NCBI GenBank assembly: GCA_947451035.1
Contig: CANFXR010000011.1
Coordinates: 1-45,559, forward strand
Length of the DNA: 45,559 nt
Source of the DNA: Burkholderiales bacterium
Lineage (GTDB): Bacteria > Pseudomonadota > Gammaproteobacteria > Burkholderiales > Burkholderiaceae_C
Direction of reading: 5' to 3'
Both the position numbers and the translations under genes were made by a program. Shown here one piece after another: positions 1-45,559 of the stretch. The first letter of the stretch is position 1, and every line of letters begins with the position of its first letter. Below the pieces are notes generated by a model that was not told where the DNA came from, made no database searches, and saw only the letters and a program-made list of their open reading frames with translations.

Positions 1-144
1 AAGGTGTTTGCCTTGCGCTACGAAGGCCGCCGCTACGACTGCGGCAGCAAGGAAGGCTTCCTCGAGGCCAACGTCGAGCTGGCCCTGGCCCACCCGAAAC
101 TCGGCCCGGGCTTTCGCAACTACCTCAAGACGCTGCAGCTGTGA
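1..144 (+). CDS. galU: UTP--glucose-1-phosphate uridylyltransferase, C-terminal end (partial)
   Basis: Only the last 47 codons are in the window, read in frame 1 up to TGA at 142-144. The stretch [18 protein letters not shown] closely resembles the C-terminal signature of bacterial GalU (YDCGSKxGYLxAxVExAL). GalU makes UDP-glucose from UTP and glucose-1-phosphate in the cytoplasm, for glycan and envelope precursors. The 5' part lies outside the window, so the catalytic core cannot be inspected. The next gene runs convergently and ends only 4 bases away. Confidence 0.85.
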
Positions 145-148
145 GGCT

Positions 149-379
149 TCAGCGCCGGCGCAGCACGTGCACGAATTCGTGGTGCCACTCGAGTTGCTCG
201 ACGAGTTCGTTGCCGGTCTGCTTGGCAAAGGCCTGAAAGTCGCGCATCGAGTGCGGGTCGGTTGACACCACTTGCAGCAACTCGCCGCTGGCCATGTCGG
301 CCAGCGCCTTCTTGGCTTTCAGGATGGGCAGCGGGCAGTGCAGACCGCGGGTGTCGAGTTCGGTGTGGGCGGGTTTCAT
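149..379 (-). CDS. TusA/SirA-family sulfurtransferase-like protein
   Basis: A 76-residue protein with the TusA fold signature: the CPxP motif with Cys15 (LHCPLPILKAKKAL), followed by a DPHSMRDFQAFAKQTG segment. The family relays persulfide sulfur on this Cys, for tRNA thiolation, molybdenum cofactor or sulfur oxidation depending on the member. Length matches the family (about 75-85 residues). It lies downstream of cysM on the same strand, which fits sulfur handling, but 65 bases separate them and co-transcription is only inferred. Whether it is the true tRNA 2-thiouridine TusA cannot be told from sequence alone. Confidence 0.85.
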   Translation of the reverse strand: MKPAHTELDTRGLHCPLPILKAKKALADMASGELLQVVSTDPHSMRDFQAFAKQTGNELVEQLEWHHEFVHVLRRR

Positions 380-444
380 GCAGCGCGAGCTCCTGGGTGC
401 GGTACCGATTCTAGAAGCGTGAGTTCGGGATCTGTTGCGACAGA

Positions 445-1362
445 TCAGACCGGAAACACACCCGTCGACAAGTAGCGATCACCACGGTCGCACACGATGA
501 ACACGATGGTCGCGTTGTCGACCCTGCGCGCCAGCTCCAGCGCCACCCAGCATGCACCGGCGGCCGAAATGCCCGCGAAGATGCCTTCGTCGCGCGCCAG
601 CCGCCGCGCCATTTCCTCGGCATCGACCTGACTCACCTGCACGATCTCGTCGACATGGGTCGGGTCGTAGATCTTGGGCAGGTAGGCCTCGGGCCATTTG
701 CGTATGCCCGGGATGCGCGAGCCCTCGCTGGGCTGCGCGCCGATGATGCGCACCGCCGGGTTCATTTCCTTCAGATGGCGCGACACGCCGGTGATGGTGC
801 CGGTGGTGCCCATGGCGCTCACGAAGTGCGTGACCTGGCCGGCCGTGTCGCGCCAGATCTCGGGGCCGGTGGTCTCGTAGTGAACGCGCGGGTTGTCGGC
901 GTTGGCAAACTGGTCGAGCACCAGCCCCTTGCCATCGCGTTGCAACTGATCGGCGAGATCGCGTGCGTGTTCCATGCCGCCCGAGCGCGGTGTGAGCATC
1001 AGCTCGGCACCGAAGGCGCGCATCGTTTGCGCGCGCTCGATGGACAGGTCCTCCGGCATGATCAGCAGCATGCGGTAGCCGCGTATGGCCGCCGCCATGG
1101 CCAGCGCGATGCCGGTGTTGCCCGAGGTGGCTTCGATGAGCGTGTCGCCCGGCTTGATCTGGCCGCGCTCTTCGGCGCGCCGGATCATGCTGATGGCCGC
1201 GCGGTCTTTCACCGAGCCGGCGGGGTTGTTGCCCTCGAGCTTGCCCAGGATCACGTTGCCGCGGCGCTGGCCGTCAACGCCGGGCAAGCGGGCCAGCCGC
1301 ACCAGCGGCGTGTGGCCGATCAGGTCTTCGAGCGAGGAATAAACGGGCTGCTTCTTGGCCAT
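445..1362 (-). CDS. cysM: Cysteine synthase B (O-acetylserine sulfhydrylase)
   Basis: A 305-residue fold-type II PLP enzyme making cysteine from O-acetylserine and sulfide or thiosulfate. Visible are NNPAGSVKDR with the PLP lysine at K52, the phosphate/substrate loop EATSGNTG near residues 77-84, and the SAMGTTGTITG glycine loop. The CysM style (EGNNPAGSVKDR, then SEGSRIPGIRKW) fits the B isozyme better than CysK. The ORF extends 23 codons upstream to 1431, but the ATG at 1360-1362 gives the usual N-terminus MAKKQPVYSSLEDLIGHTPL and is preferred. The tusA-like gene follows on the same strand. Confidence 0.95.
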   Translation of the reverse strand: MAKKQPVYSSLEDLIGHTPLVRLARLPGVDGQRRGNVILGKLEGNNPAGSVKDRAAISMIRRAEERGQIKPGDTLIEATSGNTGIALAMAAAIRGYRMLLIMPEDLSIERAQTMRAFGAELMLTPRSGGMEHARDLADQLQRDGKGLVLDQFANADNPRVHYETTGPEIWRDTAGQVTHFVSAMGTTGTITGVSRHLKEMNPAVRIIGAQPSEGSRIPGIRKWPEAYLPKIYDPTHVDEIVQVSQVDAEEMARRLARDEGIFAGISAAGACWVALELARRVDNATIVFIVCDRGDRYLSTGVFPV

Positions 1363-1654
1363 GCGAACTCGCAACAGGTCAGCGTGTGGTTTGCCCCTGA
1401 CAGTGCGGCATGGCACCGCATCGGCAAACACTGAAAAACGTTCGGGTGGTACGGCGGATCGGAATCCGGTGGACCTGCGGGGTGGTTTTTGCCGGCGCCA
1501 TGAGCGCCCGCAGCACGACGGGTTGGACGTGCGCGGACGATTATGTCCGCACCAACAGACCGCCCTCGTCGCCTGTCGGCAGGGGTGCGAACGGCTTGCT
1601 CGGCCGGCCCGGACGGTGCGTCATGGCGGGCGAGTTTTCGCTCCCGCGAAATGT
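1363..1654. other. Intergenic region between sigma-like gene and cysM
   Basis: About 290 bases without a convincing gene; short ORFs here have no recognisable product. It must hold the 3' end of the sigma-like transcript and probably the cysM promoter (minus strand). The only clear structure is a small hairpin at 1533-1550. No good -35/-10 pair for cysM stands out by eye. Confidence 0.5.
1533..1550. repeat. Small perfect hairpin GCGGAC-GATTAT-GTCCGC
   Basis: Six-base arms at 1533-1538 and 1545-1550 around the AT-rich loop GATTAT; a GT/AC pair flanks it outside a two-base bulge. It lies 105 bases beyond the stop of the sigma-like gene and about 170 bases before the cysM start. There is no T-run on either side, so it is a poor intrinsic terminator. 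It could be an operator for a dimeric regulator, or chance. Confidence 0.4.
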
Positions 1655-2164
1655 CTAGACGAATTCAGCGGCAATCTCGGCGATGGCGCTGCGGTGCAGG
1701 GAAACCGTCTCCGGACGAATCCCCAGTTGCTCTGCGATATCGACGCCGGTTTGCCCGTCGAGCATGCGCTCGAGGACGGCACACCGCGTGTGTCGGCCTT
1801 CGGCCCTGCGGCACGACGCATGGATGCACGCCAGAACCCGATCCGCGAATTCGGAGCATTGGGCCCGGCCGCAGGCGTCGTCCGGGCCGTGCCGATCGAA
1901 GTCGTCCAGGTCATCAACAGAGCCCGCCATGATCTGACCCGCCTTGCCGCGCTGCGGCCACATCGTGCGAGCCCAGTCCAGCATGGCCCACCTGGCGGTC
2001 TGCGCCGCCGAGCGTCTGGCATGGTCCGGCTCCAGCCGGGCCATGGCATCGCGGCGCAACCACACGGCGATGCGCCCTTCTTGCCAGAGGTCGTCGAAGT
2101 GGGCCTGAGGGATTTGTCGGGCCAGCTCCCGCGCCACGCTGCGGCTGACGGCGTCGAACATCAT
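1655..2164 (-). CDS. Small sigma-70-like RNA polymerase factor
   Basis: A 169-residue protein. Residues about 20-75 (FDDLWQEGRIAVWLRR, then ARWAMLDWARTM) look like sigma-70 region 2, the core-binding and -10-recognition helices. After an acidic linker (about 80-105), residues about 126-165 (CAVLERMLDGQTGVDIAEQLGIRPETVSLHRSAIAEI) form a region 4-type helix-turn-helix. Region 3 is missing, as in ECF or phage-type sigma factors. The ORF stays open far upstream, but the ATG at 2162-2164 overlaps the stop of the preceding lipoprotein gene as ATGA and has no Shine-Dalgarno of its own, so translational coupling is likely. No anti-sigma gene is adjacent. The family call is by eye; a generic HTH protein is the alternative. 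Confidence 0.65.
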   Translation of the reverse strand: MMFDAVSRSVARELARQIPQAHFDDLWQEGRIAVWLRRDAMARLEPDHARRSAAQTARWAMLDWARTMWPQRGKAGQIMAGSVDDLDDFDRHGPDDACGRAQCSEFADRVLACIHASCRRAEGRHTRCAVLERMLDGQTGVDIAEQLGIRPETVSLHRSAIAEIAAEFV

Positions 2165-2388
2165 TCGCGGGCCAGTTCGACCGCGGGGTTGCAGATGAGG
2201 AACTGACCCAGTTTGTGACACGTCATCAACTCGGGAGGACCTAGCGGTGAGCCGGGCGCCATCTGCGGTGCCGGCGGCGTGCCACACCCGGCCAGCACCA
2301 TCGGCACCAGCACCAGCACCCCGCAAAGCGCGTCGCCCCTGACCCTGCCGCCGAAATCCAGCCGCGTGCCGGGTGGGTTGGGTGCCAT
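2161..2388 (-). CDS. Small putative lipoprotein, first gene of sigma-like operon
   Basis: A 75-residue protein starting at ATG 2386-2388, just after a perfect AGGAGG (2393-2398, minus strand), which decides the reading frame. Residues 20-34 form a hydrophobic stretch ending in a lipobox (VLAGC, lipidated Cys35). The predicted mature part is about 41 residues, Pro-rich at first, with two further cysteines (C57 and C66) nine residues apart that could form a disulfide in the periplasm. The n-region before the hydrophobic core is long, about 19 residues. Its stop overlaps the sigma-like start by 4 bases. I do not recognise the family; an envelope-linked regulatory role is inferred from operon context alone. 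Confidence 0.6.
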   Translation of the reverse strand: MAPNPPGTRLDFGGRVRGDALCGVLVLVPMVLAGCGTPPAPQMAPGSPLGPPELMTCHKLGQFLICNPAVELARE

Positions 2389-2663
2389 GAGTCCTCCTGC
2401 ATCTGCGCAGCGAGACTTCGTGTGCCCACCCGCTTTTCGAGCCTAGCGATGAGCAGGTTTTCAGCGCTGATTCCACTCACGATCGCGGCGGCAACGCGTC
2501 GGATTTCAGCGCACGGCTCGTCCTGACGCGGACAGACGCACGCGGCGCGGCCGTGGTGGGCGCACCGTTCAGCGAGCGGTTTATTCGTGGGGGTTGAGCG
2601 ATGAGTTGCCGGGCGGGAACGCCGGGCAATCAGGGAGAAAAGAGTCGCGTGAGGGGTTGGATC
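2389..2663. other. Intergenic region between tRNA-Leu and the lipoprotein gene
   Basis: About 275 bases with no convincing gene. A minus-strand frame stays open from 2693 to 2241, but it runs through the tRNA and through the lipoprotein gene in another frame and has no supported start. The region should hold the promoter of the lipoprotein/sigma pair; I cannot name one with confidence. Confidence 0.45.
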
Positions 2664-2748
2664 TGGTGCCTCGGGTCGGAATCGAACCGACACTCCTTGC
2701 GGAACGGGATTTTGAGTCCCGCGCGTCTACCAATTCCGCCACCGAGGC
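2664..2748 (-). tRNA. tRNA-Leu (anticodon CAA)
   Basis: On the minus strand the sequence begins GCCTCGG and ends CCGAGGC-A-CCA, giving a perfect 7-bp acceptor stem with the CCA encoded. The anticodon arm is GGGA-CTCAAAA-TCCC, placing CAA in the anticodon. A variable arm (TTCCGCAAGGAG) makes it a class II tRNA of 85 bases, as expected for Leu. The T arm GTCGG-TTCGATT-CCGAC is intact. Confidence 0.96.
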
Positions 2749-2824
2749 CTCACGCGAGGGGCGATTATGCCCGCGCTTTGGGGTTACGCTCACGGCTGAT
2801 TTTTGAAAACACAGGATCCCTTGC

Positions 2825-3421
2825 ATGCCCCCGATGCCACCCGTCACCCGAGCGCTGTTGCTGATCAACGTCGCCGCCTATTGCCTCGGGATCTTCATGG
2901 AGCCGTGGTTCACCCGGCTGCTCGGGCTGTGGCCACTGGGTTACGGGTTCTTGCCATGGCAGGTGGGCACCTACGCTTTCCTGCATGGCAGCGTGGGTCA
3001 CCTGTTTTTCAACATGCTCGGGCTGTGGATGTTCGGCTCCGAACTGGAGCGGCTGTGGGGACGCCAGCGCTTCATTCAGTTCTATGCCGCCAGCGTGCTG
3101 AGTGCTGCCGCCGCGCAATTGCTGGTGACCTGGCTGCTGGGATCGATGTACCCGACCGTGGGGGCTTCGGGTGGCCTGTTCGGTCTGCTGCTGGCGTATG
3201 GCATGACCTACCCCAACCGCACCATCGTGCCGCTGATCCCGCCGATCCCGATGAAGGCCAAGGTCTTCGTGGCGATCTACGGCGGGCTCGAGCTGCTGAT
3301 GGGAGTGACCGGCTCGGCCTCGGGCGTGGCTCACTTCGCGCACCTGGGCGGCATGCTGGGTGGCTTCCTGATGCTGCGCTACTGGCGCGGGCAGTCGCCG
3401 TTTTCGGGCCGTCGGCGCTGA
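2825..3421 (+). CDS. Rhomboid-family intramembrane serine protease
   Basis: A 198-residue polytopic membrane protein. The catalytic pair is visible: Ser115 in GASGG and His173 in the HLGGMLGG segment of the last transmembrane helix. The conserved HGSVGHLFFN motif supplies H59 and N63 of the oxyanion region. Six hydrophobic segments match a minimal six-helix bacterial rhomboid without the cytosolic domain of E. coli GlpG. These enzymes cleave transmembrane segments of other inner-membrane proteins. The start ATG at 2825 is 77 bases past the tRNA. Substrates cannot be inferred. It converges with the epimerase-like gene, ending 19 bases from it. Confidence 0.93.
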   Translation: MPPMPPVTRALLLINVAAYCLGIFMEPWFTRLLGLWPLGYGFLPWQVGTYAFLHGSVGHLFFNMLGLWMFGSELERLWGRQRFIQFYAASVLSAAAAQLLVTWLLGSMYPTVGASGGLFGLLLAYGMTYPNRTIVPLIPPIPMKAKVFVAIYGGLELLMGVTGSASGVAHFAHLGGMLGGFLMLRYWRGQSPFSGRRR

Positions 3422-3440
3422 CCGCCCACGGCGCGGCGGC

Positions 3441-4328
3441 TCACAGACCGTCGCGCACCGTCGGGTAGCGCAGCCGCAAGCGCAACTCGCGCTTGAGCCG
3501 GCGGTTGTCGAGCCTGCGTGATTCGCTCATGAAGCTCATCAGCATCGGCGACAGCCGCTCGGCAGCCTCGCTGCGCGTGATGCGCGGCGGGCGCGGCAGC
3601 CCGCACACGTCGGCGGCCAGATCGAAGTAGTCGCCCATCTTCAGATCGGTGTCGTCACTCGCGTGCACCACGCGCTGCGGCAGCGCGCGGGTGAGTGCGG
3701 CGACGCACGCCCGCGCCAGATCGTCGGCATGGATGTGGTTGGTGTGCACGTCGTCTTCGGTGCGCAGCACCGCGGTGCCGCGCAGCAAGCGCTCACGCGG
3801 GTGGCCGCCCTCGCGGTCGGTGGCGTAGATGCCGGGAATGCGCAAAATCGCCACGCGCACGCCGTGGGCGCGGCCGTACCAGCGCAGCTGCGCCTCGGCA
3901 TCGACACGCCGGCGCGCGCGGTCGGTGGTCGGGTGGACGGCGCGGGTCTCGTCGAATCGGTCACCGCCGCAGTCGCCATAAACGCCGCTGGTGCTGGCGT
4001 AGACGATGCGCCGCACGCGGCCGCGCAGCGCCAGCGCGTTGAGCAGATGGCGGGTGCGCGGGTCGGTGGCGCCTTGCAGCGGCGGCGGCGCCAGATGCAG
4101 CACCGCATCGGCCAGACCGGCCAGCCGCGCCAGCGTGGCCGGCTCATCCAGATTGCCCGGCAGCGGCACCGCACCGGCCGCGCGCAAGGCGGCCGCACGC
4201 TGCGGGCTGGAGGTCAGCGCGAGCAGCCGGTAGCGACCGCGCAGCAGCCGCAGCACGCGCATGCCGACGTCGCCACAACCGACGATCAGCAAGGTGGGGC
4301 GTTGAAAGACCGAAGGCAACGTGGACAT
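3441..4328 (-). CDS. NAD(P)-dependent epimerase/dehydratase-like SDR protein
   Basis: About 295 residues with an N-terminal Rossmann motif (LLIVGCGDVGMRVLRLL), an ASTSGVYGDCGG segment carrying the SDR Ser/Tyr region, and a later RIPGIYATDREG segment. These resemble the atypical extended SDRs annotated as YeeZ-like. The usual YxxxK is not plain (a VYGDCGG context instead), so catalysis and substrate are uncertain. An in-frame TTG lies six bases upstream of the chosen ATG; neither has a clear ribosome binding site. The gene is divergent from the reductase gene at 4388, so the 59 bases between them must hold both promoters. Confidence 0.8.
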   Translation of the reverse strand: MSTLPSVFQRPTLLIVGCGDVGMRVLRLLRGRYRLLALTSSPQRAAALRAAGAVPLPGNLDEPATLARLAGLADAVLHLAPPPLQGATDPRTRHLLNALALRGRVRRIVYASTSGVYGDCGGDRFDETRAVHPTTDRARRRVDAEAQLRWYGRAHGVRVAILRIPGIYATDREGGHPRERLLRGTAVLRTEDDVHTNHIHADDLARACVAALTRALPQRVVHASDDTDLKMGDYFDLAADVCGLPRPPRITRSEAAERLSPMLMSFMSESRRLDNRRLKRELRLRLRYPTVRDGL

Positions 4329-4387
4329 GGGCAAGGCAAGCGGGTGTGCGGGGCAAAATCCCGGTTCAGTTTACGAGCCCGACCACC

Positions 4388-5431
4388 ATGAGCATGACCG
4401 TCACGCTGCAACCCAGCGGCCGCAGTTTCCCCGTCCAGCGCGACGAGCCCGTCCTCGCCGCCGCACTGCGAGCCGGCGTGGGCCTGCCCTACGGCTGCAA
4501 GGACGGCGCGTGCGGCTCGTGCAAGTGCCGGCTCATCGAAGGTCGGGTCATCCACGGCGCACACCAGCTCAAGGCCTTGAGCGTCGAGGAAGAAGAACAG
4601 GGCTACGTGCTGACGTGCTGCGCCGCACCGCAGACCGACCTGGTGCTCGAAGCGCGCACCGTGGCCGGCGTGGGCGAGCTGCCGGTGCGCCGCATGCCCG
4701 CGCGCTTGAGCCGGATTGAAAAGCCCGCGGTGGATGTCGCCATCGTCACCTTGCAACTGCCGGCCAGCGACGCCCTGCGCTACCTCGCCGGCCAGTACAT
4801 CGACATCTTGCTGCCCGACGGCTCCCGCCGCAGCTACTCGATGGCCAACGCGCCCCACACCCAGGGCGACAAGCCGTGGATCGAGCTGCACATCCGCCAC
4901 CTGAGCGGCGGCCTGTTCAGCGACAAGGTCTTTGGCTCGATGAAGGAAAAGGACATCGTGCGACTCGAAGGCCCGTTCGGCAGCTTCTTCCTGCGCGAAG
5001 ACTCGCCCAAGCCCATCGTGCTGCTGGCCTCGGGCACTGGCTTCGCGCCCATCAAGGCGCTGCTCGAGCACCTGCAAACCCAGCCAGCCAGCCGCCCCGT
5101 GGTGCTGTACTGGGGCTGCCGCGCCCGCGCCGATCTGTACCTGCACGACTGGGCCGTGCAAGCCGCTGCGCAGATGCCGCAGCTGACCTATGTGCCGGTG
5201 CTCTCGGACCCGCTGGCCTCAGACGGCTGGAGCGGACGCACCGGCCTGGTCCATCAGGCAGTGCTGCAGGACCTGCCCGATCTGAGCGGCCACCAGGTCT
5301 ATGCCTGCGGCAACCCCTTGATGGTCGAAGCCGCCCAGCGCGACCTGATCGGCCAAGCTGGCCTGCCCGAAGACGAGTTCTTTGCCGACGCGTTCTACAG
5401 CGCGGCGCAGTCAGGCAACCCCGGCGCCTGA
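4388..5431 (+). CDS. 2Fe-2S ferredoxin/FAD-NAD(P)H reductase fusion (CDP-6-deoxy-glucoseen reductase-like)
   Basis: A 347-residue fusion. Residues 1-90 form a plant-type 2Fe-2S ferredoxin with YGCKDGACGSCKC (Cys37, 42, 45) and the fourth ligand in LTCCA (77/78). The rest is a ferredoxin-NADP reductase module with the FAD motif RSYSMAN, the NAD(P) loop LLASGTGFAPIKALLE and the C-terminal FFADAFYSA. It passes electrons from NAD(P)H through FAD to the iron-sulfur centre. This type is often annotated as CDP-6-deoxy-delta-3,4-glucoseen reductase (AscD), but no dideoxysugar genes are near, so the partner is unknown. ATG 4388 is preferred over an in-frame upstream start at 4346. Confidence 0.85.
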   Translation: MSMTVTLQPSGRSFPVQRDEPVLAAALRAGVGLPYGCKDGACGSCKCRLIEGRVIHGAHQLKALSVEEEEQGYVLTCCAAPQTDLVLEARTVAGVGELPVRRMPARLSRIEKPAVDVAIVTLQLPASDALRYLAGQYIDILLPDGSRRSYSMANAPHTQGDKPWIELHIRHLSGGLFSDKVFGSMKEKDIVRLEGPFGSFFLREDSPKPIVLLASGTGFAPIKALLEHLQTQPASRPVVLYWGCRARADLYLHDWAVQAAAQMPQLTYVPVLSDPLASDGWSGRTGLVHQAVLQDLPDLSGHQVYACGNPLMVEAAQRDLIGQAGLPEDEFFADAFYSAAQSGNPGA

Positions 5432-5433
5432 TC

Positions 5434-6171
5434 TCAAGCCCCGAGATACGCCTCGCGCACCTTCGGGTCGTCGAGCAGGTCGCGGGCAGCGCCGCTCAGG
5501 GTGATCTCGCCCGACTCCATCACGTAGGCGCGGCGGGCGAGCTGCAAGGCGCGGCGCGCGTTTTGCTCGACAAGCAACACGGTGACACCCTGGCGGTGGA
5601 TGTCGGCCACCACCTCGAAGATCTTGTCGACCATCAGCGGTGCGAGTCCCATCGAGGGTTCGTCGAGCAGCAGCACCTTCGGGCGGGCCATCAGCGCACG
5701 GCCGATGGCGAGCATTTGCTGCTCGCCGCCCGACAGCGTGCCGCCGAGCTGGTCGCACCGATCCTTCAATCTCGCGAACAGGCCAAACACGCGCTCCACG
5801 TCGGCCTCGACCTCGTCATCGCGGCGGGTGAACGCACCCATGAGCAGGTTTTCGGTGATGCTCATGCGCGCGAAGATGCCGCGGCCCTCGGGCACCATCA
5901 CCAGGCCCTGGCGCGCCAGATCCCACGCGCCGCGCCCCCGGATGGACACGCCGTGCAGCCGGATGTCGCCCGAGCCCGCCGGCAGCAAGCCGGTCAGCGC
6001 CTTCAGCGTGGTCGTCTTGCCCGCGCCGTTGGCGCCGATCAGGCTGACCAGCTCACCCGCGCGCACCTCGAAGCTGATGCCCTTGACGGCACGGATGCCG
6101 CCGTAGGCCACTTCGAGCCCGACGACTTCGAGTGCCGGTGCGAGCGTGGGGGCGTGAGCGGGCTCGGCCAT
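5434..6171 (-). CDS. livF: Branched-chain amino-acid ABC transporter, ATP-binding protein LivF-type
   Basis: A 245-residue ATPase with Walker A GANGAGKTT, signature LSGGEQQ and Walker B VLLLDEPSMGL, plus the EGRGIFARMSITENLLMG segment typical of LivF. With LivG it drives import through LivH/LivM at the inner membrane. It is last in the chain, 11 bases after livG. The ORF extends 44 codons upstream in a low-complexity Arg-rich stretch that overlaps livG, so the ATG at 6169-6171 (MAEPAHAP) is chosen. It ends two bases before the stop of the convergent reductase gene. Confidence 0.93.
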   Translation of the reverse strand: MAEPAHAPTLAPALEVVGLEVAYGGIRAVKGISFEVRAGELVSLIGANGAGKTTTLKALTGLLPAGSGDIRLHGVSIRGRGAWDLARQGLVMVPEGRGIFARMSITENLLMGAFTRRDDEVEADVERVFGLFARLKDRCDQLGGTLSGGEQQMLAIGRALMARPKVLLLDEPSMGLAPLMVDKIFEVVADIHRQGVTVLLVEQNARRALQLARRAYVMESGEITLSGAARDLLDDPKVREAYLGA

Positions 6172-6182
6172 GGGTCGATGGC

Positions 6183-6959
6183 TCAGACGGCGACGTGCGC
6201 CGCGCCCAGATAGGCCTCGATCACGGCCTCGTGACGCTGCACCTCGGCGGGCGTGCCTTCGGCGATGCACTGGCCGTGGTCGAGCACGCTCACGCGGTCG
6301 CACAGGCCCATCACCAGGTGCACGTCGTGTTCGATCAGCAAGATGGTGTGGCCCTGGCCGCGGATGCGCTCGATGAGTTCGCGCAGCACGAGTTTTTCGG
6401 TGGCGTTCATGCCGGCGGCAGGCTCGTCGAGGGCGATCAACGTGGGCTCGGTGGCCAGCGCGCGGGCGATCTCGAGCCGGCGCTGGTCGCCGTAGCTCAG
6501 CGTGCGCGCCTTGGCACCGGCGTAGTGGGCGATGCCCACCTCGTCGAGCAGTTCGTGGGCACGCCGAGCGATGGCGGCTTCCTCGCGCCGGAAGGCCGCC
6601 GTGCGCAACACCGCGCCGATGACGCCCGAGCGGGTGCGGGCGTGGCGCGCGACCATCACGTTTTCGAGCGCTGTCATCTCGGCAAACAGGCGGATGTTCT
6701 GGAAGGTACGCGCGATGCCAGCGCGCGCCACCTCGTGCACCGCGCCGGGCCGGTAGGCGCGCCCGGCCAGCTCGAAGCTGCCGGCGTCGGGCGGGTACAG
6801 GCCGGTGATCACGTTGAACAAGGTGGTCTTGCCCGCGCCGTTGGGGCCGATGAGTCCGTAGACCATGCCGCGCTCGATGCGCAGGCCCACATCGGCGAGT
6901 GCCTGCACGCCGCCAAAGCGCTTGCTGGCACCCACGACGTTGAGGACGGTTTCAGCCAT
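6183..6959 (-). CDS. livG: Branched-chain amino-acid ABC transporter, ATP-binding protein LivG-type
   Basis: A 258-residue ATPase with Walker A GPNGAGKTT and Walker B LIALDEPAAGMN; the signature is diverged (LSYGDQRRLEIARAL), as is usual in LivG. The ARTFQNIRLFAEMTALENVMV stretch and the C-terminal VIEAYLGA are typical. It pairs with LivF as the ATPase heterodimer. It sits 13 bases from livM and 11 from livF in the same direction, so one transcript is likely. Confidence 0.94.
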   Translation of the reverse strand: MAETVLNVVGASKRFGGVQALADVGLRIERGMVYGLIGPNGAGKTTLFNVITGLYPPDAGSFELAGRAYRPGAVHEVARAGIARTFQNIRLFAEMTALENVMVARHARTRSGVIGAVLRTAAFRREEAAIARRAHELLDEVGIAHYAGAKARTLSYGDQRRLEIARALATEPTLIALDEPAAGMNATEKLVLRELIERIRGQGHTILLIEHDVHLVMGLCDRVSVLDHGQCIAEGTPAEVQRHEAVIEAYLGAAHVAV

Positions 6960-6972
6960 GTCGCGGCCCTGC

Positions 6973-8064
6973 TCAGCGAGCGCGCGGGCCGGCTGCGATG
7001 GGGCCGTGCTCAGGCGCCGGCCACAGCCCGCGCGGGCGCGCCAGCATGACGCCGATCATCGCCAGCGCGATCAGCAGCTGACGCAAGATGGACGCATCGA
7101 GCCGGCCGTCGGTCATGGTCTGCAGCGGGCCGGCCACGTAGCGCAGCACCTCGGGCAAGGCCGCGAGCAACACGGCGCCGACGATCACCCCGGGCAGGTG
7201 GCCCATGCCGCCGACCACCACCATCGCGACGATCATCACCGACTCCTGCAGCGCGAACGACTCGGGCGACACGAAGCCCTGGAAGCCCGCAAACAGCACG
7301 CCCGCAGCGCCGCCGAAGGTGGCGCCCAGACCGAACGCCAGCAGCTTGAGGTTGCGCGTATTGATGCCCATGGCGCGCGCGGCGACCTCGTCTTCGCGGA
7401 TCGCCATCCAGGCGCGGCCGATGCGGCTGCGCTCGAGCCGGTGGCACATCAGCACGGCAAACAGCACCACCGCGAGGAACAGGTAGTAGTGGCTGGTGAC
7501 CGGCGGGATGTCCAGACCCAGCAGATTCCAGCGCTTGCCCAGATCCCAGCCGAACAGATGGATCGAGTCGATCTGGCCGATGCCGCGCGGGCCGTTGGTG
7601 AGGTTGAACGGCTGCTCGAGGTTGTTGAGGAACACGCGGACGATTTCGCCAAAGCCCAGCGTCACGATGGCCAGGTAGTCGCCGCGCAGCTTGAGCGTGG
7701 GCGCACCCAGCAGCACGCCAGCCAGCCCGGCAGCGGCAGCGCCCAGCGGCAGCGCCACCCAGATCGACAGGTGCAGCCCGTCGGGGAACATGGCTGCGAT
7801 GGTGGAGAAGTTGTCGGTGAGCTGCGGGCTGGCCAGCAGCGCGAACAGGTAAGCGCCCACGGCGTAAAAGGCCACGTAGCCCAGATCGAGCAAGCCTGCG
7901 CAGCCCACCACGATGTTCAAGCCGAGTGCCAGCAGCACGTAAAGCAGCGAGGTGTCGATGATGCGCACCCACGCGTTGCCGAAGGACTGCGCGACCAGCG
8001 GCAGCACCAGCAGCGCCAGGCCGGCCAGCAGCATCCCACCGAGCGAGCCGGGCTGGAGCTTCAT
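6973..8064 (-). CDS. livM: Branched-chain amino-acid ABC transporter permease LivM-type
   Basis: A 363-residue membrane permease. It holds several hydrophobic helices and the conserved segments LGLNIVVGCAGLLDLGYVAFYAVGAY and GDYLAIVTLGFGEIVR, then the ABC-contact loop AWMAIREDEVAARAMGINTRNLKLLAFG. It forms the translocation path with LivH. Its ATG overlaps the livH stop by four bases (ATGA at 8061-8064), so the two are translationally coupled. Confidence 0.95.
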   Translation of the reverse strand: MKLQPGSLGGMLLAGLALLVLPLVAQSFGNAWVRIIDTSLLYVLLALGLNIVVGCAGLLDLGYVAFYAVGAYLFALLASPQLTDNFSTIAAMFPDGLHLSIWVALPLGAAAAGLAGVLLGAPTLKLRGDYLAIVTLGFGEIVRVFLNNLEQPFNLTNGPRGIGQIDSIHLFGWDLGKRWNLLGLDIPPVTSHYYLFLAVVLFAVLMCHRLERSRIGRAWMAIREDEVAARAMGINTRNLKLLAFGLGATFGGAAGVLFAGFQGFVSPESFALQESVMIVAMVVVGGMGHLPGVIVGAVLLAALPEVLRYVAGPLQTMTDGRLDASILRQLLIALAMIGVMLARPRGLWPAPEHGPIAAGPRAR

Positions 8065-8984
8065 GCGCGATCTGCCACGCGCTCGCCGAGCAGGCCTTGC
8101 GGGCGCAGCGTGAGCACCAGGATCAGCACCACGAAGGCAAACACGTCCTGGTACTGGCTGCCCAGGAAGCCGCCGGTCAGATCGCCGATGTAACCCGCGC
8201 CCAGCGACTCGATCAGCCCGAGCAGCACCCCGCCCAGCATGGCGCCGCCCAGGTTGCCGATGCCGCCGAACACCGCCGCGGTGAAGGCCTTGAGGCCGGG
8301 CAGCAAGCCCATGCTGTGCTGCACCGAGCCATAGTTGGCCGCGTACATCACGCCGGCCAGCGCGGCCAGCGCCGCACCGATCACGAAGGTGGCCGAGATC
8401 ACCGTGTCAGGGCGCACGCCCATCAACGCGGCCACCTGCGGGTTCTCGGCGGTGGCGCGCATGGCGCGCCCGAGCCGGGTGCGGTTGACCAGGTACGCCA
8501 GCGCCGCCAGCGTGAGCGCGGTGACCACCACGATCAGGATCTGCGTGGTGTTGATGACCGCCCCGCCGATGGCGTAAGGCTCGCTGGGCAGCAAGATGGG
8601 GTACGGCTTGGGGTTGGGCTTCCAGATGATCATGGCCAGCGTTTGCAGCAGCAAGCTCATGCCCATGGCGGTGATCAAAGGCGCCAGACGCGGCGCGTTG
8701 CGCAGCGGCCGGTAGGCCAGCTTCTCGATGGCGAAGTTGAGCACCGAGCACACCACCATGGCCGCCAGCAGCGAGATCAGCAGCAGCACCCAGCCGGGCC
8801 AGCCGGTGTCGGCCAGCGCCGTGACCACCGTCCAGCTGACCATGGCACCGACCATCAGCACCTCGCCGTGGGCGAAGTTGATGAGGTTGATGATCCCGTA
8901 GACCATCGTGTAGCCCAGCGCCACCAGCGCATACACGCTGCCCAGCACCAGCCCGTTGATGACTTGCTGGATGAAGGTGTCCAT
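8061..8984 (-). CDS. livH: Branched-chain amino-acid ABC transporter permease LivH-type
   Basis: A 307-residue permease. The N-terminus MDTFIQQVINGLVLGSVYAL and the NLINFAHGEVLMVGAM motif are classic LivH; the EAA-like loop GRAMRATAENPQVAALMGV contacts the ATPases. The reading frame continues far upstream into rarA, but the ATG at 8982-8984 shares one base with the rarA stop (TGATG), which fits termination-reinitiation. No LivJ/LivK-type binding protein is in the window. The substrate could therefore be branched-chain amino acids, urea or another compound served by this family. Confidence 0.94.
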   Translation of the reverse strand: MDTFIQQVINGLVLGSVYALVALGYTMVYGIINLINFAHGEVLMVGAMVSWTVVTALADTGWPGWVLLLISLLAAMVVCSVLNFAIEKLAYRPLRNAPRLAPLITAMGMSLLLQTLAMIIWKPNPKPYPILLPSEPYAIGGAVINTTQILIVVVTALTLAALAYLVNRTRLGRAMRATAENPQVAALMGVRPDTVISATFVIGAALAALAGVMYAANYGSVQHSMGLLPGLKAFTAAVFGGIGNLGGAMLGGVLLGLIESLGAGYIGDLTGGFLGSQYQDVFAFVVLILVLTLRPQGLLGERVADRA

Positions 8985-10288
8985 CAGCGCGCCTTGCGGG
9001 CCGCGGCATCGAGTCGGCGCAGTTCTTCGAGCTTTTCGCCGATGCGGATCTCGAGGCCGCGCGCCACCGGCTCGTAAAAGCGCGGGCCGGCCACGTCGTC
9101 GGGCCAGTAGCGCTCGCCGGCGGCAAAGCCGCCTTCCTCGTCGTGCGCGTAGCGGTAGCCGCTGCCGTGGTCGAGGTCTTTCATCAACCGCGTGGGCGCA
9201 TTGCGCAAGCGCAGCGGCACCGCGCGGGTGCCGTCTTGCTCGATGAACGCGCGCGCTGCCTTGTAGGCGCGGTAGACCGCATTCGACTTGGGCGCCATCG
9301 CCAGGTAGATCACGGCCTGAGCCAGCGCCAGCTCGCCTTCGGGTGAGCCGAGCCGTTCGTAGGTCTCGGCCGCATCGAGCGCCAGGCGCAGTGCGCGCGG
9401 ATCGGCCAGGCCGATGTCCTCGCTGGCGATGCGCACCAGCCGGCGCGCCGCGTAGCGCGGATCGACGCCGCCATCGAGCATGCGCACGAACCAGTACAGC
9501 GAGGCATCGGGGTCGCTGCCGCGCACCGCCTTGTGCAGCGCCGAGATGGTGTCGTAGAACTGCTCGCCGCCCTTGTCGTAGCGGCGCAGCTGCTCGCCGA
9601 GCGATTTTTCGAGCTGCGCCTCGTCGATCTCGGCGAGGCCCGCCAGCGCGGCCATCTCGACCAGGTTCTCGTAGGCGTTGAGCAGCCGACGCGCGTCGCC
9701 GTCGGCGTAGGCCACCAGGCGATCGCGCACGGCGTCTGACAACGGCGGCGCAGCGAGCAGCGCCTGGGCGCGGCCGAGCAGCTCGGTGAGGTCGGCCGCA
9801 TCCAGGCTCTTGAGCACGTGCACCGTGGCGCGCGACAGCAGCGCCGAGTTGACCTCGAACGACGGGTTCTCGGTGGTCGCGCCGATGAAGGTGAACAGGC
9901 CCGACTCGACGTGCGGCAAGAAGGCATCTTGCTGCGCCTTGTTGAAGCGGTGCACCTCGTCGACGAACACCACCGTGCGGCGGCCCGAAGGCTGCATCAC
10001 CTGCGCGCGCTCGACCGCCTCGCGGATGTCCTTGACGCCGCCGAGCACCGCCGACATGGCGATGAACTGCGCGTCGAAGGCGTTGGCCATCAGCCGCGCC
10101 AGCGTGGTCTTGCCCACGCCCGGCGGGCCCCACAGGATCATCGAATGCAGCCGGCCTGAATCGAACGCCGAGCGCAGCGGCTTGCCCGGCCCGAGCAGGT
10201 GCTTCTGGCCGATGACCTCGTCGAGCGTGTGCGGGCGCAGCCGCTCGGCCAGCGGTTGCGCGCTTGGCGCGGCGGCCGGCGGGCTCAC
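8984..10288 (-). CDS. rarA: Replication-associated recombination protein A (RarA/MgsA AAA+ ATPase)
   Basis: A 434-residue clamp-loader-like ATPase. Walker A GPPGVGKT (K60) is followed by Walker B VVFVDEVHRFNKAQQD (D110, E111), sensor GATTENPSFEVN and the C-terminal tetramerisation region (YLAMAPKSNAVYRAY). RarA acts at stalled forks with SSB. Length fits the family. Its start overlaps the lolA stop (ATGA), and its stop touches livH, so it sits in the middle of a tightly packed operon with lolA and ftsK upstream, an arrangement common in beta- and gammaproteobacteria. Confidence 0.96.
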   Translation of the reverse strand: MSPPAAAPSAQPLAERLRPHTLDEVIGQKHLLGPGKPLRSAFDSGRLHSMILWGPPGVGKTTLARLMANAFDAQFIAMSAVLGGVKDIREAVERAQVMQPSGRRTVVFVDEVHRFNKAQQDAFLPHVESGLFTFIGATTENPSFEVNSALLSRATVHVLKSLDAADLTELLGRAQALLAAPPLSDAVRDRLVAYADGDARRLLNAYENLVEMAALAGLAEIDEAQLEKSLGEQLRRYDKGGEQFYDTISALHKAVRGSDPDASLYWFVRMLDGGVDPRYAARRLVRIASEDIGLADPRALRLALDAAETYERLGSPEGELALAQAVIYLAMAPKSNAVYRAYKAARAFIEQDGTRAVPLRLRNAPTRLMKDLDHGSGYRYAHDEEGGFAAGERYWPDDVAGPRFYEPVARGLEIRIGEKLEELRRLDAAARKAR

Positions 10289-10899
10289 GGCTCGAGCACC
10301 TCGACGCCGGCCGGCACCACGAACTTGAAACCCTGCGGCGCCAGATCGACGTTGGCGGCGAACTGCGTGAACTGCAGCAGCGAGCGCTGCGAGAAGCTGT
10401 CGGTGATTTCCACGGCCATCAGCTGCCGGCCGCGAAAGCCGATGCGCATGGACTGGAACGCGCCGTCACGCGCCTTGGGCGTGGCCTGCGCCCATTCGAG
10501 GCCGTCTTTCGACGGCAAGGCGGCCAGGTCGAAATCACGCGTGAGGTCGGCGCCGGCGAGCAACGCGGCTGGCGTGGCGCCCAGCGCCTCGGTGTAGTTG
10601 CGCCGGCTGGCCTGGTTGAGGTCGGCATCAAAGATCCACACGTTCTGGCCATCGCACACGATCAGCTGCTCGAACGGCTTGAGGTAGTCGAACCGGAAGC
10701 GGTCCGGACGAGCGAACTCGAAACGCCCGCTGGAGGTCTTTTTCTTGACGCCGTCGGGCGAGGTGACGGTTTGCGTGAAGGCCGCGCGGCCGGTCTTGAC
10801 GTCGCGCACGAAGGCCTTGAGCGTGTCGAGCGCATCGGCATGGGCGAGCGCCGGCAGGCCCAGCGCCAGCGCGATCAGCAGTCCGGCGTACCGCCTCAT
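10285..10899 (-). CDS. lolA: Outer-membrane lipoprotein carrier protein LolA
   Basis: A 204-residue periplasmic chaperone that carries lipoproteins from the LolCDE complex to LolB. It opens with a signal peptide (Arg-rich start, hydrophobic [15 protein letters not shown], cleavage likely after A21). The mature part shows LolA segments: [36 protein letters not shown] and the [14 protein letters not shown] turn. It overlaps ftsK upstream and rarA downstream by four bases each. Coupling of lolA to ftsK and rarA is a conserved genome arrangement rather than a shared pathway. Confidence 0.95.
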
Positions 10900-13292
10900 T
10901 CGCTGCGTGCCGGGACGATGATTTCGCGATTGCCGTTGTTGCCCATGGCCGACACCAGGCCCGACTTTTCCATCTGCTCGAGCAGCCGCGCGGCGCGGTT
11001 GTAGCCTATGCGCAAGTGCCGCTGCACCAGCGAGATGGACGCGCGGCGGTGCTGCAGCACGATGCCCACGGCCTGGTCGTACATCGGGTCGCTCTCGTTG
11101 CCGGGGCCGCCGCCATCATTGAGCGCGATGTCGCCCGACTCGCCATCGACGGTGCCGCCTTCGAGGATGCCTTCGATGTAGTTGGGCGCGCCCTGGGTCT
11201 TGAGATAGGCCACCACGCGGTGCACTTCCTCGTCGCTGACAAACGCGCCGTGCACGCGGATCGGCAAGCCGGTGCCCGACGGCATGTAGAGCATGTCGCC
11301 CATGCCCAGCAGCGCTTCGGCGCCCATCTGGTCGAGGATGGTGCGGCTGTCGATCTTGCTGCTGACCTGGAAGCTCAGGCGCGTGGGGATGTTGGCCTTG
11401 ATCAGGCCGGTGATCACGTCGACGCTCGGGCGCTGCGTGGCCAGGATCAGGTGGATGCCGGCGGCGCGCGCTTTTTGCGCCAGCCGCGCGATCAGCTCCT
11501 CGATCTTCTTGCCCACGACCATCATCAGGTCGGCCAGCTCGTCGATGACGATGACCACATGGGGCAGCCGCTCAAGCGGTTCAGGCGCTTCGGGTGTCAG
11601 GCTGAACGGGTTGCCCAGAAGATCGCCGCGCTCGGTGGCCTCGTCGATCTTCTTGTTGTAGCCCATGAGATTGCGCACGCCGAGCTTGCTCATCAGCTTG
11701 TAGCGGCGCTCCATCTCGCCCACGCCCCAGTTGAGCGCGCTGGCGGCTTGCCGCATGTCGGTGACCACCGGACACAGCAGGTGCGGGATGCCCTCGTAGA
11801 CGCTCATCTCGAGCATCTTGGGGTCGATCAGGATCAGCCGCACATCGCGCGCCTCGGCCTTGTAGAGCAGGCTGAGGATCATCGCGTTGATGCCCACCGA
11901 CTTGCCCGAACCGGTGGTGCCTGCCACCAGACAGTGCGGCATCTTGGCCAGATCGGCCACCACGGGCGCGCCGATGATGTCCTTGCCCAACCCCATGGTG
12001 AGCAGCGAGGCGGCGCTGTTGTAGACCTGCGAGCCGAGGATCTCCGACAGGTGGATGGTCTGGCGGCGCGCGTTAGGCAGCTCGAGCGCCATCGTCGTCT
12101 TGCCGGGGATGGTCTCGACCACGCGGATGCTGACCAGGCTCAGGCTGCGCGCCAGATCCTTGGCCAGGTTGAGCACCTGCGAGCCCTTCACGCCGGTGGC
12201 CGGCTCGATCTCGTAGCGGGTGATCACCGGACCGGGCGAAGCGGCCACCACGCGCACCTCGACACCGAAATCCCTGAGCTTCTTTTCGATCAACCGCGAG
12301 GTCATCTCGAGGGTCTCGGGCGACACCGACTCCATGCGGCCGGGCGCCGCATCGAGCAGATCGACCTGCGGCAGCTTGGTGTCGGTCAGCTCGGTGAACA
12401 GGGGCTTTTGGCGTTCCTTGACCACGCGCTCGCTCTTGGGCACATCGACCAGCGGCGTCTCGATGACGATGGGGTCGTGGTCTTCGTGCAACTGCTGCTC
12501 GACCTCGACCACATCCTCGCGCTCGCGCAGCGCCTGCTCGCCCAGACGCAAGTCCTCGGCGATCTCGATGCGCTCGGCGCGGCGGTCTCGCCAGGCGTCG
12601 AGCCGCTCGCCGATCGCATCGGCCACATTCAGCCACGAGAACTGGAAGGCCAGCGACAAGCCCTCAAGCAGCACAGCGATCCACAGCACGCCCGAGCCGG
12701 CAAACCCCAGCAGATTCATGCTCGCAGGCCCCAGCAGGTAACCCAGCACGCCGCCGGAATGCGCGCCTGGCAACAGCGACTCCCAGCGGTACAAGCGGGT
12801 CCATTCCAGCGCAGCGCTCGCCGCCAGCAGCATGGCGAGGCCCGCAACCACGGTCCAGTCAGGCCACAGCCACCTCACCGTGGGCAGCCCAACGGGGCTG
12901 TCTTCTGCCCGGAGCAACTGCGCCAGCGCGCGCAGCCAGCGGTGCAAGGCGATCGCCATCGCCCACCACACCGAAAACCCGAACACGAAAAGCGCCAGAT
13001 CGGACAACCACGCGCCCAGCACGCCCGCCCGGTTGTGCACCGGCGCGCCGGCCCCCGACGTTGAAAAGGCGGCGTCAGACGCGCTGTGGGTGAGCAGCGC
13101 GATCAGCACCAGCAGCCACGCGACGCCACCGGCCAGTACCAGCGACTGGCGCTGCCAGTCGGACGGACGTTGCGAGGGATCGTGCTCGGGTTCGTCGGCA
13201 AGGCGACGGCGCGAGTTGGCGGCCTTGCTGTCGCGCGTGGGCAGAGACGAATCTGCCCCCGCGGGACGCAGCGAACCAAGCGGAAATGTCAT
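10896..13292 (-). CDS. ftsK: DNA translocase FtsK
   Basis: A 798-residue divisome-linked translocase. The first ~220 residues hold four hydrophobic segments, followed by an acidic linker ([17 protein letters not shown]). The motor has Walker A GTTGSGKS near residue 452, [11 protein letters not shown], Walker [14 protein letters not shown] and the [12 protein letters not shown] region. The C-terminal winged-helix gamma domain ([36 protein letters not shown]...) reads KOPS sequences and activates XerCD. The linker is short compared with E. coli FtsK (over 1300 residues), as in many other bacteria. It is the first gene of the minus-strand chain. Confidence 0.97.
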
Positions 13293-13338
13293 CGGGGCAT
13301 TGTGGCTGAAGCCCGGTGCCCGGACGTCAGCCCAGGGC

Positions 13339-14001
13339 TCAATTGAGGTGCTGCTTGAGGATCACCGAGCCGTTTTCCTGCGTCTCGATCATGCCGCGCT
13401 CTTCGAGGTCTTTCATGACGCGGCTGACCATCTCGCGCGAGGCACCCACCACCTTGGCGAGGTCCTGACGCGACACCTTGTTGCGAATGATGCGGACGTC
13501 GTTGATGACCTCGGCCATCTCGAGCAGCGAGCGCGCCACGCGGCCATACACATCGAGCAGCGCCAGCGATTCGATCTGCCGGTCGGCGCCGCGCAGGCGC
13601 TGCACGAGGCCACGCATGATGGCGTACGACAGGCTGGAGTTTTCGGGGATGCAGCGAGCGAACTCAGCGCGCCCGAGGATCAGCGCATCGGTCTGGACTT
13701 CGGCGCGCACCGTGGCCGAATGGGGCTCGTTGTCGATGAGGCTCATCTCGCCCACATAGTCGCCGGGCTGCAGCACCGCCAAGATCACTTCACGGCCCCT
13801 GGAGTCGGCGGTGAGCACGCGCGCGCGCCCCGTCAGCAAGATGTAGAGCGCGTTGGTCTTGCGGCCATGCTCGACCAGGATTTCGCCACGGCGATAGCGA
13901 CGCTTGACCACGTTGTCGGCAATGCCCTGCGCCTGGTCGTTGGTGAGCAACGAGAACAGCGGCACGCGTCGGATGAGGTCGAGGTTCGAAAGCATCGCCA
14001 T
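13339..14001 (-). CDS. Crp/Fnr-family transcriptional regulator
   Basis: 220 residues: an N-terminal cyclic-nucleotide-binding beta-roll (about 10-120), a dimerisation helix (about 122-150), and a C-terminal winged helix with recognition region [28 protein letters not shown] (about 177-203). In the phosphate cassette [17 protein letters not shown], Gly84-Glu85 are kept, but the position of the usual cAMP-binding Arg is His94. FNR-type iron-sulfur cysteines are absent; the only Cys is C117. The ligand is therefore unclear. ATG 13999-14001 follows an AAGGAG at good spacing. It is divergent from trxB, with a palindrome between them. Confidence 0.9.
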
Positions 14002-14066
14002 CGGAAAACTCCTTCGAGGGGGTCAGCGACTGGGCGCGTGAAAATCTCACACGAGCCAAAGAGTAA

Positions 14067-15107
<1,041 letters not shown>

Positions 15108-15136
15108 CAAGAGCTCACCCGGCAACCGCGAAGACG

Positions 15137-15152
15137 GCTATACTCGCGGGCT
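15137..15152 (+). promoter_or_regulatory. Putative rpmB promoter core (-10 TATACT with GC-rich discriminator)
   Basis: TATACT at 15139-15144 is followed by CGCGGGCT, a GC-rich discriminator typical of stringently controlled ribosomal promoters. The 16-base block differs by one base from the block at 33866-33881 before rpsT. No good -35 lies at 16-18 bases. It implies a leader of about 130 bases before rpmB. Confidence 0.5.
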
Positions 15153-15218
15153 TCGCTGTGCTTGCGTCTGGGGTCTGACTCTAGGCGGGTTCGCAGCGTC
15201 CACGTCGGCGCGAGCCTC

Positions 15219-15248
15219 GAAGCAAGTTTGCTTTCGGCAAGCTGCTTC
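15219..15248 (+). promoter_or_regulatory. Strong hairpin in the rpmB 5' leader
   Basis: GAAGCA (15219-15224) pairs with TGCTTC (15243-15248). After a single bulged A (15225), GTTTGC pairs with GCAAGC (one G-U), closing the loop TTTCG. That gives 12 base pairs in 30 bases. An alternative, mutually exclusive fold pairs AAGCAA with TTGCTT within 15220-15233. No T-run follows, so it is not an intrinsic terminator. A cis-regulatory or RNA-stability role is possible. Confidence 0.45.
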
Positions 15249-15283
15249 AGCGATCTGAAACACACATCTACAGGAGCAGCGTC

Positions 15284-15517
15284 ATGGCACGCGTCTGTCA
15301 AGTCACGGGCAAGCGCCCGATGTCGGGAAACAATGTTTCCCACGCCAACAACAAGACCAAGCGGCGTTTTCTGCCGAACCTGCAGTACCGCAGGTTCTGG
15401 CTCGAAACCGAGAACCGCTGGGTGCGGCTGCGCATCTCGAATGCGGCGCTGCGTTTGATCGACAAGGTGGGCATTGAAAAGGTCGTCGCCGACCTTCGTG
15501 CCCGCGGCGAAATCTGA
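15284..15517 (+). CDS. rpmB: 50S ribosomal protein L28
   Basis: 77 residues; [33 protein letters not shown] is the standard L28 N-terminus. Only one cysteine remains, so this is the zinc-free form. ATG 15284 has an AGGAG nine bases upstream. rpmG follows 13 bases later, and the pair ends at a strong terminator, so they form a short operon. Confidence 0.98.
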
Positions 15518-15530
15518 TTAGGAGCGCATC

Positions 15531-15698
15531 ATGGCAAAAGGTGGACGCGAAAAAATCAAGCTGGAATCGTCAGCTGGTACCGGTCATTTCTACACGACCG
15601 ACAAGAACAAGAAGACGACCCCAGAGAAGCTCGAAATCATGAAGTTCGATCCGAAGGTTCGAAAGCATGTGATGTACAAGGAAACGAAGCTGCGTTAA
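15531..15698 (+). CDS. rpmG: 50S ribosomal protein L33
   Basis: A 55-residue protein starting at ATG 15531 behind AGGAG and ending with TAA at 15696-15698. It reads [18 protein letters not shown] at the start, then [10 protein letters not shown] and ends YKETKLR, as in proteobacterial L33. It has no cysteines, so it is the zinc-independent form. It is second in the rpmB-rpmG operon, 13 bases after rpmB. Confidence 0.97.
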
Positions 15699-15710
15699 AT
15701 CAGCCCACTC

Positions 15711-15756
15711 CAACAAAAAACCCGCTCGGCATTGCTGCCCAGCGGGTTTTTTGTTG
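15711..15756. terminator. Bidirectional intrinsic terminator between rpmG and the desaturase gene
   Basis: Perfect 16-base arms (15711-15726 and 15741-15756). The GC core CCCGCT/AGCGGG is flanked by A-run and T-run on either side, so each strand ends in a T-tract. It sits 12 bases after the rpmG stop and can stop transcripts from both convergent genes. Confidence 0.93.
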
Positions 15757-15762
15757 GGCGCC

Positions 15763-15781
15763 TGGCACCCATCGGGTGCCA
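15763..15781. terminator. Second hairpin on the desaturase side
   Basis: TGGCACCC-ATC-GGGTGCCA, eight-base arms with a three-base loop, 17 bases past the desaturase stop. It has no T-run of its own. It may stabilise the 3' end of the desaturase transcript ahead of the main terminator. Confidence 0.5.
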
Positions 15782-15797
15782 GATCGGTACCGGGGTT

Positions 15798-17021
15798 TCA
15801 GGCCTGTGAGGCGCGCAGACGGATCGCGAACGACTGCAGTTCGGCGATGCCGCTTTCCTCGGCCTTGCGGCACCAGACCTGCAAGTCCGTCACCAGCTGG
15901 TCGGCAGACACATTGGTGCGTGTCCACAACGAGCGCAGCTCCTCGCGCATGACCACCAGCTTGGCCAGCACTGCGTGCTGATTGCACACCGACTCCATGC
16001 GCTCTTTCACCGCATGGGGGATCTTGTCCGCATCGCGGTGCAACCAGCGCTGTGCCAGGTGCATGTCCTTCCAGCGCGCGGTGTTCTGGGCACCTTCGGC
16101 CTTGAGCCGAGCCAGTTCGCTTCGGCACTCCTCGCGCAGATGCTTGGCGTACTTGGCCATGACCTCGTAGCGGTGCGCGATGAGCGCCTCCAGAGTCTTC
16201 GAGTCAGCGACCGGCTTGATGTCGCCCAGCCTCAGCACCGGAGCGGTCTTGCGAACGCGTGCCAAGCCAAGGATTTCGAGCGTGCGGATGTAGGCCCAGC
16301 CGAGATCGAACTCGTAGGGCTTGATCGACAACTTGGCCGACGTCGGATAGGTGTGGTGGTTGTTATGCAACTCCTCGCCGCCGATGATGATGCCCCACGG
16401 AGAAATGTTCGTCGACGCATCAGGCGCCTCGAAATTGCGGTACCCCCACCAGTGGCCCAGGCCATTGATGATGCCCGCAGCAGTCACCGGAATCCACGCC
16501 ATCTGAACCGCCCACACGGACAGGCCGGCAGCACCAAACAGCGCCAGATTGATCGCCAGCATCAGGCCGACGCCCAGCCAGTTGTTGTGGCCGTAGAAGT
16601 GACGCTCCATCCAGTCATCGGGCGTTCCGTGACCGTATTTCTGCAGCGTCTCCAGGTTCTTGGACTCGGCGCGATACAACTCGGCGCCTTGCAGCAGCAA
16701 CTTCCTGATGCCGTAGATCTGCGGGCTGTGCGGGTCGTCGACCGTCTCGCACTTGGCGTGGTGCTTGCGGTGGATCGCCACCCACTCCTTGGTCACCTGG
16801 CCGGTGGCAAGCCACAGCCACAGACGAAAGAAGTGCGAAGGAATCGCGTGCAGATCCACCGAGCGGTGCGCCTGCGAGCGGTGCAAGAAGATGGTGACCG
16901 AGGCGATCGTGAAGTGCGTCGTCACCAGTGTGTAGATCACGATCTGCCACCAGGTGGCATCCACAAGCCCATGGGCCAGCCAGTTCAACAGGCCGTCCGC
17001 CAACGTCGTCAATATATTCAT
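15798..17021 (-). CDS. Membrane fatty acid desaturase (acyl-CoA/acyl-lipid delta-9 type)
   Basis: 407 residues. The three di-iron histidine boxes are plain: HRSQAH (47-52), HRKHH (84-88) and HNNHH (219-223), plus GHWWGYRNF. Hydrophobic segments at about 26-46, 64-74 and 150-185 fit an inner-membrane enzyme adding a double bond to acyl chains for membrane fluidity. Residues about 275-407 form a long, charged, helical tail beyond the catalytic domain, so the protein is longer than a minimal desaturase of ~300 residues. ATG 17019-17021 (MNILTTLADG) is preferred over the upstream 17048. A sigma70-like promoter lies just upstream. Confidence 0.92.
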   Translation of the reverse strand: MNILTTLADGLLNWLAHGLVDATWWQIVIYTLVTTHFTIASVTIFLHRSQAHRSVDLHAIPSHFFRLWLWLATGQVTKEWVAIHRKHHAKCETVDDPHSPQIYGIRKLLLQGAELYRAESKNLETLQKYGHGTPDDWMERHFYGHNNWLGVGLMLAINLALFGAAGLSVWAVQMAWIPVTAAGIINGLGHWWGYRNFEAPDASTNISPWGIIIGGEELHNNHHTYPTSAKLSIKPYEFDLGWAYIRTLEILGLARVRKTAPVLRLGDIKPVADSKTLEALIAHRYEVMAKYAKHLREECRSELARLKAEGAQNTARWKDMHLAQRWLHRDADKIPHAVKERMESVCNQHAVLAKLVVMREELRSLWTRTNVSADQLVTDLQVWCRKAEESGIAELQSFAIRLRASQA

Positions 17022-17054
17022 GCGTCCAGTTTCCCAAGACAAATTCAACCGTCA

Positions 17055-17081
17055 ATTGTAGGCGGCGGTGATTCCTCTCAA
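17055..17081 (-). promoter_or_regulatory. Putative sigma70 promoter of the desaturase gene
   Basis: On the minus strand TTGAGA (17076-17081) and TACAAT (17055-17060) are separated by 15 bases, about 35 bases upstream of the start. The -10 is good; the spacing is a little short. Confidence 0.45.
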
Positions 17082-17132
17082 GAAGCAATCCTGCCGTCCA
17101 CGCTCAGGTTGACTCGCCCCGAACCGAATCGT

Positions 17133-18392
17133 TCAGATGCGCTGCCAGACCGCCGCAAAAAAACCGTCCGTGCCGTGCCGATGCGGCCACAGGCGCAGGT
17201 TCGGCCCCTGCACCAGCGAGTCGGACTGCGCGACGTGTGCATCGGCCAGCAACTGCTCGGCGGGAACGCGCTTGAACTCTCGCGGGTGCTCGGCGCAAAA
17301 GGCATCAGCGATGTCTTCGTTTTCAGCCCGCAGCAAGCTGCAGGTGGCATAGACCAGCCGGCCGCCGGACTTGACCAGCCGCGCGGCGCTGTTCAAGATG
17401 GCCGCCTGCTTGACGCGCAGCTCATCGACAGCCTCGGGCGATTGCCGCCACTTCATGTCGGGATTGCGCCGCAGGGTGCCCAGACCCGAGCACGGCGAAT
17501 CCACCAGTACCCGGTCGATCTTGCCGGCCAGGCGCTTGATGCGGTCATCGCGCTCATGGGCGATCTGCACCGGATGCACGTTGGACAAGCCGCTGCGCGC
17601 CAGCCGCGGCTTGAGCGCGGCCAGCCGATGACCCGAGGTGTCAAAGGCGTACAGGCGCCCCGTGTTGCGCATCGACGCGCCCAGCGCCAGCGTCTTGCCG
17701 CCCGCACCGGCACAAAAGTCGACCACCATCTCGCCGCGCTTGGCGTCGACCAGCAGCGCGAGCAACTGGCTGCCCTCGTCTTGCACCTCGACATCACCGC
17801 GCATGAACACATCAAGCTTGTGCAGCGCCGGCTTGCCCTGCGCACGCAAGCCCCAGGGTGAGTAGGGCGTTGGCGTGACCTCGATGCCCGCCGCGACAAA
17901 TTCGGCGAGCACCTGCTCTCGCTTGGCCTTGAAGGTGTTGACGCGCAGATCGAGCGGCGCGTTGCTGTTGAGCGACTCGACGAGGGGCCAGAAGTCATCG
18001 GCCACCTCGGCCTTCAGGCGCTCGGCGAGCCACTCAGGCAAGTTGTGTCGCAAACGCTCAGGCAAGGCGGCGCGGTCGATGGCTTCGACCTTCTCGAGCC
18101 ACTGCGCCTCGCCATCGACCAGCGCCGCTCTCAGAAAGGCCGCGTTGCCCTGCCAGCCCAGCAACACCAGGCGACGCTCCATCTCGCCCCGGCCGGATTG
18201 CGCCAGATGCTGATAGAGCAGCCGTTGCCGCAATACCGTGTAGGTGGTTTCAGCCAGCGTGTGCCGCTCGCGCATGCCCAGCGTGCGGTGCTGGCGGAAG
18301 AAATCCGAGACCACCCGGTCGGCCGGGGATTCGAATTGCAGGACTCGGTGGAGGAGTTCGGTGGAAAGTTCGACAAGAGCGTTGGGGTGCAT
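17133..18392 (-). CDS. RsmB/NOP-family rRNA (cytosine-C5) methyltransferase
   Basis: 419 residues. The N-terminal ~120 residues are helical and NusB-like; the rest is a SAM-dependent m5C methyltransferase. Visible are the SAM loop VDFCAGAGGKTLALG, a motif IV cysteine in DSPCSGLGTLRRNPDMKW, and the catalytic Cys in YATCSLL. It should methylate 16S rRNA cytosine, C967 if it is the true RsmB. That paralog is often beside fmt/def, which are absent here, so the exact target is unsure. It sits between purN and the desaturase gene on the same strand. Confidence 0.88.
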   Translation of the reverse strand: MHPNALVELSTELLHRVLQFESPADRVVSDFFRQHRTLGMRERHTLAETTYTVLRQRLLYQHLAQSGRGEMERRLVLLGWQGNAAFLRAALVDGEAQWLEKVEAIDRAALPERLRHNLPEWLAERLKAEVADDFWPLVESLNSNAPLDLRVNTFKAKREQVLAEFVAAGIEVTPTPYSPWGLRAQGKPALHKLDVFMRGDVEVQDEGSQLLALLVDAKRGEMVVDFCAGAGGKTLALGASMRNTGRLYAFDTSGHRLAALKPRLARSGLSNVHPVQIAHERDDRIKRLAGKIDRVLVDSPCSGLGTLRRNPDMKWRQSPEAVDELRVKQAAILNSAARLVKSGGRLVYATCSLLRAENEDIADAFCAEHPREFKRVPAEQLLADAHVAQSDSLVQGPNLRLWPHRHGTDGFFAAVWQRI

Positions 18393-18438
18393 CCGGTCGA
18401 TTATCGGTGACGACCCTCGCGCAGGGCGGGTTCCCGCG

Positions 18439-19068
18439 CTACACCAGCCACTGCGCGGCGCCGCTGCGATGGGCGATGCGCCCGGCCCCGGCGAAGTCCA
18501 GCTTGCCTTCTACCCACCAGCGCACCACGCGCGGGTACAAGATGTGTTCGGCCGCCGTCACGCGCGCCGCCAGCGTTTCTTCGGTATCGCCCTCCAGAAC
18601 GGGCACCGCCGCCTGCGCCACGATGGGGCCGTGATCCAGTTCGGGCGTGACCACATGAACCGTGGTCCCCGCCAGTTTGCAGCCGGCGTCAATCGCCCGG
18701 CGGTGGGTGTGCAAGCCGGTGAACGCCGGCAGCAGCGAGGGGTGGATGTTGAGCATGCGTCCGGCGTAGCGGTTTACAAACTCGACGCTCAGGATGCGCA
18801 TGAAGCCCGCCAGCACCACGAGATCAGGCTCGAATGCATCAATGGCGTCGGCCAGCGCCGCATCAAAGGCCGCGCGGTCCGCGTGCGCACGGTGATCGAC
18901 GACGGCCGTGGCGATGCCCCGCTGTGCTGCATCGGCCAGCCCTGCGGCGTCGGGCTTGTTGCTGATCACGGCGGCGATGCGCGCGTTCCAGCCCTCGGCG
19001 GCGCAAGCCTCGGCGATCGCCATCATGTTGGAGCCGCGGCCTGAAATGAGGATGACTAGGTTTTTCAT
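18439..19068 (-). CDS. purN: Phosphoribosylglycinamide formyltransferase (GART)
   Basis: A 209-residue enzyme that formylates GAR with 10-formyl-THF, the third step of purine synthesis. Visible are ISGRGSNM, the catalytic LNIHPSLLPAF (Asn and His) and the Asp in VTPELDHGPIVAQ. ATG 19066-19068 gives MKNLVILISGRGSN; the frame extends 28 codons further without support. It is divergent from trpS, with 98 bases between the starts. Confidence 0.96.
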   Translation of the reverse strand: MKNLVILISGRGSNMMAIAEACAAEGWNARIAAVISNKPDAAGLADAAQRGIATAVVDHRAHADRAAFDAALADAIDAFEPDLVVLAGFMRILSVEFVNRYAGRMLNIHPSLLPAFTGLHTHRRAIDAGCKLAGTTVHVVTPELDHGPIVAQAAVPVLEGDTEETLAARVTAAEHILYPRVVRWWVEGKLDFAGAGRIAHRSGAAQWLV

Positions 19069-19166
19069 GGATGGGAGAGGCGCGACAAGCCACAGGCGCG
19101 CCGCAGTGTATCGGCCTTGGCTTGTGGCCAAACCTACAATCGCGACCCTCACCTCAGAGCGCGCCC

Positions 19167-20363
19167 ATGAAACAAAGAGTCTTGTCCGGCATGCGACCCA
19201 CGGGTGCCTTGCACCTTGGCCATTACCACGGCGCCTTGAAAAACTGGGTGCGCCTGCAGGCGGACTTCGACTGCTTCTATTTCGTGGCCGACTGGCACGC
19301 GCTGACCACGCACTACGAGAACCGCGAGGTCATCGAGCGCAACGTCTACGACATGGTGATCGACTGGCTGGCCGCCGGCGTCGATCCGGAAAAGGTCACG
19401 CTGTTCATCCAGAGTCGCATTCCCGAGCACGCCGAACTGTTCACCCTGCTCGCCATGGGCACGCCGCTCGCATGGCTCGAGCGCATGCCGACCTACAAGG
19501 ACCAGATGGAAAAGCTCAAGGATCGCGATCTCGCGACCTACGGCTTTCTCGGCTATCCCTTGCTGCAGGCGGCTGACATCCTGATCTACAAGGCGGCGTT
19601 TGTGCCGGTGGGCGAGGACCAGGCGCCGCACGTGGAAATCACCCGCGAGGTGGCGCGCCGCTTCAACCACCTCTATGGTCGCGAAGCCGACTCGGAAGCG
19701 CTGGCGCAGGCGGTGGTCAAGAAGATGAGCAAATCCGACGGCAAGGCGTTCAGCGCCGCACGCAAGGCCTTCCAGGAGACCGGCAGCGACGCATCACTCG
19801 AGCAGGCCCGCGCGCTGATCGCCGAAGGCGGCGCGCTGAGCGCGGCCGACCGCGAGCGCCTCGACGCTTTCCTGCGCGGTACCGGCAAGACCATCCTGCA
19901 CGAGCCCGCCGTCTTGCTGACCGAGGTGAGCAAGCTGCCAGGTCTTGATGGCGCCAAGATGAGCAAGAGTTACGGCAATGCCATCGCGATGCGCGAAGAG
20001 CCCGCCGAAGTCGAGCGCAAGATCAAGCGCATGCCGACCGATCCGCAACGGGTGCGGCGCACTGACGCGGGCGACCCCGACCGTTGCCCCGTGTGGCAGT
20101 TTCACCAGGTCTACTCGGACGCCGAGACCAGGCAATGGGCCGCCGCCGGCTGCAAGACGGCGGGCATCGGCTGCCTTGAATGCAAGCAGCCGGTCATCGA
20201 CGCGATCCTGCGTGAGCAGCAGCCCTGGCGCGAGCGCGCCGAAACCTATCTCACCAACCCGAAACAGGTGCAGTGGATCGTCGACGTGGGCACCGAACGG
20301 GCGCGCACCGTGGCGCGCCAGACGATGGGCGAAGTGCGCGAGGCGATGGGGATCAACTACTGA
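19167..20363 (+). CDS. trpS: Tryptophan--tRNA ligase (long, insertion-bearing type)
   Basis: 398 residues, class I. HIGH-type motif HLGH at 16-19 and the true KMSKS at 264-268 (GAKMSKSYGN). Compared with the ~330-residue E. coli enzyme it carries an extra domain between the Rossmann halves, common in betaproteobacteria. Within it, at 186-190, a second KMSKS string occurs (VKKMSKSDGKAF), which is unusual. The C-terminal GCLECKQPV segment is kept. ATG 19167 (MKQRVLSGMRPTGALHLGH) is chosen over an upstream in-frame start at 19071. Confidence 0.96.
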   Translation: MKQRVLSGMRPTGALHLGHYHGALKNWVRLQADFDCFYFVADWHALTTHYENREVIERNVYDMVIDWLAAGVDPEKVTLFIQSRIPEHAELFTLLAMGTPLAWLERMPTYKDQMEKLKDRDLATYGFLGYPLLQAADILIYKAAFVPVGEDQAPHVEITREVARRFNHLYGREADSEALAQAVVKKMSKSDGKAFSAARKAFQETGSDASLEQARALIAEGGALSAADRERLDAFLRGTGKTILHEPAVLLTEVSKLPGLDGAKMSKSYGNAIAMREEPAEVERKIKRMPTDPQRVRRTDAGDPDRCPVWQFHQVYSDAETRQWAAAGCKTAGIGCLECKQPVIDAILREQQPWRERAETYLTNPKQVQWIVDVGTERARTVARQTMGEVREAMGINY

Positions 20364-20387
20364 TCCGACACGCCGGCCGGTCTGCGG

Positions 20388-20945
20388 TCACAGGGCCAGG
20401 AAGTGCTCGCGGTAGTAAGCGAGCTCTTCGATGGACTCGCGGATGTCGGCCATCGCGGTGTGCGCCTGAGCCTTCTTGAAGCCGTCCATGATGCCGGGCT
20501 TCCAGCGCTTGGCCAGTTCCTTGAGCGTGCTGACATCGAGGTTGCGATAGTGGAAGAACGTCTCCAGCGCCGGCATGTAGTTGGCGAGGAATCGGCGGTC
20601 CTGACACACGCTGTTGCCACACATGGGCGACTTGCCCGCAGGCACGTGTTCTTTCAGGAACGCGATGATCTGCGCTTCGGCCTGCGCCTCGTCGAGCGTG
20701 GACGCCTTGACCCGCTCGATCAAGCCGCTGCGCCCATGCGTGCCCTTGTTCCAGGCGTCCATCGCATCCAGTGCGGCGGTGCTTTGGTGGACGGCCAGCG
20801 TGGGCCCTTCGATGCGCACATTCAGTTGCGGGTCGGTCACGATCACCGCGATTTCGATGATGCGGTCGGTGGCCGGGTACAGCCCGGTCATCTCGAGGTC
20901 GATCCAGATCAGGTTGTTTTCGCTCTTGGTCAATGTCGTGGTCAT
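20388..20945 (-). CDS. orn: Oligoribonuclease
   Basis: A 185-residue DEDDh 3'-5' exonuclease that finishes RNA decay by cutting short oligoribonucleotides, including pGpG from c-di-GMP turnover. Exo I is [14 protein letters not shown] (Asp, Glu); Exo II lies around [11 protein letters not shown]; Exo III has the His-Asp pair in [12 protein letters not shown]. It converges with trpS (24 bases apart) and is divergent from the M48 protease gene, with 47 bases between starts. Confidence 0.97.
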
Positions 20946-20992
20946 GTCTGAAGCTCCTTGTCTCGATTCTCGCCGCCCTACACTGCGCAGCC

Positions 20993-22294
20993 ATGCCGCA
21001 AACTGACCCGTCCTTCAGCCCCGCCCTGATGCTCGCCCTCGTGTTCACGGGCGCGCTGGTGATCTCCCTGATGGCGAGGTTCTGGCTGGCCAGCCGGCAG
21101 ATGCGTCATGTGGCCCTTTACAGCGATGCCGTGCCCGCCGCGTTTGCCGGCACGGTGCCGCTGGAATCGCACCGCAAGGCAGCCCGCTACACCCTGACCA
21201 AGAGCAGCTTCGGCCTGTGGACGATGGCCTTCAGTGCCGCAGTGCTCATCGGCTGGACGCTGTTGGGCGGCCTCGGATGGCTCAACGACGCGCTGCTCGA
21301 GACCGTGCGCCCGCGCTTCGGCGGCATGGCTTACCAGTTGGCGCTGCTGGCGGCCTTCACGCTGATCGGCTCGGTACTCGAGCTGCCGTTCGATCTTTAC
21401 GGCACGTTTCGCATCGAGCAGGCCTTCGGCTTCAACCGCATGACGTGGCAGCTGTACCTCGCTGACGCCCTCAAGGGCTTGCTGCTTGGCGCGCTGATCG
21501 GCCTGCCGCTGGCGGCGGGCATGCTGTGGATCATGGGCAGCACGGGTGCGTTTTGGTGGTTGTGGACGTGGGCGGCCTGGATGGCCTTCAACCTGCTGGC
21601 GATGGTGGTGTACCCGACGCTGATTGCGCCGCTGTTCAACACCTTCAAGCCGCTGGCCGATGCGGCCGTGGAAGTCCGCGTGCAAGCGCTGATGGCCAAA
21701 TGCGGCTTCACCGCCAAGGGCATTTTCGTGATGGACGGCAGCAAGCGATCGGCCCACGGCAATGCTTACTTCACCGGCTTTGGTGCAGCCAAGCGGGTGG
21801 TGTTCTTCGACACCCTGCTGGCCAAGCTGTCGCCGGGCGAGGTTGAAGCGGTGCTCGCGCATGAGCTCGGGCACTTCAAGCACAAACACATCATCAAGCG
21901 GCTGGTGTCGATGTTCGCCATCAGCCTGGCCGCCTTTGCCGCGTTGGGTTGGCTGTCGGGACAGACCTGGTTTTACGGTGCCTTCGGCGTGCAGCCGGGA
22001 ATGGCAGCGCCCAACGACGCGTTGTCGCTGCTGCTGTTCATGCTGATCGTGCCGGTGTTCGGATTTTTCGTGTCGCCGCTGTTTGCGGGGCTGTCGCGCC
22101 GACATGAATTCGAAGCCGACGCCTACGCCTGCGCCCACGCCGATGGTCGCGATCTGGCTTCGGCGCTGCTCAAGCTCTATGAAGACAACGCCTCGACGCT
22201 GACGCCTGACCCGCTGTACGCGCGCTTTTACTATTCGCACCCGCCAGCCGCCGAGCGCCTGGCGGCGATGCCATCACCGGTCCCACAGGCATGA
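20993..22294 (+). CDS. M48-family membrane zinc metalloprotease (Ste24-like)
   Basis: 433 residues. The zinc site HELGH lies at 290-294 ([13 protein letters not shown]), with the third ligand in HEFEADAYA. Seven or so hydrophobic segments surround it, giving the Ste24/CAAX-protease topology rather than the shorter HtpX. Such bacterial enzymes act in inner-membrane protein quality control; prenylated substrates are not expected. ATG 20993 (MPQTDPSF) is chosen because earlier codons overlap the orn promoter region. It is followed 13 bases later by rsgA. Confidence 0.9.
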
Positions 22295-22307
22295 GCGGAT
22301 CCAGGTT

Positions 22308-23225
22308 TTGAGCAAGGCTGGCAGCGGTGATACCGAGACCCGCACGGGGCTGGTCGTCTCAGGCTTCGGCCGCCACTACATCGTCGAATCGGATGCAGGT
22401 GAGCGCATCACGTGCCACCCGCGCGGCAAGAAAAGCCTGTGCGTGGTCGGCGACCGGGTTCGCTGGCAGGCCACCGGCGACGAGGGCGTGATCGAGGCGC
22501 TGGAGCCCCGGCGCAACCTGCTGTTCCGGCAGGACGAATGGAAGACCAAGGCGTTCGCCGCCAACCTGGACCAGGTGCTGGTGATGGTGGCCAGCGAGCC
22601 GGTGTTCAGCGAGTCGCAACTGGCCCGCGCGCTGATCGCCGCCGAGAGCGCCGGCATCGAGGTCAGCATCCTGCTCAACAAGACCGACCTGCCGCAGATC
22701 GTGGCGGCTCGGGCGCGCTTGCAGCCTTATCTGGACATGGGCTACCGCGTGCTGGAAGTCGCGCTCAAGACGCAACCCGAGGCCTCGCGTGCGGTGCTCG
22801 GTCCGCTGATGGACCAGCGCGCCTCGCTCGTGCTGGGCCCCAGCGGCACCGGCAAGAGCACGCTGATCAACCTGCTGGCTCCGGACGCGCGCGCGCAGGT
22901 TGGCGAGGTCTCGCAGGCTTTGAATTCAGGCCGCCACACGACGACCTCGACGCAGTGGTACTGGCTGGACGCCGAACGACGCACGGGGCTCATCGATTCG
23001 CCCGGATTCCAGGAGTTCGGACTCAAGCAGATCGATGCGCAAAACCTGCCGGGGCTGATGCCCGATCTGCGCGACGCGGCCACGCAATGCCGTTTCTACA
23101 ACTGCACCCACCGCCAGGAACCCAACTGTGGTGTGCGTGAGGCGTTGGCGCGGGGCGAGATCAGCGAATCGAGATACCGGATCTACGGCGAAATTCGCCA
23201 GGAGCTCGAAGGCACGCGCTGGTAG
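22308..23225 (+). CDS. rsgA: Small ribosomal subunit biogenesis GTPase RsgA
   Basis: About 305 residues. An OB-fold leads into a circularly permuted GTPase: G4 NKTD comes before G1 GPSGTGKST and G3 DSPGFQEFGL. The C-terminal zinc motif is CRFYNCTHRQEPNCGVREAL. It checks late 30S assembly. The start is taken as TTG 22308 behind GGATCCAGG. The nearby ATG at 22291 overlaps the protease stop but closes after six codons. A small error near the start would change this, so the exact N-terminus is uncertain. Confidence 0.93.
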   Translation: MSKAGSGDTETRTGLVVSGFGRHYIVESDAGERITCHPRGKKSLCVVGDRVRWQATGDEGVIEALEPRRNLLFRQDEWKTKAFAANLDQVLVMVASEPVFSESQLARALIAAESAGIEVSILLNKTDLPQIVAARARLQPYLDMGYRVLEVALKTQPEASRAVLGPLMDQRASLVLGPSGTGKSTLINLLAPDARAQVGEVSQALNSGRHTTTSTQWYWLDAERRTGLIDSPGFQEFGLKQIDAQNLPGLMPDLRDAATQCRFYNCTHRQEPNCGVREALARGEISESRYRIYGEIRQELEGTRW

Positions 23226-23253
23226 CGCCAGCATCGAGCCGGGCAGGATCGGG

Positions 23254-24243
23254 TCAACCGATCAGATTGGCCAGTGTGAGCAAGGCCAGCAACAGCATCC
23301 ACAGCACCACCGAGCGCCAGACCAGACCCACGATGCTTTGCAGGTGACCTGACGCCGGCGGCACGCCAGACGTTGAGCCGTCAGCGGCCAGATCGTCGGC
23401 ACCGGCGCCTCGCGTGAAGGTCTTGGAACGGTCTGGCGTCACGCCAGGTGCGGCACGCCCGCCCAACTGAACGCCCACGGCCCCCGCAGCGGCGGCCAGG
23501 ATGACGCCTTCATTGGGGTGTCGCCAGAGTTCGGCGTCCCGGCGCCAGCCGTTGATCGCTTCCTCGAAATTGCCAACCACCGCGAAGCCGAACGCGGTGA
23601 GCCGCGCGGGGAAGTGGTCCATCAGCCCGAACAACCTTTGCGACAGCCGCAGCAACCGCTCGTTGGTCGGCTCGCCCACCGTCTCACTGCGATAGCCCCA
23701 GTAGCGGCTGGCGAACTCGGCGGTTCGGTACAGGATGGCCCCGGCCGGGCCCAGCCCGAGCGACGACAGCACCACGAACCAGAAGAACACGCCGAACACA
23801 TGACGGTGGGCGGCCAGCAGCGAGTGCTCGATCACATGGCGCAGCAACTCGGTGCGCGGCAGTTCGCTCATGTCGAGGTGACGCCATTCCGTGAGCAGAC
23901 TGCGCGCGGTGAATTCGTCGTCGCGCTCGAGCGCATCTCGAATGTCGGTGAAGTAGTGGCTGAACTGCCGGAACCCCAAAGTGAGGTACAGCACGGCAAC
24001 GTTCCATGCCAGGCCCAACAGCAAGCTGTAATGCGCGACCCCGGCGTAGACCAGCCACACCAGCACCGCAGGCAACACCACCGTGGTCAGCCAGACAACC
24101 CAGGCGTGACGCTGCTGCCCTGCATCAAAGGTGTGCGCCGCCCAGCGCAGCCAGGCCGTGAGCGCCGCATGCACGGCCGTTCCGCGCTGAAGCGGCTTCA
24201 ACTGCTCAAGCAGCAGCGCCAGGAGAACCGAGAAGAGACTCAT
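23254..24243 (-). CDS. CobD/CbiB-family (AmpE-like) membrane protein
   Basis: 329 residues with several transmembrane helices: an N-terminal LLALLLEQL segment, helices near 45-85 and 140-165, and one at the C-terminus. The pattern FSHYFTDIRDALERDDEFTARSLL and the later LMDHFPARLTAFGFAVVGNFEEA resemble the CbiB/CobD (cobinamide synthesis) and AmpE superfamily. No cobalamin genes are in the window, so a true CbiB role is doubtful; an AmpE-like envelope role is equally possible. It converges with rsgA and lies 32 bases after the Nudix gene on the same strand. Confidence 0.7.
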   Translation of the reverse strand: MSLFSVLLALLLEQLKPLQRGTAVHAALTAWLRWAAHTFDAGQQRHAWVVWLTTVVLPAVLVWLVYAGVAHYSLLLGLAWNVAVLYLTLGFRQFSHYFTDIRDALERDDEFTARSLLTEWRHLDMSELPRTELLRHVIEHSLLAAHRHVFGVFFWFVVLSSLGLGPAGAILYRTAEFASRYWGYRSETVGEPTNERLLRLSQRLFGLMDHFPARLTAFGFAVVGNFEEAINGWRRDAELWRHPNEGVILAAAAGAVGVQLGGRAAPGVTPDRSKTFTRGAGADDLAADGSTSGVPPASGHLQSIVGLVWRSVVLWMLLLALLTLANLIG

Positions 24244-24275
24244 CGCGTTCGATCATACCGACCGGCTTCGCCGCC

Positions 24276-24962
24276 TCAGGCGGACAGAAACCGGTAGAGG
24301 TTGCGCAGCATCGCGGCCGTGGCGCCCCAGATGAAGTGGCTGCGCGGCGAGCCGTCCGCCTCCTGCGACGGCCATGGCATGGAAAAGAACTCTCTGGCCT
24401 CGTCGCCCTCGCCCACCGCATGTCGCCGGTGGTGCGCGGGGCTCATCAGAAAGGCCAGCGGAACCTCGAACACTTCCGAGACTTCGGAGGGGTCCAGGCG
24501 CAGCGTGAAGTCGGGCTGGACGATCCCGACCACGGGGGTCACGATGAAGCTGGTGACCGTGGTGTAGATCGGCAGCGATCCCAGCACCTGGACACAGTGT
24601 GATGCCAGTCCGATCTCCTCCTCGGCCTCGCGCAGCGCAGTGTCGACGGGCGACAGATCGTGAGGCTCTGCGCGCCCGCCAGGGAAGCTGATCTGCCCGG
24701 GGTGATCGCTCAAGTGCTCGGCGCGCCGCGTCAGCAGCACGGTCAAACCGGCCTCGCGCTCAAGCAAAGGCACCAGCACCGAGGCATGGACCGGCGATCG
24801 CTGTCCCAGCGGGCGCTCGGCCACCAACTCAGGGGTCCAGACCAGCGACTTCGCAAACCGCTCACGCAACGCGGACGCCGACAGCCTGTCAAGCGGCACG
24901 GCCGGCAGGTGATCGTCGACCGCCAGCACGGGCAATCGTTGTGGATCGAAGATGAGCGACAT
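24276..24962 (-). CDS. Nudix hydrolase, CoA pyrophosphatase type (NudL-like)
   Basis: 228 residues. The CoA-specific motif LTRRAEHLSDHPGQISFPGGRAE runs into the Nudix box (GGRAEPHDLSPVDTALREAEEEIG), as in NudL/YeaB and PCD1-type enzymes. These split CoA and oxidised CoA to 3',5'-ADP and phosphopantetheine. The start lies 16 bases past the rplS-side terminator. Substrate preference is inferred from the motif. Confidence 0.9.
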   Translation of the reverse strand: MSLIFDPQRLPVLAVDDHLPAVPLDRLSASALRERFAKSLVWTPELVAERPLGQRSPVHASVLVPLLEREAGLTVLLTRRAEHLSDHPGQISFPGGRAEPHDLSPVDTALREAEEEIGLASHCVQVLGSLPIYTTVTSFIVTPVVGIVQPDFTLRLDPSEVSEVFEVPLAFLMSPAHHRRHAVGEGDEAREFFSMPWPSQEADGSPRSHFIWGATAAMLRNLYRFLSA

Positions 24963-24978
24963 GGGATGGAAAATTGAA

Positions 24979-25002
24979 AAAGCCGCCTCGTGAGGCGGCT
25001 TT
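24979..25002 (-). terminator. Intrinsic terminator of the rpsP-rimM-trmD-rplS operon
   Basis: AAAGCCGCCTC-GT-GAGGCGGCTTT: 11-base arms with a 2-base loop (24979-24989 and 24992-25002). On the minus strand the stem is followed by a run of Ts. It lies 32 bases after the rplS stop and before the Nudix start. Confidence 0.9.
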
Positions 25003-25034
25003 CGAAGTCAGGCGTAAACGCCGGACCGTCGGGA

Positions 25035-25388
25035 TCAGCCCAACTTTTCCTTGATGCGAGCCGACTTGCCCGAGCGCTCGCGCAGGTAGTACAGCTTGGC
25101 GCGACGCACATCGCCACGGCGCTTGACTTCGATCGAAGCGATCAGCGGGCTGTAGAGCTGGAACGTGCGCTCGACACCCTCACCGCTGGAAATCTTGCGG
25201 GCGATGAAGCTGGAGTTGAGGCCGCGGTTGCGTTTGGCAATGACCACGCCCTCGTAGGCCTGGACCCGCTTGCGCGTGCCTTCAACCACGTTGACATTGA
25301 CGATGACGGTGTCGCCAGGTGCAAAAACGGGAATCGTCTTGTTAAGACGGGTAATTTCCTCTTGCTCGAGGGTTTGAATCAGGTTCAT
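25035..25388 (-). CDS. rplS: 50S ribosomal protein L19
   Basis: 117 residues; [53 protein letters not shown] is the standard L19 core at the subunit interface. It ends the rpsP-rimM-trmD-rplS cluster, 111 bases after trmD, and is followed by a strong terminator. This four-gene order is conserved across proteobacteria. Confidence 0.98.
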
Positions 25389-25499
25389 GTTTTCTCCGTG
25401 CGATCTTGCCCGCGTGTGTTGGCAGTATTGGGATTCCGGTTGGAGGCGCTTCCATGAGAAGCGCGCTGATCCGGTCGCGGCAGAGGATCGAAAAGCCGA

Positions 25500-26267
25500 C
25501 TAGTGTAACCGCAGTGTGCTCAGGAAAAGTTCGTCTTGCGTACTCAATCGGCCAGCATCGCGGGCGGCAGCGATCAGATCAGGGCGCCTGCGCGCCGTCA
25601 GCGCCAGCGACTGCTCCCGGCGCCAGCGCGCAATGCGGGCGTGGTTTCCCGACAGCAGCACCGGCGGGATCGGCAAGGTGCCGTCATCGGTGGCGAGCAA
25701 TTCGGGGCGGCTGTAGTGCGGCCCTTCGAGCAACCCGTCTGAAAAGCTGTCCTGCTGATGGGACTGCGCGTCACCCAGCACACCGTCTTGCAGCCGGGCG
25801 ACTCCATCGAGCAAAACCAGCGCCGGCAGTTCGCCGCCCGACAGAACGAAGTCGCCGAGACTCAACTCGATGTCGACGTGACGGTCGAGAAATCGTTGAT
25901 CGATGCCCTCGTACCGGCCGCACAGCAGCACCGCACCCGCCCCAACGGCGAATTCGGCGACCACCTGCTGATCGATCTGCCGACCCGTGGGCGTGAAATG
26001 AACCACCGGCCGCCTGTCGACCGACTCGCCTTCACGGCCGGCACGAACGGCCGCCAGAGCGCGCTCGAGCGGTTCAGCCAGCAGGACCATCCCGGGCCCA
26101 CCGCCGTAGGGACGGTCGTCCACACGGCGATAGTGACCATCGGCAAAGTCGCGCAACGGCCACAGCCGCACATCCACCTGTGCCGACTCGAAGGCGCGGC
26201 GTGTGATGCCGTGTGTCAGGTGCGGCGCAAAGAGTTCGGGGAAAAGGGTAATGACGTCGAACCGCAT
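25500..26267 (-). CDS. trmD: tRNA (guanine-N1-)-methyltransferase
   Basis: 255 residues; makes m1G37 in tRNAs reading CNN/UNN/CGG codons and so guards the reading frame. The SPOUT knot is visible as LLCGRYEGIDQRFLD and SLGDFVLSGGELPALVLLDGVARL, with the C-terminal PPVLLSGNHARIARWRREQSL. An in-frame TTG six codons upstream (26283-26285) follows the rimM stop, but ATG 26265-26267 (MRFDVITLFPELF) matches the family start and is used. Confidence 0.97.
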   Translation of the reverse strand: MRFDVITLFPELFAPHLTHGITRRAFESAQVDVRLWPLRDFADGHYRRVDDRPYGGGPGMVLLAEPLERALAAVRAGREGESVDRRPVVHFTPTGRQIDQQVVAEFAVGAGAVLLCGRYEGIDQRFLDRHVDIELSLGDFVLSGGELPALVLLDGVARLQDGVLGDAQSHQQDSFSDGLLEGPHYSRPELLATDDGTLPIPPVLLSGNHARIARWRREQSLALTARRRPDLIAAARDAGRLSTQDELFLSTLRLH

Positions 26268-26285
26268 GGGTGCAACCCTGGGCAA

Positions 26286-26870
26286 TCAGTAATCGAGACC
26301 CCAGTCGACACCGATGCGCCGCTGAGTCAGGCTCACAGAATCGACGAATGCAGCGACGAAGGGGATCAACCGTTCCTCGACGCCTTCAGCAGCGCCGACT
26401 GGCAACACGCGAATCACGCTGTGCGGACCTGTGTCGATCAGCCCCACGACGTCTCCGAGGTGCTCGCCTTCGCGGTTGAAAACGGCCAATCCGAGCAGAT
26501 CGACCCAGTAGTACTCGTCGGGGCCAGCGCTGGGGAAGCTGCCTCGTGAAATGAACAGGCGCGCGCCACGCAGGGCCTCGGCACCGGCGCGATCGGACAC
26601 ATCCTGTGCCTGCGCCACGACACCGTCACCGTGGTTCTTCACCGCCACGATCTTGATCAGTGGGGGCAAGCCGGCCGCCTTGACGCTTCCGGCAGGCCCC
26701 ACCGACTCGGAAGCCCTCACAAACCAGCGCCGTGAAGAAAACAGCGCTTGCGGATCCGAGGAAAACGGCTTGACCTTGAACCACCCCTTGACGCCCCATG
26801 CATCGGTGATGCACCCGACCTCAATGGCGTCATCCGGCCAGGCCAGTTCGCCCTGGCCAGCGTCATCCAT
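26286..26870 (-). CDS. rimM: Ribosome maturation factor RimM
   Basis: 194 residues. The N-terminal RimM domain (IEVGCITDAWGVKGWFKVKPFS) is followed by a PRC-barrel (DEYYWVDLLGLAVFNREGEHLGDVVGLIDTGPHSVIRV). It binds S19 and helps mature the 30S head. It begins 8 bases after rpsP and ends 18 bases before the trmD ATG. The N-terminal domain is a little longer than in E. coli RimM (182 residues). Confidence 0.96.
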   Translation of the reverse strand: MDDAGQGELAWPDDAIEVGCITDAWGVKGWFKVKPFSSDPQALFSSRRWFVRASESVGPAGSVKAAGLPPLIKIVAVKNHGDGVVAQAQDVSDRAGAEALRGARLFISRGSFPSAGPDEYYWVDLLGLAVFNREGEHLGDVVGLIDTGPHSVIRVLPVGAAEGVEERLIPFVAAFVDSVSLTQRRIGVDWGLDY

Positions 26871-26878
26871 GGACGGGT

Positions 26879-27130
26879 TCAGACCGCAGCGGCTTTGGCC
26901 TGGTCGATGAGTCGGGTCACCGTCGGAGACATCTGAGCGCCAGTGCCAGTCCAGTAAGCGACACGGTCAAACGCCACACGCAGCGGCTGCTCGGCACCCG
27001 AAGCGACCGGGTTGTAAAAACCGACGCGCTCGATGAAGCGGCCATCGCGGCGCACGCGAGAGTCAGCAACGACGATGTTGAAAAAAGGGCGCTTCTTGGC
27101 GCCGCCACGAGCAAGTCGAATCACAACCAC
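26879..27130 (-). CDS. rpsP: 30S ribosomal protein S16
   Basis: 83 residues from a GTG start at 27128-27130, with AAGGA eight bases upstream; the product reads [20 protein letters not shown], then [15 protein letters not shown], matching S16. The frame opens 30 codons earlier, but that would add a Cys-rich tail not found in S16. It is first in the operon and has a leader of about 170 bases. Confidence 0.96.
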
Positions 27131-27304
27131 GATGTTTCCTTGAATGTTGGGTTGCCCGCCGCACCCGGGAGACACTCCGGTCGAGCAGAACAGAAAAACG
27201 GACAGCCATGAGGCCGCCAAACGCTCCGTGCCGTAGATACGCCGGACCTCACGCCCCGGAAAACACCGAGGGCAAAAGAATGACAGCCGTCACGAGAACC
27301 CTCG

Positions 27305-27310
27305 ATTGTA
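27305..27310 (-). promoter_or_regulatory. Candidate -10 box of the rpsP operon
   Basis: TACAAT on the minus strand, about 175 bases upstream of the rpsP GTG. No strong -35 is seen 16-18 bases away (a weak CTGGGC). If real, the leader is unusually long for a ribosomal protein operon. Divergence from the TM2 gene supports a promoter region here. Confidence 0.35.
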
Positions 27311-27418
27311 AACTGGCACACCACAAACGCCCAGCACCGTGACATCAATACCAACTCAAATCGCCAACACCGCGTCCATCGCCCCCAACCTTCGCTTCAG
27401 CCCGCGAGGTCCACTGTG

Positions 27419-27922
27419 ATGGGGATGTCGAAAACGCCGAGGACATCCACGAAGTCAAAAACCTGGGCCACCTGGATCGCCATCGTTGGCGGAAGTCTGG
27501 GCTGGCATCGCTTCTACCTGCATGGATTTCGCGACATCCCGGGTTGGCTGCATCCGGCGCCCACCCTCATCGGTCTGTATGGCGTGATGCGCATGCGCTC
27601 GCTGGGGCAGGACGACCAACTCGCGTGGACACTGATCCCTCTGCTGGGGTGCACCATCTCGGCCGCGATGCTCGCAGCCATCGTCTATGGCCTCACGTCT
27701 GACGAGAAATGGAATGCCCGCTTCAACCGCGACTCGCCCCCTTCAGAGGGCGGCTTGGGCGCCGTTCTTGGGGTGATGCTGGCCCTGCTGGTGGGTTCTG
27801 GCGTCCTGATGGCCACGATCGCCTTTGCCGCCCAGCGCTACTTCGAGTACCAGGTTGACTCCGAGATCAGCACACCTGCTCAATCACCTGTCCCGCTAGC
27901 GCCGGCAGCAGCCAACGGATAG
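27419..27922 (+). CDS. TM2-domain-type small membrane protein
   Basis: 167 residues (168 if GTG 27416 is used; a GAGG lies a few bases upstream of both). Residues about 12-55 look like a TM2 domain: two hydrophobic segments around GGSLGWHRFYLHGF. Two more transmembrane stretches follow at about 73-95 and 115-140, then a Pro/Ala-rich tail. Function is unknown; TM2 proteins are small membrane proteins of unclear role. Its last 56 bases overlap the end of the convergent folK gene. Confidence 0.7.
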   Translation: MGMSKTPRTSTKSKTWATWIAIVGGSLGWHRFYLHGFRDIPGWLHPAPTLIGLYGVMRMRSLGQDDQLAWTLIPLLGCTISAAMLAAIVYGLTSDEKWNARFNRDSPPSEGGLGAVLGVMLALLVGSGVLMATIAFAAQRYFEYQVDSEISTPAQSPVPLAPAAANG

Positions 27923-28349
27923 CGCCCCGGCCGGGAACGATGAGGTCCGGCGCCAGCGACGCCAGAGGCATCACCACGAAGGCTCTTTCGTGCAGGCGTG
28001 GATGCGGAACGGTCAGATCCGGGGTGTTCAGGGACACCTGCCCGTGCAGCAGCAGGTCCAGGTCCAGGGTGCGCGGGGCGTTGCGGTAGGGACGCTCGCG
28101 CCCGTGGCGGGCCTCGATGCGCTGCAGCTCGGCCAGCACCGATTGCGGCGACAGCGCCGTCTCGAAGCAGGCGACCGCATTGAGGTAGTCCGGGCCGCAC
28201 GCATCGACGGGCCGACTGCTGAACCATGGGGAGCAACGGTGCCCGTGAGTGCCGGGCAGTTGCTGCAAGTCGGCGTACGCGGCGCTCAGCGTTGCACGCA
28301 CGTCGCCCAGGTTGGCGCCCAGGCCGATGTAGACGGTGGCCTCGGTCAC
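27867..28349 (-). CDS. folK: 2-amino-4-hydroxy-6-hydroxymethyldihydropteridine pyrophosphokinase
   Basis: 160 residues; transfers pyrophosphate from ATP to HMDP in folate synthesis. IGLGANLGD at the start and the HPPK signature RTLDLDLLLHG (Asp pair binding Mg) are plain, with PHPRLHERAFVVMPL following. Its ATG overlaps the pcnB stop by ATGA. It is last in the hda-HAD-pcnB-folK chain, and its 3' end overlaps the TM2 gene. Confidence 0.96.
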   Translation of the reverse strand: MTEATVYIGLGANLGDVRATLSAAYADLQQLPGTHGHRCSPWFSSRPVDACGPDYLNAVACFETALSPQSVLAELQRIEARHGRERPYRNAPRTLDLDLLLHGQVSLNTPDLTVPHPRLHERAFVVMPLASLAPDLIVPGRGAIRWLLPALAGQVIEQVC

Positions 28350-29872
28350 GCAGCCTCGGTATTTCCCTCGGCGGGTCCACTGCTCTCGCCGGCAGGTTTG
28401 CGACGCCGGCGGCGGCGCTTCTTGGCTGGGTCAGAAGGGGTGGTGGCCAGCGATTCGCCGACTGGCACGCTGTGGCGACGAGCAACATCCTGTTCGCGCG
28501 CCACGTCCATCAACCGACGACGCTCATCCTCGTCGGCCAGCGAAAACTCTTCCCACCAGCGGCCCAGATCGACGGCCACTTCGCCCGCTTCGGCGCGCAA
28601 ACGCAGGAAGTCAAACCCGGCGCGAAATCGCGGCTGCTCGACCAGCGTGAACGGCGCACTGCCCACACGCCGCTCGAAGCGCGGCTGCATCAGCCAGATC
28701 TCACGCATGTCGCCAGCGAGCTTGCCGCGCCCGGAGATGTCGCCGATGCGCGCATCGAATACCGCCTCCACCGCCTGCTGCAGCGCAGCGAAGGCAGGCT
28801 CGCCAGCCGCCTTCAGTTGATCCCAGCGCGACTGCACTTCGTGCCACAGCATGCAAGCCAGCATGAAGCTCGGCGCCACCGGTTTGCCTTCCGACACGCG
28901 CCGGTCGGTGTCGGCCAGCGCGAGCCGCACGAACTCACGGTGTGCCGTGTTGCCGCGGGTTTCATCGAGCAGCGTGTCGAGCACCGGGAACGTGCCGCGG
29001 TGCAGACCCTGCTTGCGCAACTCATCCAGGCTGGCCAGCGAATGACCCGTCTGCAGAAGCTTGATCATTTCGTCGAAAAGGCGCGACTGCGGCACGTTTT
29101 CGAGCAGCGCCGACATCGCCTGGATCGGCGAACGCGTCTTGGGTTCGATCTCGAAGCCCAGCTTGGCGGCGAAGCGCACCGCACGCACGATGCGCACCGG
29201 GTCTTCGCGGTAACGCGTCTCGGGGTCGCCGATCATGCGCAACAACTTCTTCTTGGCGTCCTTGATGCCGCCGTGATAGTCGACCACGATCTCGCGCACC
29301 GGGTCGTAGTACATCGCGTTGACGGTGAAGTCGCGCCTCGCAGCATCTTCGATCTGCGGGCCCCACACGTTGTCGCGCAGCACCCGTCCCTCGGCGTCGA
29401 TCACGTGGGTCTTGCCAGCCATCTCGCCCTTGGACGTCTTTTCGTTGCCCGCCACCTGATCGGCGGCAGCCGCGTCCATCAGGGCACGGAAGGTCGACAC
29501 CTCGATGACTTCGCTCAGCCCGAGGTCTTGCCGGCCGCGACCGAACACCACGTGCACGATGCGAAAACGCCGGCCGATGATGAACGCGCGCCTGAACAGC
29601 GACTTGACCTGTTCAGGCGTGGCATCGGTGGCCACATCGAAGTCCTTCGGACGCAACCCGAGCAGCAGGTCGCGTACTGCGCCGCCCACGATGTAGGCCT
29701 CGTGCCCGGCATCGACCAGCGTTTGCACCACCTTGAGGGCACGGTGGTCGACCAGCGTGGCGTCGATCTGGTGATCCGCCTTGGTCACCTCGACGCGTTT
29801 GCCGTGAGGCGCTTTCGCCGCCGTCATCTTGGCCGGCTTGCCCATGAGCTTGTCGAGAAACTTCTTGATCAT
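28346..29872 (-). CDS. pcnB: Poly(A) polymerase I
   Basis: 508 residues from ATG 29870-29872 (MIKKFLDKLMG), which overlaps the HAD stop by ATGA. The nucleotidyltransferase core has IVGGAVRDLLLG and the metal Asp pair in DFDVATD, then RRDFTVNAMYYD. It adds poly(A) to RNA 3' ends to promote decay; tRNA CCA-adding enzymes are close relatives, but the length and PcnB-type C-terminus fit poly(A) polymerase. The last ~30 residues hold an Arg/Lys tract (KKRRRRRRK), probably RNA-binding and disordered. Confidence 0.93.
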   Translation of the reverse strand: MIKKFLDKLMGKPAKMTAAKAPHGKRVEVTKADHQIDATLVDHRALKVVQTLVDAGHEAYIVGGAVRDLLLGLRPKDFDVATDATPEQVKSLFRRAFIIGRRFRIVHVVFGRGRQDLGLSEVIEVSTFRALMDAAAADQVAGNEKTSKGEMAGKTHVIDAEGRVLRDNVWGPQIEDAARRDFTVNAMYYDPVREIVVDYHGGIKDAKKKLLRMIGDPETRYREDPVRIVRAVRFAAKLGFEIEPKTRSPIQAMSALLENVPQSRLFDEMIKLLQTGHSLASLDELRKQGLHRGTFPVLDTLLDETRGNTAHREFVRLALADTDRRVSEGKPVAPSFMLACMLWHEVQSRWDQLKAAGEPAFAALQQAVEAVFDARIGDISGRGKLAGDMREIWLMQPRFERRVGSAPFTLVEQPRFRAGFDFLRLRAEAGEVAVDLGRWWEEFSLADEDERRRLMDVAREQDVARRHSVPVGESLATTPSDPAKKRRRRRRKPAGESSGPAEGNTEAA

Positions 29873-30537
29873 GTGAACAGGTTCAAAGTGCGCCATCCCC
29901 GCTGGCCGGCGAGCGCTGACAGCGCGGGGGATGGGTTGGTCGCCACGGGATCTGTGGCCTTTTCGAGCAGGGGCAGGTCATTGAGCGAATCGCTGTAGAC
30001 CGTGACCCGCCCGAAGTCACCCCACGACGCACCTTGTGCAGCCAGCCACTCCTCAACCCGCCGGACCTTGCCCTCGCGGTAACTTGGAATGCCCTGGATG
30101 CGCCCCGTGATGCTACCGCGCGCATCGCGCTCGAGTTGCATGGCGATCAGGTGCTCGATACCGAAGGCCGCAGCGATCGGCGCCGTGACGAACTCATTGG
30201 TGGCGGTCACCAGTGCCACGCGGTCACCATCTGTTTGGTGCCGACGCACCAGATTGCGGGCGCTTTCGTGCAGTTGGGGTTCGATCACCCGCTGCATGAA
30301 CAGGCGATGGGTTGCGTCGAGTTCCTCGCGGCTGCGCTCTCGCAGCGGGCGGGTGGCGAACTCGATGTAGCCGTGAACATCCAGTTGCCCCGCCTTGTAC
30401 TGCGCAAAGAAGATGTCGTTGTCCCGCCGGAAGCTCGGCTCATCGACCCAGCCCAGCGAAATCACGAATTCGCCCCAGGCGTGGTCCGAGTCGATCGGCA
30501 GCAAGGTGTCGTCAAGGTCAAAAAGGCACAGGTTCAA
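29869..30537 (-). CDS. HAD-superfamily (IB, SerB-like) hydrolase
   Basis: 222 residues. Motif I DLDDTL with nucleophile D7 and D9, a helical cap (about 15-90), and motif IV VYSDSLNDLPLLEKAT. This is the family often found between hda and pcnB in betaproteobacteria and annotated as HAD-IB or phosphoserine-phosphatase-like. The substrate is not known from sequence. It overlaps hda upstream and pcnB downstream by four bases each. Confidence 0.88.
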   Translation of the reverse strand: MNLCLFDLDDTLLPIDSDHAWGEFVISLGWVDEPSFRRDNDIFFAQYKAGQLDVHGYIEFATRPLRERSREELDATHRLFMQRVIEPQLHESARNLVRRHQTDGDRVALVTATNEFVTAPIAAAFGIEHLIAMQLERDARGSITGRIQGIPSYREGKVRRVEEWLAAQGASWGDFGRVTVYSDSLNDLPLLEKATDPVATNPSPALSALAGQRGWRTLNLFT

Positions 30538-31226
30538 GGCGGATCCCCGGTCGGGCTGTTGTCATTCGTTTCCATCAGCATCTGGCGCAGCAAGGGAACG
30601 GTGATCGCGCGCTTGTGAATCAGCGCAAATTCGTCGAGTCGATCGAGTTGGTCCATCAGGTGCTTCAAATCGCGCGCGTAGCGATGGAGCAAATGGTCGA
30701 TCACATCGTCAGACAGGAACAAGCCCCGACGATCGGCCTCACGTCTGAGCGCGCCGCGAGACTGTGCCTCGGACAAGGGTTGAATCGACAGGACATGGCC
30801 CCAGCCCAGGCGAGAGCGCAGGTCGTCGCGCAACGGCAGATCGACCGGCGGCACGCGGCCAGCCGCGGCCACGGGTACGCCGTGCGAGGTGGCCTCGACA
30901 AACAGCGCAAACGCCGCTTGCTGCTGCACCGCACTCAACTCATCACAGTCGTCAAGCACCAGCAAGCTCCAGGCCTCATCGAAGGCCCAGGCAGTGCGGT
31001 CCGACGGGTCGAACCAGCCGAGGGTTCCGCCCGAATCCTGCCTTTCGAGGGCCATGGCTTTGAGCAGATGGGTCTTGCCACAGCCCTGCGGACCCCACAG
31101 ATAGAGGGGCGCCGAACCGGGCCCGACGTCACGCAGTTGCTGCAGCGCCATCGCGTTGTCGCCGGGCAAGAACGAGTCGAAGCTTTGCACCGCGTCGGTG
31201 GCAATGGGCAGGGGAATTTGTTTCAT
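30534..31226 (-). CDS. hda: DnaA regulatory inactivator Hda
   Basis: 230 residues, a DnaA-like AAA+ domain without the DNA-binding domain. Walker A GPQGCGKTHLLKAM and Walker B LLVLDDCDEL are seen. The N-terminal MKQIPLPI resembles the clamp-binding motif that ties Hda to the beta clamp, where it stimulates DnaA-ATP hydrolysis. It is the gene before HAD-pcnB-folK (ATGA overlaps) and lies 54 bases after the SirB1-like gene. Confidence 0.95.
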   Translation of the reverse strand: MKQIPLPIATDAVQSFDSFLPGDNAMALQQLRDVGPGSAPLYLWGPQGCGKTHLLKAMALERQDSGGTLGWFDPSDRTAWAFDEAWSLLVLDDCDELSAVQQQAAFALFVEATSHGVPVAAAGRVPPVDLPLRDDLRSRLGWGHVLSIQPLSEAQSRGALRREADRRGLFLSDDVIDHLLHRYARDLKHLMDQLDRLDEFALIHKRAITVPLLRQMLMETNDNSPTGDPP

Positions 31227-31280
31227 CGAGTCAAGACCGCCCGCAAGTCCAGGCCGCTGGCGCTCGTATCACCGGCGGCT

Positions 31281-32162
31281 TCAATGCAGGCGCGGCGGCA
31301 GATCCCGGCGCAGGTGGGCGAGCTGTTCGACAAGGAAAAACCGGTCATCCGCATCCGGTCGTTGCTTCAAGTAAGCCTCGAGGTCTGCAATCGCTTGGGC
31401 CGGCCGCCCGAATTCCGCACAGGCCAGGCCACGGTCCCGACGCTCCTCGAGGGCTTGGGGCAACAGCACCACGAGACGGTCCAGCACGGACAGCAACCGG
31501 GGCCAGTCCTCGGCGGTGCGGTGGATCTCCTTCAGATTTCGCAGCATCCGGGCGAGGGTCTCGCGAGCCGACGCCGGCCGCAGGAAATACGACAAAGGCG
31601 CTTCGGCCTCGCCCATCAACGCCTGGCTGCGCCGGTAAGGCATCAGCCTGTCTTCGAGGTCGTCACCGGACAAGGACTGACCCGTGAACGGGTCGATCAC
31701 CACGTCGCCGATTTGCGCTCCTTGAGCCAAGCTGACCTTGACCAGGAAGTGCCCCGGGAAAGAGACCCCGTGGGCGTCCAGACCGATTTGTGTGGCCAGC
31801 TCGACGTAGATCGTTGCCAGCGTGATCGGGATGCCTCGGCGCCTGATCAGCACCTCATGCACATAGCTGTTGCAAGGGTCGTAGTAGTTGTTGACGTTGC
31901 CGCCAAACCCCAACTCCTGAAAGAAATACTGGTTGAGCAAGCGCACTTTCTGCAGGGTCGCCAAATCGGCAGGAATGCGCCGCTTCAGCCTTTCGGCCAG
32001 CGCATCAATGTCCGACAGCACCGCCTGTGTGTCGAGGCCGGGATACTCATCCTGGGCGATCGCGACGGCAGCCTCGAGCACCGAGAAACTGGCGTCGTCA
32101 GCCACCAGAGAGGTGAAGTATTCGAGCGCGGTCGGCGTGTCGAAATGCAGGGTTCCGGGCAT
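31281..32162 (-). CDS. SirB1-family (transglutaminase-like/TPR) protein
   Basis: 293 residues. The core NNYYDPCNSYVHEVLIRRRGIPITLATIYVELA, VSFPGHFLVKV and VVIDPFTG match the SirB1/Transglut_core2 family. The last ~90 residues are TPR-like helices (LKEIHRTAEDWPRLLSVLDRLVVLLP). The Cys in DPCNS is one candidate thiol, but many family members have another residue there, so activity is doubtful. Function is unknown. ATG 32160-32162 (MPGTLHFD) is preferred over an upstream start at 32219 that overlaps murJ. Confidence 0.85.
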   Translation of the reverse strand: MPGTLHFDTPTALEYFTSLVADDASFSVLEAAVAIAQDEYPGLDTQAVLSDIDALAERLKRRIPADLATLQKVRLLNQYFFQELGFGGNVNNYYDPCNSYVHEVLIRRRGIPITLATIYVELATQIGLDAHGVSFPGHFLVKVSLAQGAQIGDVVIDPFTGQSLSGDDLEDRLMPYRRSQALMGEAEAPLSYFLRPASARETLARMLRNLKEIHRTAEDWPRLLSVLDRLVVLLPQALEERRDRGLACAEFGRPAQAIADLEAYLKQRPDADDRFFLVEQLAHLRRDLPPRLH

Positions 32163-32202
32163 GTTTCCAGTGTAATGGCCGAGACCGTGCGGACAGTTCG
32201 AC

Positions 32203-33759
32203 TCAGCCCCGGCGGGCAAAGTCGCCGAGGCGAATTCCCGTCAATCGCAAGGCAACGAAATACAGGGTGGCCGCGCCGGTCAGACAGCCGACCAGCAACC
32301 CCACGCGCAACAAACGCTGCGAACCCAAGCCGATCCAGTCGAAACCCGACGCGGCGGCGGCCAGCGCCAGCGCCAGCGCCACATTCGCGCCCAGCACGCG
32401 CAGCGCGAAGCCTCTCCATCCAGCGGCCGGCACATAGGTTCCGCGTCGGCGCAACCCGATGAACAGCCAGCCGGCGTTGATCAGCGCGGCCAGGCCGATC
32501 GACAGCGCCAGCCCGGCGTGCCCGAGCACGGGCACCAGCGCCAGGTTCATGAGTTGGGTCAACACCAGCACGACCACCGCAATGCGAACCGGGGTGCGGA
32601 TGTCCTGTTGCGCATAGAAGCCCGGCGCCAGCACCTTCACCGCGATCAGCCCGAGCAACCCCACGCCGTAACCCCGCAGCGCGCACACCGTCTGCTGCAC
32701 ATCCAGCGGCGTGAAGTGCCCGTAGTGATACAGCACAGACACCAGCGCGGTTGGAAGCAGCAGCAAGGCGACTGCGCACGGCAGGGCCAGCAACAGCACC
32801 AGCCGCAAGCCCCAATCGAGCAAGTTGGAGTAGGTGGCGTCGTCCCTGGCGCCTTGCGCGGCCGACAACTGCGGCAGCAGCACCACGCCCAGCGCCACGC
32901 CGAGCAAGGCGGTGGGGAACTCCATCAGCCGGTCGGCGTAGGTCAGCCAGGAAACCGCGCCCGTTCCCACATGTGAGGCGATCTGCGTATTAATCAGCAG
33001 CGACACCTGCGCCACCGACACGCCAATGATCGCCGGCGCCATCTGGCGCAACACGCGCCGCACGCCAGGATGTCGCCACGCCGACCCGACACCGCGCCAC
33101 GTGACGCCGATCTTCGGCAGCTTGGCCAGGGCATACAGCGCCGCGCATTGCACGGTCAGTTGAAGCACGCCTCCCAGCAGCACCCCGGCAGCCAACGAGA
33201 AGATCGGCTCGATGCCCCGCGTCTTGAACCACGGCGCAAGCCACCAGGCGGCGGCCATCACACACAGGTTCAACAACACGGGCGTGACAGCCGGAATGGC
33301 AAAGCGCTTCCAGGTGTTGAGCACCCCGGCAGCCAGCGCCACCAGCGACATGAAGCCGATGTACGGGAACATCACCCGTGTCATCACCACCGCAGAGTCA
33401 AACGCCTGCAGACCCGAAGCCATCATCCAAACGAGCACGGGCGCCGCGACGACGCCCGCCAGCGTGGTCATCACCAGCGCCCAAAAGAGCACGGTGGCCA
33501 CCGCGTTGATCAGGTCGCGGGTGGGGCCGTCGCCTTCGGCGGCACGGCTCGAAGCCAGGATGGGCACGAAGGCCTGGGAGAACGCGCCCTCGGCGAACAG
33601 CCGGCGCAGCAGATTCGGGATGCGAAAGGCGACATTGAAGGCGTCGGTCTCGGCACTGACGCCAAAGCTCGAGGCCACGATCAGCTCACGGCCGAGGCCG
33701 GTCACGCGTGAGACCAGGGTCAACAACGAAACAGTGGAGGCAGCGCGCAGCAGATTCAT
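32203..33759 (-). CDS. murJ: Lipid II flippase MurJ
   Basis: 518 residues with some 14 transmembrane helices. The N-terminus MNLLRAASTVSLLTLVSRVTGLGRELIVASSFG, then FRIPNLLRRLFAEGAFSQAFVP, is the MurJ/MviN signature; the charged residues line the lipid II cavity. It flips lipid II across the inner membrane. ATG 33757-33759 is chosen over an upstream start. It heads the murJ-sirB1-hda group and is divergent from rpsT. Confidence 0.96.
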   Translation of the reverse strand: MNLLRAASTVSLLTLVSRVTGLGRELIVASSFGVSAETDAFNVAFRIPNLLRRLFAEGAFSQAFVPILASSRAAEGDGPTRDLINAVATVLFWALVMTTLAGVVAAPVLVWMMASGLQAFDSAVVMTRVMFPYIGFMSLVALAAGVLNTWKRFAIPAVTPVLLNLCVMAAAWWLAPWFKTRGIEPIFSLAAGVLLGGVLQLTVQCAALYALAKLPKIGVTWRGVGSAWRHPGVRRVLRQMAPAIIGVSVAQVSLLINTQIASHVGTGAVSWLTYADRLMEFPTALLGVALGVVLLPQLSAAQGARDDATYSNLLDWGLRLVLLLALPCAVALLLLPTALVSVLYHYGHFTPLDVQQTVCALRGYGVGLLGLIAVKVLAPGFYAQQDIRTPVRIAVVVLVLTQLMNLALVPVLGHAGLALSIGLAALINAGWLFIGLRRRGTYVPAAGWRGFALRVLGANVALALALAAAASGFDWIGLGSQRLLRVGLLVGCLTGAATLYFVALRLTGIRLGDFARRG

Positions 33760-33851
33760 GGACAGAAGTCCCAAGGCTTGGGTGCGCGACGGTAGCGCCG
33801 ATTCGGCTTGCGCCCCGAGCCCTCAACGGATGGGCGCAACGACCGCCCGGG

Positions 33852-33883
33852 AGAGCCCGCAAGATGCTACACTCGCGGGCTCT
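33852..33883 (+). promoter_or_regulatory. rpsT promoter: extended -10 within a 9-bp inverted repeat
   Basis: TGC-TACACT (33865-33873) is an extended -10, followed by a GC-rich discriminator CGCGGGCT. AGAGCCCGC (33852-33860) and GCGGGCTCT (33875-33883) form a perfect inverted repeat flanking the -10, with a 14-base spacer. No clear -35 is visible. The 33866-33881 block matches the rpmB block at 15137-15152 in 15 of 16 bases. Confidence 0.55.
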
Positions 33884-33906
33884 GTTCCAACTGAACAAAT
33901 TACAGC

Positions 33907-34212
33907 ATGGCCACCTCCTCAAAAGCGAAAAAGAAAACCGTCCGCATTGCCTCTGGGTTGAAGCGCGTTCGTCAGGACGTCAGGCTCAACGCCGCGAACA
34001 CCGCCTTGCGGTCGAAGTTCCGCACGGTGATCAAGAATGTTCAAAAGGCCGTTTTGGCCGGCGACAAGGCGAAAGCCACCGACTTGTTCAAGACGGCCGA
34101 ACAGGTCATTGACTCGGTTGCCGACAAGGGGCTGTTTCACAAGAACAAGGCGGCTCGCCACAAGAGCCGTTTGTCAGCCAAGGTCAAGGCGCTGGCTGCA
34201 CCCGCGGCCTGA
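33907..34212 (+). CDS. rpsT: 30S ribosomal protein S20
   Basis: 101 residues; [43 protein letters not shown] is the usual S20 helical start, rich in Lys and Arg. It binds early to 16S rRNA. It stands alone, with its own promoter 35 bases upstream and a terminator 25 bases after the stop, and is divergent from murJ, as in many proteobacteria. Confidence 0.97.
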
Positions 34213-34236
34213 TCCGGCTCCCACCGGTTCGCCTCG

Positions 34237-34260
34237 AAGGCCCGCAACTGCGGGCCTTTT
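34237..34260 (+). terminator. Intrinsic terminator of rpsT
   Basis: AAGGCCCGC-AACT-GCGGGCCTT, nine-base arms at 34237-34245 and 34250-34258, followed by Ts (TTTT, then TC). It lies 25 bases after rpsT and 37 bases before the stop of the convergent DUF3579 gene. Confidence 0.9.
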
Positions 34261-34296
34261 TCATGGCCGTCGTTGCGATGCCGGACACCGCTGCGC

Positions 34297-34620
34297 TCAA
34301 GTCTCCGGCACGTTGGGCAGCAAGCAGGCTTGCGCCACCTGCAGTTCGTTGTCGCGTGCGAAGTTCATGACGAAGTCCCAGGCCATGGGCGCGACCTCGC
34401 GCAACCGCTCGTCGACGATCACGCACTTCACGCCATTGATCACCCGGGGAACGCAGTACGGCGAGTAGCCGATGAACGAGCCGATCCCGCCGGTGGTGCC
34501 CTCCGGTCGGAAACACGACATGGCGCCTGCCAGGCGTTCGGCCCAATCGCTGGGGCGAAACGTCTGCCCGCTCAGCGTGATGCCTTGAATGAACACTTCG
34601 TGTATTTGTGCTGGGTCCAT
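34297..34620 (-). CDS. DUF3579-family protein
   Basis: 107 residues from ATG 34618-34620 (MDPAQIHEVFIQGITLSGQTFRPSDWAERLAG); an in-frame ATG at 34654-34656 would add 12 residues, and neither has a clear ribosome binding site. RPEGTTGGIGSFIGYSPYCVPRVINGVKCVIVDERL resembles the DUF3579 family found in betaproteobacteria, often next to argD/argF. Function is unknown. It is divergent from argD across about 250 bases. Confidence 0.78.
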   Translation of the reverse strand: MDPAQIHEVFIQGITLSGQTFRPSDWAERLAGAMSCFRPEGTTGGIGSFIGYSPYCVPRVINGVKCVIVDERLREVAPMAWDFVMNFARDNELQVAQACLLPNVPET

Positions 34621-34870
34621 GCTTCGGGTTCGGGGATGAGCGGGTGCGACTGTCATGGGATCTGTCGATCCAGCCTTCGCGTCACCGCCTCTGATTGTGC
34701 CGCCTGCTCCACGCCATGATTCAAGATCGTCATCACGGACCGCAAGCGGCGGCGAACTGATCAAGGCTCGCCCGCGGCGCCCGGGGGCCGGACTTAGAAT
34801 TTCCGCACTCCGGTGATGCCGTGCGACACCGCACGCGTCGTGCTCGCAAGCTTGCCAACACACCCCCCGC
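34621..34870. other. Divergent DUF3579/argD intergenic region
   Basis: About 250 bases. A perfect 6-bp hairpin CGTGCG-ACAC-CGCACG lies at 34820-34835, 35 bases before argD. TAGAAT at 34795-34800 could be a -10 for argD, but no -35 supports it. No ARG-box-like pattern is clear by eye. Confidence 0.4.
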
Positions 34871-36088
34871 ATGAACGCCCCTGAAAAGCCTGTCGTCGAT
34901 CCCGAACCCCACGTGATGCACACCTATGGGCGCTTGCCCATGGCGATGTCGCACGGCGAGGGCTGCTGGGTGTGGGACACCGAGGGCAACAAGTATCTCG
35001 ATGGACTCGGTGGCATCGCGGTCAACACGCTGGGCCACGCCCACCCCAAACTCGTGCCGGCGCTGCAAGAGCAAATCGGTCGACTCATCCACACGTCGAA
35101 CTACTACGGCGCACCGCTGCAGGAGCAACTGGCGGCCAAGTTGTGCGAGTTGTCGGGGTTGACGCGGGTGTTCTTCTGCAACAGCGGCCTCGAAGCCAAC
35201 GAAGCAGCACTGAAGATCGCCCGCAAGTTCGGCCACGACAAGGGCATCGAGCGCCCCGAAGTCATCGTCTACGAAAAAGCGTTTCACGGCCGCTCGATCG
35301 CCACGCTGTCGGCCACGGGCAACCCGAAGATCCAGGCCGGCTTCGGCCCGCTGGTCGAAGGCTTCGTGCGGGTGCCGCTCAACGACGTGGCCGCCATCGA
35401 AAGCGCGGCCGAAGCGCACCCCAACGTGGTGGCGGTGTTCCTGGAGGTCATTCAGGGCGAAGGCGGAGTCAACCCGGCCACCCCCGAGTACCTGCGCGCA
35501 ATTCGCCGCCTGTGCGACGAGCGCGACTGGTTGCTCATGCTCGATGAGGTGCAGTGCGGCACCGGGCGCACCGGCAAGTGGTTTGCCCACCAGTGGGCCG
35601 GCATCGTGCCCGACGTGATGCCACTGGCCAAGGGGCTGGGTTCGGGCGTGCCGATCGGCGCCGTGGTGTGCGGCCCGCGCGCGGCCGAGGTGCTGCAACC
35701 GGGCAACCACGGCAGCACCTTCGGCGGCAATGCGCTGGCCATGCGCGCAGGCATCGAAACGCTGCGCATCATGGAAGAAGACCACCTGCTGGAAAACGCC
35801 ACCACGGTCGGCGCGGCCTTGCGTGCTGGCCTCGCGCGGGAACTCGCTGGCTTGACCGGCGTGATCGAGATCCGCGGCCAGGGCCTGATGCTGGGCATCG
35901 AGCTCGATCGCCCGTGCGGCGACCTGCTGTTGCGCGCAGCGCGGGCCGGCTTGCTGATCAGCGTGACCGCCGATCGGGTCGTGCGCCTGGTTCCGCCGCT
36001 GATCCTGAGCCTGGCCGAAGCCGGGCAGATGGCCACGATCCTCGGCCGTCTGATCAAAGATTTCCTGCAAAACCCGGAACAGCCGTGA
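34871..36088 (+). CDS. argD: Acetylornithine aminotransferase
   Basis: 405-residue class III aminotransferase; converts N-acetylglutamate semialdehyde to N-acetylornithine (reverse reaction also possible) in arginine synthesis. The PLP lysine is in MPLAKGLGSGVPIGA; LEVIQGEGGVNPATPEYL and LLMLDEVQCGTGRTGKWF are class III signatures. ATG 34871 is the first of the family start MNAPEKPVVDPEPHVMHTYGRLP. argF follows with its GTG overlapping the stop. Confidence 0.93.
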   Translation: MNAPEKPVVDPEPHVMHTYGRLPMAMSHGEGCWVWDTEGNKYLDGLGGIAVNTLGHAHPKLVPALQEQIGRLIHTSNYYGAPLQEQLAAKLCELSGLTRVFFCNSGLEANEAALKIARKFGHDKGIERPEVIVYEKAFHGRSIATLSATGNPKIQAGFGPLVEGFVRVPLNDVAAIESAAEAHPNVVAVFLEVIQGEGGVNPATPEYLRAIRRLCDERDWLLMLDEVQCGTGRTGKWFAHQWAGIVPDVMPLAKGLGSGVPIGAVVCGPRAAEVLQPGNHGSTFGGNALAMRAGIETLRIMEEDHLLENATTVGAALRAGLARELAGLTGVIEIRGQGLMLGIELDRPCGDLLLRAARAGLLISVTADRVVRLVPPLILSLAEAGQMATILGRLIKDFLQNPEQP

Positions 36089-37032
36089 ACACGCCCACCA
36101 TCAAAACCGGTCAGGTGCCCATGCGGCACTACCTGCAGTTCAAGGACCTCAGCGCCGAGGAGTACGACTACCTGCTTGGCCGCGCCACGCTCATCAAGAA
36201 GCGCTTCAAGAACTACGAGAAGTACACGCCGCTGTACGACCGCACGCTGGCGATGATTTTCGAAAAGGCCAGCACCCGCACCCGAGTCAGCTTCGAAGCC
36301 GGCATGTACCAGATGGGCGGCTCGGTGGTGAACCTCACCTCGGGCGACAGCCAGCTCGGGCGCGCCGAGCCGATCGAAGACAGCGCGCGCGTGATCAGCC
36401 GCATGGTCGACGTGGTGATGATCCGCACCTTCGAGCACACCAAGATCGAGGCCTTCGCGGCGCATTCGCGCGTGCCGGTCATCAACGGCCTGACCAACGA
36501 ATACCACCCCTGCCAGATCCTGGCCGATGTGTTCACCTACATCGAGCACCGCGGCAGCATCCGCGGCAAGGTCGTGGCCTGGGTGGGCGACGGCAACAAC
36601 ATGGCCAACACCTGGCTGCAAGCGGCCGACGTGCTGGGCTTCACGCTGCACGTGAGCACGCCCAGCGGCTACGAGATCGACGCCAAGGTCGCCGGCGTGA
36701 GCAACCAGGCCTGCGTCAAGGTGTTCGACAACCCGATGGATGCCTGCCGTGGCGCGCATCTGGTGACCACCGACGTGTGGACCAGCATGGGCTACGAAGC
36801 CGAAAACGAGGCGCGCCAAAAGGCCTTTGCCGACTGGCGCGTGGACCGCGACATGCTCGCCGTGGCGCAACCCGACGTGCTGTTCATGCACTGCCTGCCG
36901 GCGCACCGTGGCGAAGAAGTGGATGCCGACGTGATCGACGGCCCGCACAGCGTGGTGTGGGACGAAGCCGAAAACCGCATGCACGTGCAAAAGGCGCTGA
37001 TGGAATACCTGCTGCTCGGCCGCATCGGCTGA
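36085..37032 (+). CDS. argF: Ornithine carbamoyltransferase
   Basis: About 315 residues; makes citrulline from ornithine and carbamoyl phosphate. Carbamoyl-phosphate motif EKASTRTRVSFE, HPCQILADV, and the ornithine loop MHCLPAHRGEEV are seen. Starts are debatable: GTG 36085 overlaps the argD stop (GTGA) and follows GGAA, while ATG 36121 (MRHYLQF) is the usual family start and has AGGTG nearby. I used the GTG; the 12-codon difference does not touch the active site. Confidence 0.94.
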   Translation: MNTPTIKTGQVPMRHYLQFKDLSAEEYDYLLGRATLIKKRFKNYEKYTPLYDRTLAMIFEKASTRTRVSFEAGMYQMGGSVVNLTSGDSQLGRAEPIEDSARVISRMVDVVMIRTFEHTKIEAFAAHSRVPVINGLTNEYHPCQILADVFTYIEHRGSIRGKVVAWVGDGNNMANTWLQAADVLGFTLHVSTPSGYEIDAKVAGVSNQACVKVFDNPMDACRGAHLVTTDVWTSMGYEAENEARQKAFADWRVDRDMLAVAQPDVLFMHCLPAHRGEEVDADVIDGPHSVVWDEAENRMHVQKALMEYLLLGRIG

Positions 37033-37050
37033 AGCGCTGTCGCGGGTGTC

Positions 37051-37794
37051 ATGAAGCTCGCCCTCATCACCGACGTGCACGCCAACCGCGAGGCGTTCGA
37101 GGCGGTGCTCGAGCACGCCGCGTCTGAATGCGTCGATCGCCACGCGCTGCTCGGCGACTTCGTGGGCTACGGTGCCGACCCCGGCTGGGTGGTCGATCGG
37201 GTTCGAGCGCTGGTCGACGAAGGCGCCCTCGCGATCCAGGGCAATCACGACGAGGCGGTGGTCAACGGCCCACGCAATTCCATGGTTCCGCAGGCGCGCG
37301 AGGCGGTCACCTGGACGCGCCAGCAGTTGTCGGCCAGCCAGATCGACTTTCTCTCCGGTCTGCCGCTCACCCACACTGAGGGCGAACAGTTGTTCGTCCA
37401 CGCCAACAACGTGGCGCCAGCGCAGTGGGGCTATGTGACGGGCCGTCTCGAGGCGGCAGCCTGCCTGCAAGCCACCACCGCGCGCCACATCTTTTGCGGC
37501 CATGTGCATGAACAAGGGCTGTACCACCTGAGCGAGGGGGGGGCGAGCGGCGCGGCAGCGTTCAAGCCGGGCACCACGATCGCGCTGCCGGTGTCATCGC
37601 GCTGGCTCGCCATCGTCGGCTCGACGGGACAGCCGCGTGACGGCAACACCCATGCCTGCTACGCCACCTTCGACACCGACACGGCCGCGCTGACCTTCTG
37701 GCGCGTGTCGTACAACAACCTCAAGGCAGCGGCCAAGATCATCGCCGCCGGACTGCCTTCGGCACTGGCTGAGCGGCTGCTGCGCGGCGAATAG
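37051..37794 (+). CDS. Calcineurin-like metallophosphoesterase
   Basis: 247 residues with the binuclear metal motifs in order: DVHAN (D8, H10), GDFVGYG (D36), GNHD (65-68), a His in FVHANN (H117) and GHVHE (H151, H153). It resembles small phosphodiesterases of the YfcE/MPP type. The substrate is unknown. An 8-G tract at 37536-37543 lies inside codons 162-165. It starts 18 bases after argF; a link to arginine synthesis is not evident. Confidence 0.85.
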   Translation: MKLALITDVHANREAFEAVLEHAASECVDRHALLGDFVGYGADPGWVVDRVRALVDEGALAIQGNHDEAVVNGPRNSMVPQAREAVTWTRQQLSASQIDFLSGLPLTHTEGEQLFVHANNVAPAQWGYVTGRLEAAACLQATTARHIFCGHVHEQGLYHLSEGGASGAAAFKPGTTIALPVSSRWLAIVGSTGQPRDGNTHACYATFDTDTAALTFWRVSYNNLKAAAKIIAAGLPSALAERLLRGE

Positions 37795-37838
37795 GCGCCA
37801 CGCACGGCAGCGGTGACACCACAGGATCTAATGTCGAC

Positions 37839-39218
37839 ATGAACACGCCTCCGCGCAATGCGGCGCAATCACTGCGCGATCTCACCCTGACCGTCGGGCC
37901 GTTCTTGCTGCTCGCCGTCGCGCTGCTGCTGCTGGCGTACTACGTGCTCGACCCGACCCCGCCAAAGAAGGTCGTGCTGGCCACCGGCGTCGAGCAAGGC
38001 GCCTATGCGGCGTTTGGCAAGCGCTATGCCGCGCTGCTCAAGGAACACGGCATCGACGTCGAGCTGCGTTCCACGCAGGGCACCGCCGAGAACCTCGCGC
38101 TGTTGCGTGACCCCCATTCGGACGTCGATCTGGCGTTCGTGCAAGGCGGCTTCGATGACCTGAGCGCAACCTCCGAGGAGGCCAACGCGCCGCCCTCGCT
38201 GGTCTCGCTGGGCAGCCTGTTCTACGAACCCATCTGGCTGTTCTACCGTGAAGATTCAGCCCGTCGTCTGCTGCGCTCCGACACGCTGTCGTCGCTGCCG
38301 CAGCTGGCCGGCTGGCGGCTCAACATCGGCGCGCCCGGCAGCGGCATCCAGCACCTGATGGAAGGGATGCTCGAGGCCAACCACCTCGCCGAGCCGCAGC
38401 TCACGCTGCTCAGGGCGCCCGCGGCCGCCGCGGTGGCAGCCTTGCTGGCCGGTGAGTCCGATGCGCTGGCGCTGGCGTCGGCGCCCGAATCCCAGGCGGT
38501 GCAAGCGCTGCTGAACACGCCTGGCATCCGGCTGTTCGACTTTGCGCAGGCCGAGGCCTATTCACGCCGCTTTGCCTTCATGCGCCCGCTGGTGCTGCCG
38601 CGCGGCGTGGTCGATCTGGCCGGCGATGTGCCCGCGCACGACGTGCATCTGGTGGCGCCCGCGGCCACGCTGGTCGCGCGTGAGGGCACGCACCCGGCGC
38701 TGATCCAGCTGTTCGTGCAGTCCGCGCAAAAGATCCATGGCGGCGCCGGCTGGTTCCAGCGCAAGGGCGACTTCCCGAGCCCGCTCAACACCGAGCGAGC
38801 GCTGGCCAAGGAGGCGCAGCGCTTCTATCAAAACGGCGTGCCGGTGCTGCAGCGCCACCTGCCGTTTGGCGTGGCCAACCTGATCGACCGCATGTGGCCG
38901 GTGGTCGTGTCGATCCTGGCGATGCTGCTGCCCTTCACACGCGTGCTGCCGCCGGTCTACCAGCTGCGCATTCGTCGGCGCGTGTTCCGCTGGTACGAGC
39001 AGTTGCGCGAGATCGAAGCGCGCAGCGACACCGAAGCGCGGCAGACCTTGCTCGATGAGCTCGACGAGCTCGAGTCGCGGGTCTCGCGCGTGTCGGTGCC
39101 GCTGTCTTACACCGACGAGCTGTACGCGCTGCGCAGCCACATCGCGCTGGTGCGCACGCGGCTCGGCGACACCGCCGGCGCGGCGCTCACACCACCACCG
39201 GCTCGGTCTCCAACCTGA
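37839..39218 (+). CDS. TAXI-family TRAP-type solute receptor, membrane-anchored
   Basis: 459 residues. A transmembrane helix (about 17-36) leads into a TAXI-type binding domain: VVLATGVEQGAYAAFGKRYAALL, QGTAENLALLRDPHSDVDLAFVQGG and LNIGAPGSGIQHLMEGML. A second hydrophobic segment (about 352-371) near the C-terminus is followed by a charged helical tail (380-445) probably in the cytoplasm. This resembles membrane-tethered TAXI proteins. No DctQ/DctM permease is nearby. The ligand is unknown. The 3' end overlaps the convergent murB by 32 bases. Confidence 0.82.
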   Translation: MNTPPRNAAQSLRDLTLTVGPFLLLAVALLLLAYYVLDPTPPKKVVLATGVEQGAYAAFGKRYAALLKEHGIDVELRSTQGTAENLALLRDPHSDVDLAFVQGGFDDLSATSEEANAPPSLVSLGSLFYEPIWLFYREDSARRLLRSDTLSSLPQLAGWRLNIGAPGSGIQHLMEGMLEANHLAEPQLTLLRAPAAAAVAALLAGESDALALASAPESQAVQALLNTPGIRLFDFAQAEAYSRRFAFMRPLVLPRGVVDLAGDVPAHDVHLVAPAATLVAREGTHPALIQLFVQSAQKIHGGAGWFQRKGDFPSPLNTERALAKEAQRFYQNGVPVLQRHLPFGVANLIDRMWPVVVSILAMLLPFTRVLPPVYQLRIRRRVFRWYEQLREIEARSDTEARQTLLDELDELESRVSRVSVPLSYTDELYALRSHIALVRTRLGDTAGAALTPPPARSPT

Positions 39219-40215
39219 TGCCAAAGCGGCCGTAGACGCTTTCCTGGATGGCGCGAGCCAGCGTCATCACTTCCGATCCGATGGCGTCTCCACGGTTGAC
39301 CAGCACCAGCGCCTGCTTTTCATAGACGCCCGCCTGACCCACGGTCTTGCCCTTCCAGCCGCAGGCATCGATCATCCAGCCGGCAGCCAGTTTCACGCTG
39401 CCGTCGGGCATCGGGTAGTGCACGATTTCAGGGTCGCGGCCGATGATGTCGCGGCACTGTTCGGGCGTGACCACCGGGTTCTTGAAGAAGCTGCCGGCGT
39501 TGCCGATGAGCGCCGGGTCGGGCAGCTTGGCGCGGCGGATGTCGATCACCCAGTCGGCCACCTGCCGCGCCGTGGGTTGCGCGGCCGGGTCGGCAATTCG
39601 CAGCTCGGCCAGTTTGCGCTCCAGCTCTAGATAGCCGAGCACCGGTTGCCACGGCCGCGGCAGCCGAAAGCGCACCCGGGTGATCACCACCAGCCCGGCC
39701 AGCGAGCGCTTGAACACGCTGTCGCGGTAGCCAAAGGCGCAGCGCTCGTGCCCGAGCGTGACCGTCAGGCCGGTGCGCAGGTCGACCGCATCGAGCGATT
39801 CGAAGCGGTCTTGCAGCTCGACGCCATAAGCGCCTATGTTTTGCACCGGCGAGGCACCCACGGTGCCCGGGATCAGCGCCAGGTTCTCGAGCCCCGGGAA
39901 ACCCTGAGCCAGCGACCACATCACCAGAGCGTGCCACGACTCGCCGGCACCGGCTTCGACGATCCAGGCGTCGGCGCGCTGCTCGATCAGCCGCAGCCCC
40001 GACACCTCGACCTTGAGCACCACTTGCGGCATGTCGCGCGTGAGGATGATGTTGCTGCCGCCGCCCAGCACGAACTTCGGCGCGCGGCCCAGCGTGGGAT
40101 GATCGACCACCCGCCGCACATCGGCGTCGCTGGCAATGCGCACCAAGGTGTGCGCCACGGCCGGCAAGCCAAAGCTGTTGTAGGGGCGAAGGCTCACGCC
40201 GGACTCGATGTGCAT
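39187..40215 (-). CDS. murB: UDP-N-acetylenolpyruvoylglucosamine reductase
   Basis: 342-residue flavoenzyme; reduces UDP-GlcNAc-enolpyruvate to UDP-MurNAc with NADPH in peptidoglycan synthesis. FAD motif FVLGGGSNIILTRD, then PGTVGASPVQNIGAYGVE, YRDSVFK (type I loop Tyr) and NAGSFFKNP are visible. Length matches the E. coli type I enzyme. Divergent from yajQ across 56 bases. Confidence 0.97.
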   Translation of the reverse strand: MHIESGVSLRPYNSFGLPAVAHTLVRIASDADVRRVVDHPTLGRAPKFVLGGGSNIILTRDMPQVVLKVEVSGLRLIEQRADAWIVEAGAGESWHALVMWSLAQGFPGLENLALIPGTVGASPVQNIGAYGVELQDRFESLDAVDLRTGLTVTLGHERCAFGYRDSVFKRSLAGLVVITRVRFRLPRPWQPVLGYLELERKLAELRIADPAAQPTARQVADWVIDIRRAKLPDPALIGNAGSFFKNPVVTPEQCRDIIGRDPEIVHYPMPDGSVKLAAGWMIDACGWKGKTVGQAGVYEKQALVLVNRGDAIGSEVMTLARAIQESVYGRFGIRLETEPVVV

Positions 40216-40271
40216 GGCAGAATTTTCGTTGATTGCCGCCCCTCATCGGCTTCCCTTTCAAGGCGACCACC

Positions 40272-40760
40272 ATGCCCAGTTTTGACACCGTTCTCGAACC
40301 CGATCTCGTCGAAGTGCGCAACGCCATCGACCAGGCCTCCAAGGAAATCGGCACCCGCTTCGATTTCAAGGGCTCGTCGTCCAAGGTCGAGCTGAAAGAC
40401 AAGGAGCTCACGGTGTGGGCCGACAGCAATTTCCAGATCGACCAGGTCATGGACATCGTGCTGACCAAGATGGCCAAGCGCAACGTCGACGTGCGCTACC
40501 TCGACCGCACCGCCAAGATCGAAAAGATCGGCGGCGACAAGGTCAAGCAGCTCATCGTCATCAAGACCGGCATCGACAGCGAAACGGCCAAGAAGCTGCA
40601 AACGCTGGTCAAGCAAAGCAAGCTCAAGGTGCAAGCGGCCATCCAGGGCGACAGCGTGCGCGTCACCGGTGGCAAGCGCGACGACCTGCAAGCGGCCATG
40701 GCCATGATCCGCAAGGACCTGGCCGACGCGCCGCTGTCGTTCAACAACTTCCGCGATTGA
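40272..40760 (+). CDS. yajQ: YajQ-family nucleotide-binding protein
   Basis: 162 residues; [41 protein letters not shown] and the closing PLSFNNFRD are classic YajQ, a two-domain RNA/nucleotide-binding fold. Some members bind cyclic di-GMP (Xanthomonas). ATG 40272 is chosen over an in-frame start at 40233. The protease gene starts 5 bases after its stop, so the two are likely co-transcribed. Confidence 0.95.
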
Positions 40761-40765
40761 TCACC

Positions 40766-41401
40766 ATGAAGCGGTCGCTGGCCGCGCTGTGGGTCTTCGC
40801 CTGTGGCGTCGCCTGCTCGCAAAGCGTGTCGTTCAGCGGCCACATGGGCTACCGCGCCCTGCTGGTGATTGACGGCGTGCCACGCTCGCTGAGCGTGGGC
40901 AGCGCCGTGGCAGGCGTGCAGCTGATCAGCGTGAACCCGAGCGAGGCCGTGATCGACATCGCTGGCAAGCGGCAAACGCTGGTGCTGGGCGGCGCGCCGG
41001 TCAGCCTGGCTGGCGCCAACAGCGCCGGTGCCGGCACGCAGATCGTCCTGTCGGCGGCCGACGGCGGCCACTTCGTCACCGGCGGCAGCATCAACGGCAA
41101 GGCGGTGCAGTTCATGGTCGACACCGGTGCGACCACCATCGCGATCAGCGCTGCCGAGGCCGATCGCATCGGCCTGAAATACAAGGACGGCGAGCACCTC
41201 ACCGGCAACACCGCCAACGGCACGGTCAACGGCTACCGCACGTCGCTCGCCGTCGTGCGCGTGGGCGACGTGCAGGTCTACAACGTCGAAGCCGCCGTGC
41301 TGCCCATGCCGATGCCGCATGTGCTGCTGGGCAACAGCTTTCTGAACCGCTTCCAGATGAAGCGCGACAACGAGCGCATGACCCTGGACAAGAAGCCTTG
41401 A
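40766..41401 (+). CDS. Periplasmic retropepsin-like aspartic protease
   Basis: 211 residues. A signal peptide (about 1-18) is followed by a ~75-residue beta-rich region, then a retropepsin-type domain with the catalytic DTG at 119-121 (QFMVDTGATTIAIS) and ADRIGLKYKDGE, ending in MPHVLLGNSFLNRFQMKRDN. This is the TIGR02281-type clan AA protease; as in retropepsins, one DTG implies a dimer. Substrate unknown. Its stop overlaps the pseudouridine synthase start by TTGA. Confidence 0.85.
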   Translation: MKRSLAALWVFACGVACSQSVSFSGHMGYRALLVIDGVPRSLSVGSAVAGVQLISVNPSEAVIDIAGKRQTLVLGGAPVSLAGANSAGAGTQIVLSAADGGHFVTGGSINGKAVQFMVDTGATTIAISAAEADRIGLKYKDGEHLTGNTANGTVNGYRTSLAVVRVGDVQVYNVEAAVLPMPMPHVLLGNSFLNRFQMKRDNERMTLDKKP

Positions 41402-42126
41402 AGCTCGCGCAGGTGCTGTTCTCGCAGGGTTTCGGTTCACGGCGTGAATGCGAGGGTCTGATCATCGGCGGCTTCGTCAGCATCGCCGGCGCGCGGGCCG
41501 ACGACCCGTTCGAGGAGTTCGACCCTGAAGGCCTGCAGTTCAACGTGCGCGGCGAGTCGTGGCCGTTTCGCACCCAGGCGCTGATCGTGCTGAACAAGCC
41601 GGCCGGCCACGAGTGCTCGCAAAAGCCCAAGCACCACCCGAGCGTGTACAGCCTGCTGAGCGCACCGCTGCGCCGGCGCGACGTGCAAGCCGTGGGCCGC
41701 CTCGACGAGGACACCACCGGCTTGCTGCTGCTCACCGACGACGGCAAGCTGATCCACCGCTGGACCTCGCCCAAGCACCATGTGCCCAAGGTCTACGAGA
41801 TCGGCTGCAAGCACCCGGTCACCGACGAGCAGGTTCAGCAGTTGCTGCACGGCGTGACGCTGATCGACGACCCGGTGCCGGTGCGCGCCGCCGCAGCCGA
41901 ATCCACCGGCCTCTTCAACGGCCCGCAAGCCGCCGAGCTGGGCGAGTTGCACGGCTTGCGCATGACGCTCACCGAAGGCAAGTACCACCAGGTCAAGCGC
42001 ATGGTGGCCGCGGTGGGCAACCGGGTCGAAGCGCTGCACCGCAGCCGCTACGGCGCGCTGGCGTTGCCTGCAGATCTGGCGCCGGGGCAGTGGCGCTGGA
42101 TCACGCCGACCGACGTCGTCGCCTGA
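41398..42126 (+). CDS. RsuA-type pseudouridine synthase
   Basis: 242 residues from TTG 41398, which overlaps the protease stop. A short S4-like domain (KLAQVLFSQGFGSRRECEGLI) precedes the catalytic GRLDEDTTGLLLLTDDG (Asp103) and ends in LTEGKYHQVKRMVAAVGNRVEALHRSRYG. It should convert a uridine to pseudouridine in rRNA. RsuA (16S Psi516) is the likeliest identity; RluE/F-type specificity cannot be excluded. The rare TTG start has no strong ribosome binding site, so coupling is likely. Confidence 0.86.
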   Translation: MKLAQVLFSQGFGSRRECEGLIIGGFVSIAGARADDPFEEFDPEGLQFNVRGESWPFRTQALIVLNKPAGHECSQKPKHHPSVYSLLSAPLRRRDVQAVGRLDEDTTGLLLLTDDGKLIHRWTSPKHHVPKVYEIGCKHPVTDEQVQQLLHGVTLIDDPVPVRAAAAESTGLFNGPQAAELGELHGLRMTLTEGKYHQVKRMVAAVGNRVEALHRSRYGALALPADLAPGQWRWITPTDVVA

Positions 42127-42192
42127 CGCCATGCGCTGCGGCGCTCCCGCCGGCCGCGACGCATCCGACGCCACCTTGTTCACCGCGCACGC

Positions 42193-43932
42193 ATGCTGAT
42201 CACGACCCGACTGGCTGAGCTCAAGCGCTGGCTGTGGCTGATCAACAGGCGCCGCCTGCAACGGCGCAAGCGATCCGCCCGGATGCGCTACGACGTCTGG
42301 TGCACGCGCCACGACACGCTGGACGACGCCACCCTGGCCGCGCTGGACGCCCGGCTGGCGGACCTGCCCGCCACGCCACGCATCACCGTGCGTCTGGCGC
42401 TCGCTGGCGCCAGCGCGCAAGCCCTGGACGCGACCTACGCGAGCCTGCTGGCGCAGCGCTACCCCGCGTGGCGGCTCGAACTCACCGGCCACGGTGATGG
42501 CGCCACCGCAGCCTGGGCCAGCGCCACCGCAGCCGCCGACGCGCGGGTGTCGCTCGGCGCGTCGGGGTCCATCGAGGAAGCAGCTCCCTGGCTGGTGCAG
42601 GCCACCGCCGGTGACGCCTGGCGAGCGCACGCGCTGCTGCTGCTGGCCGAAGCGGCCGTGCACTCGCCAGAGGCGCAACTCATTTACGCCGACCACGATC
42701 GGCTGGACGCCCACGGCCAGCGCTGCGACCCGGCGTTCCTGTGCGACTGGAACCCCGAGCTGCTGCTGGCGGGCGACTTCATCGGCCCGGCCGCGCTGTG
42801 GCGCGCCGATCGGCTCGACCCTGTGCTGAGGGCCGGGGTGCGCGGGCCACACGATCTGATCCTGCGTGCCAGCTGCGGTCTCGCAGCCGAGGCCGTGGTG
42901 CACGTGCCGCACGTGCTGGTGCACCGAGCGACCGGAGCCCCTGGGCTCGATGCCGACGCCATCGCCGTCGCAGCCCACCTCGATCGCCTGGGTCTGCGCG
43001 GCAGCGCGGCACTCACGCCCGCCGGCGTGCGGGTGCGCTTCAGCCTGCCCGAGCCGGCGCCGCGGGTGAGCATCGTCATTCCCACACGCAACCAGCTCAA
43101 GCTGCTGCGCAGCTGCATCGACAGCGTCCGCTCGCTCACCGACTACCCGGATTTCGAGATCGTCGTCGTCGACAACGGCTCCGATGACCCGGCCTGCCTG
43201 CGCTACCTGCAAGACATGGGCGGCACGCCGGGCGTGCGTGTGCTGCGCGACGCCCGACCGTTCAACTACGCCGAACTCAACAACGCCGCCGTGGCGCAGT
43301 GCCGCGGCGAGTTCATCGCCTTGCTCAACAACGACATCGAAGTCATCGCGGGCGACTGGCTGCGCGAGATGGTCAGCCTGGCCGCGCTGCCGGGCACCGG
43401 TGCCGTGGGCGCGCGGCTGCTCTACGGCGACCGCAGCGTGCAGCACGCCGGTGTGTTCCTCGGTGTGGGCGGCGGCGCAGCTCACGCCCACAAGGGCCTG
43501 GGCGAGTTCGACGGCGGTCACCTCGGTCGTGCGCTGCAGCTGCAATCCGTGAGCGCGGTGACCGCCGCCTGCCTGGTCGTGAGGCGCGCCCACTACGAGG
43601 CCATCGGCGGGCTCGATGCAGCGGCCTTCGCCGTGGCCTTCAACGACGTCGACTTCTGCCTGCGCCTGCGCGCGCTCGGGCTGCGCAACCTGTACACGCC
43701 GCACGCCGTGCTGCTGCACCACGAATCGCTCTCACGTGGGCGTGACGGCAACGCTGCGCGACGGCCACGGTTCGAGTCCGAGCGCGCGACGTTCCTGGCG
43801 CGCTGGGGCCACCTGCTCGAGCGCGACCCGGCCTACAACCCCAACCTCACGCTGCGCTCAGAAGACTTCAGTCTGGCCGACCCGCCGCGGGTGTCCTTGC
43901 TGCACAACTGGCGGCACGGTGCACGGCGTTGA
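42193..43932 (+). CDS. Glycosyltransferase family 2 protein with unassigned N-terminal half
   Basis: 579 residues. The C-terminal GT2 domain begins near residue 292 with VSIVIPTRNQLKLL; the DxD-like LLNNDIEV is near 377, with GAVGARLLYGDRSVQHAGVFLG and FNDVDFCLRLRALGLRNLYTPHAV typical of GT2 enzymes of O-antigen type. Residues 1-280 have a basic start and then an Ala-rich stretch, with EAQLIYADHDRLD and AFLCDWNPELLLAGDFIGPAALWR resembling a degenerate GT2 domain. The role is probably surface polysaccharide synthesis. No other glycan genes are adjacent. It begins 66 bases after the pseudouridine synthase gene. Confidence 0.85.
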   Translation: MLITTRLAELKRWLWLINRRRLQRRKRSARMRYDVWCTRHDTLDDATLAALDARLADLPATPRITVRLALAGASAQALDATYASLLAQRYPAWRLELTGHGDGATAAWASATAAADARVSLGASGSIEEAAPWLVQATAGDAWRAHALLLLAEAAVHSPEAQLIYADHDRLDAHGQRCDPAFLCDWNPELLLAGDFIGPAALWRADRLDPVLRAGVRGPHDLILRASCGLAAEAVVHVPHVLVHRATGAPGLDADAIAVAAHLDRLGLRGSAALTPAGVRVRFSLPEPAPRVSIVIPTRNQLKLLRSCIDSVRSLTDYPDFEIVVVDNGSDDPACLRYLQDMGGTPGVRVLRDARPFNYAELNNAAVAQCRGEFIALLNNDIEVIAGDWLREMVSLAALPGTGAVGARLLYGDRSVQHAGVFLGVGGGAAHAHKGLGEFDGGHLGRALQLQSVSAVTAACLVVRRAHYEAIGGLDAAAFAVAFNDVDFCLRLRALGLRNLYTPHAVLLHHESLSRGRDGNAARRPRFESERATFLARWGHLLERDPAYNPNLTLRSEDFSLADPPRVSLLHNWRHGARR

Positions 43933-43997
43933 TCGGCCTGGCATCGCCATGAGGCACCGTTCGAAGCGTGCCGACCGGGCGCCGGGATAATCCGCCG

Positions 43998-44993
43998 ATG
44001 CGCGTCCTTCGCGGTTTTCATCATCTCGCCCAGAGCGCTGGCGGCGCAGCGGGCTGCGCCCTGACCATCGGCAACTTCGACGGTGTGCACCGCGGGCATC
44101 AGGCGATGCTCGCGCTGCTGCGCAACGAAGCTCAGCACCGCGGTCTGCCCAGTTGCGTGCTGACCTTCGAGCCGCACCCGCGCGACCACTTCGCCGCGCG
44201 TGCGGGGCAGCCCGATCTGGCGCCAGCGCGCATCTCGACGTTGCGCGACAAGCTCGGCGAGCTCGCCCGCTGCGGCATCGACCAGGCCATCGTGGTGCCG
44301 TTCAACAACCGCTTTGCCTCACTCACGCCGCAGGCCTTCATCGACGACGTGCTGGTGCGCGGCCTGCGTGCGCGCTACGTGCTGGTGGGTGATGACTTCT
44401 GCTTCGGCGCGCGGCGCGCCGGCGACTACGCGATGCTCGATGCGGCCGGCCAGGCGCAGCCGCCGGGCGAGCGCTTCGACGTGGCCCGCATGCTGAGCTA
44501 CGAGGTGCACGGCCTGCGCGTGTCGAGTTCGGCGGTGCGCGAGGCGCTGGCCGCGGGCGACATGACGCGTGCCGCAGCGCTGCTGGGTCGGCACTACAGC
44601 GTCAGCGGCCACGTGGTGCACGGCCGCAAGCTCGGTCGCGAACTCGGATTTCGCACGCTCAACCTGCGCTTTGCCCACACGCGAGCGGCCGCCATGGGCA
44701 TCTTCGTCGTGCAGGTTCACGGCCTCAACGGCGAGCAGCCGCTCACCGGCGTGGCCAGCCTTGGCGTGCGGCCCACGGTGGAGGACGCCGGGCGGGTGCT
44801 GCTCGAGACCCACTGCTTCGACTGGCCCGAAGCGCTGGGCGCCGAAGGCGGCTATGGCCGCTGCGTGCGCGTCGAGCTGCTGCACAAGCTGCACGACGAG
44901 CTGCGCTACGACTCGCTGCCAGCGCTGCGCGAAGGCATCGCCCGCGATGAAGCCGCCGCGCGCGACTGGCTGGCCGCCCAGGGCCTCAGGTGA
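43998..44993 (+). CDS. ribF: Bifunctional riboflavin kinase/FAD synthetase
   Basis: 331 residues; phosphorylates riboflavin to FMN and adenylates it to FAD. The N-terminal nucleotidyltransferase has [16 protein letters not shown] and the [19 protein letters not shown] region; the C-terminal kinase domain starts near [23 protein letters not shown]. The ATG at 43998 (MRVLRGFHH) is chosen because the frame's earlier start is unsupported. ileS follows 205 bases later, the usual ribF-ileS order. Confidence 0.96.
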
Positions 44994-45198
44994 CGGCGCG
45001 CCCGTGCGCAGCACGGCTGGCGGCACAGGCCCCTCGGTAGAATCTTTCCCAGGGTTTGATGCATCGACTTCACTCGTCGCACAGGCACAGGGGGTGTCAA
45101 CCACCCTCGCCCGCCCGAGTGACTCTGCCCAGCGCTGCACCGCGCCGCGGTGTACCGCCCACGCGCCACCCCTGAGCGCCACCTTTCGAGATCGAAGC
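44994..45198. promoter_or_regulatory. ribF-ileS intergenic region with possible ileS promoter
   Basis: About 205 bases with no gene. TAGAAT at 45038-45043 could be a -10 box for ileS; no convincing -35 is seen. A short GTGC-GCA-GCAC hairpin near 45004-45014 follows the ribF stop without a T-run. Confidence 0.35.
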
Positions 45199-45559
45199 AT
45201 GTCCACCCAACCCACCACTTCCAGCGCCGACGCCACTGCCGGACTGCGCGCCACGCTGAACCTGCCCGACACGCCGTTCCCGATGCGCGGCGACCTGCCC
45301 AAGCGCGAGCCGGCCTGGGTCCAGCAGTGGGAAGAAGCAGGCACCTACCAGCGCCTGCGCGAAGCGCGCTGCGGCGCACCGAAGTTCGTGCTGCACGACG
45401 GCCCGCCGTACGCCAACGGCCAACTGCACATCGGGCACGCCGTCAACAAGGTGCTGAAAGACATGATCGTCAAGGCGCGCCAGTTGAAGGGCATGGACGC
45501 GACCTACGTGCCGGGCTGGGACTGCCACGGCCTGCCGATCGAAAACCAGATCGAGAAGA
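45199..45559 (+). CDS. ileS: Isoleucine--tRNA ligase, N-terminal part (partial)
   Basis: The first 120 codons from ATG 45199; the 3' part is beyond the window. The class I HIGH-type motif is HIGHAVNK in [24 protein letters not shown], and [17 protein letters not shown] identifies IleS (the GWDCHGLP segment). It attaches isoleucine to tRNA-Ile. The family start style ([21 protein letters not shown]) supports the chosen ATG. It follows ribF, and lspA usually comes next. Confidence 0.97.

Follow-up and report, generated by a model that had tools for sequence, protein, structure and literature searches.

An apparent lipoprotein and ECF-like sigma operon on a lineage-specific insertion at tRNA-Leu(CAA) of a Burkholderiales bacterium

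Two overlapping genes on the minus strand of a Burkholderiales contig raise the question of whether they work as one unit. The initial annotation paired a tiny lipoprotein with a small sigma factor, and proposed that the two could act together as an envelope sensor with its sigma factor. Here 'window' refers to the whole stretch of DNA analysed, 45,559 nucleotides long, in which all positions are counted. Both open reading frames (ORFs), at 2161–2388 and 1655–2164 of the minus strand, and their ATGA overlap are present in the sequence as annotated. The features of the locus are as follows.

445–1371, minus strand: cysM-like gene, a conserved flanking neighbour
1447–1466: att-like copy of the tRNA-Leu 3′ end at the distal end of the insertion, 16/20 identical
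1467–2663: lineage-specific insertion between the repeats, absent from the loci of relatives
1655–2164, minus strand: predicted 169-residue divergent ECF-like sigma-70/helix-turn-helix (HTH) protein, ATG at 2164 (TIGR02937, E = 2.8e-6; GerE, E = 5.2e-7)
2161–2388, minus strand: 75-residue lipoprotein ORF, lipobox VLAGC, Cys at 22, 35, 57 and 66
2393–2398, minus strand: ribosome-binding site AGGAGG, 4 nt 5′ of the lipoprotein ATG at 2388
2664–2683: tRNA-Leu 3′ end, the proximal att-like repeat
2664–2748, minus strand: tRNA-Leu (CAA), the apparent integration target (ARAGORN; Rfam RF00005)

Insertion at the 3′ end of tRNA-Leu(CAA)

The context of the pair was missed in the initial annotation. 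The two genes lie downstream of tRNA-Leu(CAA) and occupy a lineage-specific insertion of 1,217 bp at the 3′ end of the tRNA gene. In the same genus, the order is cysM, about 75 bp, tRNA-Leu and a rhomboid gene, where cysM and rhomboid are the names that we presume from the sequence. When 14 same-genus genomes were searched, 13 gave the locus, and the insertion site was empty in all 13, with 3–81 bp between cysM and tRNA-Leu as compared with 1,293 bp in the window. Among these 13 are the three nearest relatives, whose flanking DNA is 93–94% identical. From a named collection, 80 loci were fetched via the rhomboid protein; 21 of them hold both cysM and tRNA-Leu, and every one lacks the insertion, with a gap of 3–144 bp. 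Because one of them, from Rhizobacter sp. D1_Bin_37 (L068), and a same-genus locus (L012) come from one contig, 20 of the 21 are new, and the genus of the window includes the genome deposited under that name.

Incidentally, of the 21 named-collection loci, 19 (within L066–L127) have tRNA-Leu(CAA) on the strand opposite to cysM; in the window, in the 13 same-genus loci, in L065 and in L068, it is on the cysM strand. The tRNA gene thus seems to have been flipped in the lineage of the window.

The extra DNA begins at the expected start of the tRNA 3′ end. The sequence TGGTACGGCGGATCGGAATC at 1447–1466 and the sequence TGGTGCCTCGGGTCGGAATC at 2664–2683 are in direct orientation and identical at 16 of 20 positions, with four mismatches. 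The start-to-start spacing of these repeats (2664 − 1447) equals the gap difference to the three nearest relatives (1293 − 76), both being 1,217. At one fixed place, at least 16 of 20 matches are expected by chance with a probability of about 1.4e-6. A search of both strands of the 45.5-kb window for sites within five mismatches of the tRNA end gave, besides the tRNA itself, the left repeat alone. A joint pattern, built from the two repeat copies themselves, is found at these two places only in the 2.95-Mb genome, and two of 15 other genomes have one copy, at tRNA-Leu. Because 11–14 of about 75 bases of the adjacent intergenic DNA differ from the three nearest relatives, four changes among 20 in the displaced copy could be ordinary drift and need no special cause. 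We infer that the repeats are att sites of the attL/attR type, and the anatomy of the insertion, as judged from sequence, is that of site-specific integration at a tRNA gene.

An integron cassette was also considered and rejected, as the junction lies at TGGT of the tRNA end and not at the integron core site, GTTRRRY. In the Rfam scan, the tRNA alone reached the gathering score. A consensus scan gave no promoter, and one terminator-like site was found on the plus strand, where 1.0 would be expected. The insertion has no second copy in its own genome, the best other match being 34 bp long (E = 0.00165). As the genome is a draft (164 contigs, 87.85% complete), misassembly at the tRNA is possible, although the two flanks are syntenic.

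The lipoprotein and its reading frame

The 75-residue frame carries what had been ascribed to it. Its lipobox is VLAGC with Cys35, AGGAGG stands 4 nt before the ATG, and the two cysteines nine residues apart are Cys57 and Cys66, the remaining one being Cys22. When the 1.2-kb stretch was shuffled with dinucleotides preserved, none of 3,000 shuffles gave an ORF of at least 60 residues that had a Shine–Dalgarno sequence and in which a hydrophobic run was followed by a strict lipobox; with the Shine–Dalgarno requirement dropped, six of 3,000 did. The codon-usage score of the frame is 0.033, against 0.34–0.51 in nine correctly framed neighbours (the training set was ten genes, one of them mis-framed).

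With its hydrophobic stretch and lipobox, the ORF resembles bacterial lipoproteins of the signal-peptidase-II type, but it differs from them in being assigned to no family. Pfam gave zero families even at E = 10, and the best matches were weak, namely TagV (E = 0.53) and a PHROG Rz-like spanin (E = 0.33). At E ≤ 0.01, 20 of 299 family genomes matched the lipoprotein, its own genome counted, and the similarity in those viewed is confined to the signal and lipobox part. One family genome (G258) gave a match over residues 10–73 with two stops (E = 0.005). At another locus (L060), a lipoprotein ORF overlaps a LuxR regulator gene and has little in common with the 75-residue lipoprotein beyond the signal and lipobox part. 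Two phage records (E = 1, 85% covered) and four plasmid records (E of 3–4) were taken as chance, the three viewed records having unrelated neighbours. None was confirmed in viral contigs by a pattern scan, which reaches close relatives only.

The spanin match could point to a prophage fragment, in which the lipoprotein would serve as an outer spanin of the Rz1 type and the sigma-like protein as a phage regulator. In favour of this, the lipoprotein is small and contains proline, and one match to region 2 of the sigma-like protein (L017, described below) lies two genes after a Mu Gam-like gene. However, the spanin match is not significant, no gene for an Rz-like partner, the inner spanin, is seen, neither protein has a convincing relative in the phages and viral contigs searched, and a single weak PHROG match, of unknown function (phrog_29236, E = 0.045), came from the five other frames searched in the insertion. 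We consider a prophage fragment rather improbable. Most plausibly, the lipoprotein is a surface protein borne by the inserted element and co-expressed with the sigma-like protein.

The sigma-like protein and its relatives

The ATGA overlap joins the lipoprotein frame to the 169-residue frame on the same strand. The length of the latter is uninformative alone, because 386 of 500 shuffles gave an ORF as long or longer. Its GC content by codon position (0.72/0.52/0.81) fits coding, and the case for a real ORF rests on this and on the profile similarity below. Its codon-usage score is 0.156 against the same 0.34–0.51 in the neighbours, and one plus-strand frame across the gene is also open (score 0.069). 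Downstream in the same reading frame, another frame of 27 residues (MTHRPGRPSKP...) is found at 1541–1624 of the minus strand, and it has no family match, either alone or with the TAG read through.

The initial annotation assigned sigma-70 region 2-like and region 4-like segments to the 169-residue protein. In its size, in the order of region 2 followed by region 4, and in the coverage of residues 10–156 by the NCBIfam sigma70-ECF profile TIGR02937 (E = 2.8e-6, 27.1 bits), the protein resembles extracytoplasmic-function (ECF) sigma factors. It differs from them in falling under the curated cut-off (42.9 bits) and in having an HTH that is matched best as GerE. Residues 1–95 alone match TIGR02937 at E = 0.0075, and there is no match to Pfam Sigma70_r2. 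In the whole-protein Pfam search, GerE is over its cut-off (29.6 vs 23.5 bits) and Sigma70_r4_2 is under its own (17.3 vs 25.7 bits). With the C-terminal half alone, response-regulator models score best, TIGR02937 gives E = 0.063, and in Pfam GerE (E = 1.1e-7) is ahead of Sigma70_r4_2 (E = 0.00088). The segment DDLWQEGRIAVW sits at the position expected for region 2.2. The sigma-like nature assigned initially is supported by the TIGR02937 match.

These scores also bring in a second reading, in which the 169-residue protein is a LuxR/HTH-type DNA-binding regulator whose region-2-like N-terminus has decayed, leaving no working sigma factor. It would account for GerE passing where Sigma70_r4_2 fails, and for the faint signal of region 2 by itself. 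It accounts less well for the TIGR02937 match across residues 10–156 and for DDLWQEGRIAVW at the presumed region 2.2. Such a regulator is unlikely, though to be taken seriously. The sigma similarity is weak yet significant by profile, and we conclude that the protein is probably a divergent ECF-like sigma-70 protein, with sigma activity predicted. A single-sequence AlphaFold model was poor (mean pLDDT of 50.4), and Foldseek gave 32 matches at E ≤ 10 and none at E ≤ 0.001, the first and second ranks being BldN and AlgU complexes (E = 1.2 and 3.4). Both the model and its matches were excluded from the evidence.

Relatives of the protein were sought in five overlapping sets of 100–399 genomes each, with its own genome in every set. 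In the relatives set, two of 100 genomes matched at E ≤ 0.001, being its own and one partial match (residues 103–163); in the class set, five of 369 did at the same threshold, its own and four partial. The order set gave three of 399 genomes (its own, L051 and L052), and the phylum set gave its own only among 388. At E ≤ 0.01, 36 of 399 genomes in the family set gave 39 rows, 21 of which are confined to residues 100–165; the widest of the remainder were G352 (residues 35–162, 23%) and G349 (residues 18–153, one stop). ORFs were read for four loci, L017, L028, L051 and L052. Two of these are partial alignments to sigma proteins, namely an ECF sigma of a same-order genome (L051, 29% identity over residues 25–156) and a sigma-like protein (L017, 42% identity over residues 21–74). 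In L028 and L052, the match seems to have arisen by chance, within frames of proteins that are unrelated.

The L017 protein has 273 residues and is encoded at 1429–2250 of its locus, two genes after the Mu Gam-like gene. It is also below the cut-off of TIGR02937 (E = 6.7e-10, 38.8 bits). Nothing in the phage collection matches it at E ≤ 0.1, and none was confirmed in viral contigs by a pattern scan that reaches close relatives only.

By tblastn, the 169-residue protein gave three plasmid records (E of 0.4–1) and five phage records (E of 0.1) over primase genes. Pattern scans of genome contigs and viral contigs, which reach close relatives only, confirmed none. Altogether, no convincing relative of either protein was found in the genome sets (five for the 169-residue protein, and one of 299 genomes for the lipoprotein), phages, plasmids or viral contigs.

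As had been noted initially, no anti-sigma gene is recognisable beside the 169-residue ORF; the neighbours are the lipoprotein, tRNA-Leu and cysM, which is the next gene on the minus strand after the pair. In this, and in having no close relative in the searched sets, the protein again differs from ECF sigma factors. A review (PMC8103513) states that the neighbours of some ECFs are unknown, or that an anti-sigma factor is not obvious in their vicinity, so the absence here would be unusual, but not unheard of.

Could the lipoprotein then detect an envelope signal and control the sigma factor in the place of the anti-sigma factor? The ATGA coupling, the lipobox, the sigma similarity and the lack of a recognisable adjacent anti-sigma gene are all consistent with such a sensing module, as are the ECFs just cited. 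On the other hand, a lipoprotein cleaved at the lipobox would place 41 residues outside the cytoplasm and leave none inside to touch the sigma factor, and the searched genomes hold no second example of the pair. Lack of joint conservation in relatives had been named initially as one of the results that would refute the idea, and this is the result obtained in the relatives searched. Without a second example in the searched sets, joint function is not comparable across genomes, and the envelope-sensor idea gains nothing from conservation. A functional sensor-plus-sigma module, for a pair whose site is empty at 13 of 13 same-genus loci and which has no convincing relatives, appears very improbable. 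The initial interpretation is, overall, partly supported.

Origin of the insertion

No integrase gene, relic of an integrase or transfer gene was recognised in the two ORFs or in the other frames of the insertion, five of which were searched with PHROGs and seven with Pfam. Besides the phrog_29236 match, the other frames gave DUF7385 (E = 0.09), and PADLOC gave a single weak match, CARF (E = 0.011). Against plasmids and phages, matches of the insertion DNA span 2–6% of the query at E ≥ 0.03, and no parent element was found in plasmids, phages or the genome itself. Elsewhere in the genome, the phage-integrase family PF00589 is matched four times. Two of these matches share one contig, one of them adjoining tRNA-Ser, and contigs C154 and C13 account for the other two. 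No match was tied to tRNA-Leu, the closer examination covering the two on the shared contig.

On this shared contig, C46 (L149), the two phage-integrase genes are found at 3395–4639 and 15336–16700, the tRNA beside one of them being tRNA-Ser(GGA). These genes look P4-like, and the arrangement suggests that the genome has another island, separate from the insertion.

Cis-mobilizable elements (CIMEs) are described (PMC5704250) as att-flanked site-specific insertions with no integration or transfer gene. The insertion resembles them in looking site-specific, in its att-like direct repeats and in having no recognised integration or transfer gene. It differs from them in being only 1.2 kb long, in its imperfect repeats, and in that no parent ICE or IME with the same att site was found. 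The insertion is best read as a remnant of the CIME kind or a mini-island, in either case with no integrase and with an orphan operon as its content.

We thus propose, as somewhat better than an even bet, that an element integrated at tRNA-Leu(CAA), its recombinase now gone, and left an operon of a lipoprotein and an ECF-like sigma protein. The 1,217-bp element would have entered the tRNA 3′ end in this lineage, most likely via a tyrosine recombinase that has since been lost, unless the element was carried in trans. Integration would have kept the tRNA intact, the displaced copy of its final 20 bp at the distal boundary having diverged since. The cargo would be one two-gene operon, encoding a small envelope lipoprotein and, by translational coupling, the divergent ECF-like sigma protein, composed of region 2 and an HTH of the LuxR/sigma-4 type. 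By binding core RNA polymerase, this protein would steer the enzyme to a small number of promoters: at first those of the parent element, and now perhaps its own only.

Several observations speak against this proposal. No integrase, parent or second copy was found in the searches described, and the two repeat copies are not identical. The sigma score lies under the cut-off, the best C-terminal match is GerE, the codon-usage scores are low, the structural model is poor, and the consensus scan gave no promoter. A bolder version is that of a 1.2-kb tRNA-targeted unit, moved in trans by the integrase of another element, whose lipoprotein–sigma cargo rewires envelope gene expression of the host; we regard it as a long shot.

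The apparent operon is then not a conserved sensing module but cargo that is specific to this lineage and sits at a tRNA gene. With it comes an ECF-like regulator that is an orphan, having no close relative in the searched sets. If the sigma-like protein works, the insertion would exemplify a tiny unit, acquired horizontally, that carries a transcription specificity of its own.
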